In this document: positions 1 through 64,000 of the stretch, piece by piece
Layout of the letters: each line of letters starts with the position of its first letter
Position numbering within the stretch: the first letter of the stretch is position 1
Assembly (NCBI GenBank): GCA_017541145.1
Contig: JAFXZT010000043.1
Coordinates: 1-64,000, forward strand
DNA length: 64,000 nucleotides
DNA from: Bacteroidales bacterium
GTDB lineage: Bacteria; Bacteroidota; Bacteroidia; Bacteroidales; UBA3824
Direction: 5' to 3'
The notes under the pieces: generated by a model
What the model was told of the DNA's origin: nothing
Databases searched by the model: none
What the model saw: the letters and a program-made list of their open reading frames with translations, nothing else
Made by a program: the position numbers and the translations under genes

Positions 1-556
1 CATGCGTAAGTCCTTGAAAAAAACGAGTTTTCATAACTTCCGGAACTTGCTCATTTTCAATGCCACAAGGATTCGGACGGTTATAAATTACAGGTTTTTG
101 GATGTTGATTTCTTGAAACGGATGTCCCAAAATGTAAATCGCAATTATGTGCAAAGGGATATGTTTTTCAACTTCAACTTGTTCAACATTTCCGGTTTCT
201 TTATTCTTGCGCCAAGTTTTAAACATCTCTGTATCAGTCTTTTTGATGTCAGAATATTGCTGAGCGAGATAGGTACGGAAACGCATAATTTCAGTGTCAA
301 GATACGATTTTTGAAGTTCAATGGTTACAAGTTCTGTTTCGCCGGTTTTCCTGTCTCTTACTTTTGCGGAAAAGTCAAGACGCAAAATCCTAACGCCGCT
401 TTTTTCTTCAATAATCGGTGTGTCGTTAGTGAGAACTTCAAGTTTAAGTATCTCTTTATCAAGAAGATTTTCAAGCAAAACGGTAGCAGCCCGCTCGTTT
501 TGCATCATATATTTGAATGCCGAATCGTAAATCGGATTTGCAATTAATTGTGCCAT
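1..556 (-). CDS. PD-(D/E)XK nuclease-family (Rpn/transposase-like) protein, cut by the window edge
   Basis: Reading leftward from the ATG at 554-556 the frame stays open to base 1, so at least 185 residues are present and the C-terminus lies outside the window. The N-terminus (MAQLIANPIYDSAFKYMMQN) and the following helix resemble the Bacteroidota group usually annotated as PD-(D/E)XK nuclease family transposase. An Asp in LRLDFSAKV and a Glu/Gln pair in VTIELQ fit the D...ExQ form of the nuclease core. Family members are thought to nick DNA or aid recombination; no transposon ends are visible here. The role is inferred from family resemblance only. Confidence 0.75.
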   Translation of the reverse strand, partial: MAQLIANPIYDSAFKYMMQNERAATVLLENLLDKEILKLEVLTNDTPIIEEKSGVRILRLDFSAKVRDRKTGETELVTIELQKSYLDTEIMRFRTYLAQQYSDIKKTDTEMFKTWRKNKETGNVEQVEVEKHIPLHIIAIYILGHPFQEINIQKPVIYNRPNPCGIENEQVPEVMKTRFFQGLTH

Positions 557-652
557 GGCGAAGTATTTTTTAGGACTACAAATTTAAGTTAAAAATTTTG
601 CAAAACAAAATAGTACTATCCGTTTTTTATTCCGTAAAGATTCTATTCAACA

Positions 653-728
653 GCCGTTTTCCCTGGCTTGGAAAGCACGGCAAGGTGCGGCTGCTGAGCT
701 TGCAGGGAGGAGGTTGCAAGCTCAGCAG
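653..728. repeat. Two adjacent hairpins in a GC-rich island
   Basis: Hairpin 1 pairs 653-662 with 670-681 (two extra bases in the right arm). Hairpin 2 is a perfect 14-bp inverted repeat, 691-704 with 715-728, around a 10-nt loop. The ~80-bp island is far richer in G+C than its flanks. No T-run follows hairpin 2 on either strand, so it does not look like a simple terminator. Confidence 0.6.
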
Positions 729-806
729 GAAGAGGGAGTTACCATCGTTTATTTTGTAAAACTTTCAAAAAGTTCATATCCTTTTTTATATGATTCTTTA
801 TTTTGC

Positions 807-974
807 CTATCTTTTTATAAATTCATTTCCGCTGCCAAGATAATCAAAAGCGTATGTTTGTTTTTCGTAGGGCAAAAAATTAATTTGCCACTGAGCCAGA
901 GAATCGCTTTTGCGGTGGTAATCATTTAATAATGCAGAATTTCCGCCGGTAGTTCTGTATTCTTTGAGGTTCAT
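807..974 (-). CDS. Short unassigned ORF, possibly a gene remnant
   Basis: A 55-codon frame starting at an ATG (MNLKEYRTTGGNSALLNDYH...). It has no signal peptide, no recognisable domain and no visible promoter or operon partner. The amino-acid composition is plausible for a protein, but it is short and sits between hairpins in otherwise non-coding DNA, so it could be the 3' end of a decayed gene or chance. The rest of 557-1070 shows no gene. Confidence 0.2.
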   Translation of the reverse strand: MNLKEYRTTGGNSALLNDYHRKSDSLAQWQINFLPYEKQTYAFDYLGSGNEFIKR

Positions 975-1070
975 TATGATTTCCGTTTTCTGCGCGGTAA
1001 AGGTAATTAAATTTTTGGTCAATTACAATAGTAACTTTTATTTTTTTGACAAAGTCTCTATAGTAGTAAT

Positions 1071-1112
1071 CGAAATAAAAAGCCCGTAGCTTAGGTTGTG
1101 GAGGCTACGGGC
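1071..1112 (-). terminator. Intrinsic terminator downstream of the PUL operon
   Basis: A 9-bp GC-rich stem (1082-1090 with 1104-1112, loop 13 nt) is followed on the minus strand by a T-rich run (complement of 1071-1081). It lies about 300 bp beyond the GH3 stop and is the first convincing end for the leftward PUL transcript. Confidence 0.7.
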
Positions 1113-1232
1113 AAAAAAAAGGACCGTTTGTTTGTACTAAAAAAAATGTATGAAAAATAATTTTATATATAAAAAAAATTGCGTCAGTTATCGTTGTTGT
1201 GTTGCTTTTATTATTATTTTAGTTAACATAAT

Positions 1233-1342
1233 GGAGCTCTATAAAACAGCATTGTTGCGGTAACAACTGTCTAAAACTTAAACAAATAATGATTTCTCGG
1301 TTGTTTGATTATTACCGTAAACTTTGTAGTTAATAGAGCTCC
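1233..1342. repeat. Nested inverted repeats between the GH3 gene and the terminator
   Basis: The outer arms GGAGCTCTAT (1233-1242) and ATAGAGCTCC (1333-1342) are perfect complements. Inside them CGGTAA (1258-1263) pairs with TTACCG (1312-1317), and AAACAA (1280-1285) with TTGTTT (1301-1306). The set could fold into one long branched hairpin in the 3' UTR of the PUL mRNA. Nothing else is seen in 1113-1413. Confidence 0.45.
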
Positions 1343-1413
1343 GATGTTCCAAAAAAATAATAATAGTAGCGTGAATCAAATATTTAAGTAATGGTAATTA
1401 GATTCTTGTTTTG

Positions 1414-3666
1414 TTATTTTATTTCAAATTCTGTTTCCAAAGCGTCTTTCAAATTGCTGTCTTGCGCAATCCAAAGTTTAAATTTGCCTGGTTCCAGTGT
1501 CATTTTGTTGTCAAGATTGTAAAATTCCAATCTTGATACAGGTAATGAAAATTCTACATCAATAGTTTGTCCCGCAGGAATTTCAACACGTTTGAAATCT
1601 TTCAGTTCCAATACCGGTCTTACTATTGAGGCTACCAAATCTCGGACGTAAAGTTGTACTATTGTTGCGCCGTCTCTTTCGCCGACGTTGCTTACTTTGC
1701 ATTTTACTTTTATCTCGTCGCCTTGCTTGAATGTGTTGCCCGAGAGCAGCAAATCTTTGTATTCAAAATTTGTATAACTTAAACCGTAACCAAATGGCAA
1801 CAGCGGATGAAAGCCGTCGTCAAGATGGTAAGTTGTACAACCCAACGAAGTTTGTCCTGCTTCTGCCGGAATATCGTTGAGAAGTGTTTCGGTGCCGTCA
1901 GCCGGTCGTCCGGTCATGCTTTTTCCGTAATATGTCGGAATTTGTCCGACAGAAATCGGAAATGTTACCGGAAGTTTTCCCGACGGATTTACTTCTCCGT
2001 TTAATATATTTACGAGCGCCGGACCGCCCATTGTTCCCGGATGAAACATGTAAATCATTGCATCACAATTCTCTAAATCGCGTTTTATTGTAAGTGGTCG
2101 TCCTGCCATGATCACGGCTACTACAGGTTTATTTGTTTTCTTTAGCGATTCAAGTAGTTGACTCTGTGTGCCTTGCAAATTTAAGTTGGCAAGACAATGA
2201 GCTTCGCCCGAAAGTATTGACTCTTCGCCGCCTACAAATAAAATTAAGTCACAATTTTTTGCCGCTGCTACTGCTTTAGCAATTTCTTTGGTGTTTTTGT
2301 CGCGACTGTATGTTATAGCCGGTATGTAGGTTACTTGATAGTTTTCGTTGTCCTGTAATGCTTTAAGCACAGTTACAGTATGATGTTTGTCACCGTCAAA
2401 AACCCATGTTCCGAGTTGGTCGTGAGGTGCATCTGCCATCGGTCCTGTTACTAAAATGCGTTTCACTGCTTTTGTAATCGGCAGTGTGTTGTTAACATTT
2501 TTTATTAACACTGCACTTTCTTCAGCTGCTTTTTGAGCCGCAGCAAGATGTTCCGGCGCGTATTTTACGTCTTGACTTGTAACAATATACGGATTCTGAA
2601 ATAATCCGAGTCTGTATTTTACTCTTACAATATTTTTACAACGTTCTGTAATCAGTTGCTCAGAAATTTTGCCTTCTTGTAAAAGATTTTCCAATTGTTC
2701 GAGATAGCAATTGGAAACCATGTCCATGTCCAACCCCGCTGTAATTGCCTTGTATGCAGCATCTTTCGGGTCGGAACAAAAACCGTGATTTATCATTTCG
2801 CCAACGCTGTTCCAGTCTGAAACTACAAAACCGTCAAAATTCCACATCCCGCGTAAAACATCGTCAAGAATATATTTGTTGCCGGTAGAAGGTACGCCGT
2901 CGTTGTCGTTGAATGATGACATAAAAGTCTGAACTCCGGCTTTTACTGCTGCTTCAAACGGTGGCAGATATACGTTATGTAGCTGATTCATCGGGATATA
3001 AGTACTGTTGTAATCTCGTCCCGATGTTGATGCTCCGTATCCGACAAAATGTTTTGCGCAAGCTGCTATTGCAGAATTCTTTGTAAGGTTGCCATTTGCT
3101 TGATAACCTCTGATTGCTGCCTCGCCCATAACAGATGTTAAATAAGGATCTTCGCCGTAGCCTTCTGCAATTCGTCCCCAACGAGGATCTCTCGCGATAT
3201 CAAGCATTGGTGAAAATGTCCATTTAATGCCGTCGGCTGTTGCTTCAAGTGCCGAAATTTCAGAACCTTTGCGAACTAATGCCGTATCAAAAGTAGCAGC
3301 TTGTCCCAGTGGGATAGGGAAGATGGTCTTGTATCCGTGAATTACATCTCTGCCTATCAAAACCGGAATTCCTGACGGAGATTCCAACGCTGCTTTTTGT
3401 AATCGGTTAACATGTTCCGGATTTACATCGTTGAGAATGCTGCCCATCATTCCGCTGCGGGCGATGTTTTCCATTTCTTCGATATTGTCGGAACTTGTAA
3501 ATTGTACCAATTGTCCGATTTTTTGCTTGATGTCCATACGGGCAACAACGCTGTCTACAAATCGCTCCTCTGTATTACGTTCCGAAACAGATTGTGCACC
3601 GCATGAACTTAAAGCAAATGCAATTGTGGTAATTGCAAGGGTTTTATTGATGTTTATATTGGTCAT
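1414..3666 (-). CDS. bglX: Glycoside hydrolase family 3 lipoprotein (beta-glucosidase, BglX-like)
   Basis: 750 aa, a normal length for periplasmic BglX-type enzymes. The N-terminus is a lipoprotein signal with lipobox LSSC (Cys22). The (beta/alpha)8 domain carries RWGR...GYGEDPY (~162-174), KHF (205-207) and the nucleophile motif VVSDW (Asp284). An alpha/beta sandwich domain follows (~390-610), then a C-terminal fibronectin-III-like domain (~650-745). GH3 enzymes of this type remove terminal beta-linked glucose from oligosaccharides. It is the last gene of the PUL, 226 bp after GH16, so it probably finishes digestion of oligosaccharides made by GH16 and imported by SusC/D. Substrate linkage is inferred from context. 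Confidence 0.93.
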   Translation of the reverse strand: MTNININKTLAITTIAFALSSCGAQSVSERNTEERFVDSVVARMDIKQKIGQLVQFTSSDNIEEMENIARSGMMGSILNDVNPEHVNRLQKAALESPSGIPVLIGRDVIHGYKTIFPIPLGQAATFDTALVRKGSEISALEATADGIKWTFSPMLDIARDPRWGRIAEGYGEDPYLTSVMGEAAIRGYQANGNLTKNSAIAACAKHFVGYGASTSGRDYNSTYIPMNQLHNVYLPPFEAAVKAGVQTFMSSFNDNDGVPSTGNKYILDDVLRGMWNFDGFVVSDWNSVGEMINHGFCSDPKDAAYKAITAGLDMDMVSNCYLEQLENLLQEGKISEQLITERCKNIVRVKYRLGLFQNPYIVTSQDVKYAPEHLAAAQKAAEESAVLIKNVNNTLPITKAVKRILVTGPMADAPHDQLGTWVFDGDKHHTVTVLKALQDNENYQVTYIPAITYSRDKNTKEIAKAVAAAKNCDLILFVGGEESILSGEAHCLANLNLQGTQSQLLESLKKTNKPVVAVIMAGRPLTIKRDLENCDAMIYMFHPGTMGGPALVNILNGEVNPSGKLPVTFPISVGQIPTYYGKSMTGRPADGTETLLNDIPAEAGQTSLGCTTYHLDDGFHPLLPFGYGLSYTNFEYKDLLLSGNTFKQGDEIKVKCKVSNVGERDGATIVQLYVRDLVASIVRPVLELKDFKRVEIPAGQTIDVEFSLPVSRLEFYNLDNKMTLEPGKFKLWIAQDSNLKDALETEFEIK

Positions 3667-3690
3667 AATTGTCCTTTTAATTTTTTATTT

Positions 3691-3770
3691 TTCAACGAAT
3701 CAAACCGGCATTGCTGCTATCTTAAAAACTTGTAAATTATTGAATTTTCTCGCCGGTTTAACCCGTTGAA
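3691..3770. repeat. Intercistronic stem-loop between GH16 and GH3 genes
   Basis: Arms 3691-3709 and 3752-3770 match at 16 of 19 positions as inverted repeats around a 42-nt loop. No T-run follows on the minus strand, so an mRNA-stability or processing role is more likely than termination. Nothing else is visible in 3771-3892. Confidence 0.5.
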
Positions 3771-3892
3771 TGGTTTTAGTGTTTTAGAGTTTTTTAAAGT
3801 TTCAAAGTTTTTGTTTTATTCCTGAAAAAACATTTCCATTTTTCATCTTTTAAGTTATTCACTTCCAATTATCAACTATAAATTATCAACTC

Positions 3893-5005
3893 TTATTTCT
3901 TTTGGAAAACTCTTACATAATCAACTTGCATACTTGTAGGCAGAGCCGATTCGTCAACGCCTTGACTTCCGCCCCAATCGCCGCCCCATGCGAGATTGAG
4001 TATGAGGTAATATGCTTTGTCGTATGGATAATTCTTTACAGTTCCGTCAGATGCGTATGTTAATTGAATTTTTCCGTCAACGTATGTTACGATTTTTTCC
4101 GAAGTCCATTCAATTGCGTAAGTATGAAATTCGTCTTCCGCACCTTGACAAAGCATTTCGTGAGTTACCTGATTGTTGTTTGTGTGAACGTGACCTTCTG
4201 CATGAAGACTTGATGACACATAATTCGGATGATAACCGACTTCTTCCATGATATCAATTTCACCGCATTTCGGCCATCCTTCGTTTGCCCAGTCAACATC
4301 TACCGGCATCATCCAGAAAGCCGGCCAAGTGCCTTTGCCTTTCGGAAGCTTGATTGACGCTTCGATATAACCGTATTTCCAACCTTCTTTTACTTTTGCA
4401 TTGATTCTTCCGCTCATAATCTTACCGTCAGAAGTCTTGAAACAATTGATATTCAAAACATCGTTTTTTACTTCAATTGTTTTTATGCCGTCAATTTCGA
4501 TGTTGCGGTAGTATTGAAGTTCGTTGTTAACATGATACGGATCCCAATTTTCGTGAGTCCAGTCTTCTGAAAGTGTTTCAGAATCGAATTCGTCGTGCCA
4601 AACAAGTTTATAACCTTGAGGAGCTGTAATTTCGTCATTGTCATAAGCTGTATGGTCATAATCTTGAACGATATTGTATTCGTATGTTGTTTTACCGCCT
4701 CTAAATTCCAAAATAGCAGTACGTTCGTTAGCCGAAGTATTTTTGCTGATTGTGGCTTTTATTGTGGTTTCGCCTTCAATACCGCCTCTTCTGTTAACTG
4801 TACAAAAATCTGATTTTGAACTTACTGACCATTCACCGTCAGCATTTACAGTAAGAGTAAGTTCGCCTCCTTCAAAAGTTATTGTAGATTCTTCGGCTGT
4901 TACTGTTATTTTTGTTTGTTTTTCTTGTACTATCTGTTCGTCTTCACTACAATTGGTAAAACCAAGTATAGCTAATAATAAAATCGTGAGGTTCATCGCT
5001 TTCAT
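3893..5005 (-). CDS. Glycoside hydrolase family 16 lipoprotein with BACON-like N-domain (beta-glucanase)
   Basis: 370 aa. Lipoprotein signal with Cys19 (GFTNC), then a ~85-residue BACON/Ig-like domain (~32-115), then a GH16 beta-jelly-roll (~130-370). The catalytic signature GEIDIMEE gives nucleophile Glu249, assisting Asp251 and acid/base Glu254, in the spacing typical of laminarinase/lichenase-type GH16. WPAFWMMP and WDPYHVNNELQYY are further family hallmarks. Expected role: endo-cleavage of beta-1,3- or mixed-linkage beta-glucan at the cell surface, the BACON-like part acting as spacer. The start codon lies 15 nt after the T-run of a terminator-like hairpin (5021-5072), suggesting conditional read-through from the upstream PUL genes. 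Confidence 0.93.
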   Translation of the reverse strand: MKAMNLTILLLAILGFTNCSEDEQIVQEKQTKITVTAEESTITFEGGELTLTVNADGEWSVSSKSDFCTVNRRGGIEGETTIKATISKNTSANERTAILEFRGGKTTYEYNIVQDYDHTAYDNDEITAPQGYKLVWHDEFDSETLSEDWTHENWDPYHVNNELQYYRNIEIDGIKTIEVKNDVLNINCFKTSDGKIMSGRINAKVKEGWKYGYIEASIKLPKGKGTWPAFWMMPVDVDWANEGWPKCGEIDIMEEVGYHPNYVSSSLHAEGHVHTNNNQVTHEMLCQGAEDEFHTYAIEWTSEKIVTYVDGKIQLTYASDGTVKNYPYDKAYYLILNLAWGGDWGGSQGVDESALPTSMQVDYVRVFQKK

Positions 5006-5020
5006 GATTTTTTTTCTTAT

Positions 5021-5072
5021 TTAAAAAAAATGGCGGTACAAACGCAAGTTCTCTAACTTAGGCTTTACCGCC
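5021..5072 (-). terminator. Intrinsic-terminator-like hairpin just before the GH16 start
   Basis: On the minus strand GGCGGTA (complement of 5066-5072) pairs with TACCGCC (complement of 5032-5038); an inner AAGTT/AACTT stem adds strength. The 3' side runs straight into a U-rich tract (complement of 5021-5031). It sits inside the PUL between the glycan-binding protein and GH16, leaving too little room for a separate promoter before the GH16 ATG. Confidence 0.7.
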
Positions 5073-5119
5073 CTTCTTTTATTGTTTATTATTTTCAAAT
5101 TTTAGTGACAAAAGTCTTT

Positions 5120-7003
5120 TTATTGTTTTGACTTTTGTATTGCGATGTCGAAAATTTCGATGTCGCAGTTTGCGGGATTGCCGCCGAAATCAAAGAGAAT
5201 AGTAAGTCCGCCGGTTTGATCGTTTCCGTTGTCGAGTTTCGCAGGAGTTCCGTCGTTGTTGAGTCTTGTTGTGGTTTCCATCGCTTTGTTTGATGAAACT
5301 CCGCATGCTACAAATTCTGTTACTATTCCGGCTTCAAGATCCTTTCTGATTCCTTCTCCGGTGAAATTTACTGTGCTTTCATCCATCGAGAATAATTTGA
5401 AAGTCGCTTTGCTGATATTGCCGCTTGATTTTACTTTTACTCGAATATCATATTTTTGGTCAGCTTCTGTAAGATAATCACTTACAAGTCTGAATTGTGC
5501 TTTCCATTGTGCATCGGTAGCATTGGTGAAATGAATTTTGTAATCATTATCGTTTCTTGTAATTGTAAAATCATTCATTTCCGCCCAATTTGCATCACCG
5601 TGATAAGTTGCGGTTTTCCAAGTTTCGGCTATTTCGCTTGTGATATCGCCGTCCGGATTTGATTCAAAAACCGGTTCAACTTCTTCTTCAATAGCTCCTG
5701 AGTGTTCGCTGAATGTGATATCCGAAATTTCTGCTTCAAAGTTTTCCGGATTGTATCCAAAGTCAAATACAAGAGTAAGTTTTTCTGCGTCAATACCTTG
5801 TACGCCAGTTATTTTCAGTTCGTTAGGTTTGCCGCCTTCTACTTTGAAATCTTTGTCAAACAAATAAGAATCATCAGAAGAAGTACTTGTAAGTTTTACA
5901 GTTACTTTGTCGTGATTTTGGTTTGGCGTAACAGTTACCGAAAAATCATAAGCCTTTTCTGCTGAAGAACTTACTGTAGAGTTCAATTTTACTTGAGCTT
6001 GCCATTTATCGCTTGTGGCTATCGGAAGTATTACCTTGTAACTTCCGTCTTTTTGTGTAACAGTAAGTTGATCGCTGATTGGAGTCTCAGCCCAACCCGG
6101 ATTGTAATATTTGTTAGTACCTTCCAAATTGTCGTTCCAAAGGTTTACAACATTTGTCGGTTTGGCACTTGTAAGGATGTACTGCCATGCAATACTATTG
6201 TTGTAAGCATTCAAAGTAATTGTTTTGTTTGCTATCGACTTTACAAGAAATTCCGGTTTTTGGTAAAGTTCGTCATACGGTAAATATCCGAGCAACATGT
6301 TTCCTGAAAGTACGAGATAGAGATCAGAACCTCTATATTCAAATTTCCATGTTCCTGTTTTTGTTTCGGTTTGTACGTCAAAATCTTTGTCTCCCGGAGC
6401 TTTACCTAAAACTTCGGTTTGAACATTTACGTATGTAAGACCGTCAGCACCGGGGTTGTAAGTATAAGTACCGTCGATATTGAAAATAAATTCATCGTCG
6501 TAAAGTCCGTATTCTGCTTTTTCGTTTTCTTTTGCTGACCACCATTCGGTAACTTGGTCGATATTTGGACCGCATGCCAAGTGAGCCGGCGTTGTGGATG
6601 CTATTCTCCAAATTTTTTCGCTTCCGTCGGTGAGTTTTGCAATTTCCGAGTCGAAGTTAGCGAATGTGTTATCGAACGTAATTGTTTTAATGATAGATCC
6701 TTCGCACAATCCGTTACGGTTGTACATCTTAACTTCGATATCATAAGTTCCTGCCATTGGAAATTGTTTTTTGATTCCGTTTCCTGTGGCTTGTGTTCCG
6801 TCGGGAAAAAACCAAACCGGTGTACACCCGGGATTGTTGATACTGAGGATTACGTAATTTTCATCAAGATTGGTAATTACTACCTCAATATCGCTTGCCG
6901 ACGGAATTGCATTCGGATTGATTCCGTCGTACTCTTCCGGAGAGCATCCTGCTGCTATCAATGCAACCGATGCAATAGTTAAGTATTTATATATTGGTTT
7001 CAT
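5120..7003 (-). CDS. PUL surface glycan-binding lipoprotein (SusE/F-positioned) with PKD-like and two CBM-like repeats
   Basis: 627 aa with a lipoprotein signal ending in AAGC (Cys20). A PKD-like Ig module follows (~35-115), then a central region holding a WRIASTTP segment seen in many SusE/F-positioned proteins. Two similar C-terminal modules (~295-435 and ~455-625) share the patterns WQAQV / WKAQF, a late FDFGYNP / FDFGGNP and a terminal DI(T/A) strand, as expected for jelly-roll carbohydrate-binding modules. It immediately follows susD, the usual place of a surface glycan-binding protein that holds polysaccharide for SusC/D. Beta-glucan specificity is inferred from the GH16/GH3 neighbours. 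Confidence 0.85.
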   Translation of the reverse strand: MKPIYKYLTIASVALIAAGCSPEEYDGINPNAIPSASDIEVVITNLDENYVILSINNPGCTPVWFFPDGTQATGNGIKKQFPMAGTYDIEVKMYNRNGLCEGSIIKTITFDNTFANFDSEIAKLTDGSEKIWRIASTTPAHLACGPNIDQVTEWWSAKENEKAEYGLYDDEFIFNIDGTYTYNPGADGLTYVNVQTEVLGKAPGDKDFDVQTETKTGTWKFEYRGSDLYLVLSGNMLLGYLPYDELYQKPEFLVKSIANKTITLNAYNNSIAWQYILTSAKPTNVVNLWNDNLEGTNKYYNPGWAETPISDQLTVTQKDGSYKVILPIATSDKWQAQVKLNSTVSSSAEKAYDFSVTVTPNQNHDKVTVKLTSTSSDDSYLFDKDFKVEGGKPNELKITGVQGIDAEKLTLVFDFGYNPENFEAEISDITFSEHSGAIEEEVEPVFESNPDGDITSEIAETWKTATYHGDANWAEMNDFTITRNDNDYKIHFTNATDAQWKAQFRLVSDYLTEADQKYDIRVKVKSSGNISKATFKLFSMDESTVNFTGEGIRKDLEAGIVTEFVACGVSSNKAMETTTRLNNDGTPAKLDNGNDQTGGLTILFDFGGNPANCDIEIFDIAIQKSKQ

Positions 7004-7072
7004 AACTATTTTCTGTTTAATAATTAGTTAAAACAATTTAGTAACTTATTTTCGGGAAAATAATAATTGAAG

Positions 7073-7164
7073 AAAATTGGAAGATGACAACCAATGGAAA
7101 CTTTAGAAATAAAAGACGATAATAATGCTTATAGATTTTGGTTGCCATCCTTTATTCCAATTTT
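7073..7164. repeat. Intercistronic stem-loop between susD and the glycan-binding protein gene
   Basis: Left arm 7073-7093 and right arm 7139-7164 are complementary over AAAATTGGAA/TTCCAATTTT and ACAACCA/TGGTTG, with an internal bulge. No immediate T-run on the minus strand. Such hairpins after susCD are commonly thought to lower expression of, or stabilise, one side of the operon. Confidence 0.5.
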
Positions 7165-7192
7165 CAACTTTTTATTTATTATTATTCAATTA

Positions 7193-8722
7193 TTAATATC
7201 CCGGATTTTGAATCAATTCCGGATCAGCTTTGATTTCTGTAGCCGGAATTGGCCAATATTTATGTTCAGCACGGTAACCGCTTGTACGATTGTTAGGTTC
7301 GTCAGCTACTATTTTTTCTGCTGCCATGTCGTTTCTTACAAGGATAAAGTAGCGTTTGCCTTCGCCGACAAATTCTTTTGCTGCTTCTTCAACAATTTCT
7401 CTGATTGAACCGTCAGTAATTTCGGCATTAGCTCTGGTTTGTACGGCGTTAACATATTCTTTAGCAGAGCTTTTAGCTCCGGTTGCGCCTTTTGCTACAA
7501 GTTCTGCGGCGTTGAGATATGCCTCAGCCGAGCGGAATACTCTGAAATTGTTGCCGTAACTGAGTGCTGCATCGCCTGTTGCCGGACGGTTTGTAGCAAG
7601 CGGTACGTATTTGTTGAGAAACAATCCCGTATTTTGGAATCGTGCTGTGTATTTGCCTGAATATTTTTCGTCTCTGATATCCAAGACTGTAGCTTCTTTG
7701 CGAGTATCACCGGCTTCAAAAAGTTCGTCGGCTACTTGTGGGTAGAGCGGGCAAAATCCCCAACCGGTGTTGTCACATATTTCTGCCGGACCGTTGAAAC
7801 CGTTCGGTGCTGAAAATGCAGGGAAGTTTGCTCCGGCTGCTTCTATTGCCGGACTCCATGTACGACCGTTTACCGGATTGTAATTGATTTCAAATACCGA
7901 TTCTTGACACCATTCGCCTTCGGTCTTCCAGATGTCGGAATAGTTTTCCATCAACGGGTAGTTTTCGATTACGGCGTCCATGTATTTTACTGCTGTTGAG
8001 TATCTTGATTCGTCTTTCTGATACAATACAACGTCAGCATAAATCATGTAAGTAAAAGCTCTTGTTACTCTGCCTTCTTCGCCTTTCTCGGCTTTTATCG
8101 GAAGATTGCCGTTAGAAATTGCTTTTTCGAGGTCGGCAATTATCTTTTCGTAAACCAGTTTTGAACCTTCCTCCCAATTGTCGGAAAGTTGTTTTGTAGT
8201 GTACGGATATTTGAGGTTCTGGTCATAATACGGAATGTTGCCCCAAAATTTCCAAAGTAATGAATAGTAGTACGCTCTAAGCGTGTACAATTCTGATTTC
8301 CAACGTTTTGTGTTGGATGTTTCGGGAATATTTTCGATATAACCAAAACAATCATTTACACGTTTAATTCCTGAATAAAATGTTGTCCACAAGCCGCTTA
8401 TGCAGTTGTCCGGTGTTTGATTGAAGTTTTCTGCGAGATAGAGATATTCGCAGTCAGCTGCATTGCCGCCGCCTTTGTACATCTGGTCTGACATCACATC
8501 TGCTACAACATTCAGCGAAGTATATTGTGCGCCGTTGTAATCGTGCCAATGAAGCGGGTCGTATGCTGCTACAAGGCTTGCGAATACATTTTCCTCGTTG
8601 TTGAAATATTCATCAAGAGTAAGTTGCGTAGGGTTAGTAACTTCCAGAAAGTCATCTGAACATCCGGTAAAAGCCATACCCATTGTTAATAATGCCGCCG
8701 GAATTAATATCTTGGTTTTCAT
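7193..8722 (-). CDS. susD: SusD/RagB family nutrient-binding outer-membrane lipoprotein
   Basis: 509 aa from the ATG at 8720-8722; a TTG four codons upstream would only lengthen the n-region. Signal peptide with lipobox FTGC (Cys21), then CSDDFLEVTNPTQLTLDEYF, the usual SusD N-terminal pattern. The middle has the TPR-like helices of the family (LRAYYYSLLWKFWGNIPYYD) and the C-terminus ends WPIPATEIKADPELIQNPGY, the classic SusD ending. It forms the lid on the SusC transporter and binds glycan at the cell surface. It starts 45 bp after susC stops and is surely co-transcribed with it. Confidence 0.97.
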   Translation of the reverse strand: MKTKILIPAALLTMGMAFTGCSDDFLEVTNPTQLTLDEYFNNEENVFASLVAAYDPLHWHDYNGAQYTSLNVVADVMSDQMYKGGGNAADCEYLYLAENFNQTPDNCISGLWTTFYSGIKRVNDCFGYIENIPETSNTKRWKSELYTLRAYYYSLLWKFWGNIPYYDQNLKYPYTTKQLSDNWEEGSKLVYEKIIADLEKAISNGNLPIKAEKGEEGRVTRAFTYMIYADVVLYQKDESRYSTAVKYMDAVIENYPLMENYSDIWKTEGEWCQESVFEINYNPVNGRTWSPAIEAAGANFPAFSAPNGFNGPAEICDNTGWGFCPLYPQVADELFEAGDTRKEATVLDIRDEKYSGKYTARFQNTGLFLNKYVPLATNRPATGDAALSYGNNFRVFRSAEAYLNAAELVAKGATGAKSSAKEYVNAVQTRANAEITDGSIREIVEEAAKEFVGEGKRYFILVRNDMAAEKIVADEPNNRTSGYRAEHKYWPIPATEIKADPELIQNPGY

Positions 8723-8767
8723 AGTACTTTTCAAAATAAATTAGATGTTTGTTAATTAGATTAATTT

Positions 8768-11700
8768 TTAGAAGTTAACATTCAAACCAAATGTTATTAC
8801 TCTTGATTGCGGATATACGCCTCTGTCAACGCCTATTGCATTGAAGTTGCTACCTGATGAAATTTCAGGATCAAAACCTTCGTATTTGGTAAATGTCAAC
8901 AAGTTTTGAGCTGATGCATATATTCTTGCTCTTTCTATGAAAACTCGTTTGGTATATCTTTTCGGAATTGTGTATCCCAATTCGATGTTACGCAAACGCA
9001 TGAAAGAACCGTCTTTTACGTAGTAATCAGAGCTTAAATAATTGTAGCTGCTTCCCACCATGAATCGCGGTGAAGAATTTGTAGTGCCTTCGCCTGTCCA
9101 ACGGTCAAGGATATAAGCCGGAAGATTTACATCTTGGATGTCAATACGTCTTGTAGCGTCAAAAATATCATTGCCGACAGTTCCTTGCCAAGTCATTGAG
9201 AAGTCAAAGTTTTTGTAATCAACATTGAAAGTACCGCCCAAAGTCCAGTCCGGCATACCTTTACCGATATATACGCGGTCAAAGTCGTCAATTATATTGT
9301 TGCCATCGATATCTACGAATATGAAATCACCGGCAGTAGGAGTTTGGTCTTTGTATTTAAGTCCCGAAGCTTGAGCCTCTTCTACAGTCTGAAATACTCC
9401 AGCTGTTTTGTAACCGAAGAAGAATGGGTAAGGTTGACCGTTTTGAGCTTTGGTGATTGTACCTGCTCCGCCGGCTCCCATGTTGTCAAGTTCTTTTTCA
9501 CCGGTTTCGTTACCGTAGTTTATAAGTTCGTTTTTGAGGTAAGAGGCGTTGACTGTTGCTTTGAAATTCCAGTCGCTGCCGACTTTCCAACGGTATGACG
9601 CATCAAATTCCCAACCTGAGTTTTTCATTTTGCCGACATTTCCCCAAGGCTTGGTTTCGCCTACGTATGACGGTATCGGCATTTCTTGTAACATGCCTTC
9701 TGTCTTTTTCTCATACCAATCAACACTGAATGTTGCTGCTGATTTCAAGAATGTAAAGTCAATACCGATATTACTTTGTACTGATTCTTCCCATTTGAGG
9801 TCGGGATTTGCAAGACCTGAAGCTTTTACACCGGCTGTGAGCATTGCTGCATCGCCTGCACCGAAAATATAATTGTTGCCGGCTGCCGAACCTACTGTAT
9901 ATTTGAAATCTCCGATATTTTCGTTACCGTTTTTACCCCAAGAGTAGCGGATTTTGGTAGTGTTCCACCATGAAGGACGGTTTTCGAGGAAACTTTCTTC
10001 TGTAATATTCCATCCTAAAGAGAATGACGGAAATATTGCGTAGTGATTGTTGGAACCGAATCGTGAGCTACCGTCTCGACGTACTGTAGCTTGAAACATG
10101 TAACGCGCTTTGTAATCATAACTTACACGTGCAAACAATGATGATATTGTGTGTGCCGGATAAGCCGAACCCCAAGCATTTCGTTCGTCGGGATTTGCAC
10201 TGCTACCGGTTGTAAAATCCATGTTAGGACGGTCAGGATCTTCTGATAACAGGAATTTACTTGTACCGCCGAGATTTCTTCCGGTGGTTTTTTGTGCTGA
10301 TTGTCCGAGTAATATGCTGAAAGAGTGATCCTCGCCAATTATTTTGTCGTAAGAAATTGTATTTTCCAAAATCCATGTAAGACCTTTTGCAAAGTTAGAC
10401 CATGCATAATTGCTCTTACTGTTGTTCATGTTGTTGAGGTAAAAATTGATGTTAATACCTTGACTGTTTTGAAAATACATGTCAGTACCGAAAGAAGAAC
10501 GGAATTTGAGATTGTCCCAAATTTGAATTTCACCGCTGAGGCTTGATACCAATTTGTCAGTAATATTTTCGCCTGCCGGTTTGCTGAGCATTGCGAGCGG
10601 GTTGTACATCTCTTGATAGCCGTCAATTACAGAATATTGATTTCCGTTATCGTCCTTTGCAAGATTGTAACCTTTATATTTTTCAGCATCGCCCTCCGGA
10701 TCGTTGGAATATACCGGCAAAATAGGAGGATTGTACAATGCTGAAGTCAACGGGCTTCCGTATTGTGTGTTAACATCAATACCGTTGCTTTTGATATGAG
10801 AGTAAGAAACACTGGTATTGAAAACTATATTGTTGAGCCAATTTCTTTCTTTAGCTTGTACCAATGTATAAGAATTGTTGGCTCTTACAGAAATACGTTC
10901 ATAGTTGGATTGATTGTAATTGCCGCCTACGATACCTTCCTGATTGATATATCCGGCAGAGAAAAAGTAGTTAACTTTGTCGTTAGCTCCCGATACGCTC
11001 AACTGATGATTTACTACAGGTGCATTCTTGTTGAAAATTACATCCTGCCAATCGGTATCGTAACCCTTACCGTAAAGATAATCATTCTCATTTTCGTATC
11101 TCAAGCCTTGACCTGCATTCAGATAACCTTCGTTAATCATCATCACATATTCATCAGCGTTGAGAACATCGCGATGTGTCCACGGATTTTGCATACCGTA
11201 ACTGAAATCGTAAGTTACTTTTGCTGCTCCGCTTTTACCTTTTTTGGTAGTTACAAGTATAACACCGTTTGCAGCTCTTGCTCCATAAACTGCTCCCGAT
11301 GCCGCATCTTTCAAAACTTCAATACTTTGGATATCGTTCGGATTGAGATAATCCATACCGTCTTCCATCGGAATGCCGTCTACAACATACAGCGGGTTGG
11401 AATTGTTGATAGTACCTATACCGCGGATTCTCACTTGAGATGCCGAACCCGGTTGACCTGATGCCGAAGTAACCATTATACCCGAAGCATTTCCTCTGAG
11501 GGCTTCGTCTACTCTGACAGTTGTTCCGAGAATTTCGTCAGACGATACTCCGGAAATAGCTGCTGTTACTACACTTTTCTTTTGAGAGCCGTAGCCTATT
11601 ACAACTACTTCTTCTACTCCGACATTGTTTTCTTCAAGATAAACCGACAATTCCATATTATTAATAGCTGTCAATTCTTGAGCCTTGTAGCCGATATAAC

Positions 11701-11917
11701 TAATAATAACAGTAGCGTTTTTATCCGCATTCAGCGAAAACCTACCGTCAAGATCTGTTATAGTACCGATAGTAGACCCTTTTTGCAAGACATTAACACC
11801 AATCAGCGGATCTCCGGTGGTTTTGTCGAAAACCCTTCCGCTGATAGATACTTTGTCTTGCGCCATAGCAGCTGTTGCTATCAGCACTAAGAAGAATAAC
11901 GCAAAGAATCTTTTCAT
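8768..11917 (-). CDS. susC: SusC/RagA family TonB-dependent outer-membrane transporter
   Basis: 1049 aa with a Sec signal peptide ending at AMAQ, a carboxypeptidase-D-like regulatory domain (~24-100), a plug domain (~110-230; VDGIPMEDGMDYLNPNDIQSIEVLKDAAS and AARAANGVILVTTK-type motifs) and a 22-strand beta-barrel ending in VITFGLNVNF. It imports large oligosaccharides with energy from TonB-ExbBD. First gene of the PUL, with a clear promoter at 11992-12023 and a ~70-nt leader. No SusR, HTCS or ECF-sigma regulator is encoded next to it, so its activator must act from elsewhere. Confidence 0.97.
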   Translation of the reverse strand: MKRFFALFFLVLIATAAMAQDKVSISGRVFDKTTGDPLIGVNVLQKGSTIGTITDLDGRFSLNADKNATVIISYIGYKAQELTAINNMELSVYLEENNVGVEEVVVIGYGSQKKSVVTAAISGVSSDEILGTTVRVDEALRGNASGIMVTSASGQPGSASQVRIRGIGTINNSNPLYVVDGIPMEDGMDYLNPNDIQSIEVLKDAASGAVYGARAANGVILVTTKKGKSGAAKVTYDFSYGMQNPWTHRDVLNADEYVMMINEGYLNAGQGLRYENENDYLYGKGYDTDWQDVIFNKNAPVVNHQLSVSGANDKVNYFFSAGYINQEGIVGGNYNQSNYERISVRANNSYTLVQAKERNWLNNIVFNTSVSYSHIKSNGIDVNTQYGSPLTSALYNPPILPVYSNDPEGDAEKYKGYNLAKDDNGNQYSVIDGYQEMYNPLAMLSKPAGENITDKLVSSLSGEIQIWDNLKFRSSFGTDMYFQNSQGININFYLNNMNNSKSNYAWSNFAKGLTWILENTISYDKIIGEDHSFSILLGQSAQKTTGRNLGGTSKFLLSEDPDRPNMDFTTGSSANPDERNAWGSAYPAHTISSLFARVSYDYKARYMFQATVRRDGSSRFGSNNHYAIFPSFSLGWNITEESFLENRPSWWNTTKIRYSWGKNGNENIGDFKYTVGSAAGNNYIFGAGDAAMLTAGVKASGLANPDLKWEESVQSNIGIDFTFLKSAATFSVDWYEKKTEGMLQEMPIPSYVGETKPWGNVGKMKNSGWEFDASYRWKVGSDWNFKATVNASYLKNELINYGNETGEKELDNMGAGGAGTITKAQNGQPYPFFFGYKTAGVFQTVEEAQASGLKYKDQTPTAGDFIFVDIDGNNIIDDFDRVYIGKGMPDWTLGGTFNVDYKNFDFSMTWQGTVGNDIFDATRRIDIQDVNLPAYILDRWTGEGTTNSSPRFMVGSSYNYLSSDYYVKDGSFMRLRNIELGYTIPKRYTKRVFIERARIYASAQNLLTFTKYEGFDPEISSGSNFNAIGVDRGVYPQSRVITFGLNVNF

Positions 11918-11991
11918 GAGGTTTAAATTTTAAAGTAATGTTAAGTAAATAATGTTTATTGTATTGATGAATTTTCTCTTTCGAGACATTG

Positions 11992-12023
11992 CAAAGATAG
12001 TAATTTGGGTACCCGTTTGTCAA
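11992..12023 (-). promoter_or_regulatory. Bacteroides-type promoter of the PUL operon
   Basis: On the minus strand the -7 element TATCTTTG (complement of 11992-11999) is preceded after a 21-nt spacer by TTG (complement of 12021-12023), matching the Bacteroidota consensus. Predicted transcription start is near 11985. Confidence 0.75.
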
Positions 12024-12042
12024 GAAAAACAACTCTTCACTA

Positions 12043-12125
12043 CTACGTCAGAACATCAAAAAAACTACGTCAAAACTACGTCAAAATCGTTTAGGAATGT
12101 ATAAAACCGCATTTCGGCTACGTCA
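12043..12125. promoter_or_regulatory. Four phased CTACGTCA boxes upstream of the susC promoter
   Basis: Identical 8-mers CTACGTCA (TGACGTAG on the susC strand) start at 12043, 12065, 12076 and 12118. Spacings of 22, 11 and 42 bp are close to whole helical turns, putting all copies on one DNA face. The nearest is ~20 bp upstream of the -33 element. This is the arrangement expected of a transcription activator's operator; the factor is unknown. Confidence 0.6.
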
Positions 12126-12339
12126 TGATACAAATTGTACTTACTTCGCCAACCCTTGGTGCAAAAATTTTTGTTTTTGTATCAGATAATAAAAAAACTT
12201 AGTTTAAGCCAATGTTAATTTATGGTGTCGGAAATAAAAATAATTGAAATTTTTTTTTACTGTTACAAGAAAAACAATTAGTTTTGCAACGTAAACAACG
12301 ATGGAATGTTTCAGAAAAACTGAAAATTAATGAAATTTA

Positions 12340-12810
12340 ATGAAAATGAAAGAAATTCAAGATAAATACCTCTACAAAAGTTATGAAGTCGGGTTGTTGG
12401 TAGCCGCCAGAGCCAATGAGCAACGGTTTGTTATCAACGCTACCAAACTTCAGAAACTGCTCTTCATTACTTACGGGTCATATCTTGCGGTACACAACAA
12501 ACGCCTTACCGACGAGCATCCGCAATCATGGCCTTCCGGTCCTGTTTTCCCAAAATTTAGGGAAGATTTTATTGCAGAAGACTTTTCTACAGTTTTGCTC
12601 GGCGACAAACGAATATCTTCCGGCGCAAAAAACGACAGAAATCTGGCTCAAATCATACAATTGGTTTTTAAAGGTTTCGGCGGGTGGACTGTCGGTGATC
12701 TTACTGCTTGGTGTATCGAGTCGGTGCCTTGTCAAGCTACTCCTGACAATGGTCAGACTATAGATGATAATATTATTAGAACTTTTTTTAACTCATTAAT
12801 CAATAAATAA
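12340..12810 (+). CDS. Panacea-domain protein (DUF4065, SocA-like), probable antitoxin
   Basis: 156 aa. The Panacea/DUF4065 signature is clear: TKLQKLLFITYGSYLA (~38-53) followed by SWPSGPVFPKF (~67-77). Panacea proteins are promiscuous antitoxins found beside very different toxins, and SocA is a proteolytic adaptor of the same family. A TAGTTTTG -7 element at 12279-12286 could drive it, though its -33 partner is weak. The next gene starts 2 nt after its stop and encodes a membrane protein, while the flanking genes are unrelated. It is probably half of a two-gene module. Confidence 0.85.
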   Translation: MKMKEIQDKYLYKSYEVGLLVAARANEQRFVINATKLQKLLFITYGSYLAVHNKRLTDEHPQSWPSGPVFPKFREDFIAEDFSTVLLGDKRISSGAKNDRNLAQIIQLVFKGFGGWTVGDLTAWCIESVPCQATPDNGQTIDDNIIRTFFNSLINK

Positions 12811-12812
12811 AC

Positions 12813-13286
12813 ATGGCTACTAAAAAAACAAACGAAGAAGAAAAACAATTGAACACATCAGAACCTTCGGAAAAGAAAACAACAAGTCGCAGAAAAAAAT
12901 CAACAGAAAACATTTCATCAACACCCTCTGAGTCCGGCGAAATAAAACCCAAACGCAGCTATTCGTGGAAATCTTCTGTTAAAAAAACTGTTGAAATATT
13001 GCCCGATGATGATTTGGACCTCAAGGATCTCGGATATCAAGAGCGTAGACGTTACAAACAAGATACAGATCAACGTAAAAGTCTTGCTTCATGGACTATC
13101 GGTATTATTTCGGCGTGGTTGTTTTCTGTAGTTGTAATTTTTGTACTTATCGGAATTGGAGTTCTTTCATTCAATGATTCTGTTATCATCACCCTTTTGT
13201 CCACAACTACTGCTAACATCTTGGCGTTGGGACTTGTAGTATTAAAAGGTATCTTCAAAGATAATAGTCCGACAAATCTTACCTAA
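12813..13286 (+). CDS. Two-TM membrane protein partnered with the Panacea gene, candidate toxin
   Basis: 157 aa. Residues 1-85 are hydrophilic, rich in Lys, Ser, Thr and Glu, and probably disordered. Two hydrophobic helices follow (~92-114 and ~121-146) with a short FNDS turn between them, and a short tail KDNSPTNLT. No enzymatic motif is visible. Tight coupling to a Panacea gene and the membrane topology make a membrane-acting toxin a reasonable guess. Alternatives are a membrane anchor or sensor for the partner. Function is not established from sequence. Confidence 0.75.
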   Translation: MATKKTNEEEKQLNTSEPSEKKTTSRRKKSTENISSTPSESGEIKPKRSYSWKSSVKKTVEILPDDDLDLKDLGYQERRRYKQDTDQRKSLASWTIGIISAWLFSVVVIFVLIGIGVLSFNDSVIITLLSTTTANILALGLVVLKGIFKDNSPTNLT

Positions 13287-13288
13287 GG

Positions 13289-13370
13289 CGTGCCGCCTGC
13301 ACGTGATTTTTGTTTCATCGAGAATAACCGGGGGGATTGTCGTAACCGATAACACCCCCGATTGTTTTAT
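13289..13370 (+). terminator. Tandem hairpins ending the Panacea operon
   Basis: First hairpin: CGTGC/GCACG at 13289-13303, followed by a T-rich stretch. Second: a ~14-bp stem with two mismatches and a TAAC loop (13329-13360), followed by ATTGTTTTAT. Together they isolate the module from the chemoreceptor gene. Beyond them, 13371-13629 is AT-rich with no gene seen. Confidence 0.65.
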
Positions 13371-13629
13371 GTTACCGCTATGATTAATTGATGTTGATGA
13401 AAAAATACCGTAAGGTTAAAAAATCCCCGTATCGTATTTTTGGTTAACGAAATTTAATATAAAAATTGTTTGATTTTGTTTGTTGATTCGTAAAGTCTAT
13501 TTATTTTTAAGTTTGATTATCGGTATAGATTTTGCGTTTCTATTTTATATAGTCGGATGTATATTTTGTAGTATACTTTATCGTATCGATATTTATTTTG
13601 TTTTTTTTTACAATTTAAAAGAAAAAAAT

Positions 13630-15498
13630 ATGAGCCTGTTAAAAACTATTAACAACATGCCATTGCGTCGTAAGTTGGCAATGAGCATGATAGCGGTAGC
13701 TTTGCCTTTAGTTATCGTTGCACAAATAATGTATTTCTACACCGGTAGAATTAGTAATAAAACCGATCAATTTGTCAACGAGCAGTTGAAAATTATGGTT
13801 TTGAGCGAAAATGTAGATGAAAATTCTTACTACGCTATCAATGTTTATGAACGTTTTGTAAAAGAAGGTAAATATCCTAATGTAAAATTCTCAAAAGAAC
13901 AGATGGCAAGTTGTCTTTCGAGCCTGAAAGAACTTGGTAATATTATTTCCCTTAGAAGCGATTATGATTCTATTAAAGTGTTGTACGATAAGATGAAATC
14001 GCTTGTTGATGAAATTCAAGTTATATACGACGGTCTGAAAGTCGGTAATATAGAACAAAATTTCGGTTCGGAAAATTCTGTACAGGATTGGCGTTATAAG
14101 TTTGATTCTCAGTTGTCGGATATTGTGCACAGTCAGCAAAATTTTGCCGATGCAGCTGCTAAATCCGGTCATCATTCCGATGCGTATCGTTATTACCGTA
14201 ATATTGCATTTTTGGAAGAGTTTGCTTCGGTTGTAAATGCTTCTGTTAACAAAGAATGGGCTAAAAATACTAAGTTTCTGAGTGAAAATATCCGTAAACA
14301 AAATAAGTTGCGTAACGAAATTGCAGAAATGCTTACCGGTAACGATTTGGAAAAATTTAGTAATCTTAGCGGTATACTAGAGAAATATTTGAATGCTTCT
14401 GTAAATTACAACGAGTATGTTGCAGAAGTTTTGGATGATATTGAAAGTCTTGTATCATTGAGCAGTAAGGTAACTGAAGTTTCGTATTCGTTGCAAGCCG
14501 CAGCCAACAATATGGTTTTCAATTCGGCATACGCTATCAACGATTCGTTGAATGCATCAAAATTGTATTTGTTGATTGGAATTTTGGCTTGTATTTTAAA
14601 TGTGATTTGTATTCTTTCATTTTGCAGCAAATCAATTGTAAAACCTTTGGAACAAGATATTGAGATTGGTAGCAGACTTTCTACAGGCGATTTAACAATT
14701 GCAATAGATCACACCGAGCAAACTGATGAAATCGGTAAACTTCATAATTCAGTGGCTACTATGATTGATAATTTGCAGAATATTGTATCATCTATTCGTG
14801 AGTGTGCTTCAGAAATTTCAACATCGAGTGCTGAGCTTAACAGTGCAAGTTCGCGAATGAGTCAGAGTGCAAACGACCAGGCTGCCGGAGCCGAAGAGGT
14901 TTCGTCTTCGGTAGAGGAGATGGCTTCGGGAATTGCTCAAAATAGTGATAATGCTACTAAAACAGAAAGTATTGCGTTGAATGCTTCTGCGATTATAAAA
15001 GATTGTAGCGATGCAGCTAACAGTTCCGTAGTAGCGATGAATGATATTGCTTCAAAGATTTCTATAATAGACGATATTGCTTTTCAGACAAATATACTTG
15101 CTCTTAATGCGGCAGTTGAGGCAGCCCGTGCCGGCGACCAGGGTAAAGGTTTTGCCGTAGTAGCCGCTGAGGTAAGAAAATTGGCAGAAAAATGTGCAGT
15201 TGCCGCCCGCGAAATCAATCAGGTTTCTCTTGAGGGTCAAAAAGCTGCTGCTGATGCCGGTAATGCTTTTGCGGCTGTGCTTCCGGAAATGGATCGTACT
15301 ACAATTCTTGTAAGAGAAATTACGGCTGCGTGTCATGAACAAGCTTCAGGTAGCGACCAGATAAATACTGCTGTTCAGAGGTTTAACATGACTACACAAC
15401 AGTTTGCAAGTATTTCTCAAGAGATGGAGGCAAACAGCAACAATCTTTCTACTCAATCGGAACGTTTGATGAAGATGATGAGTTATTTCAAATTGTAA
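13630..15498 (+). CDS. Methyl-accepting chemotaxis protein
   Basis: 622 aa from the ATG at 13630; a TTG 150 bp upstream extends the frame but would add an unlikely extra N-terminal stretch. TM1 is at ~16-38, a helical periplasmic domain follows (~40-315), then TM2 (~318-340), HAMP (~342-395) and a signalling domain (~430-620). The hairpin tip, the most conserved part of the family, reads [24 protein letters not shown]...[11 protein letters not shown]. No C-terminal CheR/CheB-docking pentapeptide is seen. No che genes occur in the window, so its partner kinase is elsewhere or it works outside classical flagellar chemotaxis. Confidence 0.93.
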
Positions 15499-15525
15499 AA
15501 AAAACAGTTGAAAATAAGTTAGATA

Positions 15526-16707
15526 TCAAATCAGATATAAATTAATATCCTTGAATTTGATATTGAATTTTTTACTCAGATACGCATTTGTAAGTATTCC
15601 GTTGTAGCAATATACACTTTGACGCATCAGATGATTGAATGTGATTTGTTGGTAAATACCTCCGTTTTCAGATATCTGATTTATAATCGGATAAAGTGCG
15701 TTGCTTAACGCAATACTTGCAGTTCTCGGTACAAGCGATGCGATATTTGGTAAACAGTAATGAATAATACCTTTATGTGTAAAAGCCGGATTTTTGAATG
15801 TAGTGGGATGCGAAGTCTCAAAACAAGATCCGGTTTCTACATTGAGGTCTACGATTACAGAACCTTTTTTCATAAGCGAAATCATTTCTTCGGTAATGAT
15901 AGGAAACGGATGCGAACAAATACTTTTTGCTCCGATAAGTACATCCACCGATTGCAATGCTTTGTTGAGAACTTGAGGTTGAAGTACCGAGGTGAAAATA
16001 TCTCTGCCTAAGCGTTGAGAAAATGTTGTTAACTTGTAGACAGTATCGTCAAAAACTTTTACTTCAGCACCTACGCTGAGAGCGGTTTTGGCTGCAAACA
16101 ATGCTGCTGTTCCTGTTCCGAGGATTACAACCGATGCCGGCGATATTCCTGTAATGCCGCCTAACAATACACCTTTGCCGCCGCTTTGTTTGCCGAGATA
16201 TTCCGACGCAATAAAAATTGCACTTCGTCCGGAAATTTCGCTGTTGATATAATTGATTTGATAAAAATCTTTTTCTGTAATAATATATTCCAATGCAATT
16301 GCCACAACTTTTTTCTTGAGCAATGCTTGAATTGTTTCTTTTTTCGCCTGAGCCACACCGAGATGAGAAATCAAAGTCTGGTCGCGGTGAAGCATATTTA
16401 TTTCTTCGATTGTGAAAGGGGACACTTTTATAATAATATCCGATTTCATAAGCTCGTCGCGAGAGTTTGTAACAAATGCTCCCGCCTCAGAATATTGCTG
16501 ATTTGTATAGTTAGCCTCGGCTCCGGCGTTGGATTCTACCATTACCTTGTGTCCGCTCGCAGATAATACACTTACACCCATCGGCGTTAGTGCAACTCTG
16601 GTTTCAATATTTTTGTCTTCTTTTAGTACCGAAATGCTTAATTCTCGTTTGCCGAGATAAATTTCTTGCATTTTTTCTTTCGGTAGCATGGAACATTCAG
16701 CAGGCAT
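15526..16707 (-). CDS. ald: Alanine dehydrogenase
   Basis: 393 aa of the AlaDH/PNT family: N-terminal substrate domain (KEDKNIETRVALTPMGV, ~28-45) and a Rossmann NAD-binding domain (VVILGTGTAALFAAKTALSVGAEV, ~193-216; MKKGSVIVDLNVE). These enzymes interconvert L-alanine and pyruvate plus ammonia with NAD(H). A transhydrogenase alpha subunit is less likely because no beta-subunit gene is nearby. It follows tsaE by 58 bp in the same direction and probably ends the tetR-porX-tsaE-ald operon. It converges on the chemoreceptor gene with 27 bp between stops. Confidence 0.88.
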   Translation of the reverse strand: MPAECSMLPKEKMQEIYLGKRELSISVLKEDKNIETRVALTPMGVSVLSASGHKVMVESNAGAEANYTNQQYSEAGAFVTNSRDELMKSDIIIKVSPFTIEEINMLHRDQTLISHLGVAQAKKETIQALLKKKVVAIALEYIITEKDFYQINYINSEISGRSAIFIASEYLGKQSGGKGVLLGGITGISPASVVILGTGTAALFAAKTALSVGAEVKVFDDTVYKLTTFSQRLGRDIFTSVLQPQVLNKALQSVDVLIGAKSICSHPFPIITEEMISLMKKGSVIVDLNVETGSCFETSHPTTFKNPAFTHKGIIHYCLPNIASLVPRTASIALSNALYPIINQISENGGIYQQITFNHLMRQSVYCYNGILTNAYLSKKFNIKFKDINLYLI

Positions 16708-16765
16708 GGTATTTTTTTATGTTTTTTTGTTGATTATTTTTTATTGTGACCTTCAGAAATACGGC

Positions 16766-17194
16766 TTATTGAATTGTCATAATTCGTTTGCCGTCTTCTT
16801 TTTCTTCGATTTTTACATTAATTACATCGTCCGGAAGTATCGGGTAGAGAGTTTCCGGCCATTCAATGAAACAATAATCGTTGCTGTAGATGTATTCTTC
16901 AGCTCCGGCAGCCATTGCCTCTTCGGTATCTTTTATTCTGTAGAGGTCAAAATGGTAAACATTGCTGCCGTCTTCGCAAAGGTATTCGTTTACAATAGAA
17001 AAAGTCGGCGAACTTACTTCGTCTTTTACACCCATTGCTTTGCACAACGCTTTTATAAATGTAGTTTTTCCAACACCCATTCCGGCATCGAAGATTATAC
17101 ATCTGGAATTCGGAAATTCTGTTTTGATAAATTTAAGGAACTCGTCGGCGGCATTGTCGATTTTGTCCAAAGATTCAATTTCGATTGTTTTCAT
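16766..17194 (-). CDS. tsaE: tRNA N6-threonylcarbamoyladenosine biosynthesis ATPase TsaE
   Basis: 142 aa, the usual length. The Walker A motif GMGVGKTT is at 38-45, followed by the SSPTFSIVNEY segment (~59-69) and the YHFDLYRI motif (~79-86) that mark TsaE. It works with TsaB and TsaD to put the t6A modification on ANN-decoding tRNAs in the cytoplasm. Its ATG overlaps the porX stop by 4 bp, so the two are translationally coupled. Confidence 0.96.
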   Translation of the reverse strand: MKTIEIESLDKIDNAADEFLKFIKTEFPNSRCIIFDAGMGVGKTTFIKALCKAMGVKDEVSSPTFSIVNEYLCEDGSNVYHFDLYRIKDTEEAMAAGAEEYIYSNDYCFIEWPETLYPILPDDVINVKIEEKEDGKRIMTIQ

Positions 17195-18756
17195 TTCGAG
17201 TTTTTGGGTTTTAAAGTTATCAGTGGTATCAGCATCTCTTCCATAGAGACGCCGCCGTGCTGTAGTGTGTCTTTGTAATATTTTACGTAATGATTGTAAT
17301 TGTTGGGGTAAGCAAAAAAGTCCCTGCTTTTGGCAAAGATGTATTTTGTTGTCATGCTTGGCGATGGCAGTTGTACATTGTTCGGATCTTTTGCTTCAAA
17401 AACTTCTTTCTTGTTGAATTGTAAGTCTTTGCCCATTTTGTAACGCAGATTGCTTGTGATTTCTTTTTCACCGGAAATTTTTATTGGATTGTTTACTTTT
17501 ACAGTTCCGTGGTCGGTGGTGAAAATCACTTTGAAATCTAAGTTAGCTAACATCTTTATCAAACTGTATAACGAAGAATGTTCAAACCAAGTTTTTGTAA
17601 TTGCTCTGTAGGCTGCCACATCGTCGGCAAGTTCGCGCATCATTTTGTTGTCGGTACGGGCATGAGAAATCATGTCAACAAAATTGTAAACTGCAATATT
17701 CAACATGTTGTTGGATATTGAATTTAGGCTGTCGTTGATTTTTTGACCGTCTTTGTTAACAAAAGTTTTGGCGTATGAATATTTGATGTCGAGCCTGAAA
17801 CGCTTGAGCATCGTTTGTATAAGTTTTTCTTCGTTGTTGTTTTTGGAATGGAGTTCGTCTTCGTCGGTCCAAAGTTCGGGATAGAGTTGCGAAATCTGTA
17901 ACGGCATCAATCCCGAAAACATCGCGTTTCTGGCGTACTGAGTGGCTGTCGGAAGTATTGAACATATCATTTCCTCTTTCTCTATTGCCAAATATTCGGT
18001 GATAAGAGGTTGTAATACTTTCCATTGATCGAATCTCAGGTTATCAATTACAATCCAAAATACTTTTTGTCCGCTTTCTATCATCGGCATAACACGTTCT
18101 TTGAATACGTCGATTTGCATCAGCGGACGATTTTCTCTTGAACCGGCAATCCAATTTTCGTAATTTTTTACAACGTATTTTGTAAATTCGCTGTCGGCTT
18201 CGTTTTTCTGGAAGTTGAAAATTTCGGAAAGTGTTGTCTTGTCTTCGTTCAGGTCCTGTAGTTTTAGTTCCCAATCTACAAGTTTTTTGTACAACAATTT
18301 CCATTCTTCTATATTGTTTACTTGGTTGATTTCTTGTCCAAGTTTCTGAAATTCGAATTTGTATTCTTCGGCTGTTTTTTGACTTACAAGGCGTTTGTTA
18401 TCAATATTTTTCTTTAGAGACAACAAAATTTGATTAGGATTTACCGGTTTTATCAGATAATCAGAAACTCTGCTGCCCACGGCTTCGTCCATGATATCTT
18501 CGCCTTCGTTTTTAGTAATCATCACTACGGGGATGTCGGCGTTGATATTTCTGATAGCGTGCAACACGTCGAGCCCCGTAATTCCCGGCATATATTCGTC
18601 GAGAAATACGATGTCAAATGTGTTTTTCTCGAAAAGTTCCAGCGCGTCGGTTCCGTTGGTTGCGGTTGTTACGTCGTAGCCTTTGCTTTTGAGAAACATG
18701 ATTTGCACTTTCAGCAAATCGATTTCGTCGTCCACCCAAAGAATTGAATTTTTCAT
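17191..18756 (-). CDS. porX: Response regulator-PglZ protein PorX (T9SS regulator)
   Basis: 521 aa. An N-terminal CheY-like receiver (1-~122) has the acidic pair Asp9/Asp10, phospho-acceptor Asp53 in FLDEYMPG, the Thr in MITKNEG and the Lys in LIKPVNP. A linker and a C-terminal PglZ/alkaline-phosphatase-fold domain follow (~205-515), with metal-site segments WIVIDNLRFDQW and FTTDHGTVKV. PorX is the response regulator that, with PorY and an ECF sigma factor, controls type IX secretion genes; its PglZ domain is reported to be a phosphodiesterase. The tetR gene lies 15 bp upstream and tsaE overlaps downstream. Confidence 0.92.
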   Translation of the reverse strand: MKNSILWVDDEIDLLKVQIMFLKSKGYDVTTATNGTDALELFEKNTFDIVFLDEYMPGITGLDVLHAIRNINADIPVVMITKNEGEDIMDEAVGSRVSDYLIKPVNPNQILLSLKKNIDNKRLVSQKTAEEYKFEFQKLGQEINQVNNIEEWKLLYKKLVDWELKLQDLNEDKTTLSEIFNFQKNEADSEFTKYVVKNYENWIAGSRENRPLMQIDVFKERVMPMIESGQKVFWIVIDNLRFDQWKVLQPLITEYLAIEKEEMICSILPTATQYARNAMFSGLMPLQISQLYPELWTDEDELHSKNNNEEKLIQTMLKRFRLDIKYSYAKTFVNKDGQKINDSLNSISNNMLNIAVYNFVDMISHARTDNKMMRELADDVAAYRAITKTWFEHSSLYSLIKMLANLDFKVIFTTDHGTVKVNNPIKISGEKEITSNLRYKMGKDLQFNKKEVFEAKDPNNVQLPSPSMTTKYIFAKSRDFFAYPNNYNHYVKYYKDTLQHGGVSMEEMLIPLITLKPKNSK

Positions 18757-18771
18757 AATTAATTCTTTATT

Positions 18772-19374
18772 TTAATCTTTAATAATGATACCGTGAAGTA
18801 TCAGATTGAGCAGCTGATCGATTCTCGATGTAAATTCTTCTGCGTCGTCGGTCCTGAAAAGATAGTCTTCGATACCTTTTACTGCCATGATTAGTGCCAT
18901 TGCTGCAAGGTCGAGATCTTTTACGTTGAAATACAGCTTTTGTACGCCTTCTTCCAAGATGTCTTTGAATAATCTGATTTCTTCTCTGTCGTACAAAATG
19001 TTGAGCCTTCGTACAAAATCGATGTGACGAAGTTTTGTGTTTTTGAGCGCCGAATGAAACAAAGTATAAATTTTGATGATATTCATTCTTGTCAAAACAT
19101 ATACTTTGATTTTCTCTACCGGATTGGGCGTTGCTGCAAGTGCATCAATAATAGTGTGTCTGAATGCAACAGCTTCTTTTAGAACCACCGATTGAAAAAT
19201 CTGCTCTTTGCTTTTGAAATAGTAGTAAATAGAACTTTTGCCTTTGCCGGCGGCTTTGGCAATGTGATCCATGCGAGTTTTGTCGTACCCGTACTTGTTA
19301 AAAACCTGACGTGCTATTTTTATTATTGCATCGCGGTTTTTATTCTTTTTGAGAGTTTCGTTAGGATCCATCAT
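18772..19374 (-). CDS. TetR/AcrR family transcriptional regulator
   Basis: 200 aa from the ATG at 19372-19374. The alternative GTG at 19405-19407 lies at or upstream of the predicted transcription start and is not preferred. The N-terminal helix-turn-helix is typical: RDAIIKIARQVFNKYGYDKTRMDHIAKAAGKGKSSIYYYFKSKEQIF (about residues 13-60 of this start). The C-terminal helical ligand domain is unassigned. As the first gene of an operon with porX and tsaE it may regulate its own operon; the ligand is unknown. Confidence 0.93.
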   Translation of the reverse strand: MMDPNETLKKNKNRDAIIKIARQVFNKYGYDKTRMDHIAKAAGKGKSSIYYYFKSKEQIFQSVVLKEAVAFRHTIIDALAATPNPVEKIKVYVLTRMNIIKIYTLFHSALKNTKLRHIDFVRRLNILYDREEIRLFKDILEEGVQKLYFNVKDLDLAAMALIMAVKGIEDYLFRTDDAEEFTSRIDQLLNLILHGIIIKD

Positions 19375-19409
19375 TTTCGTGTCGGTTTGTTTGATGATTA
19401 TTTTCACGG

Positions 19410-19441
19410 CTAAGTTAGATTTTATTTCTTACAGATACAAA
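19410..19441 (-). promoter_or_regulatory. Promoter of the tetR-porX-tsaE-ald operon
   Basis: The minus strand reads TTTG (complement of 19438-19441), a 20-nt spacer and TAACTTAG (complement of 19410-19417), one base off TAnnTTTG. The predicted start near 19403 supports the downstream ATG for tetR. Confidence 0.55.
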
Positions 19442-19572
19442 CTTTTTTTATGATTTTAGAATTTTTTTAATTCAATATTTGTTTCTAACGTGTTATTAAT
19501 TAATTTGGTAGATACTAAAATTTGATTTTAAAAAAAAATCTGTATAATAGTATTTTTATCGTCAAAAATACT

Positions 19573-19580
19573 TATCTTTG
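19573..19580 (+). promoter_or_regulatory. -7 promoter element upstream of rprX
   Basis: TATCTTTG lies 21 bp before the rprX ATG. The -33 region is T-rich without a clear TTTG. Confidence 0.5.
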
Positions 19581-19601
19581 TGCCAATAATTAGATTTTCA
19601 G

Positions 19602-21146
19602 ATGAGCAAAAAAATAATTTGGGTGTTGGCGATTATTATGTTCGGCACGATGGTTTGGCTTATTGTAATACAATATTCTTGGTTTCGTACTGCCTTGTCA
19701 TTGCGTCAACAGCAATTTTCACAACAAGTAATGCATTCACTTTCAGGTGTTGTCACCAAACTGGAAGAGCGTGAGGCTGTTATGCAGCTTAGAAACGAGG
19801 TGATTACTGTTAGTTTTGATTCTATTCCTTCTTTCTACAATTCTGACGTTGATATCAGTCAGGGCGGACATGTTTTGGTAGATTCGATGTTGAATGATTC
19901 AGCGCAAAAAAAATCAGAAACGATTGTGGCTGTTAGCAAAGATTCTTTGTATTATACTTTGTCTGACACTTCAAGCGGTACATTTCTGTTTGATTCTCAG
20001 AGTATGGATTTGGAAGAATTTCAAGAGAAAATCCGCGAGAGAGTTCACCGTGACAAAACTGTCTTTGTAGAAAATCTTGTTAACTCACTTATCAGAAAAA
20101 AAGTTAATATCGAAGACCGTGTTTCTCCGTGCGTTATCGACGATATTCTTAAGCAGCAGTTGAATAACAACGGTATTTATATCGATTACAAATTTGCATT
20201 GTTGAGAGACGACCGTTCTCCGTTTTTCGCTTCAAAGGGTTACAATCAAGACGAAATTGTTAACAGTTATGAGGTAACATTGTATCCTTCTGATATCATT
20301 TCGCCTAAATGTTTTCTTACGATATATTTTCCGGAAGAGAACAGTTTCAATATTTTGTCGCTCAAGAAAAATGTTATAACAGGTATTGTTCTTACCTTGA
20401 TTATTATTATAACATTTATTGCTACATTGCGCATAATTTTGAGACAGAAAAAATTGTCGGAAATGAAAACGGATTTTGTTAACAATATGACTCATGAGCT
20501 GAAAACACCGATTACTTCTATTTCGCTTGCAAGTCAGATGTTGAAAGATCCGTCGGTTGTAGAAAACAGTCAGACCCTTGCACAAATTTCTTCCGTAATT
20601 GAAGAAGAGAGCAAACGTCTTGGTTATCAAGTAGAACGCGTTTTGCAAATGGCAAAAGTAGATCGCGGTAAACTTGCACTTACGGTAAAAGAATTGTATA
20701 TCAATGATATAATCAAAAAAGTTGTAAAATCTTTTGACTTGAAAGTAAAAGACAAAGAAGGAACTCTTACTTGCGAATACAATGCAAAAGATGATATGAT
20801 AGATGGTGATGAGGTTCATATTACCAACCTTATTTCCAATCTTTTGGACAATGCTCTGAAATATACCGAGGAAAAACCGATTTTGAGAGTTACAACTTCC
20901 AACGTAAAAAAAGGAGTTGAGATTACAATTTCGGATAACGGTATCGGTATCAGTCACGAAGATCAAAAACGTATTTTTGAACAGTTTTTCAGAGTTCATA
21001 CCGGTAATATCCACAATGTGAAAGGGTTTGGTATCGGACTTAGTTACGTGAAAAAAATTGTGGAAGAGCATCACGGAAAAATAAATGTAAAATCAGAAAT
21101 TGGCAAAGGTACCACTTTTTTTGTATATTTGCCGTTTAATCAATAA
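19602..21146 (+). CDS. rprX: Sensor histidine kinase RprX
   Basis: 514 aa, close to known RprX. TM1 is at ~6-26, a ~225-residue periplasmic sensor region follows, then TM2 (~258-279), HisKA with NNMTHELKTPITS (phospho-acceptor His298) and HATPase_c with N box LISNLLDNALKYT, G1 ISDNGIGIS and G2 GFGIGLSYV. It should phosphorylate RprY, encoded 22 bp downstream. In Bacteroides and Porphyromonas this pair is linked to envelope and oxidative stress responses. The assignment rests on the partner's strong similarity to RprY. Confidence 0.92.
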   Translation: MSKKIIWVLAIIMFGTMVWLIVIQYSWFRTALSLRQQQFSQQVMHSLSGVVTKLEEREAVMQLRNEVITVSFDSIPSFYNSDVDISQGGHVLVDSMLNDSAQKKSETIVAVSKDSLYYTLSDTSSGTFLFDSQSMDLEEFQEKIRERVHRDKTVFVENLVNSLIRKKVNIEDRVSPCVIDDILKQQLNNNGIYIDYKFALLRDDRSPFFASKGYNQDEIVNSYEVTLYPSDIISPKCFLTIYFPEENSFNILSLKKNVITGIVLTLIIIITFIATLRIILRQKKLSEMKTDFVNNMTHELKTPITSISLASQMLKDPSVVENSQTLAQISSVIEEESKRLGYQVERVLQMAKVDRGKLALTVKELYINDIIKKVVKSFDLKVKDKEGTLTCEYNAKDDMIDGDEVHITNLISNLLDNALKYTEEKPILRVTTSNVKKGVEITISDNGIGISHEDQKRIFEQFFRVHTGNIHNVKGFGIGLSYVKKIVEEHHGKINVKSEIGKGTTFFVYLPFNQ

Positions 21147-21168
21147 ATAAATTAATATCTAATAATCT

Positions 21169-21873
21169 ATGGAAAGAAAAGTAACAATATTGTTGGCAGA
21201 AGATGACGTAAATTTGGGTTCGTTGCTCAAACAATATCTCGAAGCCAAAAATTATTTTGTAGATTTGTATCCGGATGGCGAAAAAGCCATTGACGGTTTT
21301 CATCACAATATTTACGACATCTGCGTTTTGGACGTGATGATGCCGAAAAAAGACGGTTTCCAAGTTGCTACCGAAATTAGGGAAATTAATACTACAATTC
21401 CTATTATCTTCTTGACTGCCAAAGCTTTGAAAGAAGATGTTCTCAACGGTTTTAAGATTGGTGCCGACGATTATATTACAAAGCCTTTCAATATGGAAGA
21501 ACTCTTGTTGAGAATGGAGGCCGTATTGCGTCGTTCAGGCGTTTCGGATGCCGAAGTCGGTTCTACTTACAAATTGGGAAGCTATGTTTATGATTCCAAC
21601 AAGCAGACTCTTACATACAAAGATCACGAGCCTACAAAACTCACTACCAAAGAGTCTGAACTTTTGAAACTTTTGTGTATGAATATGAACAAAGTTCTTG
21701 AAAGAAATTATGCTCTCAATCAGGTTTGGGAAGATGACAACTATTTTAATGCTCGTAGTATGGATGTTTATATCACAAAATTGAGAAAACTTCTCAAAAA
21801 CGACAGCCATCTCGAAATCCTTAATATTCACGGAAAAGGATACAAACTTATTGTATCAGACGACAATAATTAA
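21169..21873 (+). CDS. rprY: OmpR-family response regulator RprY
   Basis: 234 aa. The receiver domain has Asp12/Asp13 and phospho-acceptor Asp55 in CVLDVMMPKKDGF, plus TAKALKEDVLNGFKIGADDYITKPF. The winged-helix domain contains LTTKESELLKLLC and NYFNARSMDVYITKLRK. These segments closely follow Bacteroides RprY as I know it. Its stop codon is immediately followed by the ATG of the PorW/SprE gene with no gap, which implies coupled translation. Confidence 0.95.
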   Translation: MERKVTILLAEDDVNLGSLLKQYLEAKNYFVDLYPDGEKAIDGFHHNIYDICVLDVMMPKKDGFQVATEIREINTTIPIIFLTAKALKEDVLNGFKIGADDYITKPFNMEELLLRMEAVLRRSGVSDAEVGSTYKLGSYVYDSNKQTLTYKDHEPTKLTTKESELLKLLCMNMNKVLERNYALNQVWEDDNYFNARSMDVYITKLRKLLKNDSHLEILNIHGKGYKLIVSDDNN

Positions 21874-24489
21874 ATGAGTTTTTATAGTAAAATAGCATTG
21901 TTGTTGTGCGCCATAGGATTGTTGGCGGCAGGGTGCAGCAACACCAAAAACACTGCTGCTACCCGTGCCTTTCATAATCTTACGGCGCATTATAATGTTA
22001 TTTTTGAGGCTCAACAATCGTACGATAAAGGAATTCTTGCCATAGAAGACGGACTGAAAGTAAATTATACAGAATTGCTTCCGGTTTGGAAACTCGACGA
22101 CCCTCAAGCTTCAGAAATCGCTACTTCGTATATGGACGCTTGTGTGGAAGAGTGTGGCAAGAATATCTTAAAACATTCTATCACGTCCAAACCGAATAAG
22201 AAATATTCCAAAACAGGGATGTCTCAAAACGATGAAGCTTTTTACAGCAAAGCCGAATATTGTAAATGGATTGACGATACGTATTTGCTTATGGGAAAGG
22301 CAAATTACGTAACTCGTGACCTCGACCGCGCTGAATCTGCTCTTCAGCTTGGTATTACACGTTTCAAACACGAACCGTCAAAATTTGAAGCGATGTTTTG
22401 GCTGGCGAAAACTTTTTGGGCGCAGAAAAATTACAACGAATCCAAAGAACTTCTTACAAAACTCCGTCAAGACAAAAGACATCCGAAAACTCTCGATAAA
22501 GATATTTCAAAACTTTTTGCGGATTTGGCAATCAAGGAGCGACATTACGACGAGGCAATCAAACACCTGAATGATGCTTTGGCGTTGATAAAAAAACGTA
22601 AAAAAAACGAACGCGCTTGGTTGATTTTTATCTTGGGTGACCTCAATCGTTTGGCCGGACATTATCCTGATGCCAAAAGATGTTACGAAACGGTTATAAA
22701 ACTAAATCCGCAGTATTCAATGGTTTTCAATGCGAAAATCAATCTTGCTACCGTTTTTACTCCGGGTGATAATGTTGACTATATAAAATCGCAATTGCTC
22801 GCTCTTGCTGCCGACGACAAAAATGCTGAATACAAAGATCAAATTTATTTTGCACTTGCTGAACTTGACAACCGAAACGGCAACAAGCAGTCAGCACTTG
22901 TTAACTACAAAAAATCAGCGCATTATTCATCACAAAACAATGTTCAAAAAGCAAAATCTTACTTAGCAATTGCTGACATCTATTTCGATAAAAACGATTA
23001 CATCAATTCGGGTAAATTTTATGATTCTACAATGCAATATATGCCGACCACTTATTCCGGTTACGGCGAAATAAGTGCAAAAGCCAAGAATTTAACCGAA
23101 TTGATTTCTTTTATCAACGAGGCTCAGAATCAGGACAGTTTGCAACGTGTAGCGAATATGCCGGTTCAAGAGAGAAAGAAATTTATTGCAAAAATTATTG
23201 ACGATGTAATTGTAAAAGAAGAAGCTGAAAAAATTGCTCAAACCAATCCTTATTATCAGTCGAATGATAATAATTACGGTGTAGAATTTACCGGTACTGA
23301 CGGAAATCCGAACTTTTCCGGCAAATGGTATTTGTACAATGTTACGGCATTGAATTATGGTCGTCAGGAATTTTTGAAAAAATGGGGTAACCGTCCTCTT
23401 GAAGACAATTGGCGTAGAAAAAACAAAACTACAAGTGCCGTTATCCCTGAAGATGAGGAAGTTGAAGAAGATAAATCGGATTCTACAATTACCAACAAGA
23501 ATCCCGAATTTTATACACGTAATTTACCGTTGACAGATTCTGCAATGAAAGCCTGTATCAACAAGGAAGCTGATGCATGGTTTGCCGTTGCTACAATTTA
23601 TTACGACAAAATCGGCGATGTTGACAAAGCCGTTGAAACTCTTTTATTTATCAATCAGCAACATCCCGACCATTATCTGAAAGCGCAATGTTATTATCAG
23701 CTTTACAAACTTTATGTTAGTAAAGGCGAATTTCAGATGGCAAATTATGTAAAAAGTCAGTTGGAAAGCGAATTTCCCGAATCAGGATATTCCAAAATTC
23801 TCAACGATCCGAAATATCTTGAACATATCGCAAAACGTAAGAATCAAGCTAATCAGATGTATGAGAATGTTATTACAGAATTTAATAACGGTAACTATTC
23901 GCAGGCTCTAAATATCTGTCAACAAGGACAAAACGATTTTGCTGACTTGGAAATCGCCGAAAACTTTATTTACATGGAAGCGCGTTGCTACGGTAACCTT
24001 CAGAATACTGAAAAAATGAAACATCGCTTAACATTTTTGATAGAGAATTACCCCGGCAGCAAACTTATTCCGTATGCGAAAAACAAACTTTCGGCTTTGG
24101 AAACCGGAAATTTCGAGACCATGAAATTTAAGTCTGACACCGATAACGAGCCGCATTATCTTTGTATTTGTGTCAATACCGAAAATCCTAAAGCTAAAGA
24201 AGTTAACTTCATACTTTTGGATTTCTGTGCAAATTCAGGATTGAGTCAGGCAGATGTTGAACAGAAAAAAATCAGTAGCAGTAAAACTGTTTATTACGCA
24301 TATCCGTTGCAAAACAAAATTACTGCGATAGATTATATACAAAAATTCACGAGTAAAAACCGTTCACAATTGATTCCGGAAAAAGATTTCGTGATTTTCT
24401 GTATTAGTGAATCCAACTTTGCGCTTATTAACGAAGAATCAGATATTGAATCATATACCAATTTTTACTTGACACGTTACACTAACTAA
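21874..24489 (+). CDS. porW: TPR lipoprotein PorW/SprE of the type IX secretion system
   Basis: 871 aa, matching SprE/PorW size. Lipoprotein signal with LAAGC (Cys21), then the family-typical NTAATRAFHNLTAHYNVIF. Multiple TPR units follow (e.g. ~150-180, ~195-290, ~330-390 and ~565-640, ~690-760), and the C-terminal domain (~770-870) is globular. PorW/SprE is a periplasmic lipoprotein needed for type IX secretion and, in flavobacteria, for gliding. The gene abuts rprY and is followed 14 bp later by another lipoprotein gene. Confidence 0.87.
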   Translation: MSFYSKIALLLCAIGLLAAGCSNTKNTAATRAFHNLTAHYNVIFEAQQSYDKGILAIEDGLKVNYTELLPVWKLDDPQASEIATSYMDACVEECGKNILKHSITSKPNKKYSKTGMSQNDEAFYSKAEYCKWIDDTYLLMGKANYVTRDLDRAESALQLGITRFKHEPSKFEAMFWLAKTFWAQKNYNESKELLTKLRQDKRHPKTLDKDISKLFADLAIKERHYDEAIKHLNDALALIKKRKKNERAWLIFILGDLNRLAGHYPDAKRCYETVIKLNPQYSMVFNAKINLATVFTPGDNVDYIKSQLLALAADDKNAEYKDQIYFALAELDNRNGNKQSALVNYKKSAHYSSQNNVQKAKSYLAIADIYFDKNDYINSGKFYDSTMQYMPTTYSGYGEISAKAKNLTELISFINEAQNQDSLQRVANMPVQERKKFIAKIIDDVIVKEEAEKIAQTNPYYQSNDNNYGVEFTGTDGNPNFSGKWYLYNVTALNYGRQEFLKKWGNRPLEDNWRRKNKTTSAVIPEDEEVEEDKSDSTITNKNPEFYTRNLPLTDSAMKACINKEADAWFAVATIYYDKIGDVDKAVETLLFINQQHPDHYLKAQCYYQLYKLYVSKGEFQMANYVKSQLESEFPESGYSKILNDPKYLEHIAKRKNQANQMYENVITEFNNGNYSQALNICQQGQNDFADLEIAENFIYMEARCYGNLQNTEKMKHRLTFLIENYPGSKLIPYAKNKLSALETGNFETMKFKSDTDNEPHYLCICVNTENPKAKEVNFILLDFCANSGLSQADVEQKKISSSKTVYYAYPLQNKITAIDYIQKFTSKNRSQLIPEKDFVIFCISESNFALINEESDIESYTNFYLTRYTN

Positions 24490-24503
24490 ATAAAAGATTT
24501 ATT

Positions 24504-25475
24504 ATGAAACGAATTATACTTTTACTTTTGACATCGATTTTGATTGTATCATGTGGTGACAATCAGAAACCAATCAGCAATGCAGAGAGCAAAGATACAG
24601 TAGTGAAACATCAGGTTCAAACTACTAAAGTTCCTGACTATCAAGCTGATTATTTCTACGTCGTGGATGAGAATTCAGATATATTTGTAGGAAATTCTCC
24701 TGACGATCTTCAGATTACAGAGGTAAATGGGTTTGATGCCGTAATTTCTCCAAATGGTAAATATTTGGTTTATACGGCTTTGATAGCAAATCGCAGAAGT
24801 ATTTATATCTATCATATTGATTCAAAATCAAGCAATTTGCTAAATTTACCGCCTGATAATGAGGCTTATATGGGAAGTTTTTCGCCGGACAGCTGTTATA
24901 TTGCGGCTAATTTTTTTACAAATAATTATCATTGGAATATCGCACTTTATGATTTGAAAAAAGATACTTTCAAGTTGATAGGAAAAGAAAAAAATTGCGA
25001 TTATTTTAGTCCGACATTTTCTCCTGATTGTAAATATTTGGTTTTTCATGATATGGAAAAACTTTATGTTTATGATTTCAAAGGATTTGCATCAAAATTC
25101 AATAAAACAATTGCTTGTGAAAATTTCTGTACACAAAATGATATGGGAATATCCTCAAACAACAAATTTCAGATAATGAGCGGTGAACAATATATCGTGT
25201 TTACTTATGATTATTTTTCACAAGAACGTTTGGAAACCACAGTGTTGGCATATTATGATGTAGAGACCGGAGAAATTACAGAATTGTCAAACAAAAAGAC
25301 AAATACATGTCTTGATTTTGCCCTTTCTCACGACGGATTAATCTATTTCTTGTTGTCAAACAACGACAATCCCGACGAAGCACAGCTTTATGTAGCAAAA
25401 ACTGACGGTCAGAAACCTGCAAAAGTTTCTTCACATATTTTCCAAACTCCGTGTAGTTTTTCTATTGCTAATTGA
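24504..25475 (+). CDS. Lipoprotein with TolB/WD40-like propeller repeats
   Basis: 323 aa. Lipoprotein signal with Cys17 (LIVSC). The rest contains repeated blade-like motifs such as VISPNGKYLVYTA, SFSPDSCYIAANF, TFSPDCKYLVFHD and ALSHDGLIYFLLS, typical of TolB/PD40 beta-propellers. Such domains bind peptides or act as scaffolds at the outer membrane. It directly follows porW, so an accessory T9SS or envelope role is possible. It lacks the TPR and OmpA domains of PorE and is not assigned to it. Confidence 0.8.
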   Translation: MKRIILLLLTSILIVSCGDNQKPISNAESKDTVVKHQVQTTKVPDYQADYFYVVDENSDIFVGNSPDDLQITEVNGFDAVISPNGKYLVYTALIANRRSIYIYHIDSKSSNLLNLPPDNEAYMGSFSPDSCYIAANFFTNNYHWNIALYDLKKDTFKLIGKEKNCDYFSPTFSPDCKYLVFHDMEKLYVYDFKGFASKFNKTIACENFCTQNDMGISSNNKFQIMSGEQYIVFTYDYFSQERLETTVLAYYDVETGEITELSNKKTNTCLDFALSHDGLIYFLLSNNDNPDEAQLYVAKTDGQKPAKVSSHIFQTPCSFSIAN

Positions 25476-25599
25476 TTTACGAGACTTCATATTGAAAAAA
25501 ACGAAAAAAAATTGTGCTATTCCCAAAAAAGTATTTATTTTTACAAAAGTTTTAAATACAAGTTATTCGAGTATATAATTATTTAAATTTTAACACATT

Positions 25600-26088
25600 A
25601 TGTCTAAAATAAAATTATTAGGATTAGCATTTTTGTCCTTGGCAATGATTACTTTGGTAGATTGCAAAGGCAATAAGGGCGGTGATAATTCCGCAGAAAA
25701 TGATACTGCGCTTTCATTGCCGGATGATGGTTATGGTGATTTAACTAATGTTGATATCAACGATAACGGTCAAGTTGATTCTTCTGTACTTAACGAACAA
25801 GTACTTACAGAAGATCAAAACGGAAATTTGATTCCGGAAGAAACCGAAACTAACAATGATTCTGACAGATTTTATATAATTGCGGGTAGTTTTCAGTTGT
25901 ATAGCAACGCCCAGAAACAAAATCAGAAACTCAAAAACATGGGTTTTGATTCTAAAATTCTTGAACCATACGGTCAGTACAATCGTGTTACAGTAAAAGA
26001 ATTTGCAACACGCGACCAAGCAAGAGCTGCTCTTCCCGGTTTGAGAACTCAAATTAAAGATCAAACTCTTTGGTTGCTCAAGAGATAA
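25600..26088 (+). CDS. SPOR-domain lipoprotein
   Basis: 162 aa. The signal peptide ends LVDC (Cys22), a plausible lipobox. An acidic, low-complexity linker (~25-85) precedes a SPOR domain (~90-160: FYIIAGSFQLYSNAQKQNQKLKNMGFDSKI). SPOR domains bind glycan strands lacking stem peptides, typically at division sites. A terminator-like hairpin follows at 26126-26180. It is 124 bp after the propeller lipoprotein gene and may be transcribed separately. Confidence 0.88.
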   Translation: MSKIKLLGLAFLSLAMITLVDCKGNKGGDNSAENDTALSLPDDGYGDLTNVDINDNGQVDSSVLNEQVLTEDQNGNLIPEETETNNDSDRFYIIAGSFQLYSNAQKQNQKLKNMGFDSKILEPYGQYNRVTVKEFATRDQARAALPGLRTQIKDQTLWLLKR

Positions 26089-26125
26089 TTTTGTCTTGCT
26101 TAACAAAATATTATTTCATATAATA

Positions 26126-26180
26126 CCTGCGATTTCATTACGTTATTAGTTAGAAAAAATGTCATCGCAGGTTTTTATTT
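26126..26180 (+). terminator. Intrinsic-terminator-like hairpin immediately before the cyclase-HD gene
   Basis: CCTGCGAT (26126-26133) pairs perfectly with ATCGCAGG (26164-26171) and is followed by TTTTTATTTT. The T-run ends only ~7 nt before the next ATG. It may simply end the SPOR gene transcript, but its position also suits a 5' attenuator. Confidence 0.7.
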
Positions 26181-26186
26181 TAAGAT

Positions 26187-27704
26187 ATGGAACAAAAGAA
26201 GCCTACCAATTACGAACTTGTTTATCGCACTTCGGCTCTCTTGAAAGAAGTAACCGACCTAAAACTTCTCAATAGGTCGCTTACTGAGCAGTTGGCAAAG
26301 TCGCAGGCTGAGATTTTACGCCTTGAGAATATTCTCGCAATGGTTGCGCCTGAATCTCTGCCAAAAGGTGTTAAATTCAACATCGGCTCCAACACATTGA
26401 GATTCAAGATGGCTACGGTTTTGTTCGTTGATATACGTGGCTTCAAAAATATATCTTCGGAATCTCCCGGCTCCAATTTTATTGATGAGTTGGATCAAAT
26501 TTTTATTCATTTCGACGAAATCGCCAATGATTTTAATCTTCAGACAGTTAAGACAATTGGCGATGCCTACATGTGCGTTGGCGGCATTCCTAAAAAAAAT
26601 ATTACAAACCCTATTGATGTGGTGCTCGCCGCAATGGAAATGAAACGTTATCTGAAAGACCTCAAAGACGAATACACTAAAAAACATAACAGTTTTTGGG
26701 AATTACGAATCGGTATTCATACCGGTCCTGTAATTGCTACGCCTCAAGGTAAAAAGAAAATCTCTTACGATATAAAAGGTGAGACCGTTAACATCGCATC
26801 TCGAATGGCATCTGCTGCCGATGTTGAGAAAATTAATGTTTCGGTTTATACTTACGAATTGGTAAAAGATTATTTTCAAACAGAATATAACGGTTTAACA
26901 CCTGTAAAATATCAAGGTGATTTGGAGATGTATTATATTAAGCGTCTGAAACCGGCTTATTCTGTTGACAGACAACTTGGTGAACATCCTAATGAGAATT
27001 TTACAATAAAGTATTTGCTTAGACAATTCACTGATCTTCAAGAAGAAATACTTGATAAATTAGAGAAAGAATTACCTAAGTATTTACATTATCATAATTT
27101 CAAGCATACAATTGATGTTGTAAATCAAGCCGAACTTATCGGTTATGGCGAAGGTGTTGACGACGAAGACATCCTTTTGTTGAAAACTGCTGCACTTTTC
27201 CACGATACCGGCATGATTGTAGGGTGTGAAAATCATGAATATTACGGTACTCAGATTGCCCGTGAATATCTTCCGTCGTGGAAATATACTCAAGATCAGA
27301 TTGATAAAATTTGTACTTTGATTATGGCAACACAATTGCCTCCTAATCCGCAAAACTTACTTGAAAAAATTATGTGTGACGCCGATTTGGATTATCTTGG
27401 TCGTACTGATTTTATTCCAATCAGCAATTCGCTTTACGATGAACTTATACAATCTGGGCAAAAGATTTCTATACTTGATTGGAACAAAAATCAAGTAAAA
27501 TTCTTAACCGGACATCAGTATTTTACAAGTACAGCGTTGCGATTGAGAATGGTAGGCAAGGAGTATCAAATAGAACGTCTGTCAAAACTTATTGAAGAAG
27601 ACGAGGCAAAACTTGCGGCTTCCGGAACTTTAGATTATGTTGAACATCGTACTGATGAACCGGATGTTGCAGCGCGTATCGAAAGTGATTCTTCAGATCA
27701 TTAA
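26187..27704 (+). CDS. Class III adenylate cyclase fused to an HD-type phosphohydrolase domain
   Basis: 505 aa. A coiled coil (~15-50) precedes a class III cyclase domain (~73-255) with metal Asp82 (VDIRGF) and Asp126 (TIGDAYM), purine-selecting Lys122 and Asp195 (adenine type) and transition-state Asn202/Arg206 (VNIASRM). All key residues for making cAMP are present. The C-terminal HD-superfamily domain (~270-480) has His307, His339-Asp340 (LFHDTG), His350 and an Asp in CDADLDYLG, fitting a metal-dependent phosphohydrolase or cyclic-nucleotide phosphodiesterase. Synthesis and breakdown of the messenger could thus sit in one soluble protein. Nucleotide choice is inferred from residue identity. 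Confidence 0.9.
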   Translation: MEQKKPTNYELVYRTSALLKEVTDLKLLNRSLTEQLAKSQAEILRLENILAMVAPESLPKGVKFNIGSNTLRFKMATVLFVDIRGFKNISSESPGSNFIDELDQIFIHFDEIANDFNLQTVKTIGDAYMCVGGIPKKNITNPIDVVLAAMEMKRYLKDLKDEYTKKHNSFWELRIGIHTGPVIATPQGKKKISYDIKGETVNIASRMASAADVEKINVSVYTYELVKDYFQTEYNGLTPVKYQGDLEMYYIKRLKPAYSVDRQLGEHPNENFTIKYLLRQFTDLQEEILDKLEKELPKYLHYHNFKHTIDVVNQAELIGYGEGVDDEDILLLKTAALFHDTGMIVGCENHEYYGTQIAREYLPSWKYTQDQIDKICTLIMATQLPPNPQNLLEKIMCDADLDYLGRTDFIPISNSLYDELIQSGQKISILDWNKNQVKFLTGHQYFTSTALRLRMVGKEYQIERLSKLIEEDEAKLAASGTLDYVEHRTDEPDVAARIESDSSDH

Positions 27705-27723
27705 TATAACGCTTATTTGATTT

Positions 27724-28953
27724 ATGAACGAAAAAATACTCACCTTTGTTTGGCTCAACCGCCTTTTTGATTCCTCAGAATTGTTTACTACCGAGGGTGA
27801 GATTGTTTCGATTATAAAAACCGGTTTGCTCAATACACAATCCGGACCGGATATTACTGATGCTCAAATTCGTATCGGATCTATACTTTGGGTTGGAAAC
27901 GTGGAATTTCATGTAAAATCTTCGCATTGGAAACTACATCATCACGATGATGATCCGGCTTATTCCAATATTATTTTACATGTTGTATTTGAAGATGATT
28001 TGCCGCTGAGGGATAATTACGGTAAACTTGTTTCTACACTTATTTTGCATTTTGGTGATGATTATTTGCAACGCTATGAGATGTTGATGTCTCAAAAAGA
28101 CAACAAACTTTGTTCACAACAAATATCCCGTATGGATAATTTTACAAGTTTGGGATTTCTTACGCGGCTTGCATTGGAACGCCTTGAAAACAAAACTCAA
28201 AGATTCAAAGAGATTCTCTCTATTAATCACAATGATTGGTATCAAACCTTTTGGCAAATTTTGGCTCGTAATTTCGGATTCGGAAAAAATAATGATGGTT
28301 TTGAGTTGACAGCAAAAGCCTTACCTTATAAATTGATTCTCAAGAATTTTGAAAGTTTTCAAGATGTTTTGTCGATGTTGATGGGGCAGGCGGGATTTTT
28401 GGATTCTACTCATTATAATGGTGCTGACAAAGAATTGTTGACAAGTCGCTACCGATACAATCAACTCCGTTATAATCTTGAGCCGATGAATACATCGATT
28501 TGGAAATTTAGTGGATTTCGTCCGCAAAATTCTCCATTTGTTAGAATGCGTCAACTTGCAGCTATTATTACCAAAAGTCAGTTTTTGATGTCGGAATTAT
28601 TGGAATGCAAGTCATTGGAAGAGTTTATCGAATTTTTTAATTTTCAGTCAAATATTGAAATTCCGGCTTTGAGTATAAGTTGTCGTAGATTGTTGATTAT
28701 TAATTTAGTTTGTCCGTTGCTTGTCTTGTATTCGCAGCAACATGACCATAGTCAGCATGCAGATATCGCTGTCAGTTTGTTAGAAGAATTGCCGAGCGAA
28801 GAAAACAGTATTGTAAAACGTTGTCGGGAATCCGGCATGATAATAAACGATGCACTTGGTTCTCAAGCATGTCTTCAGCTTCAAAATTCATATTGTCAAC
28901 AACTTAGATGTATCGAATGTCAAATCGGTAGAATATTTGTATCACGTGGATAA
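27724..28953 (+). CDS. DUF2851 family protein
   Basis: 409 aa, the usual size for this Bacteroidota family. The N-terminal region contains the signature TTEGEIVSIIKTGLLNTQSGPDITDAQIRIG...WVGNVEFHVKSSHW (~20-80), and four Cys near the C-terminus (LQNSYCQQLRCIECQIG) could bind metal. No signal peptide, so cytoplasmic. It lies 19 bp after the cyclase-HD gene, in the same operon, and ends at a strong bidirectional terminator. The biochemical function of the family is unknown to me. Confidence 0.88.
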   Translation: MNEKILTFVWLNRLFDSSELFTTEGEIVSIIKTGLLNTQSGPDITDAQIRIGSILWVGNVEFHVKSSHWKLHHHDDDPAYSNIILHVVFEDDLPLRDNYGKLVSTLILHFGDDYLQRYEMLMSQKDNKLCSQQISRMDNFTSLGFLTRLALERLENKTQRFKEILSINHNDWYQTFWQILARNFGFGKNNDGFELTAKALPYKLILKNFESFQDVLSMLMGQAGFLDSTHYNGADKELLTSRYRYNQLRYNLEPMNTSIWKFSGFRPQNSPFVRMRQLAAIITKSQFLMSELLECKSLEEFIEFFNFQSNIEIPALSISCRRLLIINLVCPLLVLYSQQHDHSQHADIAVSLLEELPSEENSIVKRCRESGMIINDALGSQACLQLQNSYCQQLRCIECQIGRIFVSRG

Positions 28954-28956
28954 AAT

Positions 28957-28999
28957 AAAAAAGTCCGAAATAGAAATTTCATCTGTTTCGGACTTTTTT
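28957..28999. terminator. Bidirectional intrinsic terminator
   Basis: Perfect 14-bp inverted repeat AAAAAAGTCCGAAA (28957-28970) and TTTCGGACTTTTTT (28986-28999). A- and T-runs on both sides let it serve the convergent DUF2851 gene and the exported-protein gene at 29004. Confidence 0.92.
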
Positions 29000-29003
29000 G
29001 TTT

Positions 29004-30260
29004 TTATGTTTTCATTTTCTTTTTCTTGGCGGCGGGAAAGAGTACATTGTTGAGAATCAGTCTGTAGCCGGGTGAGTTCGGATGAACATCCAAGTCTGTT
29101 TTGGGGTCGCCTACATAATGAACATAATCCTCAGGGTCGTGACCTGCATACCATGTCCATGTTCCTTTGCCGTATTCGCCGTGAATATATCTCGCTTCGT
29201 TTAACGATTTGTTTTCTCCGAGAATCAATACCGATGATTTTATCAACTCTTTGCGATATGCTGTGGTTTGTCCCATAAAACCGTTGATAACTGCTTCGTG
29301 ATTTTGTACTAACATCGTTGGTACGGGATCCCATTTCGCCGAAAAGTCAAACAATGTGAAAACATCATCATTCTGACCAACTTGTCGCGTACGTGTGGCA
29401 TCTATGTTTGAATACTCGTAAATATTGGGATCTATTTCCAATTTGAAGTCCTTGAATGCAAATGTTTTGTTGAAGTCAAGCTTTTTCTGACAATCGGGAT
29501 CTATGCCGTCGCCGTCAAACATCGGTTGACAAATATCCACTCCTTCAGCAGACAACGCAATATCAAAACTGTCTGTGGCTGAGCACATCGCAAACATAAA
29601 ACCGCCTTCGCCAACAAAATCTTTCATCGTTTTGGCAACTGCCAATTTCAATTGCGAGACTTTAGAAAAGCCCATTTTCTGTGCTAATGCCGTAAATTCT
29701 TTTACTTGATTGATATACCATGGTGCATTTTTGTACATCGCATAAAATTTACCGAATTGACCCGTAAAATCTTCGTGGTGAACATGCAGCCAATCATATT
29801 TGGAAAGTTCTCCGGTGAGAATTTCCTCGTCGTAAACCACCGTGTAAGGTATTTCAGCGTAGGTGAGTACCAACATCACGGCATCGTCCCAAGGTTTGTA
29901 TGTTTTGGGCGCATAAACCGCTATTTTGGGGGCTTTCTCCAATTTTATTTGCTCCATGTTGACATCATTACGTGATATCTCGGTCAAAATCTGATTGGCA
30001 GCTCCGTCGGCTATTTGTTCAAATTTTACATTTCTTAGCCTGCACATCGTTGCTATATCTTGATTGTAATCCGATAAAAAGCTGCCTCCGCGATAGTTGA
30101 GAAGCCATTCTGCCGACATGCCTTTCTCCAATATTGCGTAGCATACACCGTAAGCTTTCAAATGGTTGGTTTGGGTTTCGTCCATCGGAATTAATATCTT
30201 TAGAGCGAAACTTTGTATCGTAATTAATATTAATGTAAATGTCAAAATAATCTTGTTCAT
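29004..30260 (-). CDS. Exported protein of the family often labelled asparagine synthetase B in Bacteroidota
   Basis: 418 aa. Sec signal peptide (MNKIILTFTLILITIQSFA), then LIPMDETQTNHLKAYGVCYAILEKG, the family start. Segments such as YAPKTYKPWDDAVMLVLTYAEIPY, GGFMFAMCSATDSFDIAL and a C-terminal GKGTWTWYAGHDPEDYVHYVGDP suggest an amidotransferase-like flavodoxin-type fold. It lacks the N-terminal catalytic Cys and the ATP-pyrophosphatase domain of true AsnB, so that label should not be taken as a function. Predicted periplasmic; role unknown. Confidence 0.8.
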   Translation of the reverse strand: MNKIILTFTLILITIQSFALKILIPMDETQTNHLKAYGVCYAILEKGMSAEWLLNYRGGSFLSDYNQDIATMCRLRNVKFEQIADGAANQILTEISRNDVNMEQIKLEKAPKIAVYAPKTYKPWDDAVMLVLTYAEIPYTVVYDEEILTGELSKYDWLHVHHEDFTGQFGKFYAMYKNAPWYINQVKEFTALAQKMGFSKVSQLKLAVAKTMKDFVGEGGFMFAMCSATDSFDIALSAEGVDICQPMFDGDGIDPDCQKKLDFNKTFAFKDFKLEIDPNIYEYSNIDATRTRQVGQNDDVFTLFDFSAKWDPVPTMLVQNHEAVINGFMGQTTAYRKELIKSSVLILGENKSLNEARYIHGEYGKGTWTWYAGHDPEDYVHYVGDPKTDLDVHPNSPGYRLILNNVLFPAAKKKKMKT

Positions 30261-30280
30261 GTTCTTAGTATTTAGGTATA

Positions 30281-30360
30281 TAAAAAATGTTGGAAAACGA
30301 CGGCAATTTCATATTTTGTTACGATATGATTTTAATTTTTTTACCATCATTTCCCAACAT
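30281..30360 (-). terminator. Terminator downstream of dnaB
   Basis: ATGTTGG (30287-30293) pairs with CCAACAT (30354-30360), extended by AAA/TTT. On the minus strand the stem is followed by TTTTTTATATA. The loop is large and partly self-paired. Confidence 0.55.
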
Positions 30361-30395
30361 ATTTTTTTTAAATATATGGTGATTATTAAAAATCC

Positions 30396-31994
30396 TTAGA
30401 ATGGCGCATCCTCTTGAGGTGGGGGAGGAGCTCCCGGTGTTCCAAACGGATTTGGCGAACTGAAGGGGTCAAAACTGTCTGTACTTCCGCCCATGTTGTT
30501 CATCGATGAGCCAAAGGTTTGTGTCATATTGCCCGAATCGTCCAACGCCGGTATGCCTGATGCCAAGCCCATTGAATCCCATTCTTCAAATCGCGCAAAT
30601 TCTCCGCGGAATCTTAGGTTGACATCGCAAGTTGCACCGTTTCTGTGCTTTGCGATGATTACTTGACCTAGTCCTTGAGTTGACTGACCTTCCGCATCTT
30701 GTACCACACCGTAATATTCAGGACGGTGGATAAAACATACGATGTCGGCATCCTGCTCGATAGCTCCTGAGTCACGCAAGTCGTTCAATTGTGGTCGCAT
30801 ATCACCACCACGGGCTACTGTACTACGGCTCAACTGTGACAACGCGATTATCGGAACGTTCAATTCCTTTGCCAACTGCTTGATACCACGGGAGATTGTT
30901 GATACTTCCTGCTCGCGGTTGCCTCTTACCTCAGGAGGTCCTGACATCAGCTGCAAGTAGTCAATCATCACCATACCGATATTGTGTTGCATCTTCAGAC
31001 GGATACATTTACTTCTTAGCTCAAACAGCGATATTGCAGCTGTATCGTCGATATACAATGGCGCGTCTTGCAGATTCTTAATCTTACTGTCAAGTTGTAC
31101 CCATTCGTGTTCCTCAAGTTTACCTGTACGGATTTTTTCTGAGGATAACTCTGTTTCTGAAACAATCAAACGGTTAACCAACTGAACAGCCGACATTTCC
31201 AGTGAGAATATCAGTACCGGTACTTTAAAATTTACCGTCATGTTTCTCGCCATGGAGAGAATAAACGCAGTTTTACCCATCGCCGGACGGGCTGCTACTA
31301 CTATCATATCCGAATTCTGCCAACCTTGTGTAATACGGTCAAGAGATGTAAAACCCGAAGGTACACCTGAAAGACCGTCTGTACGTTTGGCAGCCTCTTC
31401 TATCATGTGGATTGATTCTTTGATAACATCATTCATCGATTTGGTTTGAGTCTTGATGTTACCGTTAGCAAGATCGAAAATAGATTTTTCCGAAAAACTT
31501 AATATATCATCCACATCAGTAGTCTGATCGTAAGCCTTTGATTCTATTTCTGTTGCGATTTTAATAAGTTCTCTTTGGATATATTTTTGCTGCAATATGC
31601 GTGCATGATACTCCAAATGCGCAGCCGAACCCACTTTCTCGGTGAGCGATGCGATATAATAAGCACCTCCCACATCCTCCAAAACACCATCTTTTTGAAG
31701 TTGCTCTACTACAGTATAAATATCAATAGGCAACTGTGCAGAAGATAGTCTGAGGATTGCTTGGTAAATTTTCTTGTGTGCCTCTGTGTAGAAACTGTCG
31801 GCGCTTAGGATATTGAAAACATCAATTTCCGCGCCCTGTTCTATCATGATAGCTCCCAAAACGACTTCCTCCAACTGCAAGTCATGTGGAGGTATACGGC
31901 CGTATTGGTCGTTAACATGCATTATCATAGAGGTCTCGTTACCTTTGCGGGATTTACCCAAAGCACGAGGTTGTTTGTCGTTAGAAGTTGGCAT
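30396..31994 (-). CDS. dnaB: Replicative DNA helicase DnaB
   Basis: 532 aa. N-terminal DnaB helical domain (~20-125; PPHDLQLEEVVLGAIMIEQGA) and RecA-like domain (~195-470) with Walker A ARPAMGKT, Walker B-type VMIDYLQLM, and the family-typical LSQLSRSTVARGG...LRDSGAIEQDAD and AKHRNGATCDVNLRF. The hexamer unwinds DNA ahead of the fork. The C-terminus ends in a Pro/Gly-rich tail (GTPGAPPPPQEDAPF), common in Bacteroidota DnaB. No intein is present. It lies 23 bp downstream of accA and may share its transcript. Confidence 0.98.
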   Translation of the reverse strand: MPTSNDKQPRALGKSRKGNETSMIMHVNDQYGRIPPHDLQLEEVVLGAIMIEQGAEIDVFNILSADSFYTEAHKKIYQAILRLSSAQLPIDIYTVVEQLQKDGVLEDVGGAYYIASLTEKVGSAAHLEYHARILQQKYIQRELIKIATEIESKAYDQTTDVDDILSFSEKSIFDLANGNIKTQTKSMNDVIKESIHMIEEAAKRTDGLSGVPSGFTSLDRITQGWQNSDMIVVAARPAMGKTAFILSMARNMTVNFKVPVLIFSLEMSAVQLVNRLIVSETELSSEKIRTGKLEEHEWVQLDSKIKNLQDAPLYIDDTAAISLFELRSKCIRLKMQHNIGMVMIDYLQLMSGPPEVRGNREQEVSTISRGIKQLAKELNVPIIALSQLSRSTVARGGDMRPQLNDLRDSGAIEQDADIVCFIHRPEYYGVVQDAEGQSTQGLGQVIIAKHRNGATCDVNLRFRGEFARFEEWDSMGLASGIPALDDSGNMTQTFGSSMNNMGGSTDSFDPFSSPNPFGTPGAPPPPQEDAPF

Positions 31995-32017
31995 TATATT
32001 GTTTATCAGACTTTTTA

Positions 32018-32968
32018 TTATTCATTGAAAACACCCATTGCGCAGAATTTATCTATTCTGTTCTTTACCAATTGGTCAATAGGAGTTTTGCGCAGTTCTG
32101 CAATTGTATCAAGAATTGTTTTCTTAACAGTTGCATACATCTGAGCAGGGTCTGAGTGAGCACCGCCTACAGGTTCCGGAATAATACCGTCGATAAGTTT
32201 GTTGCTATACATATCGGTAGCTGTAAGTTTAAGAGCAGCAGCAGCTTCACGTTTGAAATCCCAACTGCGCCACAAAATACTTGAGCAAGATTCCGGAGCG
32301 ATTACAGAATACCATGTATTTTCCAACATATAAACCTTGTCGCCAACGCCGATACCGATAGCACCGCCCGATGCACCTTCACCTATTACTATACAGATGA
32401 TAGGAACTTTGATACGGAACATCTCATAGATATTGCGTGCAATAGCCTCAGCCTGACCTCTTTCTTCAGCTTCAGAACCGGGATATGCACCCGGGGTATC
32501 TATAAGAGTTACAATCGGTTTGTTGAACTTTTCAGCCAAACGCATAAGTCTGAGAGCCTTGCGGTATCCTTCCGGATTTGCCATACCAAAATTTCTGTAT
32601 TGACGAAGTTTGGTATTTTCACCCTTTTGCTGACCGATAAACATGATTGACTCTCCGTCAACTTTGCCCCAGCCGCCTACCATAGCGGTGTCGTCCTTGA
32701 TGTTTCTATCGCCGTGAAGTTCAATAAACTCGTCACAGATATTTCTTACATAGCCGAGAGTATAAGGACGCTCCGGGTGTCTTGAAACTTGAACCCGTTG
32801 CCAAGGGGTGAGATTTTTGTAAATATCTTTTCTTGTATTTACAATTTTCTCTTTAAGTTCGTCTATAGTCTGATCGATGTCGACAGAGCCGGCTTTCTTG
32901 ATTTCTTCAGCCTTTGCGAGCTGTTCCTCAAGGTCCTGTATAGGTTGTTCAAATTCAAGTAATTGCAT
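32018..32968 (-). CDS. accA: Acetyl-CoA carboxylase carboxyltransferase subunit alpha
   Basis: 316 aa, standard length. The N-terminal helical segment ([18 protein letters not shown]) and carboxyltransferase core [43 protein letters not shown] and [11 protein letters not shown] are diagnostic. It moves the carboxyl group from carboxybiotin to acetyl-CoA, the first step of fatty-acid synthesis. Its partners accB and accC lie in another operon at 38037-39931; accD is not in the window. A TAATTTTG element (complement of 33021-33028) could be its -7 box, with a weak -33. Confidence 0.98.
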
Positions 32969-33374
32969 ATTGTTTTATATTTTTTTGTTTTGCGCATTTC
33001 GCGCCAATTAACATTCGGCACAAAATTATAAAATTTAATAATTAAAACGAATTAATTTTTTCTTATTATAATTATGTGAGTTTTTTAAATTTTATTTTTC
33101 GGTTTTGACTTCTTTTTTTATAACATATCTTACTTATTGTAAATGAGAATTTTAACATCTCGTTATTATTTTGATTATTAACTCAACTTTCGCAAATGAA
33201 ATTTTTTAATTATCATCGAAGTGAACGAATTAATACTTTCGTTGTTTGCCGTGTGTGCAAATTCATGAAACCTAAAATTCAGAAAAATTATTCCGATTAA
33301 ACCTAAATTATTAGTGTTATTTTGATTGAAATGATTTATAAAAATGGTTGGTAGTCAATATATAAAAACAAAAA

Positions 33375-33402
33375 GAGGTAGCAGTTTCACAACTACTACC
33401 TC
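33375..33402 (-). terminator. Intrinsic terminator of a small minus-strand transcript
   Basis: GAGGTAG (33375-33381) pairs with CTACCTC (33396-33402), extended by AGTT/AACT across one mismatch, loop TCAC. Only the minus strand has a following T-run (TTTTTGTTTTTATA). It cannot serve accA, which lies further along, nor the plus-strand sensor gene, so it implies its own short transcript. Confidence 0.65.
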
Positions 33403-33418
33403 ATCAAAAAATAAACAA

Positions 33419-33487
33419 CTAAAAAAAGAAGTATTTTATAACATGAAACACACCCTTATATACGTAAGTCTTTAAAAAATGTTTCAT
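33419..33487 (-). CDS. Putative 22-aa peptide gene
   Basis: A 23-codon ORF encoding MKHFLKTYVYKGVFHVIKYF plus two Phe. It has a consensus-like promoter ~80 nt upstream (33569-33600), a purine-rich AAGGA placed 6 nt before the ATG, unusual in this phylum, and an intrinsic terminator 17 nt after the stop. The peptide is basic and aromatic (five Lys, two His, six Phe, three Tyr) and could be an amphipathic or membrane-active peptide or a leader peptide. The order promoter, SD, ORF, terminator supports it more than length alone would. An untranslated small RNA is the main alternative. Confidence 0.4.
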   Translation of the reverse strand: MKHFLKTYVYKGVFHVIKYFFF

Positions 33488-33520
33488 TTCAATCCTTAAA
33501 AAATGTTAAAATAATATTTG

Positions 33521-33552
33521 TTTGAATATTCAAAAAATTTATTCTAACTTTG
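33521..33552 (+). promoter_or_regulatory. Promoter for the Cache/GAF/PAS sensor gene
   Basis: TTTG (33521-33524), 20-nt spacer, TAACTTTG (33545-33552). The expected start near 33559 leaves a ~100-nt leader before the ATG at 33658. Confidence 0.65.
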
Positions 33553-33568
33553 GGATTGATTTACGGCA

Positions 33569-33600
33569 CAAAATTAAGTATTTTAATTTTTTGGTGCAAA
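33569..33600 (-). promoter_or_regulatory. Promoter for the small minus-strand transcript
   Basis: On the minus strand TTTG (complement of 33597-33600), 20-nt spacer, TAATTTTG (complement of 33569-33576). Expected start near 33562, facing the plus-strand promoter at 33521-33552. The rest of 32969-33657 is AT-rich with no other gene seen. Confidence 0.55.
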
Positions 33601-33657
33601 AATTGTTTGAATATTCTTGTTAAATATTGTTAAGGAAAAGAAAAATTACCGGAAATA

Positions 33658-35937
33658 ATGAAGACAAATTACAAAAATATTGGCTTTACGATACTTGGAA
33701 TTATGATAATTTATATCACAATTGCCACGTATTTATTGTACTCGGATTATTCGTCTACATTGCAGAAAACTATCAAGACGTCAGACTATTACGCTATGCA
33801 CAAGGCTGAGCAAATCGCCTCGTATGTAGACGTAAGTTTCGCTAATGCTTCTACGCTTAGCGAGGTGTTGGCATCCGCAAAAAAAAGATTGGATTATAAT
33901 CTGCTTCCTTTTGCAGAAGATTGCATGAAAAATTTCATCATTGAAAACGATAATGTGTCGTCAATCACCGTAACTTGGGAATTTTCAGCGGTTTGCCCCA
34001 ATTGGACGAAACCTTACGGGCGTTTGGTTGAAAAGTCGTTTATGCATGACGGTTTGCCAAATTTACTTAGGGACACCGTCGATTTGGACGGCGAATATGT
34101 CTCTGAAAATTATTTTCAGTTGAAAAATGGTGCGGTTCATGTGCTTTTTACAAATCCTTACAACAATAATGCTGAATATATTTCTAAAAATTCTTCCCGT
34201 ATCTGTTATACTATTGATACAAGAATTATGTTGGACGGTGTTTTTATCGGTATGATTTCTATTGAACATACTATCGACGATCTTTATGATATGTTGAAAT
34301 CTATGCCTTTGGATTATGCCGGCAGACCTTTTATTGTAGCTAACAACGGTAAAATTTTCGGTCATTCCAATTCTAAGTACGATAATACGCTTTTCCTTGA
34401 CGCTTATTATGGTGTAGACCGCAATAATGAACTTATTAAATGTTTGAGCGATGGTATAGTTGGTAGTACTGAATATGCAGATTCTACGCATCTTACATTG
34501 ATTCCTATTTATGTAAGAGACAACGGAAGACCTTGGACTTTGGTTTCGGAAGTCGGTACTACAAGAATCTTCCGTCAATCTATTATTAAAGTGTCACAAT
34601 TCTTTATTTTAACATTTTTTGGTTTGGCAGCTATTGTTTTGTTCACATTAATATTTGTTAAACGAAACACTTCACCGCTGAAAAATATTCAAGATGTCAT
34701 CCGTAAGATAGATCTTGGTGAGTATGATAAAATTCATCTTTTGGAATCTGCCGACGACGAAATACAAGAATGTTATGATACAGTAAATACCTTGGCATTA
34801 AAAATTTCCAAAACTTCGGAATTCGCCAACAGTATGGGACAAGGCGATTTGAATATTCAATATAATCCCGAAAATCCTAACGCTCTTGATATCGCACTTC
34901 TTAATATGCAGAAAAACTTGGTAAAAGCTCAATACGAAGAAGAGAATCGTAAAAAAGAGAACGAAAAATTGTCGTGGTCTCAAAACGGTCTTGCTCAGTT
35001 GGGTGAATACCTCCGTATGAATAATACTGATATTTCTGAATTTGCATACAACGTTGTCAGCTTCTTGGTAAAATATCTTGATTCACTTCAGGGCGGATTG
35101 TTTGTAACTGTTCAAGAAGGCGAAACAAAATATTTGAACCTCGAAGCCGCATACGCATTCGACCGTAAAAAACAACTTGAAGGCCGAGTAGAATTCGGTG
35201 AGTCGCTCGTAGGACGTTGCGCAATAGAAAAGAAGTCAATATTCTTAACCGATGTGCCTGACGGTTATTTGTATATTACATCCGGTTTGGGCGAAAACAA
35301 ACCGAAATGTATATTACTTGTACCGTTGGTATTTGAAGACGAAGTACACGGCGTAATTGAAATTGCATCATTGAATATGATTGAAAAATATCAACAGCAA
35401 TTCCTTGAAAACGTTGCCGAGCGTATCGCGTCTACAATTTCTAACATCAAGAAAAATATCAATAGTGCCGAATTGCTTGAAAAATTCCGTCAGCAATCAG
35501 ATGCACTTGCAATCCGTCAGCGCGAAGTAGAACAGTCAATTAAAAATATCGACAAATCTCGTAATGAAGTTAGTCTGAAAGAATATGAGATTGACGCAAT
35601 TATTGATGTATTGTCGCAAGATTGTATAATCATGAGATACGATACAGACGGACGTGTAACAGATATCAGAGATTTAACCCTCGAACAAACAGGTTACAAA
35701 CCGAGCGAAATTCTCGGACATTATCTCAAAGAGATACTTGCAATGACCAAAAACGATATGGAAAACTTTGATATCTTCTGGAACGAAATAATACAAGGTG
35801 TAAAACAGACCAGAAAGTTTACACGAGGCGAAACATTGTACCGTGAGACATTTTCATTAATCAGCGATGAGAAAGGTCGTCCTTACAAAGTAATTAGTGT
35901 TGCAGTTCCGATTAAAAAAACTGTTACTAAAAATTAA
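33658..35937 (+). CDS. Membrane sensor with Cache, HAMP, GAF and PAS domains, no recognised output domain
   Basis: 759 aa. TM1 is at ~8-29, a double-Cache-like periplasmic domain follows (~35-310), then TM2 (~317-340), HAMP (~342-395), a helical segment, GAF (~465-590; GESLVGRCAIEKKSIFLTDVP), coiled coil (~595-655) and PAS (~655-755; DTDGRVTDIRDLTLEQTGYKPSEILG). No histidine kinase, GGDEF, cyclase or MCP signalling domain is seen. Such proteins may act through a partner. It stands alone, with its own promoter and 135 bp to the next gene. Confidence 0.85.
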   Translation: MKTNYKNIGFTILGIMIIYITIATYLLYSDYSSTLQKTIKTSDYYAMHKAEQIASYVDVSFANASTLSEVLASAKKRLDYNLLPFAEDCMKNFIIENDNVSSITVTWEFSAVCPNWTKPYGRLVEKSFMHDGLPNLLRDTVDLDGEYVSENYFQLKNGAVHVLFTNPYNNNAEYISKNSSRICYTIDTRIMLDGVFIGMISIEHTIDDLYDMLKSMPLDYAGRPFIVANNGKIFGHSNSKYDNTLFLDAYYGVDRNNELIKCLSDGIVGSTEYADSTHLTLIPIYVRDNGRPWTLVSEVGTTRIFRQSIIKVSQFFILTFFGLAAIVLFTLIFVKRNTSPLKNIQDVIRKIDLGEYDKIHLLESADDEIQECYDTVNTLALKISKTSEFANSMGQGDLNIQYNPENPNALDIALLNMQKNLVKAQYEEENRKKENEKLSWSQNGLAQLGEYLRMNNTDISEFAYNVVSFLVKYLDSLQGGLFVTVQEGETKYLNLEAAYAFDRKKQLEGRVEFGESLVGRCAIEKKSIFLTDVPDGYLYITSGLGENKPKCILLVPLVFEDEVHGVIEIASLNMIEKYQQQFLENVAERIASTISNIKKNINSAELLEKFRQQSDALAIRQREVEQSIKNIDKSRNEVSLKEYEIDAIIDVLSQDCIIMRYDTDGRVTDIRDLTLEQTGYKPSEILGHYLKEILAMTKNDMENFDIFWNEIIQGVKQTRKFTRGETLYRETFSLISDEKGRPYKVISVAVPIKKTVTKN

Positions 35938-36023
35938 AATATTTTTGTAGTCTTAAATGATTGAAAATCATAACGATAAAATGATTTAAGGTAAAAATTA
36001 AAATTCTTTAAACAAATAATTCT

Positions 36024-36053
36024 TTTGAAATTCGATTATTATGACTAATTTTG
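36024..36053 (+). promoter_or_regulatory. Promoter of the DUF177-rpmF-fabH-acc operon
   Basis: TTTG (36024-36027), 18-nt spacer, TAATTTTG (36046-36053), 19 bp before the first ATG. The spacer is slightly short. Confidence 0.5.
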
Positions 36054-36072
36054 CACATTTTCAAGTTGGAAA

Positions 36073-36663
36073 ATGGCTAAAAAAGGCTTAGAATATATTG
36101 TAGAATACAAAAGTTTGTCAACAGGAACATACGAAATTGATTATCATTTGGATAAAGAATTTTTCAGTATGTTTCCGGAATCTGAATTTCAGGACGGAGA
36201 TGTTGACGTAAACGTTAGGATGGATGTTTCGCTTGCGGGACTTCAAATAGAATTTGATATTCACGGTACATTAAGATGTGCTTGTGACCGTTGCGGTGAG
36301 ATGTTTGATATCCCTGTAGATGCACAATATAATATGGCAGTAAAGTTTGGAACCGAGAGCAGCAATCCGATGGATGCTGACGATACAATAGTACTCTCAG
36401 TAGACGAAACTTCCATAGATTTAAGTCATCATATTTACGAATATGTAGTATTAAGTGTTCCGCCCCGCAGAGTACATCCTGAGGACGAAAACGGAATACC
36501 GGCTTGCAATCCCGAAATTGTAGGAGCTATCGGAAATCTGGACGATGACGAAGATTACGATGACGATTACGACGATAATCAAGAATCGGACGACGATGAT
36601 AGCGATGACAACAACAGCGGAGATATAGATCCCCGTTGGGAACAATTACGAAACTTATTATAA
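36073..36663 (+). CDS. yceD: DUF177/YceD family protein (rRNA accumulation protein)
   Basis: 196 aa. Contains the DUF177 core with the Cys-rich CACDRCGEMFDIPV motif (~75-88) and the downstream DLSHHIYEYVVLSVPPRRVHP. The C-terminus has a very acidic Asp-rich tract (~155-185) before DPRWEQLRNLL, a feature shared with Bacteroidota homologues. YceD proteins are linked to 23S rRNA accumulation, and the gene almost always precedes rpmF, as here (39 bp apart). Confidence 0.92.
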   Translation: MAKKGLEYIVEYKSLSTGTYEIDYHLDKEFFSMFPESEFQDGDVDVNVRMDVSLAGLQIEFDIHGTLRCACDRCGEMFDIPVDAQYNMAVKFGTESSNPMDADDTIVLSVDETSIDLSHHIYEYVVLSVPPRRVHPEDENGIPACNPEIVGAIGNLDDDEDYDDDYDDNQESDDDDSDDNNSGDIDPRWEQLRNLL

Positions 36664-36702
36664 TTTAAAGGTATAACGATTAAATAAAAACAATTTAGTA
36701 AA

Positions 36703-36891
36703 ATGGCAAATCCTAGGAACAGAGCTTCTAAATCAAGAAGAGACAAAAGAAGAACCCATTATAAAGCTACTGCACCTACATTGACAAAATGCAGTAACTG
36801 CGGCGCAACAGTTCAATTACATTGCGTTTGCCCTGAATGTGGTTACTACCGTGGTCAGCAAGCAATTAACAACGAAACAGTTGCTGAATAA
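36703..36891 (+). CDS. rpmF: 50S ribosomal protein bL32
   Basis: 62 aa, the normal length. The basic N-terminus (MANPRNRASKSRRDKRRTHY) and a zinc ribbon with Cys30, Cys33, Cys43 and Cys46 identify it, the zinc-binding (C+) form. Between DUF177 and fabH it forms the classic ribosome/fatty-acid gene cluster. Confidence 0.98.
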   Translation: MANPRNRASKSRRDKRRTHYKATAPTLTKCSNCGATVQLHCVCPECGYYRGQQAINNETVAE

Positions 36892-36990
36892 TCACGAGTG
36901 GGATTAAAAAAATAGACAGATGAGATTTGATTTGTTTGAAATGATAATTTCATTTGTCTTTTTTATTTATATCAAGATTTTGTTAGAGTA

Positions 36991-37989
36991 ATGAGCAATT
37001 TAAATGCAGTAATTACCGGTGTAGGAATATACCTTCCAGATTACCGGCTTACAAACGACGAACTTTCTACAATGGTCGATACCAACGATGAATGGATTAC
37101 TACCAGAATCGGTATCAAAGAACGTCGTATTCTAAAAGACAAAGATAAAGCTTCAGCATTTATGGGTGCAGAAGCTGTAAAACAGTTATTAGAAAAAACT
37201 GGCACAAACCCCGACGAAGTTGATATGGTGATTTGTGCAACAGTAACTCCGGATTATTATTTCCCTGCAACAGGTATCATAATCGCTGAAATGGCTGGAC
37301 TCAAAAACGCTTACGCTTTTGACGTTCACGCCGCTTGCTCAGGTTTCTTGTATGCACTTACCACTGCTGCCAAATTTATTCAAGCAGGTAGAGAAAAGAA
37401 AATAATTGTGGTAGGAGCTGAAAAAATGTCTTCAATTGTAGATTATACCGATAGAAAAACTTGTCCGATTTTCGGTGATGCTGCTGCCGCTGTTATGGTG
37501 GAAGCTACAGAAGAAAATCTCGGTGTTATGGACTATATCCTCCGTTCAGACGGCGAAGGCGTTAAATACCTTCACATGAAAGGCGGCGGATCTATTTGTC
37601 CCGCTTCAGAAGAGTCTATTAAAAACAAAGAGCATTATATTTATCAAGACGGTCAGCCCGTTTTCAAATTTGCTGTAACTCGTATGGCTGACGTTTCTGC
37701 TGAAATAATGGAGCGTAATAATTTGACTGCCGATGATATCGCATGGCTTGTGCCGCATCAGGCAAACCTTAGAATTATAGACGCTACCGCACGTCGTATG
37801 GAGCTCGATCCGTCTAAAGTGATGATTAATATCCAACGTTATGGCAACACAACATCTGCTACTATACCGTTGTGCTTGTACGAATGGGAAAACAAACTCC
37901 ATAAAGGCGACAATTTGATACTTGCTGCATTCGGCGCAGGTTTCACATGGGGATCTGTTTGGCTCAAATGGGGCTACGATCCCAAATAG
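36991..37989 (+). CDS. fabH: Beta-ketoacyl-ACP synthase III
   Basis: 332 aa thiolase-fold enzyme. Catalytic Cys116 in [11 protein letters not shown], His in VPHQANLRI and Asn in [11 protein letters not shown] complete the Cys-His-Asn triad of FabH. It condenses acetyl-CoA with malonyl-ACP to start fatty-acid synthesis. It lies 99 bp after rpmF and is followed by accB and accC, so initiation and malonyl-CoA supply genes are co-transcribed. Confidence 0.97.
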
Positions 37990-38036
37990 TTAAATAAATT
38001 TATTTTAGATTGTATTATTTTATTTAAATAAAAATC

Positions 38037-38549
38037 ATGGCAAATTTAAAGGAAGTACAGGATTTTATCAGAACCGTATCAAAAATCGGCATCTCTGAAG
38101 TTGACATCCAAACAGATGATTTGAAATTAAACGTAAAATTTCCTGCGGGTGCTAAAGATCTTTCCAACAATCAGGAAGGTTTCCAGATGCAACCATTCCA
38201 ATTCCCAATGGTATCCGGCATGTCTCAGCAAATGGGAACTCCGGTTCAAGCTGCGGCTACTACCACTACTCCAATCGAATACCGTCAAGAAGCCAAAGAA
38301 GATGATAAAAAATATCTTACCATAAAATCTCCGATGGTAGGTACATTCTATCGCCGTCCTTCTCCTGACAAACCTATTTACGTAAATGTCGGTGACGAAG
38401 TTACTAAAGGCAAAGTTCTTTGCGTAATCGAAGCTATGAAACTTTTCAACGAAATCGAATCTGAAGTATCAGGCAAAATCGCCAAAATCCTTGTTGAAGA
38501 TGGCACTCCTGTAGAGTACGATCAGCCTTTATTCCTCGTTGAACCTTAA
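38037..38549 (+). CDS. accB: Biotin carboxyl carrier protein of acetyl-CoA carboxylase
   Basis: 170 aa. An N-terminal helical segment and a Gln/Pro/Thr-rich flexible linker (~45-85) precede a C-terminal biotinyl domain (~95-170). The biotin attachment site is Lys135 in EAMKLFNEIE. It carries CO2 between biotin carboxylase (next gene, 17 bp downstream) and the carboxyltransferase. Confidence 0.97.
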   Translation: MANLKEVQDFIRTVSKIGISEVDIQTDDLKLNVKFPAGAKDLSNNQEGFQMQPFQFPMVSGMSQQMGTPVQAAATTTTPIEYRQEAKEDDKKYLTIKSPMVGTFYRRPSPDKPIYVNVGDEVTKGKVLCVIEAMKLFNEIESEVSGKIAKILVEDGTPVEYDQPLFLVEP

Positions 38550-38566
38550 TTTTTTTTCATTGAACA

Positions 38567-39931
38567 ATGGCTTACAAAAAAATTAATAAGATACTTATTG
38601 CCAACAGAGGTGAGATAGCTCTCAGAATCATACGTACCTGTCAGGAGATGGGTATCAAAACTGTAGCAGTCTACTCCACAGCAGATAAAGAATCTTTGCA
38701 CGTAAGATTTGCAGACGAAGCAGTTTGTATAGGACCTGCTCCGTCTACACAATCTTATTTGAGCATTCCTGCAATTCTTTCCGCAGCAGAACTTACTAAT
38801 GCTGATGCAATACACCCCGGATACGGATTCCTCTCTGAGAATGCTAAATTCTGCCGTATTTGTACAGAACACGGTATCAAATTTATAGGACCTACCGAAG
38901 ACCAAATCAACAAGATGGGCGACAAAGCTACTGCCCGCAAAACTATGATTGCCAACGGAGTTCCTGTAACACCCGGTACCGAAGGAGTACTCGCTACTGT
39001 AGAAGACGGAAAACGCGAAGCTAAAAAAATCGGTTATCCCGTAATGCTTAAAGCAACTGCCGGTGGCGGTGGCAAAGGTATGAGAATTATCAGAAACGAA
39101 GAAGAGTTCGAAGAACTTTGGGATCAGGCAAAACAAGAAGCCAAATTTTTCGCTAATGATGACGTTTATCTCGAAAAATACATCGAAGAACCTCACCATA
39201 TCGAAATCCAAATTGCCGGCGACCAATACGGTAACGTTTGCCACCTCTCAGAACGTGACTGCTCAATACAACGCCGTCATCAAAAACTTCTTGAAGAAAC
39301 TCCGTCTCCGTTTATGACCGAAGAACTTCGTCACAAAATGGGTGAAGCAGCTTGCAAAGCCGCTAAATCAATCAAATACGAAGGCGTAGGTACTGTAGAA
39401 TTCCTTGTAGATGCTCATCGCAATTTCTACTTCATGGAAATGAATACACGTATTCAGGTAGAACACGGTATTACAGAAGAAGTTACAAATCTCGATCTTA
39501 TAAAAGAACAAATACGTATCGCCGAAGGACACGAAATTTCACAAAGAAATTACTATCCTCAGGCACATGCAATAGAATGTCGTATCAACGCAGAAGACCC
39601 GTTCAACAACTTCCGTCCGTGCCCGGGACAAATCACAGGTTTGCATCTCCCCGGCGGAAATGGCATAAGAGTTGATACACATGTCTATACAGGTTACAAA
39701 ATTCCGTCAAGTTACGATTCTATGATTGTAAAACTCGTAGCAGTAGCACAAACCCGCAACGAGGCAATACAAAAAATGCGTCGTGCACTCAACGAGTTGG
39801 TAATCGAAGGTGTAAAAACAACTGCACCTTTCCACCAACAATTGATGGAAGATCCGAGATTTTGTGAAGGTAAATACACCACAAAATTCATGGAAGAATT
39901 TGAAATTAAAAAACCTGAAGAAACCAACTAA
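38567..39931 (+). CDS. accC: Biotin carboxylase
   Basis: 454 aa. ATP-grasp enzyme with N-terminal NKILIANRGEIALRIIRT, the Gly-rich ATP loop KATAGGGGKGMRI, RDCSIQRRHQKLLEE and the catalytic stretch MNTRIQVEHGITEEVT. It carboxylates the biotin on AccB using bicarbonate and ATP. The usual VTE of VEHPVTE reads GITE here, as in many Bacteroidota sequences. Confidence 0.98.
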   Translation: MAYKKINKILIANRGEIALRIIRTCQEMGIKTVAVYSTADKESLHVRFADEAVCIGPAPSTQSYLSIPAILSAAELTNADAIHPGYGFLSENAKFCRICTEHGIKFIGPTEDQINKMGDKATARKTMIANGVPVTPGTEGVLATVEDGKREAKKIGYPVMLKATAGGGGKGMRIIRNEEEFEELWDQAKQEAKFFANDDVYLEKYIEEPHHIEIQIAGDQYGNVCHLSERDCSIQRRHQKLLEETPSPFMTEELRHKMGEAACKAAKSIKYEGVGTVEFLVDAHRNFYFMEMNTRIQVEHGITEEVTNLDLIKEQIRIAEGHEISQRNYYPQAHAIECRINAEDPFNNFRPCPGQITGLHLPGGNGIRVDTHVYTGYKIPSSYDSMIVKLVAVAQTRNEAIQKMRRALNELVIEGVKTTAPFHQQLMEDPRFCEGKYTTKFMEEFEIKKPEETN

Positions 39932-39983
39932 TATATCTTTAACTTGTTACTAATTTTTGTTTAACTAAAAAAAGGTTTTTAAT

Positions 39984-40370
39984 ATGAGTAAATCCGTAGT
40001 AGACGAAAGCAAAATTAGCACAATAGCTCTTGGCGCTGAAATCGTTGGCGAAATTACTGCAAGTGGTAGCTTTAGAGTAGAAGGCAAAATAAAAGGTAAT
40101 GTTACAATTTCCGGAAAACTCGTTGTAGTAGATACCGGCGTTATTGAAGGCGATGTCACCTGCAACAGCGCATTGGTAAGCGGCAAATTGGACGGTAAAA
40201 TTATCGTAGAAGAACTTCTTCAACTAAACCCTACTGCAAGAATTCACGGCGATATCGTTACTTCCAAAATCAAAATTGAGGAAGGTGCTATATTCACAGG
40301 TACCTGCAACATGGATACCAAAGAATTGCTTTCACAAGCAAATCAAACAACACAATACCAACAGCAGTAG
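39984..40370 (+). CDS. Bactofilin
   Basis: 128 aa. The central ~20-110 region is a right-handed beta-helix of repeated G/V/I-rich turns (IVGEITASGSFRVEGKIKGNVTISGKLVVVDTG...), the DUF583/bactofilin fold, with short polar tails. Bactofilins polymerise without nucleotide into cytoskeletal filaments that affect cell shape. It starts 52 bp after accC and is followed 3 bp later by atpZ, the usual Bacteroidota order ahead of ATP synthase genes. Confidence 0.93.
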   Translation: MSKSVVDESKISTIALGAEIVGEITASGSFRVEGKIKGNVTISGKLVVVDTGVIEGDVTCNSALVSGKLDGKIIVEELLQLNPTARIHGDIVTSKIKIEEGAIFTGTCNMDTKELLSQANQTTQYQQQ

Positions 40371-40373
40371 TCA

Positions 40374-40586
40374 ATGGACAAAAAGGACAATGACAATCTG
40401 CGATTGGTAGCAAAATACACAACGGCCGCTTTACAAATGGCGGCCATTATTGTATTTGGCGCATTGGGCGGGCAGTGGCTCGATGATTATTTTAACTCTA
40501 AACCTTTTCTTACTGTTATTACATTGCTCGTAGCTATAGCTGCCGCATTGTACCTGTTCTTAAAAGACATCACAAAAAAATCATGA
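40374..40586 (+). CDS. atpZ: AtpZ/AtpI family small membrane protein
   Basis: 70 aa with two TM helices (~17-38, ~43-64) and the family pattern LQMAAIIVFGALGGQWLDDYF. AtpZ/AtpI proteins assist ATP synthase c-ring assembly or ion transport and normally precede atpB. It overlaps the next gene by 4 bp. Confidence 0.85.
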   Translation: MDKKDNDNLRLVAKYTTAALQMAAIIVFGALGGQWLDDYFNSKPFLTVITLLVAIAAALYLFLKDITKKS

Positions 40587-40981
40587 ACCTTTTTACAAAA
40601 CAATACATCATAATTGCATCGGCTCTTACAATAATTTCTACATTAGTATTTGAAATAGCTTTGCCTCAATATTCTACAATGGCGGCATACTTCGTACCTG
40701 CATTTTTCGCAATCGTAAGTGTATTGTTAATAAAGGTCTTGATAAAACCAAAATTTGAAAAAATTGCAAAATTCTCCAACGCATTTATGCTGACAAACAC
40801 CACTAAACTGTTTGTTTACCTTATATATTTTGTGACATCAATCCTTACAATCGACAGCAGCAAACGAATCGCATTTGCAGTATTCTTTATGTTGATGTAT
40901 CTCATATATGCCGTAATCGACACAATTACATTACTCAACATCTTTAGAAAAAACGACTCGGAAGACCAAGCAGTAGGGTAG
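40583..40981 (+). CDS. Four-TM AtpI-like membrane protein
   Basis: 132 aa with four predicted TM helices (~7-27, ~33-53, ~68-90, ~95-118). In Bacteroidota a protein of this size sits between atpZ and atpB. Here atpB does not follow: the gene ends directly at a dispersed repeat (40981-41004) and then an unrelated convergent gene. The F0F1 genes must be elsewhere or have been separated from this stub. Confidence 0.75.
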   Translation: MNLFTKQYIIIASALTIISTLVFEIALPQYSTMAAYFVPAFFAIVSVLLIKVLIKPKFEKIAKFSNAFMLTNTTKLFVYLIYFVTSILTIDSSKRIAFAVFFMLMYLIYAVIDTITLLNIFRKNDSEDQAVG

Positions 40982-41004
40982 TAGAGACGCTATGCTTGCG
41001 GCTA
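40981..41004. repeat. Copy of the dispersed GTAGAGACG palindromic repeat
   Basis: GTAGAGACGCTATGCTTGCG followed by GCTA; 21 of 24 positions match the reverse complement of the unit at 57577-57600. It begins at the last base of the preceding stop codon. Confidence 0.6.
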
Positions 41005-41057
41005 AAAACATATAATTAAAAAATGAAATCACTGTAATATTTTACTCTCTTTCTTTT

Positions 41058-41912
41058 TTAACCCTTTTCGTTACCAATATCCCTGACAACATCAGAATCC
41101 GTATATTTTACTTCATTGGTTGTAAGAGAATCGTTTAAAATATCGTCAACTGTTATATCGTCTGTATCTTTCTCAAAATCACTATCGTTACAATCAGTAT
41201 TTACATCATTGCAAGAAGTCGGTTTTTTGCCGTTCCAAACAAGCAATTCATTAATATTAGTTACAATCTCTTGACATCTTTCATCGCCAAGTTCGGCTTT
41301 CAAAGAAATTAAGTCAACCAACAATTTATAAGAATATTCTGCATATTGTCTTGCAATACTTACCTTATCCTTTCTCAAAGCCCTACGTTCATTTCTTTGT
41401 GCATAGATATCCTCAATATCGATAATCAAATTATCAATCTCATCAATCATATCCATAACACCCGATTTTTCTATAACATCTTTGCTAAGATTCTCATGTA
41501 CAGCCGACATCACGAGCTTGATAATACCAAGATTAGTATAAAGACTCTGAGATTTAGGAATAGTAATATTATCAATAGCAGAGTTGATAACAGCCGCAAG
41601 AGTTCTGATAGAAGCATCCGCAGAAAAAATAGTAAACGGAAAATAGACTACATTTCGTGCTATCTGTTTCAATTCCACATATTTACTACGAAGTTTAGCA
41701 TACAAGTTTTTCAATTCAGTAGTCTGCTCCTCCGTATTTTTCAACATCAAAGTTGAATTATAATACTCAATATTGCCCGCAAATTTCTTGAGCAATATCT
41801 TGATGTCTTTATCAGAAGAAGACTCCGCCTCTTTCTGAACTGAGTGCATAAAGACTAATGCCTCTACGTTGTTTAAACGTCTCAGATTTTTCTTAATTTG
41901 GTATGTTCTCAT
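41058..41912 (-). CDS. Helical protein of unknown function (DUF6261-like)
   Basis: 284 aa, predicted almost entirely helical with an acidic C-terminal tail (~235-284). No signal peptide. A late segment, DIEDIYAQRNERRALRKDK...LISLKAELGDERCQEIVTNINELL, aligns by eye with LYDQRTAYRVSVKG...DEERYAVFIDTVNDYF in the protein at 58358, suggesting a shared family; both resemble the Bacteroidales DUF6261 type. It has its own promoter (41941-41972), and a 43-bp tandem array lies ~260 bp upstream. Function unknown. Confidence 0.75.
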   Translation of the reverse strand: MRTYQIKKNLRRLNNVEALVFMHSVQKEAESSSDKDIKILLKKFAGNIEYYNSTLMLKNTEEQTTELKNLYAKLRSKYVELKQIARNVVYFPFTIFSADASIRTLAAVINSAIDNITIPKSQSLYTNLGIIKLVMSAVHENLSKDVIEKSGVMDMIDEIDNLIIDIEDIYAQRNERRALRKDKVSIARQYAEYSYKLLVDLISLKAELGDERCQEIVTNINELLVWNGKKPTSCNDVNTDCNDSDFEKDTDDITVDDILNDSLTTNEVKYTDSDVVRDIGNEKG

Positions 41913-41940
41913 AATTCTAAAAATTTAAATAATTGTATCA

Positions 41941-41972
41941 CAAATATAAACATTTTATTTCAATTATGCAAA
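41941..41972 (-). promoter_or_regulatory. Promoter of the helical-protein gene at 41058
   Basis: Minus strand TTTG (complement of 41969-41972), 20-nt spacer, TATATTTG (complement of 41941-41948), 28 bp before the ATG. Confidence 0.7.
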
Positions 41973-42168
41973 TCTTCTTTGTTTTCTGACTCTGATTTTG
42001 TAGTTTATTGCAAGATTTTATGATACATTTTCAAATAAAAACGCCTTTGTGGTGTATTCCAGCCGTGATTATCGTTAAGATGTTAAATTATATTAAATCT
42101 TCTTTTTATTTTTATAACAAATCACTACATCGAGAAAAAAGTCATAAATGAATTAACTATAAATCTCT

Positions 42169-42411
42169 GGTATTTATTGATTTTTCACGATTGAAATTTT
42201 ATTGAATAGTGGGTATTCGTTGATTTTTCACGATTGAATTTTTATTGAATAGTGGGTATTCGTTGATTTTTCACGATTGAATTTTTATTGAATAGGGGGT
42301 ATTCATTGTTTTTTCACGATTGATTTTTTATTGAATAGTGGGTATTCATTGATTTTTCACGATTGAATTTTCATTGAATAGTGGGTATTCATTAGTTTTT
42401 CACGATTGAAA
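42169..42411. repeat. 43-bp tandem repeat array (five full copies plus partial ends)
   Basis: Units beginning TTTTTCACGATTG start at 42181, 42224, 42267, 42310, 42353 and 42396, exactly 43 bp apart. A partial copy precedes 42181 and the last is truncated. Each unit holds an inverted repeat TGAATA-GTGGG-TATTCA, with G for the final A in two copies. No ORF runs through it. It fills the divergent gap between the helical-protein gene and the Na/Pi transporter gene; nothing else is visible in 41973-42619 apart from a -7-like TATATTTG at 42576-42583. Confidence 0.92.
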
Positions 42412-42619
42412 CAGGGATGTAGATGTTTTTTTCATCATCGTAGCCGCGATGTGGTGGCATTAATATGCTGTGGGTGTTGTCGGTACGATAAAAAAACACG
42501 GAATTGTTTTGCATTTTCTAACCTTATATTTTATTATTTAACACAACCTTAAGAAGTAATACAAAGAAATTGTAATATATTTGTACCGGTATTTGTAATA
42601 TATATACTAAAACCCACAA

Positions 42620-44296
42620 ATGAAAGAATTAATTATCAACATCTTGTCCATGGTTGGGTCGCTCGGGATGTTTCTCTATGGTATGAAAATCATGAGCGGC
42701 GGCTTGGAAAAATTTGCTGGTGAAAGACTCAGGGCTATACTGGCAGCAATGACTAAAAACCGGGTAATGGGCGTATTTACCGGTGTTTTGATTACCGCCC
42801 TTATCCAATCAAGTTCCGCAACTACAGTAATGGTTGTGAGTTTCGTAAACGCCGGTTTGATGACTTTGAAACAATCTATTGGCGTAATTATGGGTGCCAA
42901 TATCGGTACTACAGCCACGGCTTGGTTGATTTCTGCAATTGGTTTCAAATTTGAAATTTCGTCTTTTGCTATTCCTTTGTTAGCCATCGGACTTCCGCTT
43001 ATTTTCTCGTCTAACTCCAAGCGTAAAAGTATTGGTGAATTTATCTTCGGATTCTGTTTCCTTTTTATGGGACTTTCCTATCTACAAACAACGTTCAATA
43101 ATCTTAAAATTCCGGAATTAGTTGCCAATCTGCTTAGTGGTGTATCTACCCAAAGTTTCGGCATGATTTTGCTTTTTGTACTAATAGGAGCCGTTGTAAC
43201 AATGGTAGTACAAGCATCGGCAGCTACTATGGCAATTACATTGATGCTTTTTGATATGCATATCGCCGGTTTTGGATTTGAACAAGCAGCTGCACTTGCT
43301 ATGGGACAAAATATCGGTACTACGATCACAGCTTTTGTAGCGTCTTTAACTGCAAATACACAAGCCCGACGAACTGCACTTGCACACATGTTTTTCAATG
43401 TTTTCGGCGTAGTTTTGGTGCTTTTGATATTCTATCCGGCTTGCAACAGCGTATCATGGTTTGTAGAAAATGTAATGGGAACTACTGGTGATATGTACAA
43501 ACTTTCGATGTTCCATAGTGCATTCAATATTTTCAATACATTGGTTTTGATAGGTTTTGTTAACCAAATAGAAAAATTTGTAATCAGAGTAATGCCCAAC
43601 AAAGAAGCTGATGATGAATATCGTTTGAAATATATTGCAGGCGGGATGTTTTCAACTTCGGAAATGGCTGTTTTGGAGGCTGAAAAAGAAATCGTAAATT
43701 TCGCTGAAAGATGTAATAAGATGTTCGGACTTGTAAAAGAATTGTTGGTAACCGAAAAAGATGATGATTTCAACAAACTTTTCTCCCGAATTTCCAAATA
43801 CGAGAATATTACTGACAATATGGAAGTAGAAATTGCGAATTACTTAAACAAAGTATCGCAAGGTAAACTTACTAACGAAACCAAATCTCATATTCTCAAG
43901 ATGTTGAAGGTAATTACTGAACTTGAAAGTATAGGTGATTCGTGTTTCAACCTCGGAAGAACTCTCAACCGTAAGCGTAACAAATCCGAACACAAAGAAG
44001 AGTTTACAGAAGAACAACTCACTCATATCTATTCGATGTTGGAACTTGTACAAAAAGCCATGACTCACATGCTTGAAGAGGTAAAACGTGATGAAGGTAC
44101 TCCTGTAAATATGTTTATTACAAGAAATTACGAAACCGAAATCAATAATTTCCGTAATCAGGTAAAAAATCAAAATATCCAAGATGTTACAAATGGGAAA
44201 TACAGTTATCAACTTGGGGTTTATTACATGGATTTCATTACCGAATGTGAAAAACTTGGTGATTATGTTGTAAATGTAGTACAAGCCAGCGATTAA
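42620..44296 (+). CDS. Na/Pi cotransporter family protein with PhoU-like domain
   Basis: 558 aa. The membrane part (~1-330) has the two inverted Na/Pi repeats with signature ALIQSSSATTVMVVSFVNAG and its second form VVQASAATMAITLMLF, plus MGANIGTTATAW and MGQNIGTTITAF. The cytoplasmic part (~340-555) is a helical PhoU-like domain. It probably imports phosphate, or exports it under some conditions, coupled to Na+. It is a single gene with a terminator at 44326-44384. Confidence 0.93.
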   Translation: MKELIINILSMVGSLGMFLYGMKIMSGGLEKFAGERLRAILAAMTKNRVMGVFTGVLITALIQSSSATTVMVVSFVNAGLMTLKQSIGVIMGANIGTTATAWLISAIGFKFEISSFAIPLLAIGLPLIFSSNSKRKSIGEFIFGFCFLFMGLSYLQTTFNNLKIPELVANLLSGVSTQSFGMILLFVLIGAVVTMVVQASAATMAITLMLFDMHIAGFGFEQAAALAMGQNIGTTITAFVASLTANTQARRTALAHMFFNVFGVVLVLLIFYPACNSVSWFVENVMGTTGDMYKLSMFHSAFNIFNTLVLIGFVNQIEKFVIRVMPNKEADDEYRLKYIAGGMFSTSEMAVLEAEKEIVNFAERCNKMFGLVKELLVTEKDDDFNKLFSRISKYENITDNMEVEIANYLNKVSQGKLTNETKSHILKMLKVITELESIGDSCFNLGRTLNRKRNKSEHKEEFTEEQLTHIYSMLELVQKAMTHMLEEVKRDEGTPVNMFITRNYETEINNFRNQVKNQNIQDVTNGKYSYQLGVYYMDFITECEKLGDYVVNVVQASD

Positions 44297-44325
44297 GATA
44301 TTTTGTTGTTTTTTTTAATTTAACG

Positions 44326-44384
44326 AATTCCGATGAATACAATTTTGTTAAAAAAAATATGTATTTGTCGGAATTTGTTTTTTT
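44326..44384 (+). terminator. Terminator of the Na/Pi transporter gene
   Basis: AATTCCGA (44326-44333) pairs with TCGGAATT (44368-44375), extended inward by AATAC/GTATT, then GTTTTTTTA. Confidence 0.7.
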
Positions 44385-44436
44385 ATATTGTTTTTGACCA
44401 AAAATAAAAGCTAAAATGAAATATCACGCACCAGCC

Positions 44437-44463
44437 GTAGAGACGCAAACATCGCGTCTCTAC
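44437..44463. repeat. Copy of the dispersed palindromic repeat, perfect 10-bp arms
   Basis: GTAGAGACGC (44437-44446) and GCGTCTCTAC (44454-44463) flank a 7-nt centre. The remaining gap to 44692 shows no gene. Confidence 0.8.
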
Positions 44464-44692
44464 ATGCGTTGTGATGTCGAAATAAGCAAAAGATGTAAAA
44501 CCTTTCTTTAAAAAAATTAGTTTTTCACTTTTTGAATTTTCCTATATCAGAAATAAATATATGTCAAAAAATCTTCTCTATTTTTGTAAAAGAATAAAAT
44601 CACCTATGCAATTTAGTTGTATTATGTTTTTCGATAATATTTTTACTGAATAAGATTGAAATTTAGAAAAATATTTCAAGATATAATATCTG

Positions 44693-44724
44693 TTTGGAAA
44701 TTATTTCGCAGCGGTCTAAATTTG
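44693..44724 (+). promoter_or_regulatory. Promoter of cysK
   Basis: TTTG (44693-44696), 20-nt spacer, TAAATTTG (44717-44724); expected start near 44731, 39 bp before the ATG. Confidence 0.7.
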
Positions 44725-44769
44725 CAGTATAAGAAATGAATAATAATAAAACTTAATAGATTAAAGAAA

Positions 44770-45702
44770 ATGAGTAAGATTAAAGAAAGCGTTACCGAAA
44801 TTGTTGGTAACACCCCTGTTTTGAAATTGAACAAGTATTCAGCTAAAGCCGGTGTCAAAGATGCTGTAATTTTGGCTAAACTCGAATATCTAAATCCCGC
44901 CGGTTCAGTGAAAGACCGTGTAGCTCTTTCAATGATTGAAGATGCAGAAAAAAAAGGTCTTTTGAAACCCGGTGCTACAATTATAGAACCGACTTCCGGT
45001 AATACAGGTATCGGACTTGCATCGATTGCGGCTGCAAAAGGTTACAGAGCTATTTTTACATTGCCTGATTCGATGAGTGCTGAGCGTAGAGCTTTGTTGA
45101 AAGCATACGGCGCAGAATTGGTTTTGACCGAGGGTGCAAAAGGTATGACAGGCGCAATTGCTAAGGCTAAAGAGTTGAATGAAGAAATAAAAGATTCAGT
45201 AATACTCGGACAGTTTGTTAACCCTGCAAATCCTGCAATTCACAAAGCTACCACCGGTCCTGAAATTTGGGATCAAACAGACGGTAAGGTTGACATCTTT
45301 GTTGCGGGAGTCGGTACAGGCGGTACACTTTCGGGCGTAGGCGAATTTTTGAAATCAAAGAATCCTAATATCAAGATTGTTGCTGTAGAACCTGCAACAT
45401 CTCCTGTTTTGTCACAAGGACATGCCGGACCACATAAAATACAAGGTATAGGAGCCGGTTTTGTTCCGGAAACTCTTAATACAAGCATTTATGACGAAGT
45501 TATCACTGTAGAAAACGACGATGCTTTCGCAGAGGGCAAAAAGTTCGCTGTTTCAGAAGGTATTTTGGTTGGTATTTCGTCAGGCGCAGCATTAAAAGCT
45601 GCTTCAGTTCTCGCACAACGTCCGGAAAACAAAGGTAAAGTAATTGTTGCTTTGCTTCCTGATTCCGGTGACAGATATTTATCAACTCCTTTGTTCGCTT
45701 AG
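44770..45702 (+). CDS. cysK: Cysteine synthase A (O-acetylserine sulfhydrylase)
   Basis: 310 aa fold-type II PLP enzyme. PLP-binding Lys48 in [12 protein letters not shown], phosphate loop VGTGGTLSG, substrate loop [12 protein letters not shown] and C-terminal [15 protein letters not shown] are all typical of CysK. It makes L-cysteine from O-acetylserine and sulfide in the cytoplasm. Monocistronic, with its own promoter and terminator. Confidence 0.97.
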
Positions 45703-45778
45703 TTTATTATGAATTAACTTTTATTTTAGGGAAGGGAATTTTTTTGAAATTATTTATTTTGGGTGTTTTATCCTAAGG

Positions 45779-45805
45779 GCAACTGAAAAAGCTGCCCTTT
45801 TTTGT
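45779..45805 (+). terminator. Terminator of cysK
   Basis: GGGCA (45779-45783) pairs with TGCCC (45795-45799), then a six-T run. The T-run overlaps the -33 element of the next promoter. Confidence 0.75.
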
Positions 45806-45833
45806 ATATTTATAAAATTATTGTAACTTTGCT
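45803..45833 (+). promoter_or_regulatory. Promoter of the gene at 45858
   Basis: TTTG (45803-45806), 19-nt spacer, TAACTTTG (45826-45833). Its -33 element lies in the T-run of the cysK terminator. Confidence 0.65.
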
Positions 45834-45857
45834 TTCAGATAAAAAGCCTTTATTATT

Positions 45858-46505
45858 ATGAGAAGAAAATTTTGTTTCACACAACAACAATTGATTAATA
45901 GAGCAGATGCCTTAACTAATACTTGCAAAAGAGATATCGAACTGCTTATTAAAAAGGGTTTTACAGATAATTATCTTGTGAAATTGTCCGAACTTACCGA
46001 TAGTTTTAAGTCATTTAGCACCGATTCTTCCAACTTGCAGGATATCAGTAAGATGAATCTTAGTTGTAAGGAATTGAAGAAAGAAATCATCCGTCAGATA
46101 AGAGTAATACAATGGCAATTGGAAAACAAAGGAATGGAGGGTTCTGAATACTTCAAATTGCTTAAAAAACTAAAAGTTCACAATGTTTCAGAAGAAATTT
46201 TCTTACGTGAAATACGTAAAGTTCAAGGATATAGCGTAAAATTGTGTTCGCTTGGTATTTCTGCCTCTACCACGAGTGTTTTAAGTCAGCAAATAATTGA
46301 TTATAAAATACAGTTAGATAATTATCATCAGGTTTCCAATTTGAGAAAAACATCGTCTGAACAGCGTATTGCTTTGGCTAACGAATTGACACTCTTGATG
46401 TCACAGATTTGTAGAATAGGTAAATTGCTTTTCAAAGGTGTTGATGATGAAAAATATAAGGATTATGTTTTGTATCCTGAGTCAATAAAAACCGATGCAA
46501 AATAA
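45858..46505 (+). CDS. Helical protein of unknown function
   Basis: 215 aa, hydrophilic and predicted mostly helical, with no signal peptide or TM segment. It begins MRRKFCFTQQQLINRADALT and contains an SCKELKKEIIRQIRVIQWQLENKG coiled segment (~75-98), ending YKDYVLYPESIKTDAK. It resembles in layout the other helical proteins at 41058 and 58358, but homology cannot be shown by eye. Clear promoter upstream. Function unknown. Confidence 0.7.
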   Translation: MRRKFCFTQQQLINRADALTNTCKRDIELLIKKGFTDNYLVKLSELTDSFKSFSTDSSNLQDISKMNLSCKELKKEIIRQIRVIQWQLENKGMEGSEYFKLLKKLKVHNVSEEIFLREIRKVQGYSVKLCSLGISASTTSVLSQQIIDYKIQLDNYHQVSNLRKTSSEQRIALANELTLLMSQICRIGKLLFKGVDDEKYKDYVLYPESIKTDAK

Positions 46506-46546
46506 TACATATTTTTGCATCGTTTTGTGTATTTTTAATTAATTTA

Positions 46547-47761
46547 TTAGAATGCAATATCGATGTGAGAACAGAAATTATATTTCGGGTCATTTCTTTC
46601 AATCAGACTTCTTTCTTCGTAAGTTTTGTTGATTTTCAGTCTTCGATTAAAAATTGTTTTACCTTTTACTTTTACGACTACAGGCTTTTCCAGATTTGCC
46701 ATTTTTTCGGTCAGCATTATGGTAAGGTGTGTGTAATCTGATTGTAGTATTTCTACAACATTGTTGTTGTATGTTGCGATTACTTTTTTACCTTGTTTTG
46801 CTTCGCCTTTCGGGACTTTTATCCAGTAGCAGTTTTCTGATGCAACATCGCTTTGTTCCCAAATGATTTTTGACGGATACGGATTTCTTTCTTGAAAATT
46901 TAGCCATACTTGGTCTATTTTCAAACTTACTAAATCATCTTCGCTGTTTTGTTCCTCAATTGAAACACTTGTATTGTAGCCTCTTTTTTGTTCGTTGGTA
47001 CGCAAAGTGTTCAATTCTTCGGAAACTTTTTTACAAGAAATTACCATATTGGTATCCGGATTGTTTGCATTGCACCAAATTCTTGTCGGTACGTTATAAA
47101 GATTTGTTAAAGAAGTATTATTAGGATTACCCGAAATAATGGCTACAGCTGCAAATTTATCGGGATGACGTGTAGCTATTTTCCATACTTCTTCACCGCC
47201 AATTAGATATACTTTGTTGGGATTGAAATAATAATATGCTGTTAATAGATTTATTATTTCACAACAAATACTGTCTTTCATATCAATACTTGTAGAATCA
47301 GAAGTTATAGGATGAACAAAAATATCTTTTGTTGTAACGCCGAATTTGTTTGGTCTGTCTGCTATTGTGTAATCATTATTGTATATAATTTTATCTGACG
47401 AATCATCTTTTTTGTATTCTTCATTCAAAAAAGAAATATAAAGTGCTGTTTCCGGAGTAGATTTCCCAATTTCTGTTTCAATTTCATAATGTATTTTTGT
47501 ATTGTTGATTTTTACATATTTTTCTTCATTTTCTTTTTTATATTTGCTTCGTAGATTTATTCGCCATTCTGATTCAGGATCATTGTTTTTCTTGTCGTTG
47601 AGAAAGTTTGAATTTTGTTTAGGGAGAGGATCAGAACTGAAAAATACTGCTAAAAATAATTTGAATGTAGCTATACTTGCGAATAATAAAAATACGATTG
47701 ATAATCCTGCTATTGTTGTTATTAGTTTGCGTTTTTCTTTTTTTGTGAATATGTGTCTCAT
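46547..47761 (-). CDS. Membrane-anchored alpha/beta-hydrolase-like protein without its nucleophile
   Basis: 404 aa from the ATG at 47759-47761; an upstream ATG at 47836 lies inside the terminator hairpin of the preceding operon and is rejected. The N-terminal TM anchor is at ~13-40. The middle resembles secreted carboxylesterases (NPNKVYLIGGEEVWKIATRHPDKFAAVAIISGNPN), but the G-x-S-x-G elbow reads GGEEV, with no Ser. The C-terminal beta domain (~300-400; YWIKVPKGE...VVEILQSDYTHLTIML...KPVVVKVKGKTIFN) is retained. It is probably a non-enzymatic binding protein, or uses another residue. Substrate unknown. Confidence 0.72.
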   Translation of the reverse strand: MRHIFTKKEKRKLITTIAGLSIVFLLFASIATFKLFLAVFFSSDPLPKQNSNFLNDKKNNDPESEWRINLRSKYKKENEEKYVKINNTKIHYEIETEIGKSTPETALYISFLNEEYKKDDSSDKIIYNNDYTIADRPNKFGVTTKDIFVHPITSDSTSIDMKDSICCEIINLLTAYYYFNPNKVYLIGGEEVWKIATRHPDKFAAVAIISGNPNNTSLTNLYNVPTRIWCNANNPDTNMVISCKKVSEELNTLRTNEQKRGYNTSVSIEEQNSEDDLVSLKIDQVWLNFQERNPYPSKIIWEQSDVASENCYWIKVPKGEAKQGKKVIATYNNNVVEILQSDYTHLTIMLTEKMANLEKPVVVKVKGKTIFNRRLKINKTYEERSLIERNDPKYNFCSHIDIAF

Positions 47762-47814
47762 GAATTTTTGGAATTTATTGTTTACGTTTGTAATTCTTTC
47801 TTTACCTGATATGG

Positions 47815-47856
47815 CAAAAAATAAACTGAGTTGCATAATTTAGCAATTCAGTTTAT
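47815..47856 (-). terminator. Terminator of the nfeD-qmcA operon
   Basis: Arms 47821-47834 and 47843-47856 match at 13 of 14 positions. On the minus strand the stem is followed by TTTATTTTTTGCC. It covers the upstream alternative ATG of the next gene. Confidence 0.75.
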
Positions 47857-47882
47857 TTAATGCTAATAATTTGTGGAACAGA

Positions 47883-48875
47883 TTATTTTGTTTCTTTCAA
47901 AAGTTCTTTGATACCGCCGATACTTCCCATAACGGAAGTAGCTTCGTAAGGCATGAAAACAGTTTTGTTGTTTTCGCCGGTAGAAAGTTCTTTCATCATT
48001 TCGATGTATTTCTGAGCGATTAAGTATTGAGCCGGATTGCCGGAATTGCCGAGTTTTTCTGCAACTTTTTGAATTGCAATACCTTCAGCTTCAGCGATTT
48101 TTTGTATTGCGATAGCTTCAGCTTCAGCATTTCTCATTCTTGCAGCAGCTTCACCTTCAGCCTTGAGAATAGCTTGTTGTTTTTCAGCTTCAGCGCGGTT
48201 TATCATCGCAGCTTTAGCACCTTCAGATGCCAAAATTTGTGATGCTTTTTCACCTTCAGAAGTAAGAATTGCAGCACGTTTGTTACGCTCTGCCTGCATT
48301 TGTTTTTCCATAGCTGTAAGTACGCTCTTCGGAGGAGTGATGTCCTGAAGTTCTACACGGTTTACTTTTACGCCCCATTTGTCTGTAGCATCATCGAGTA
48401 CGGCGCGAAGTTTTGTGTTGATTGTATCTCTTGAGGTAAGAGTTTCATCAAGTTCGAGTTCGCCGATGATATTTCTAAGTGTGGTTTGAGTAAGTTTTTC
48501 AATCGCATTAGGCAAGTTGTCGATTTCGTAAGCTGCTTTAAAAGGATCCATAATTTGGAAATAAAGCAATGCATTGATTTCGGTCTGAACATTATCTTTT
48601 GTAATAACGTTCTGTTTGTCAAAATCATAAACTTGCTCTCTTAAATCGATAGTTGTAGAGTTGTAATAATTACCGTTTCTTAGAATCACGATGTTTTTCG
48701 CCTTGTCGATAAACGGAATTATGATGTTGATACCCGGAGAAAGAATTGAATGAAATTTTCCAAGTCTTTCAATAATTTTGGTTTCTGACTGAGGAATTAT
48801 CACCAAAGTCTTTTTTACAAAAATGATTGCAAATATCAAAATTGCAACCAATACGAAGAGTGTTGTCGGTTCCAT
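47883..48875 (-). CDS. qmcA: SPFH/band-7 protein (stomatin/QmcA-like)
   Basis: 330 aa. An N-terminal membrane anchor (~5-24) is followed by an SPFH domain (VIIPQSETKIIERLGKFHSILSPGINIIIPFID, ~28-200) and a long Ala/Glu-rich coiled coil (~200-280; repeated AEAEAIAIQKIAEAEG). SPFH proteins oligomerise in membranes and organise protein complexes. It lies 11 bp after an NfeD gene, the classic partnership. Confidence 0.94.
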   Translation of the reverse strand: MEPTTLFVLVAILIFAIIFVKKTLVIIPQSETKIIERLGKFHSILSPGINIIIPFIDKAKNIVILRNGNYYNSTTIDLREQVYDFDKQNVITKDNVQTEINALLYFQIMDPFKAAYEIDNLPNAIEKLTQTTLRNIIGELELDETLTSRDTINTKLRAVLDDATDKWGVKVNRVELQDITPPKSVLTAMEKQMQAERNKRAAILTSEGEKASQILASEGAKAAMINRAEAEKQQAILKAEGEAAARMRNAEAEAIAIQKIAEAEGIAIQKVAEKLGNSGNPAQYLIAQKYIEMMKELSTGENNKTVFMPYEATSVMGSIGGIKELLKETK

Positions 48876-48886
48876 ATTTGTATTTT

Positions 48887-49315
48887 TTATATTTGTTTTA
48901 CTATAATAATTGTACTTTTTCTGTCAATGATTTCTACGATTTGGTCTTTGGATATTTCTTGAGAATCAATACTTTGAGCTTTCCAAACATCGCCGTCAAG
49001 AGCTACGCGTCCATAACCGTTATTCACTATAGTTTCCACAACTTTGCCGTTTCTGCCTATCATCGCATCGGCATTGCTTTTACGACCTTTGTTTCTGTGT
49101 AGATATTTTAGTGTTATCGGTCTCAAGAAGAAAATACTTGCTGCTGAAAATACAGCAAAAACTATTACTTGAACTGTTAGACCAAATCCTAATAATGATG
49201 CAAATATTGAAAATATTGCACCGATACTAAAACAAATCATAAAAAAATTGCCTGCAATAAGTTCTATTACTAAAAATCCTATCGCTGCAATTATCCAAAT
49301 TAAATGCATGCTCAT
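48887..49315 (-). CDS. NfeD family membrane protein
   Basis: 142 aa of the short NfeD type: three to four TM helices (~5-68) and a C-terminal OB-fold domain (~80-142; MIGRNGKVVETIVNNGYGRVALDGDVWKAQS). The long-form Ser protease domain is absent. It works with SPFH proteins in membrane quality control; the SPFH gene is directly downstream. Confidence 0.93.
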   Translation of the reverse strand: MSMHLIWIIAAIGFLVIELIAGNFFMICFSIGAIFSIFASLLGFGLTVQVIVFAVFSAASIFFLRPITLKYLHRNKGRKSNADAMIGRNGKVVETIVNNGYGRVALDGDVWKAQSIDSQEISKDQIVEIIDRKSTIIIVKQI

Positions 49316-49331
49316 AATTATAAAATTTTTC

Positions 49332-49363
49332 CAAATATATATAGTTTTATTACAAACTACAAA
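49332..49363 (-). promoter_or_regulatory. Promoter of the nfeD-qmcA operon
   Basis: Minus strand TTTG (complement of 49360-49363), 20-nt spacer, TATATTTG (complement of 49332-49339). Confidence 0.7.
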
Positions 49364-49429
49364 ATTTATAGTTAAATATTTTTAGATTATGTTATATGTT
49401 GATGTGATTGAAAGTGGGGGAGAAGTATA

Positions 49430-49464
49430 TAAAAAAAGAGACTGCCTAAAAATTAGACAATCTC
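49430..49464 (-). terminator. Terminator of the purM-prfA-pyrF operon
   Basis: A 12-position stem with two mismatches spans 49438-49464 and is followed on the minus strand by a TTTTTTT run (complement of 49431-49437). Confidence 0.7.
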
Positions 49465-49494
49465 TTTATCTCTTGTTTTGGGGTAAACGACAAT

Positions 49495-50337
49495 TTATTT
49501 TCTCTGAGAGTTTTTGTTGTCTTCCAAAAGTTTTTTCATTTGAGTTTGAAGCAAAGCCGCAGATTCGTTGGCTTTTTCAGCGAAATCGGTACCGTTGCTT
49601 GCGTAAATAATTCCGCGTGAAGAATTTACCAAAAGACCGCAAGTATCGTTCATACCAAATTCTGCTACGTCCTGAAGACTTCCGCCCTGAGCTCCTACGC
49701 CCGGTACAAGTAAGAAATTGTTTTTAGCAATTTTTCTTATTTGTTGAAATTTATATGCTTGAGTTGCTCCTGCAACAAACATAATTCTGTTTTCATCGCC
49801 CCAAAGCTGACCGTATTTCAATGTTTTCTCAAAAAGATATTCATTAGATTCTTTTTCCTGAATTACTTGAAAATCCGATGCTGAAGGATTGCTTGTAAGA
49901 GCGAGAATTATTGCCCATTTGCCTTCGTATTCCAAAAATGGAGATATCGAATCTTTTCCCATGTAAGGCGACAATGTTACGGCATCAAACGGCATTTGCT
50001 CAAAAAATGTCTTAGCGTACATCTTGCAAGTATTGCCGATATCGCCGCGTTTGCAGTCTGCAATGAGAAATATTCCCGGATAGTTTTTCTTGATATATTC
50101 GGCAGTTTTCTGCAACGATTCCCAACCCTTGGCACCCAACGCTTCATAAAATGCAGTGTTCGGTTTGTATGCAATAGCATATTCTTGAGTTGCGTCAACT
50201 ATCTGTTTATTGAATTCAAATATCGGGTCTTCCTCTTTTTGCAAAAATTCAGGAATTTTTGTGATATCAGTATCCAATCCAACACAGAGAAACGAATTTT
50301 TCTTCTGTATCTTGTTGTAAATGTCGCGGTAATTCAT
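49495..50337 (-). CDS. pyrF: Orotidine 5'-phosphate decarboxylase
   Basis: 280 aa, the longer type found in Bacteroidota. The TIM-barrel core has FLCVGLDTD and the catalytic segment [14 protein letters not shown] with the Lys of the D-x-K-x-x-D array, then [11 protein letters not shown] and [10 protein letters not shown]. It makes UMP from OMP, the last step of pyrimidine synthesis. It lies 21 bp downstream of prfA. Confidence 0.96.
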
Positions 50338-50358
50338 AGTAGCGTTATTATGTATTTA

Positions 50359-51450
50359 TTATAATCCAGATGCTTTTAATCTTTCTGCGTTTTCTGCAAT
50401 TTGCAGTTTCTCAATAATTTCGTCGATTTCTCCATCCATTACAATCGGAAGGTTGTAAAGTGTCAGGTTGATACGATGGTCTGTAACACGTGACTGTGGA
50501 TAGTTGTAAGTACGGATCTTTGCAGAGCGGTCTCCGGTTGATACCATAGTCTTTCTCTGTGAACCTACTTTGTCGAGATATTTCTGATATTCAATTGCAT
50601 AAAGTCTTGAACGCAATTCTTTCATTGCTTTTTCAAGGTTCTTTATTTGTGACTTTTCGTCTTGACATGTTACAACCAAACCTGTTGGGATGTGTGTAAG
50701 ACGAATAGCTGAATATGTAGTGTTAACTGACTGACCGCCGGGACCTGATGAACAGTAAGTATCTTTTCTAACATCAGATTCTTTGAGGTCAACATCAAAC
50801 TCACCGGCTTCCGGTAATACAACAACAGATGCTGCCGAAGTGTGAATACGTCCCTGAGTTTCTGTAGCCGGTACGCGTTGTACACGGTGAACTCCCGATT
50901 CGTATTTCATAATTCCGTAAACACCTTCAGTATTGGAAGATACTGTAAGTACAATTTCCTTGTAACCGCCCATTGTACCTTCAGTAAATCTTGTTACTTC
51001 CACTTTCCAATGGCGTTTTTCAAAATATTTACAATACATCCTGTACAAGTCGCCGGCAAAAATTGCAGCCTCGTCGCCGCCAGTACCGCCACGGATTTCA
51101 AAAATCGCATTTTTCTCATCCTCAGGGTCTTTCGGCAATAACATAATCTTGATATCTTCTTCCATCTTCGGGAGACTTTCAGTAAGACTCTCAAGTTCTT
51201 CCTTCGCCATCTCTTTCATTTCCTCGTCGCTTTCGTTCTTGAGGATTGCTTTGGCGTCGTCTATATTTGATAATACATTTTTGTATTCTTCGTAAGTCTT
51301 GATTAACGGCTCAAGTTCTTTGAATTCTTTGTTGAGAGCCACATAGCGTTTCATATCAGACATCACGTCTGGTTCATTTACAAGTTTTGACACTTCGTCA
51401 AATCTCTGTTTTACGCCTTCAAGTTTTTCAAGTATTAAATTTTCTGCCAT
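50359..51450 (-). CDS. prfA: Peptide chain release factor 1
   Basis: 363 aa. Contains the GGQ motif ([19 protein letters not shown]) that triggers peptide release and the PAT tripeptide ([15 protein letters not shown]) that reads UAA/UAG, separating it from RF2. It lies 27 bp downstream of purM; the purM-prfA-pyrF order is common in Bacteroidales. Confidence 0.98.
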
Positions 51451-51477
51451 TTTCTATTTATGTATTCTCTAATATAA

Positions 51478-52650
51478 TCAATTGTAAATAAATTCTCCTT
51501 TGTCGCTTTTTATCGTTACTTGTTTTTTGTCTGACTTTTCTACGTGTCCTATCACCTTGGCATCCACGTTGAAAGACTTAGAGATTTCAATAATACCTTT
51601 AGCCGATTCTTCGTCGGTATAAATCTCAAAACGATGTCCCATGTTGAAAACTTTGTACATCTCTTTCCATGGAGTGCGACTTTGTTCCTGAATCATTTGG
51701 AATAGGATAGGAGTCTCAAACAAGTTGTCTTTTATCACATGTACATCTTTTACAAAATTCAAAACTTTGGTTTGAGCACCGCCTGAGCAGTGAATCATTC
51801 CGGAAATTTTGCCTTTATAATTTTCCAACACCTTTTTCACAATAGGTGCGTAAGTTCTGGTAGGAGACAAAACCAATTTGCCGACTGTTAATCCCGGATG
51901 ACCTTCCACCGGGTCGGTAAGATTGTATTTGCCCGAATATACCAAATCCTCCGGAATAGAGTGATCGTATGTTTCCGGATATTTCTCAGCTACTTTTTTA
52001 TTGAATACATCATGACGTGCCGAAGTAAGACCGTTGCTACCCATGCCGCCATTGTATTCAGTTTCGTAACTTGCTTGTCCTGAAGACGCCAAACCTACAA
52101 TTACATCGCCCGGTTTGATATTACATTCTATAACATCTTCGCGTTTCATTCTGGCAACCACAGTGCTGTCTACAATAATAGTTCTCGACAAGTCGCCAAC
52201 ATCCGCAGTTTCACCACCTGTACCATAAATCTCAATGCCATAGCTTCTTAATTGAGACATCAATTGGTCGGTAGAATTAATAACTTCAGAAATTACAGAT
52301 CCCGGAATCAAATTGGCATTTCTGCCGATAGTGGAAGAAACCAAGATTTTGTCAACAGCGCCCACGCAAATCAGGTCGTCAACATTCATTATGAGCGAAT
52401 CCTGTGCGATTCCTTTCCAAACCGACATATCGCCGGTCTCTTTCCAATATGCGTAAGCTAATGACGACTTTGTACCTGCGCCGTCGGCATGCATTATCAC
52501 ACAATATTTACTATCGCCCGATAATATATCAGGTACTACTTTACAAAATGCGTTGGGGAAAACACCCTTGTCGATGTTCTTGATAGCGTTGTGCACGTCA
52601 GTTTTGGATGCTGACACGCCACGTTTTCCGTATCTCAAATCTTCTTCCAT
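51478..52650 (-). CDS. purM: Phosphoribosylformylglycinamidine cyclo-ligase (AIR synthetase)
   Basis: 390 aa, the longer Bacteroidota form. PurM/ThiL-type ATP-binding fold with HADGAGTKSSLAY, MNVDDLICVGA, GTGGETADVGDLSRT, VGLASSGQASYETEYNGG and a C-terminal GMIHCSGGAQTKVL. It closes the imidazole ring in purine synthesis. First gene of the purM-prfA-pyrF operon, with a good promoter 32 bp upstream. Confidence 0.93.
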   Translation of the reverse strand: MEEDLRYGKRGVSASKTDVHNAIKNIDKGVFPNAFCKVVPDILSGDSKYCVIMHADGAGTKSSLAYAYWKETGDMSVWKGIAQDSLIMNVDDLICVGAVDKILVSSTIGRNANLIPGSVISEVINSTDQLMSQLRSYGIEIYGTGGETADVGDLSRTIIVDSTVVARMKREDVIECNIKPGDVIVGLASSGQASYETEYNGGMGSNGLTSARHDVFNKKVAEKYPETYDHSIPEDLVYSGKYNLTDPVEGHPGLTVGKLVLSPTRTYAPIVKKVLENYKGKISGMIHCSGGAQTKVLNFVKDVHVIKDNLFETPILFQMIQEQSRTPWKEMYKVFNMGHRFEIYTDEESAKGIIEISKSFNVDAKVIGHVEKSDKKQVTIKSDKGEFIYN

Positions 52651-52681
52651 CTTTCCGTATTAGTATATGTATAATTTCTTG

Positions 52682-52712
52682 CAAAATTATCTTATATTAT
52701 CGAATTTACAAA
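52682..52712 (-). promoter_or_regulatory. Promoter of the purM-prfA-pyrF operon
   Basis: Minus strand TTTG (complement of 52709-52712), 19-nt spacer, TAATTTTG (complement of 52682-52689). Confidence 0.65.
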
Positions 52713-52732
52713 AAAAAAGTGGGGTTGCATGC

Positions 52733-52770
52733 AAAAAAAAAGCCTGACTTAGAAAATTCTAAATCAGGCT
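52733..52770 (-). terminator. Terminator of the rplM-rpsI-rpsB-tsf operon
   Basis: AGCCTGACTTAGA (52741-52753) pairs with TCTAAATCAGGCT (52758-52770) with one mismatch and is followed on the minus strand by a nine-T run. Confidence 0.85.
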
Positions 52771-52799
52771 GTATTTTGATTTTACTAAATTCTGTAGAA

Positions 52800-53789
52800 T
52801 TAAGCTTCCAAACCGTAACGGATGAATGAAGTAACAGTCAAATCCTTGTCAGCATTCTGAAGGTACTGACGAATAGTGATCTTGTTATCTTGTTCATATT
52901 TCTGGTTGAGAAGAGTTACTTCTTCGTAGAACTTATTGATACGACCCTTAGAGATGTTATCAATCATCTGTTGAGGAATAACAGTTTCAGCAGCAACTTT
53001 AGCTTTGATTTCTTTAGCCAACTGACCTTGTTCTTCAGTGATCCATCCCTTAGTGATGTTAGAAGCGATGTGGTCATCAGAATCTACGTGAGCAGGGTTG
53101 ATGCCTTCTTTCTTGAGAGCAGCTTCGATTTTCTTCTGGATTTGTTCCTGAAGAGTTTTTTCTTTAGCAACTTCAAGTTCTTTGTCGATAACTTCCTGAG
53201 AGATACCATCTTTGTCAACAGCGATAGGAGCCATTGCAGCAACCTGCATAGCAACGTTCTTAGCTACAGTAGCATCAACAGCCTTGTTGTAAGCAACGAT
53301 AGCTGTAAGTCTGTTACCCATGTGGTTGTATACGTTGGTAGCTTCGCCGGCGATTTTACCGTAGAAAGCCAATTCGATTTTCTCACCGATAACACCGGTT
53401 TGGTTCATTACCTCGTCTTGAATAGTGCCTTTGCCGTAAGGAAGAGCCTTTACAGCTTCGATATCAGCAGCATCAGCAGCAATAGCAGCAGCGAGGATGT
53501 CGTTACCAAATTTGATGAAGTCAGCATTCTTAGCAACAAAGTCTGTTTCGCAATTGAGAGAAACAACATAAGCTTTTTTACCGTCAGCAGAAGTGCCACC
53601 GATAACATAACCTTCTTTAGCTTCTCTGTCAGCACGCTTGCTAGCTACCTTCTGACCTTTTTTACGAAGGATGTCAGTAGCAGCATCAAAGTCGCCGTTA
53701 GCTTCAGCCAATGCCTTCTTGCAATCCATCATACCTGCGCCGGTAAGATCTCTAAGTTTCTTAACGTCGCTTGCTTTAATATCAGCCAT
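52800..53789 (-). CDS. tsf: Elongation factor Ts
   Basis: 329 aa, the longer Bacteroidota form. The N-terminal UBA-like domain (VKKLRDLTGAGMMDCKKALAEANGD) is diagnostic, followed by the core domain VVSLNCETDFVAKN. It recycles EF-Tu by exchanging GDP for GTP. It lies 33 bp downstream of rpsB. Confidence 0.98.
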   Translation of the reverse strand: MADIKASDVKKLRDLTGAGMMDCKKALAEANGDFDAATDILRKKGQKVASKRADREAKEGYVIGGTSADGKKAYVVSLNCETDFVAKNADFIKFGNDILAAAIAADAADIEAVKALPYGKGTIQDEVMNQTGVIGEKIELAFYGKIAGEATNVYNHMGNRLTAIVAYNKAVDATVAKNVAMQVAAMAPIAVDKDGISQEVIDKELEVAKEKTLQEQIQKKIEAALKKEGINPAHVDSDDHIASNITKGWITEEQGQLAKEIKAKVAAETVIPQQMIDNISKGRINKFYEEVTLLNQKYEQDNKITIRQYLQNADKDLTVTSFIRYGLEA

Positions 53790-53822
53790 TTTATATTAAT
53801 TTTTATAAATGGGGGTTAAAGA

Positions 53823-54644
53823 TTAGTTTTCGCTTTTTTCTTCTTGAGCAGGAGCTTCTTCAGCTTTGTCAGCATCAGCTGCCTTGTTAGCTTTTCTAGC
53901 TCTTGTCTTGTTACCGCGGTTCTTGTTGCTCTTAGGAGCGTCGCCGTTGTTGTCTTTGTCAGATTTTCTTTCAGCAACACCTTCAGCGATAGCCTTTGTA
54001 ATAACATCAAGAACAATAGAAATAGATTTTGCAGCGTCGTCGTTAGCAGGAATTACGAAATCAACATCGTTAGGGTTAGAGTTTGTATCAACCATACCGA
54101 AAACAGGGATGTGAAGTCTGTGAGCTTCCTTAACAGCGATTTTTTCCTTAGTAACATCGATTACGAACAATGCAGCAGGAGTCTTTGTAAGGTCAGCAAT
54201 AGAACCCAAAGTCTTCTGCAATTTTTCTCTCTGACGTGAAATCTGAAGTTTTTCACGTTTTGAAAGTTGATCGAATGTACCGTCAGAAGCCATCTTATCG
54301 ATGGTAGCCATTTTCTTTACAGCTTTACGAATGGTAGGGAAGTTTGTCAACATACCACCTGACCAACGTTCTGTAACGTAAGGCATATTTACTGCTTGTA
54401 CTTTTTCTGCAACGATATCTTTAGCCTGCTTTTTGGTAGCAACGAAAAGAATCTTGCGACCCGATTTTGCAATTTGTTTGATAGCAGCAGCAGCTTCTTC
54501 GAGTTTTGCAGCTGTTTTGTGTAAATCTATAATGTGGATTCCGCCTCTTTCCATAAAGATGTAAGGGGCCATTGCAGGATTCCATTTTCTTTTCAAGTGA
54601 CCGAAATGTACACCTGCTTCGAGTAATTCTTCAAAACTTACCAT
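53823..54644 (-). CDS. rpsB: 30S ribosomal protein uS2
   Basis: 273 aa. The N-terminus (LLEAGVHFGHLKRKWNPAMAPYIF) and ERWSGGMLTNFPTIRK, PVFGMVDTNSNPNDVDFVIPANDDA are typical of S2. A ~45-residue charged, Ala/Lys/Glu-rich C-terminal tail extends beyond the usual end, as in other Bacteroidota. A structured RNA element lies in its 5' leader (54681-54730). Confidence 0.98.
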   Translation of the reverse strand: MVSFEELLEAGVHFGHLKRKWNPAMAPYIFMERGGIHIIDLHKTAAKLEEAAAAIKQIAKSGRKILFVATKKQAKDIVAEKVQAVNMPYVTERWSGGMLTNFPTIRKAVKKMATIDKMASDGTFDQLSKREKLQISRQREKLQKTLGSIADLTKTPAALFVIDVTKEKIAVKEAHRLHIPVFGMVDTNSNPNDVDFVIPANDDAAKSISIVLDVITKAIAEGVAERKSDKDNNGDAPKSNKNRGNKTRARKANKAADADKAEEAPAQEEKSEN

Positions 54645-54680
54645 TTTAATTTTAATGTTTGTTTACGTTCAACTAAATCA

Positions 54681-54730
54681 ATTATTGAGTAGCAATAGGA
54701 CAAATCACAAGTGCTACCGGTCTCAATAAT
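54681..54730 (-). promoter_or_regulatory. Structured leader element between rpsI and rpsB
   Basis: On the minus strand ATTATTGAG pairs with CTCAATAAT (54722-54730 with 54681-54689) and, after a 5-nt one-sided bulge (ACCGG), TAGCA pairs with TGCTA (54712-54716 with 5490-94 of the same block, 54690-54694), closing a 17-nt loop. No T-run follows. Position 37 nt before the rpsB start suits autoregulation by S2, which is inference. Confidence 0.5.
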
Positions 54731-54749
54731 TTGGATACTAAACTGAATA

Positions 54750-55139
54750 TTAACGCTTGCTGAATTGGAAGCGTTTGCGTGCACCTGGACGACCCGGTTT
54801 CTTTCTTTCTACCACTCTTGAATCGCGGCTCAAGAAACCTTCTTTCTTAAGTGCTACACGGTCTTCTGCATTGATTTCTACAAGTGCTCTTGCAATACCA
54901 AGTCTTACTGCTTCTGCCTGACCCTTGAAACCGCCGCCGTTTACGTTTGCTTTTACATCGTAATTGTTCAATACGCCGAGTTTGTTAAGAGCCTGTACGG
55001 CTACAATCTGAAATTGTGGTACTGTGAAGTACTCTTTGTAATCTTTGCCATTGATAAGGATATTGCCGTTGCCTGGGGTAACATATACACGTGCAACTGC
55101 TGCTTTTCTTCTGCCTATTGTATTTGTAACGTCTGCCAT
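54750..55139 (-). CDS. rpsI: 30S ribosomal protein uS9
   Basis: 129 aa, the usual length, with NTIGRRKAAVARVYVTPGNG at the N-terminus, GGGFKGQAEAVRLGIARAL in the middle and the basic C-terminal tail GRPGARKRFQFSKR that reaches the P site. It starts 2 bp after rplM. Confidence 0.98.
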   Translation of the reverse strand: MADVTNTIGRRKAAVARVYVTPGNGNILINGKDYKEYFTVPQFQIVAVQALNKLGVLNNYDVKANVNGGGFKGQAEAVRLGIARALVEINAEDRVALKKEGFLSRDSRVVERKKPGRPGARKRFQFSKR

Positions 55140-55141
55140 AA

Positions 55142-55603
55142 TTATCTGAGGTCGTTTAAGTTGATGAGTTTAGGCTGCTGAGCTTCTTGATTGTGCTTGT
55201 CGCCTTGATAAACTTTGAGGTTATTGATGATTGCATCTCCCAATCTTGTGTGAGGAAGCATACCACGTACAGCCTTGATAATAATTCTTTCTGGGCCGTT
55301 GCCTTTTTTTACAAAATCTTTGGCAATTTCGATTTTCTGACCACCTGGGTAACCTGAATAATGTACATATTCTTTCTGTGCCCATTTCTTACCGGTCATT
55401 CTAATCTTTTCTGCGTTGATAACTATTACGTTATCACCACAATCTACATGCGGTGTATAAGAAGCTTTGTATTTGCCTCTTAAAAGCATGGCGATTTTTG
55501 ACGCAAAGCGTCCTAATGTTTGATCTGTAGCGTCTACTAACAACCATTCTTTATTAACGGTGTTCTTGTTCAACGATACAGTTTTAAAACTTCTTGAATC
55601 CAC
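55142..55603 (-). CDS. rplM: 50S ribosomal protein uL13
   Basis: 153 aa. WLLVDATDQTLGRFASKIAMLLRGK, DNVIVINAEKIRMTGKKW and AVRGMLPHTRLG mark L13. First gene of the rplM-rpsI-rpsB-tsf operon. A TAATTTTG -7 element (complement of 55671-55678) lies ~70 bp upstream without a clear -33. Otherwise 55604-55878 is AT-rich and shows nothing more. Confidence 0.98.
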   Translation of the reverse strand: MDSRSFKTVSLNKNTVNKEWLLVDATDQTLGRFASKIAMLLRGKYKASYTPHVDCGDNVIVINAEKIRMTGKKWAQKEYVHYSGYPGGQKIEIAKDFVKKGNGPERIIIKAVRGMLPHTRLGDAIINNLKVYQGDKHNQEAQQPKLINLNDLR

Positions 55604-55878
55604 GTTTTTAAATTTTTAATGTGATTTTTTAAACTTTTAATTAATCAATTTGTGATAATAATCGGGTTTGCAAAATTACTCTTTATTTTTTATATAGCCT
55701 AATTTTTTACTCACTTTTTTCTTTAAAAAATTATTATGTTTTTATTCCGTTGACTTTCACTTACTTATAATCCATCTGTGCGCTTATTTGTAAAAAAATG
55801 CGATATAAATTGTAGTTCTTTTGAAAAAAATCTTTATCTTTCGCCCACTTACAAAAAACAATAAATAATCGAAAAACT

Positions 55879-57459
55879 ATGTACATTCAAGATAAAGGTC
55901 TTTATGTAGCTCATTGTGACAACGGCCCCGTAAGCATTATCGGACGCATGGCTAACCGTCACGGACTTATTGCAGGTGCTACCGGTACAGGTAAAACCGT
56001 AACACTGCAAGTATTAGCCGAAACTTTCTGTCAAGCAGGTGTACCATGTTTTATGGCAGACATGAAAGGCGATCTCAGCGGTATCAGTCAACCCGGTACT
56101 ATGAGTAAATTTATCGAAAAACGCAAAGACGAATTCGGAGTTCCTGATCCTCAATTCCAAAACTGTCCCGTAAGATTTTTCGATGTGTTCGGTGAAAAAG
56201 GTCATCCGATGCGTTGTACAGTCAGCGATTTGGGTCCCGACCTCCTCGGACGTTTGCTCGAACTTAATGAAACCCAATCCGGTATATTAAATATAGTGTT
56301 CCGTATTGCCGACGACCGTGGTTTGCTGCTTTTGGACATGAAAGATTTGCGCTCAATGCTCGATTACGTAAGCAAAAACGCATCAGAATTCACCTCTCAA
56401 TACGGAAACATCACAGCACAAAGCGTCGGAGCAATACAACGCTCACTCTTAGCACTCGAAAACCAAGGTGCTGACAAATTCTTCGGCGAACCCTCTTTCG
56501 ATATCTTGGATTTGATTCAGACCGAAGGCGGCAAAGGCGTAATGAATGTGTTGGCAGCCGACAAATTGATGCTCAAACCAAAACTCTATTCTACATTTAT
56601 GCTTTGGTTGATGAGTCAGATTTATGATACATTGCCCGAAGTAGGTGACATGGATTTACCTAAACTCGTATTCTTTTTCGACGAAGCTCACATGTTGTTT
56701 GACGGTACATCAAAATCAATGATTGACAAAATAGAACAAGTAGTAAGATTGATACGAAGCAAAGGCGTAGGAATATATTTTATATCACAAAGTCCGAGCG
56801 ATATACCCGATTCAATACTCGGTCAGCTTGGCAACAGAGTACAACACGCACTTCGCGCTTATACACCAAAAGACAAAAAGACAGTAAAAGCCGCAGCCGA
56901 AAGTTTCCGCGCTAATCCAAACTTCAACACCGAAGAAGCAATACAGTCGTTGGAAACCGGAGAGGCTCTTGTATCATTCCTCGACGAAAAAGGAGCACCC
57001 TCGGTAGTAGAACGTTGCAAAATCCTGTTCCCGCTCAGTCAGATAGGAGCAGTAAACGACACACAGCGACAATTAATTATCAATCAATCACGTATCTACG
57101 GTAAGTACGATAAACCAATTGACCGTGAAAGTGCTTTTGAAATCCTTTTAGCCGAAGCCGAAAAAGCTAAGAAAGAAGCCGAAGACGCCAAGAAAAAAGC
57201 TGAGGAGGAAAAACAAAAAGCCAAAGAAGAAAAAGAAAAAGCAAAAGAGAAAAAGTCATCATCAAAATCTTCATCATCAGGAGGATTTTGGGGCGGTGTT
57301 GTTAAGAGTACAGTAAACACCGTAGCCAAAGAAGCCACCAAAAACATCACCAAAAACATCGGAGGCGGCGGTTCGAGCAAGAAAAAATCAACCAAAAGCT
57401 CATCCGGCGGATTGTTTGACACAATCGTAAGAGGAATATTCGGTAATTTGTTGAAATAA
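55879..57459 (+). CDS. HerA-like ATPase (DUF853 family)
   Basis: 526 aa. Walker A GATGTGKT is at 33-40 and a Walker B-type segment [14 protein letters not shown] is in the middle, followed by [31 protein letters not shown]. This is the DUF853/YjgR branch of HerA/FtsK-type ATPases. Residues ~415-455 form a Lys/Glu/Ala coiled coil, and the tail is Ser/Gly/Lys-rich. Family members are presumed DNA-translocating ATPases, but a firm role is not known. No NurA nuclease gene is adjacent. Confidence 0.92.
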
Positions 57460-57468
57460 GAATTATGA

Positions 57469-57511
57469 TTTCCGCATTTTGATTAATAAATCAAATTGCG
57501 GAATTTTTTTT
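57469..57511 (+). terminator. Terminator of the HerA-like gene
   Basis: A ~15-bp near-perfect stem (TTCCGCATTTTGATT region with AATCAAATTGCGGAA) ends at 57503, followed by eight T. Confidence 0.85.
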
Positions 57512-57527
57512 CTGTTAAATATCTTTA

Positions 57528-57712
57528 GACAAATCGTATAATAATATTGGACAAATCGTTTAATGATATTGGACAAGAGCCGCGAGCATCGCGTCTCTAC
57601 AAACGTGATGCGTTACGTAAAACGGATATGTAGAGCCGCGATGTTCGCGGCTCGGTAGAATTGTTTGTTCAATATCTTTGTACAATCCGTTTAATAATCT
57701 TGGACAAGACTG
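57528..57712. repeat. Composite repeat locus: 22-bp units around a pair of inverted palindromes
   Basis: Units beginning (G)ACAAATCGT repeat at 57528, 57550 and 57572 (22-bp step), and again at 57681 and 57703. Between them 57577-57600 and 57630-57653 are inverted copies matching at 22 of 24 positions, each itself palindromic (GAGCCGCGA/TCGCGGCTC in the right one), around a 29-nt core. No ORF is credible here. Confidence 0.8.
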
Positions 57713-57724
57713 TCTTTGTATAAA

Positions 57725-57741
57725 GCAGGCGAGTCGCCTGC
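57725..57741. repeat. Short GC-rich palindrome
   Basis: GCAGGCGA and TCGCCTGC flank a single G, a perfect 8-bp hairpin without a following T-run. Confidence 0.6.
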
Positions 57742-57767
57742 AATCCAATAATTTGCGAAAAAAAAAT

Positions 57768-58019
57768 ACAGCTTTTGCGCATGTAGCAGTTCCATTGTTT
57801 TTTTTCAATGGCATCGCTACATGTGTTTTTGTTCCGCCTACGAAAAAAATTACAGCTTTTGCGCGTGTAGCAGTTCCATTGTTTTTTTTCAATGGCATCG
57901 CTACATGTGTTTTTGTTCCCTTGCGAAAAAAAATTACAGCTTTTGCGCGTGTTGCAGTTCCATCGTTTTTTTTCAATGGCATCGCTACATGTGTTTTTGT
58001 TCCGCCTACGAAAAAAAAT
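57768..58019. repeat. Three tandem 84-bp units, each folding into a hairpin
   Basis: Units starting ACAGCTTTTGCGC begin at 57768, 57852 and 57936. Each contains CATGTAGC...GCTACATG outer arms and CCATTG/CAATGG inner arms around eight T; the first-position arms vary slightly in copies 2-3. Linkers alternate between TTGCG and CCTACG before an A-run. Because 84 is divisible by three, ORFs run through on both strands, but both are just repeats of ~28 Lys/Phe-rich residues and are not called as genes. Further right, 58021-58202 shows nothing. Confidence 0.9.
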
Positions 58020-58202
58020 TGGTTGTTGTTCGCTGTTTTTCAGTGATTTTGAAAAGAAAAGATGTTAGAAAATAAAGATTTAATGTTTTTTAACATCTTG
58101 TTGTTTATAGTAGATACAGCGATTGTAGAGGCGTTTTTAGTAATTTTTTTTAGTGTTTTACTTCTATTACTGATTGTTTTTATTTTATTCTGTTATATTA
58201 TA

Positions 58203-58234
58203 TTTGTTAATTTCGATTATTTTTTGTATCTTTG
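58203..58234 (+). promoter_or_regulatory. Promoter of the helical-protein gene at 58358
   Basis: TTTG (58203-58206), 20-nt spacer, TATCTTTG (58227-58234), giving a ~117-nt leader. Confidence 0.7.
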
Positions 58235-58357
58235 TATATGATTATTAAATTTAATTAGATGCGATGTTATATTTGTAATGATATAACGGCATATTACTGA
58301 TTGTTTATTAATCGACAGATAACTTTATTTATTAACAATTTTAAATTTTTGAGAATT

Positions 58358-59227
58358 ATGAGACAAATTGAATTTACTAAATCTGCAATTAGCAGATACA
58401 AATGCCAAGAATTGGCGTGTCTTGTCGGTCTTTTGATTGATGAGGCGGTGAAAGTACAGGATGATGTTAACAAAAAACTGATTGACGATGTTAAAAATAG
58501 TCTTTCGGGTTTGATGGATGCATTGTCTAATACTTCTACTGTTGCTATTACTAATTCTATTCATGAATGTAAAAAGTTGATGATTAGTAATAGATTGTGT
58601 ATTAAGATGGCGGCATGCGGTTTTGTTATGCGCTCGGATAAGGCTGTGGCTGAGGCTGCGCTCAAAGTGAAGGAACTTTCTGAGTTGTATCCTTTAAGAA
58701 AGACAACAAGTATTTATCATTTTCTTACTGTTGTTCAGGAATATAAGGAACATCTAAAAGATTTGGGCCTTGAGACTTTGAAGCTGATTGGCGTTGATGA
58801 ATATGTTGACGCTTTGGATAGTTTGTACAACAAGGTAATTGCTCTTTATGATCAGCGTACAGCTTATCGTGTAAGTGTTAAGGGCGTTTTGACATCTTCT
58901 GTGAGTGCCGTCATAGAATCGCTTTGCAGGCTTTTTACGTATGTGAATGGTATTGCTGTTGTGGATGAGGAGCGTTATGCCGTTTTTATCGACACGGTAA
59001 ATGATTATTTTGTTCAGACTGATTATTTGGTACGTCCGCATAATCATACTGTAAAAGACAGTGAACCGGAAGATGCTGAGTCAGAGTCCAATGAGATTGA
59101 GGATAGAGAGTCTGACGATATCGAGGAAGATGATATCGAGGAAGATAATCAATATCAGCTAATGCCGCAACAAGTACATTTAGTAACGGAAAACATGGAT
59201 TTTTCTGAAGATAAAAATTCAGAATGA
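58358..59227 (+). CDS. Helical protein of unknown function (DUF6261-like)
   Basis: 289 aa from the ATG at 58358; a TTG 57 bp upstream is not preferred. Mostly helical with an acidic tail (~225-270) containing a repeated DDIEED motif. The segment LYDQRTAYRVSVKGVLTSSV...DEERYAVFIDTVNDYF resembles the protein at 41058. No signal peptide. It has its own promoter and lies just after the 84-bp hairpin array. Function unknown. Confidence 0.75.
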   Translation: MRQIEFTKSAISRYKCQELACLVGLLIDEAVKVQDDVNKKLIDDVKNSLSGLMDALSNTSTVAITNSIHECKKLMISNRLCIKMAACGFVMRSDKAVAEAALKVKELSELYPLRKTTSIYHFLTVVQEYKEHLKDLGLETLKLIGVDEYVDALDSLYNKVIALYDQRTAYRVSVKGVLTSSVSAVIESLCRLFTYVNGIAVVDEERYAVFIDTVNDYFVQTDYLVRPHNHTVKDSEPEDAESESNEIEDRESDDIEEDDIEEDNQYQLMPQQVHLVTENMDFSEDKNSE

Positions 59228-59391
59228 AATTCTAAATAGTAAGAAAATTATACTGAATACATAGAGGTTTATATTTTTTTCGCGTTTTTCGTGATTTTCG
59301 TAATTTTCGTAATTGGGATAATTTTTAGTTACCTAAAGTAGATTTGAAAATAACATCATTTATATTTAACTAAAGATGTTAAAAAAAACTA

Positions 59392-59399
59392 TATCTTTG
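59392..59399 (+). promoter_or_regulatory. -7 promoter element upstream of truB
   Basis: TATCTTTG without a clear -33. A transcription start near 59406 would leave TTG at 59431 as the first usable start codon. Confidence 0.45.
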
Positions 59400-59430
59400 T
59401 GCTCTAAATCCTAAAATTTTAGTTTGTATT

Positions 59431-60174
59431 TTGAGTCAAAATAGCAATAATCAACAGCAGGAGCAAAAAGACGAGTTTGAATTGGGTAAGGTTTTGGTGT
59501 TTGACAAGCCGCTCGATTGGACTTCGTTTGATATCGTGAACAAAATCCGATATATGCTCAGACACTACAGACATCTTAAAAAGATAAAAGTAGGTCATGC
59601 CGGAACTCTTGACCCCTTGGCTACAGGTATTTTAATTGTATGTACGGGTAAGAAGACTAAGGAAATTACTACTTATCAGGATCATGATAAGGAGTATGTG
59701 GCGAAGGTGAAGCTTGGTGCTACTACGCCGAGTTATGATCTTGAAACTGAGATTGATTCTGTAACTGATGCTTCTCATATTACTGAAAATGAGGTGAAAG
59801 CATGTTTGGAGACTTTTTTGGGCGAACAGGAACAGTATCCTCCGGTGTATTCGGCTAAGAAGATTGACGGAAAGCCTGCGTTTGTCCTTGCTCATCAGGG
59901 TAGGGGCGACGAGGTGAAGATGCGTCCTCATGTTGTTGTGATTCATGAATTGGAGGTTCTCTCTTGGGATGATTCAAATAAGGAGTTTGAATTGCGTGTG
60001 GCATGTTCTAAGGGTACTTATATCCGCTCGTTGGCTCATGATATAGGAAAAAAACTTGGCGTAGGAGCTCATCTTACGGGTTTGAGAAGAACTAAGATTG
60101 GCGAAATTACGCTAAAAGATGCTATTACAATCGAAAATTTTGAAAAAAATTTGGCAGATTCTCAGATTTTTTAG
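59431..60174 (+). CDS. truB: tRNA pseudouridine(55) synthase TruB
   Basis: 247 aa. Catalytic Asp61 in GHAGTLDPLATGILIV, VLVFDKPLDWTSFDIVNKIR at the N-terminus, QYPPVYSAKKIDGKPA and CSKGTYIRSLAHDIG are all TruB hallmarks. It makes pseudouridine 55 in the T-arm of tRNAs. No ATG exists in frame between the upstream stop and the conserved GKVLVF block, so TTG at 59431 is the best start. queA follows 61 bp later. Confidence 0.95.
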   Translation: MSQNSNNQQQEQKDEFELGKVLVFDKPLDWTSFDIVNKIRYMLRHYRHLKKIKVGHAGTLDPLATGILIVCTGKKTKEITTYQDHDKEYVAKVKLGATTPSYDLETEIDSVTDASHITENEVKACLETFLGEQEQYPPVYSAKKIDGKPAFVLAHQGRGDEVKMRPHVVVIHELEVLSWDDSNKEFELRVACSKGTYIRSLAHDIGKKLGVGAHLTGLRRTKIGEITLKDAITIENFEKNLADSQIF

Positions 60175-60235
60175 TTAACTTTGCAGCGATGCAAAATTTT
60201 GTATATATACACAACTTTTTAAAAGAATTAATTAG

Positions 60236-61285
60236 ATGAAGCTATCTAAATTTAAATTTGATCTTCCGGATAAATTGATTGCGCAAACCCCTTCTCCTAA
60301 TAGAGATGAGTGTAAGTTGATGGTTCTCAACAGAGCGAAGAGAACGATTGAACACAAGAAATTTGGTGATATCACTAAGTATTTTGATGAAGGTGATGTG
60401 ATGGTTTTCAACAATTCTAAGGTAATACCTGCTCGTTTGTATGGTAATAAGGAGAAAACCGGCGCAAAGATTGAAGTTTTTTTGTTGAGAGAGCTCAATA
60501 AGGAACAGCGTCTTTGGGATGTGCTTGTGGATCCGGCTCGTAAGATTAGAATTGGTAACAAGTTGTATTTTGGTGAAAACGACAGCCTTGTAGCTGAGGT
60601 GATTGACAACACAACTTCAAGAGGAAGAACGCTCAAGTTTTTGTTTGACGGACAGTACGACGATTTCAAGAAATTATTATATAGTTTGGGCGAGACTCCG
60701 TTGCCTAAATATATTCACCGCCCTGTTACTGAGGAGGATCAGGAACGTTATCAGACTATCTATGCAAGATATGAGGGTGCAGTTGCCGGTCCTGCTGCGG
60801 GTTTCCACTTTAGTAAGAATCTTTTGAAAAAGTTGGAAATTGTGGGTGTTAATTTTGCAGAGATTACTCTTCACATGGGTTTGGGACATCTTAGAAGTGT
60901 TGAGGTAGAGGATCTTACTAAACACAAGATGGATTCTGAACAGATTATGATTAGCGAGAAATGCGCCGAAATGGTGAATAATGCTAAGGATCAGGAAAAG
61001 AAGGTTTGTGCTGTTGGTATTACTACTTTGAGAACTTTGGAAAGTTCGGTTTCTACTAACGGTTATCTTAAACCTTATAATGGTTGGACTAATAAGTTTA
61101 TTTTCCCGCCGTATGATTTTAGTGTTCCGAGTGCTTTGATTACTAATCTTCATCAGCCTTATTCTACGATGTTGATGTCGGCAAGTGCGTTTGTCGGTTT
61201 TGATTTTCTTATTGAGGCTTACAACGAGGCTGTTAAGAAGAAATATATGTTCGGCGATTACGGCGATGCTATGCTTATTTTGTAA
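60236..61285 (+). CDS. queA: tRNA preQ1(34) S-adenosylmethionine ribosyltransferase-isomerase
   Basis: 349 aa. [56 protein letters not shown] and [14 protein letters not shown] are conserved QueA motifs. It transfers the ribosyl part of SAM to preQ1 in tRNA, giving epoxyqueuosine. With truB it forms a tRNA-modification pair, ended by the terminator at 61309. Confidence 0.97.
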
Positions 61286-61308
61286 ATGAGATATACGGAA
61301 TATAAAAG

Positions 61309-61338
61309 GAGGTAGTCTGATAAAGGCTACCTCTTTTT
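61309..61338 (+). terminator. Terminator of truB-queA
   Basis: GAGGTAG (61309-61315) pairs with CTACCTC (61327-61333), then TTTTT. Confidence 0.8.
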
Positions 61339-61354
61339 ATATGTTTTTTTTAAA

Positions 61355-61437
61355 ACACGGAAAAACGGAAAATACGAGAAATTAACGGAAATCACGTAAA
61401 ATACGAGAAACTAACGGAAAATACGGAAAATTAACGG
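61355..61437. repeat. Low-complexity ACGGAAAATACGAGAAA repeats
   Basis: The words ACGGAAA and ATACGAGAAA recur; ATACGAGAAA is repeated at a 29-bp step (61372 and 61401). A reverse-complement relative (TTTTCGTGATTTTCGTAATT) lies at about 59285-59312. No coding potential. Confidence 0.55.
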
Positions 61438-61438
61438 T

Positions 61439-61653
61439 GAGACGTTGTACACAACGTCTCTACTCGCATTGAACGGATTGCGTATTATTGTTGAATGAAT
61501 TGCGTATTATTGTTGAATGGATTGCGTATTATCATTGAATTGCGTATTATTGTTGAACGGATTGTGCATTATTATTGTATGAATTGCGTATTATTGTTGA
61601 ACGGATTGTGCGTTATCATTTGATTGCAGTAGAGACGTTGTGTACAACGTCTC
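61439..61653. repeat. Composite repeat: 22-bp array bounded by perfect 25-bp inverted palindromes
   Basis: 61439-61463 and 61629-61653 are exact reverse complements over 25 bp; each is also internally palindromic (GAGACGTTGT/ACAACGTCTC). Between them, TTGAACGGATTGCGTATTAT-type units start at 61469, 61491, 61513, 61535, 61553, 61575 and 61597 (22-bp steps, one of 18). No ORF of note. Confidence 0.9.
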
Positions 61654-61757
61654 AAAATAAAATTATCATAAAACCTCGATAGTTGTAATTTCAAAGTTTT
61701 TAGCGTTTTTTGTAGTTGATAAAAAATATGGATAGGGGAGATGGCGTGGTTTTGGGG

Positions 61758-61782
61758 TGACGCCATGGTATGACGTCTCTAC
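61758..61782. repeat. Degenerate copy of the dispersed palindromic repeat
   Basis: GTGACGCC...GACGTCTCTAC keeps the conserved CGTCTCTAC end, and GACG/CGTC arms flank a CCATGGTATGA centre. It directly precedes a terminator. Confidence 0.5.
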
Positions 61783-61820
61783 AAAAAAAAGAGGTAGTCA
61801 AATGGCTGCCTCTTTTTTTA
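61783..61820. terminator. Bidirectional intrinsic terminator
   Basis: GAGGTAGTC (61791-61799) pairs with GGCTGCCTC (61804-61812) with two G-T pairs and an AAAT loop. Eight A precede and seven T follow, so it can stop the minus-strand transcript from the 42-aa ORF. Confidence 0.75.
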
Positions 61821-61904
61821 TCCCTACTATTGTGTTGTTTTTATAAGCTATAATTAAAGTATGAAGTTTAGTTTTTTTTATTGTTGTTTGTTAAAAACTT
61901 AAAA

Positions 61905-62033
61905 CTAAATTTCGCTATAACTATCGGCACAATCTAAAGCGAGTGTGGCAATCATTTCAGCAAGTGACATTGCATCAGCAGCTTCTGCTCTTTCTACAAC
62001 TTCTTCGAGACTTTCGTTTGCATTTGTATTCAT
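61905..62033 (-). CDS. Putative 42-aa acidic peptide gene
   Basis: ATG at 62031-62033, 42 residues beginning MNTNANESLEEVVERAEAA and containing a single Cys in ALDCADSYSEI. It is rich in Ala and Glu, with codon choice like neighbouring genes, and likely one amphipathic helix. No signal peptide, TM segment or double-Gly leader. An intrinsic terminator lies ~90 nt after the stop. It could be a small regulatory protein or a precursor peptide; nothing around it indicates which. The gap 62034-62324 shows no other gene. Confidence 0.4.
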   Translation of the reverse strand: MNTNANESLEEVVERAEAADAMSLAEMIATLALDCADSYSEI

Positions 62034-62324
62034 GATAATGTAGTGTTTTGTGGTTGTTTATATTATAGTTAACTGTTTTTTGTTTATATAACACGTAATA
62101 TTTCATTTACCCTAATGTAATTTTTCATTTTTTTTTATTTTTTTTATGATTCAGTTTGGAGAGGTATTTTCAACGCATTGAAAAATTATTTTTGGGTATT
62201 TCGTTTCTTTGTTTGTGGAATATTGAGTAATTTTGAATCGAATTTCAAAACAAATGTTAATGAGGTTTGAATGGCTTAGTTTTTGTAAAAACGGATAATA
62301 ACGAATTTTTAGTTAATTTAGATT

Positions 62325-62792
62325 ATGAAAAAAATATTACTCTTTATAATTGCTGTGTTTGTTACTTGCAGTGTTTTCTCTCAAGAGGCACGTCAGGTGA
62401 TTTGGAAAAATGGCGATGAAGTTGTAACTCTGAAGGCTGCTAAGGAAGGGGTTACGATGAAGAGCGGTGACCGTTCGGTTTATTCTAACAGTCAAGCTTC
62501 CGGTAATATCGGTATTGAATGCAGGTTTGAGCCTTCGTCTTTGATGTCGGTGAATGAAGGTAAGGCTGTGGAGTTTGAGGTGAAGTGGTATTATTATATG
62601 AGTACTAAACGTTCTCTTATGAGTACTGCTGTTGTTGCGGTTGATCCTAATACTACGGATAATTATGCTAAGCTTTTGTCTACTAAATCTAATGCAAGAT
62701 CCGGTTGGTGGGAAGTTGTTATTAAGAACAAGATTACAGGTCAGGTTGTAACTTACGCCAATCAAGAGGTTTATCAGATAAAATTGAATTAG
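62325..62792 (+). CDS. Small exported protein of unknown function
   Basis: 155 aa with a Sec signal peptide (MKKILLFIIAVFVTCSVFSQ) and a ~135-residue mature domain that looks all-beta (EFEVKWYYYMSTKRSLMSTAVVAVDP, WWEVVIKNKITGQVV). No lipobox and no T9SS C-terminal domain. Predicted periplasmic. No family recognised. Confidence 0.8.
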   Translation: MKKILLFIIAVFVTCSVFSQEARQVIWKNGDEVVTLKAAKEGVTMKSGDRSVYSNSQASGNIGIECRFEPSSLMSVNEGKAVEFEVKWYYYMSTKRSLMSTAVVAVDPNTTDNYAKLLSTKSNARSGWWEVVIKNKITGQVVTYANQEVYQIKLN

Positions 62793-62905
62793 CTTTTTAC
62801 TTTTGTTTTTACTATGGAATCTCTTTTTGTCAACGAATAGAAACGAATTAAGACGAATTTTTTTATTCAACGAGGATTTTTATTTTCTTACAGGAAATAA
62901 AAATA

Positions 62906-62952
62906 CGAATAAAACGAATATTAATTTTCTGATGTATGATTCGTTTTATTCG
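62906..62952. repeat. Perfect 14-bp inverted repeat
   Basis: CGAATAAAACGAAT (62906-62919) and ATTCGTTTTATTCG (62939-62952) flank a 19-nt loop between the convergent ends of two genes. There is a short T/A-rich flank on each side; it may terminate transcription weakly in both directions. Confidence 0.6.
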
Positions 62953-63011
62953 TTGATAAATTAAAAAACTCAACTTCTTTTTTATCACGGAACATGTTCT
63001 GTAGGTTCCGG

Positions 63012-64000
63012 TTATAAAGATTCCATTTTGTCTAATATTTTGTTTAATAGTTTTGTGTTGATTTTTATTCCTACGGCTAAGGGGTATACTTCGGGGAGCG
63101 TGCCTTTTTTGAATAATGGTGTCGGCGTGTACTGACATGTAAGGCTTATGCCTTTGTAACCGATGCCGGCTAATAGTGAATATTTCCATTGCTGTATTGT
63201 CAGGTCGGAATATTTTATTTGTTTGTTGCGGTCTTTGTTGTCGTCAATCCATATTTGTTTGGTACGGTTGAAACATCTTATGCCGCCTTCTATTCCTAAA
63301 TCTATTGCTAAGATATTTCTGTGGATTGGGATATCAATCTGAAAATCTATCGGGATATTAAATGCTATTGTTCTAAGATTGAATCGTTTGAATTTAATTC
63401 CTTGTTGCTGTTTGGTATAGTCGATTGTTATTGTTTCGTCTTTTACTACGAAATCGAAAGTGTTGCGAAATGAGTAATGATTGATTTCAATATTTCCGGT
63501 GATGAATAGTCCGCATTTCCTTGTTATTTGTATTGGTCTGATATTAAGTGTGTAATCCATTCCGAAACCTCTTGCTATTCGTTGTTCCAGATATTCAGCT
63601 CCTTCGGGTGCGCTAAATCCAAAATCGGAGTTTGTTAATGCATCCCAACGGAATGATATTCCTCCGAAAGTTCCATTGAATTTTAGTATGGGATCAATTA
63701 GTTTTCCTTCTAATCTTTTTGCTATTATGGAATCTAGTTGTTTGCTGCTTATGAAATTTTCCGGTTTTTTGATATTTATGGACAGGATGTCGTCGTTGAA
63801 AGTATATGTTTTTTCTTTTGAGTCTTCAAATTTGTTTAGTCTGTCTATTGCCGAAGTTATGGAATCTATTTGTATTGTAATAGAGTTGATACCGGCATTT
63901 AGTGCTTCTATTTTAAGTGATTGGGATGAAGTGTCAGTGGAGATTGATGATAGAGAATCAATTGCAGATTGAAATTTGTTACGAGCTTTTATTAATTCGT
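63012..64000 (-). CDS. Outer-membrane beta-barrel-like protein, N-terminus outside the window
   Basis: The frame is open from the stop at 63012 to the right edge, giving at least 329 residues. The part near the edge is helical and coiled-coil-like (regularly spaced I/L with Ser/Asp/Asn; RNKFQSAIDSLSSISTDTSS). After ~145 codons comes FRWDALTNSDFGFSAPEGAEYLEQRIARGFGMDYTLNIRPI, then alternating hydrophobic strands ending YPLAVGIKI, typical of a Bacteroidota outer-membrane barrel. The Met at 63560 is internal, not the start. Role unknown. Confidence 0.65.
   Translation of the reverse strand, partial: ELIKARNKFQSAIDSLSSISTDTSSQSLKIEALNAGINSITIQIDSITSAIDRLNKFEDSKEKTYTFNDDILSINIKKPENFISSKQLDSIIAKRLEGKLIDPILKFNGTFGGISFRWDALTNSDFGFSAPEGAEYLEQRIARGFGMDYTLNIRPIQITRKCGLFITGNIEINHYSFRNTFDFVVKDETITIDYTKQQQGIKFKRFNLRTIAFNIPIDFQIDIPIHRNILAIDLGIEGGIRCFNRTKQIWIDDNKDRNKQIKYSDLTIQQWKYSLLAGIGYKGISLTCQYTPTPLFKKGTLPEVYPLAVGIKINTKLLNKILDKMESL

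Follow-up and report, generated by a model that had tools for sequence, protein, structure and literature searches.

The gap between queA and a small convergent ORF

The window, that is, the whole stretch of 64,000 nucleotides under analysis, lies on contig 123 (C123) of a 4.63-Mb draft genome in 192 contigs. In it, queA (60236-61285, plus strand), which codes for tRNA preQ1(34) S-adenosylmethionine ribosyltransferase-isomerase, is followed by an intrinsic-terminator-like hairpin identified by a terminator scan (61300-61342, plus strand) and is separated by ~620 bp from a convergent 42-aa ORF (61905-62033, minus strand; MNTNANESLEEV...SYSEI). This ORF had no match in family searches, and small ORFs similar to it adjoin queA in several congeners. 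A second terminator-like inverted repeat (61784-61819, minus strand) resembles the first, is absent from the consensus list of the terminator scan, and probably serves the convergent side. The two hairpins bracket the element described below and may represent one duplicated terminator; the 61784-61819 copy has no other match with up to three mismatches in the genome. The idea that the pair constitutes a long target duplication was considered and set aside; none of the relatives' loci that were read has that terminator.

Between these two hairpins lies a perfect inverted repeat of 27 nt (61438-61464 and 61628-61654) with a gap of 163 nt, slightly longer than the exact 25-bp reverse complementarity recognized in the first-pass annotation. 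Each arm is a REP composed of a GTA(G) foot and a 9-bp hairpin, GTA-GAGACGTTG-TGTA-CAACGTCTC, whose stem starts at the G of GTAG, in agreement with the definition of GTAG-tagged REPs, in which GTAG stands at the 5' foot of a stem-loop of 6-13 bp. The right REP (61629-61653) reads GTAGAGACGTTGTGTACAACGTCTC on the plus strand, and the left REP (61439-61463) gives the same reading on the minus strand, each within its 27-nt arm. Both feet point inward, an arrangement known as a tail-to-tail (TT) GTAG-REP dimer. As single-stranded DNA, each arm is predicted to form on its own a stem of 9 bp capped by a loop of 4 nt (-8.8 kcal/mol, z ~ -4.8), as had been proposed for each end. The arms are not perfect palindromes, however, as the central dinucleotide, GT/AC, makes each of them directional. 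The full 217 nt can fold as DNA into one long hairpin (z -5.5), and 61438-61654 has the inverse REPs, the linker and the long hairpin of a BIME/REPIN-type dimer.

The TT spacer (61464-61628, 165 bp) consists of an 8-bp lead-in, seven tandem units (61472-61621), and a 7-bp lead-out. On the head side, the flank TTAACGGT (61431-61438, plus strand) is common to other genome copies of this REP class, and a degenerate tandem array of 29/20/9-bp period, ACGGAAAATACG...TTAACGG, abuts the left REP (61357-61437). A third, divergent REP, GTAGAGACGTCATACCATGGCGTC (61759-61782, minus strand), has an 8-bp stem with one G-T pair and is similar to the TCATAATATGGCGTC class, whose members surround RAYT genes in genomes G002 and G015.

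The dimer and its array are absent from all 12 same-genus queA loci that were read downstream (L056-L066, L070), a comparison that leaves out four further same-genus loci with unread downstream sequence (L067, L068, L069, L071). In one of the 12 (L064, genome G001), the gap contains another palindrome, single and double-footed, and the gap measures ~55-60 bp in G013 and G016, as against ~620 bp in the window genome. None of these loci gives a base-exact empty site: identity to the congeners in QueA is 75-89%, a divergence too great for one, and no target-site signature or duplication could be defined at the locus.

These data also bear on the possibility that the long hairpin is transcribed and acts as a 3'-end stabilizer, an attenuator, or a terminator of queA. 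Its predicted RNA fold is strong (61430-61660, z -6.9), and a position downstream of a gene such as queA is typical of REPs, according to Di Nocera 2013 (PMC3733652). However, the canonical terminator at 61300-61342 stands between queA and the element, and with the second terminator-like repeat on the convergent side the element is probably little transcribed. An Rfam scan yielded no match above threshold, with sub-threshold chance matches only, and the congeners do without the dimer. A function at the RNA level is therefore unlikely.

Dispersal of the REP family and its RAYT genes

The first-pass annotation had reasoned that a 25-mer confined to this locus would speak against mobility. In the window's own genome, 42 matches to it were found with up to three mismatches, compared with none for a reversed-pattern control, and no shuffle gave a match to the 22-bp unit, which excludes chance. 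The wider family, defined as GTAGAGACG-N10-CGTCTC, has 61 matches with at most one mismatch (control, 0), a count in which overlapping double-foot palindromes are scored on both strands. Short-read assemblies break at repeats, and several of the matches are located at the ends of contigs; these counts are thus probably lower bounds. Copies are dispersed, including some within genes at C9 and C171. A putative restriction-modification-type gene at C9:10680-11428 (L028, L030) contains, apparently in frame, two double-foot REPs of 28 bp that belong to class GGTGTGCACACC.

Among related genomes, the family was detected in 21 of the 25 searched, including every same-genus genome searched except G013, and identical copies of the 25-mer are present in further genomes, among them Nostoc, Crocosphaera, Odoribacter, and Paludibacteraceae. 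An alignment of 33 distinct REPs from the own and related genomes revealed compensatory variation in the stem: its three inner pairs, the only informative ones because the outer stem bases are fixed by the search pattern, display 51 double-sided changes, with 98% of cells able to pair. The covariation score was 0.397, compared with 0.087 in shuffles, and none of 500 shuffles scored as high. This covariation indicates that the ability of the palindrome to form a hairpin has been maintained despite the divergence of its inner sequence.

The proposed check for a TnpA-REP-like transposase turned up RAYT (TnpAREP) genes bearing the REP family in the genus and beyond. In relatives, these genes are flanked by REPs of the family, and in many of them a further REP lies in frame a short distance past the HUH motif. 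The in-frame REP is generally of the same class as the flanking ones, as seen for L145 (CGATTAATCG), L147 (CAAAATTTTG), L149 and L172 (TCATAATATGG type), and L154 (GGGCATGCCC); some RAYT-like genes had no such REPs. L155, a RAYT from the same order, has TTGCATGCAA as its flanks, and on a contig of Candidatus Buchananbacteria (L139) a RAYT that also carries an internal REP has the exact window 25-mer on one side and TTGCGCGCAA on the other. The RAYT proteins match NF047646 (REP-associated tyrosine transposase) with 50-71 bits, below the curated cut-off of 80 bits.

Two such genes were found in the window's own genome. The C171 RAYT (C171:8732-9652; L085, L148) is a single open frame of 347 aa that holds ~8 REP-encoded repeats of class GGTGTGCACACC, at 54-bp spacing, after the HUH motif. 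At C58:14592-15080 (L086, L106), an intact RAYT-like gene lies near GTAGGGGCGRACCTATGTGTTCGCC hairpins of the GTAGGGGCG type, a second type of GTAG-REP. Apart from these and two IS200-like genes, none was detected, and no RAYT in the draft, whose 192 contigs include several that end inside REPs, is flanked by the TTGTGTACAA class. The mobilizer of that class may hence have been lost, may be unassembled, or may be the enzyme of another class.

According to PMC6006769, TnpAREP proteins of subclass 2.4 abound in Cyanobacteria and Bacteroidetes and go together with long and 'double-foot' REPs, and their genes have REPs inserted in frame between HUH and Y; the in-frame REPs observed here are therefore not new. 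RAYT genes both flanked by cognate REPs and carrying them in frame, the hallmark used for this subclass, were found for the family in relatives, with internal REPs at C171 of the own genome and with the RAYT of L139 bordered by the exact 25-mer, but a cognate RAYT of the TTGTGTACAA class was not found in the same genome. The assignment to subclass 2.4 is based on an approximate fit to the published motifs NH[IFV]H, WQ, and YIxNNP rather than on a tree.

With a short non-coding core enclosed by terminal inverted repeats that match perfectly over 27 nt, the element might be taken for a classical MITE mobilized by a DDE-type transposase. Yet its terminal repeats are hairpins that also occur singly, head-to-tail (HT), head-to-head (HH), and within genes, without the core; the associated transposase is a Y1/HUH RAYT; and no target-site duplication was identified by comparison with congeners 75-89% identical in QueA. 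These features make a DDE-type origin extremely improbable.

Several other repeats were observed in the window. At 57759-58017, an 84-bp tandem array of 3.1 copies includes GTAGCGATGCCATTG-A8-CAATGGAACTGCTAC hairpins, another GTAG/CTAC-footed palindrome whose pattern matches the genome only there. Further GTAG-footed hairpins are located at 44440-44463 (minus strand, GTAGAGACGCGATGTTTGCGTCTC) and 57630-57653 (plus strand, GTAGAGCCGCGATGTTCGCGGCTC), and a 43-bp tandem array of 5.6 copies with 93% matches occupies 42169-42410.

The tandem 22-bp spacer

Tandem Repeats Finder reported the spacer array with a period of 22 and a score of 175. As first described, seven units of ~22 bp lie between the ends: units 1-3 (61472-61493, 61494-61515, 61516-61537) and 5-7 (61556-61577, 61578-61599, 61600-61621) are 22 bp each, and unit 4 (61538-61555) is 18 bp. 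In the own genome, the 22-bp unit is found only at C55, C62, C63, and C123, always within clusters of the window REP class, and it was found in none of the 17 congeners searched. The TT spacers of 37, 58, 124, and 165 bp approximate 15+22n, with n = 1, 2, 5, and 7, that of the window falling 4 bp below the formula on account of its 18-bp unit. Another TT dimer, at the start of contig C55, has a 91-bp spacer with a diverged 22-bp period, and one long HT spacer at C55 is made of 18-bp units. C62 and C63 contain alternating TT/HH REP arrays. The head flanks read AACCGTTAA at C62 and C63, and the C55 cluster ends with CGTCTCACCGTTAA; the flank TTAACGGT being common to the copies, the repeated unit extends slightly past the palindromes.

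The first-pass annotation had considered a protein-binding platform with two helical turns per unit. On such a reading, the 22-bp units would be phased, operator-like sites bordered by hairpins. The period is indeed held in six of the seven units, recurs at C62 and C63, and persists in diverged form in the dimer at the start of C55. However, the 18-bp units in the window and in the long C55 spacer break the helical phase, the number of units is 1, 2, 5, or 7 depending on the locus, and the unit is missing from all 17 congeners. Variable unit number and broken phase favor a local tandem expansion over a phased platform, which now seems very unlikely.

Tandem arrays were present at 12 of 21 REP loci and in 9 of 116 control tiles, an exploratory comparison in which some arrays are the REPs themselves, the REP windows are unequal and often longer, and the tiles include coding DNA. 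Arrays of 13 bp and of 14/15 bp lie beside REPs at C157 and C55. That nicking by REP-bound RAYTs actively drives local tandem amplification of spacer and flank, REP dimers thereby acting as seeds of new minisatellites, is unlikely.

Proposed origin and relation to known REP systems

The segment 61438-61654 is very probably, as judged from sequence, a TT dimer of GTAG-tagged REPs, a non-autonomous element of the BIME/REPIN type on which a RAYT of subclass 2.4 would act in trans. The original suggestion of a small non-autonomous element thus gains support from the dispersed copies, the orthologous loci without the element, and the RAYT genes that carry the REP family. The cleavage activity of TnpAREP is governed by the REP hairpin and the GTAG motif, as shown in PMC8266576. 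In the window dimer, the palindrome would form a single-stranded hairpin and the GTAG foot would serve as a guide, both recognized in trans by a Y1/HUH RAYT of subclass 2.4. This enzyme would nick single-stranded DNA at the GTAG-hairpin and may have copied or moved the dimer into the gap between the terminators of queA and of the small ORF. The 22-bp units would then result from a later, local expansion of the dimer spacer rather than form an independent element, by slippage or unequal exchange, possibly aided by hairpins that stall replication.

Apart from its spacer, which is countable and unusually long, the element is a typical representative of a known REP class. It provides a clear worked case that extends GTAG-REP dimers and their RAYTs in a Bacteroidales-type genome, in which spacer length changes by increments of 22 bp and the palindrome sequence is found again next to a RAYT from another phylum. 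The case also illustrates that an ordered array between genes can be a REP dimer whose spacer has expanded and not a regulatory platform. No description of tandem 22-bp spacers was met in the limited portion of the REP/RAYT literature consulted.

As in the subclass 2.4 systems of PMC6006769, the family combines a GTAG foot with a long palindrome, and many copies also end in CTAC, forming a double foot. The copy in the window differs in that it is a TT dimer of the single-foot kind whose tandem spacer is long, and no cognate RAYT was found in its genome. Di Nocera 2013 (PMC3733652) reports dimers of GTAG REPs, among them TT dimers whose spacers vary, as well as intragenic REPs, and its text lists Bacteroidetes under CGTC repeats. 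The window dimer shares with these TT dimers the inward feet, the variable spacer, and the location by gene ends in a convergent intergenic gap, but while most of their spacers are 20-100 bp, that of the window is 165 bp of tandem 22-bp units. REPINs, as presented by Bertels and Rainey 2011 (PMC3116915), are similarly inverted REP doublets that can form one long hairpin, are linked to RAYTs, and occur in tandem genome clusters. In the strict sense, however, REPINs replicate as doublets with a characteristic spacing, 71 bp between 16-mers in GI, whereas the window family follows ~15+22n, with TT spacers of 37, 58, 91, 124, and 165 bp, and its single and HT copies are common in the genome. Finally, the E. 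coli BIMEs and their REPtron also associate a REP and an inverted REP through a linker, as in the alternating TT/HH arrays of C62 and C63, but have an unrelated stem sequence and a RAYT of another subclass (2.2).
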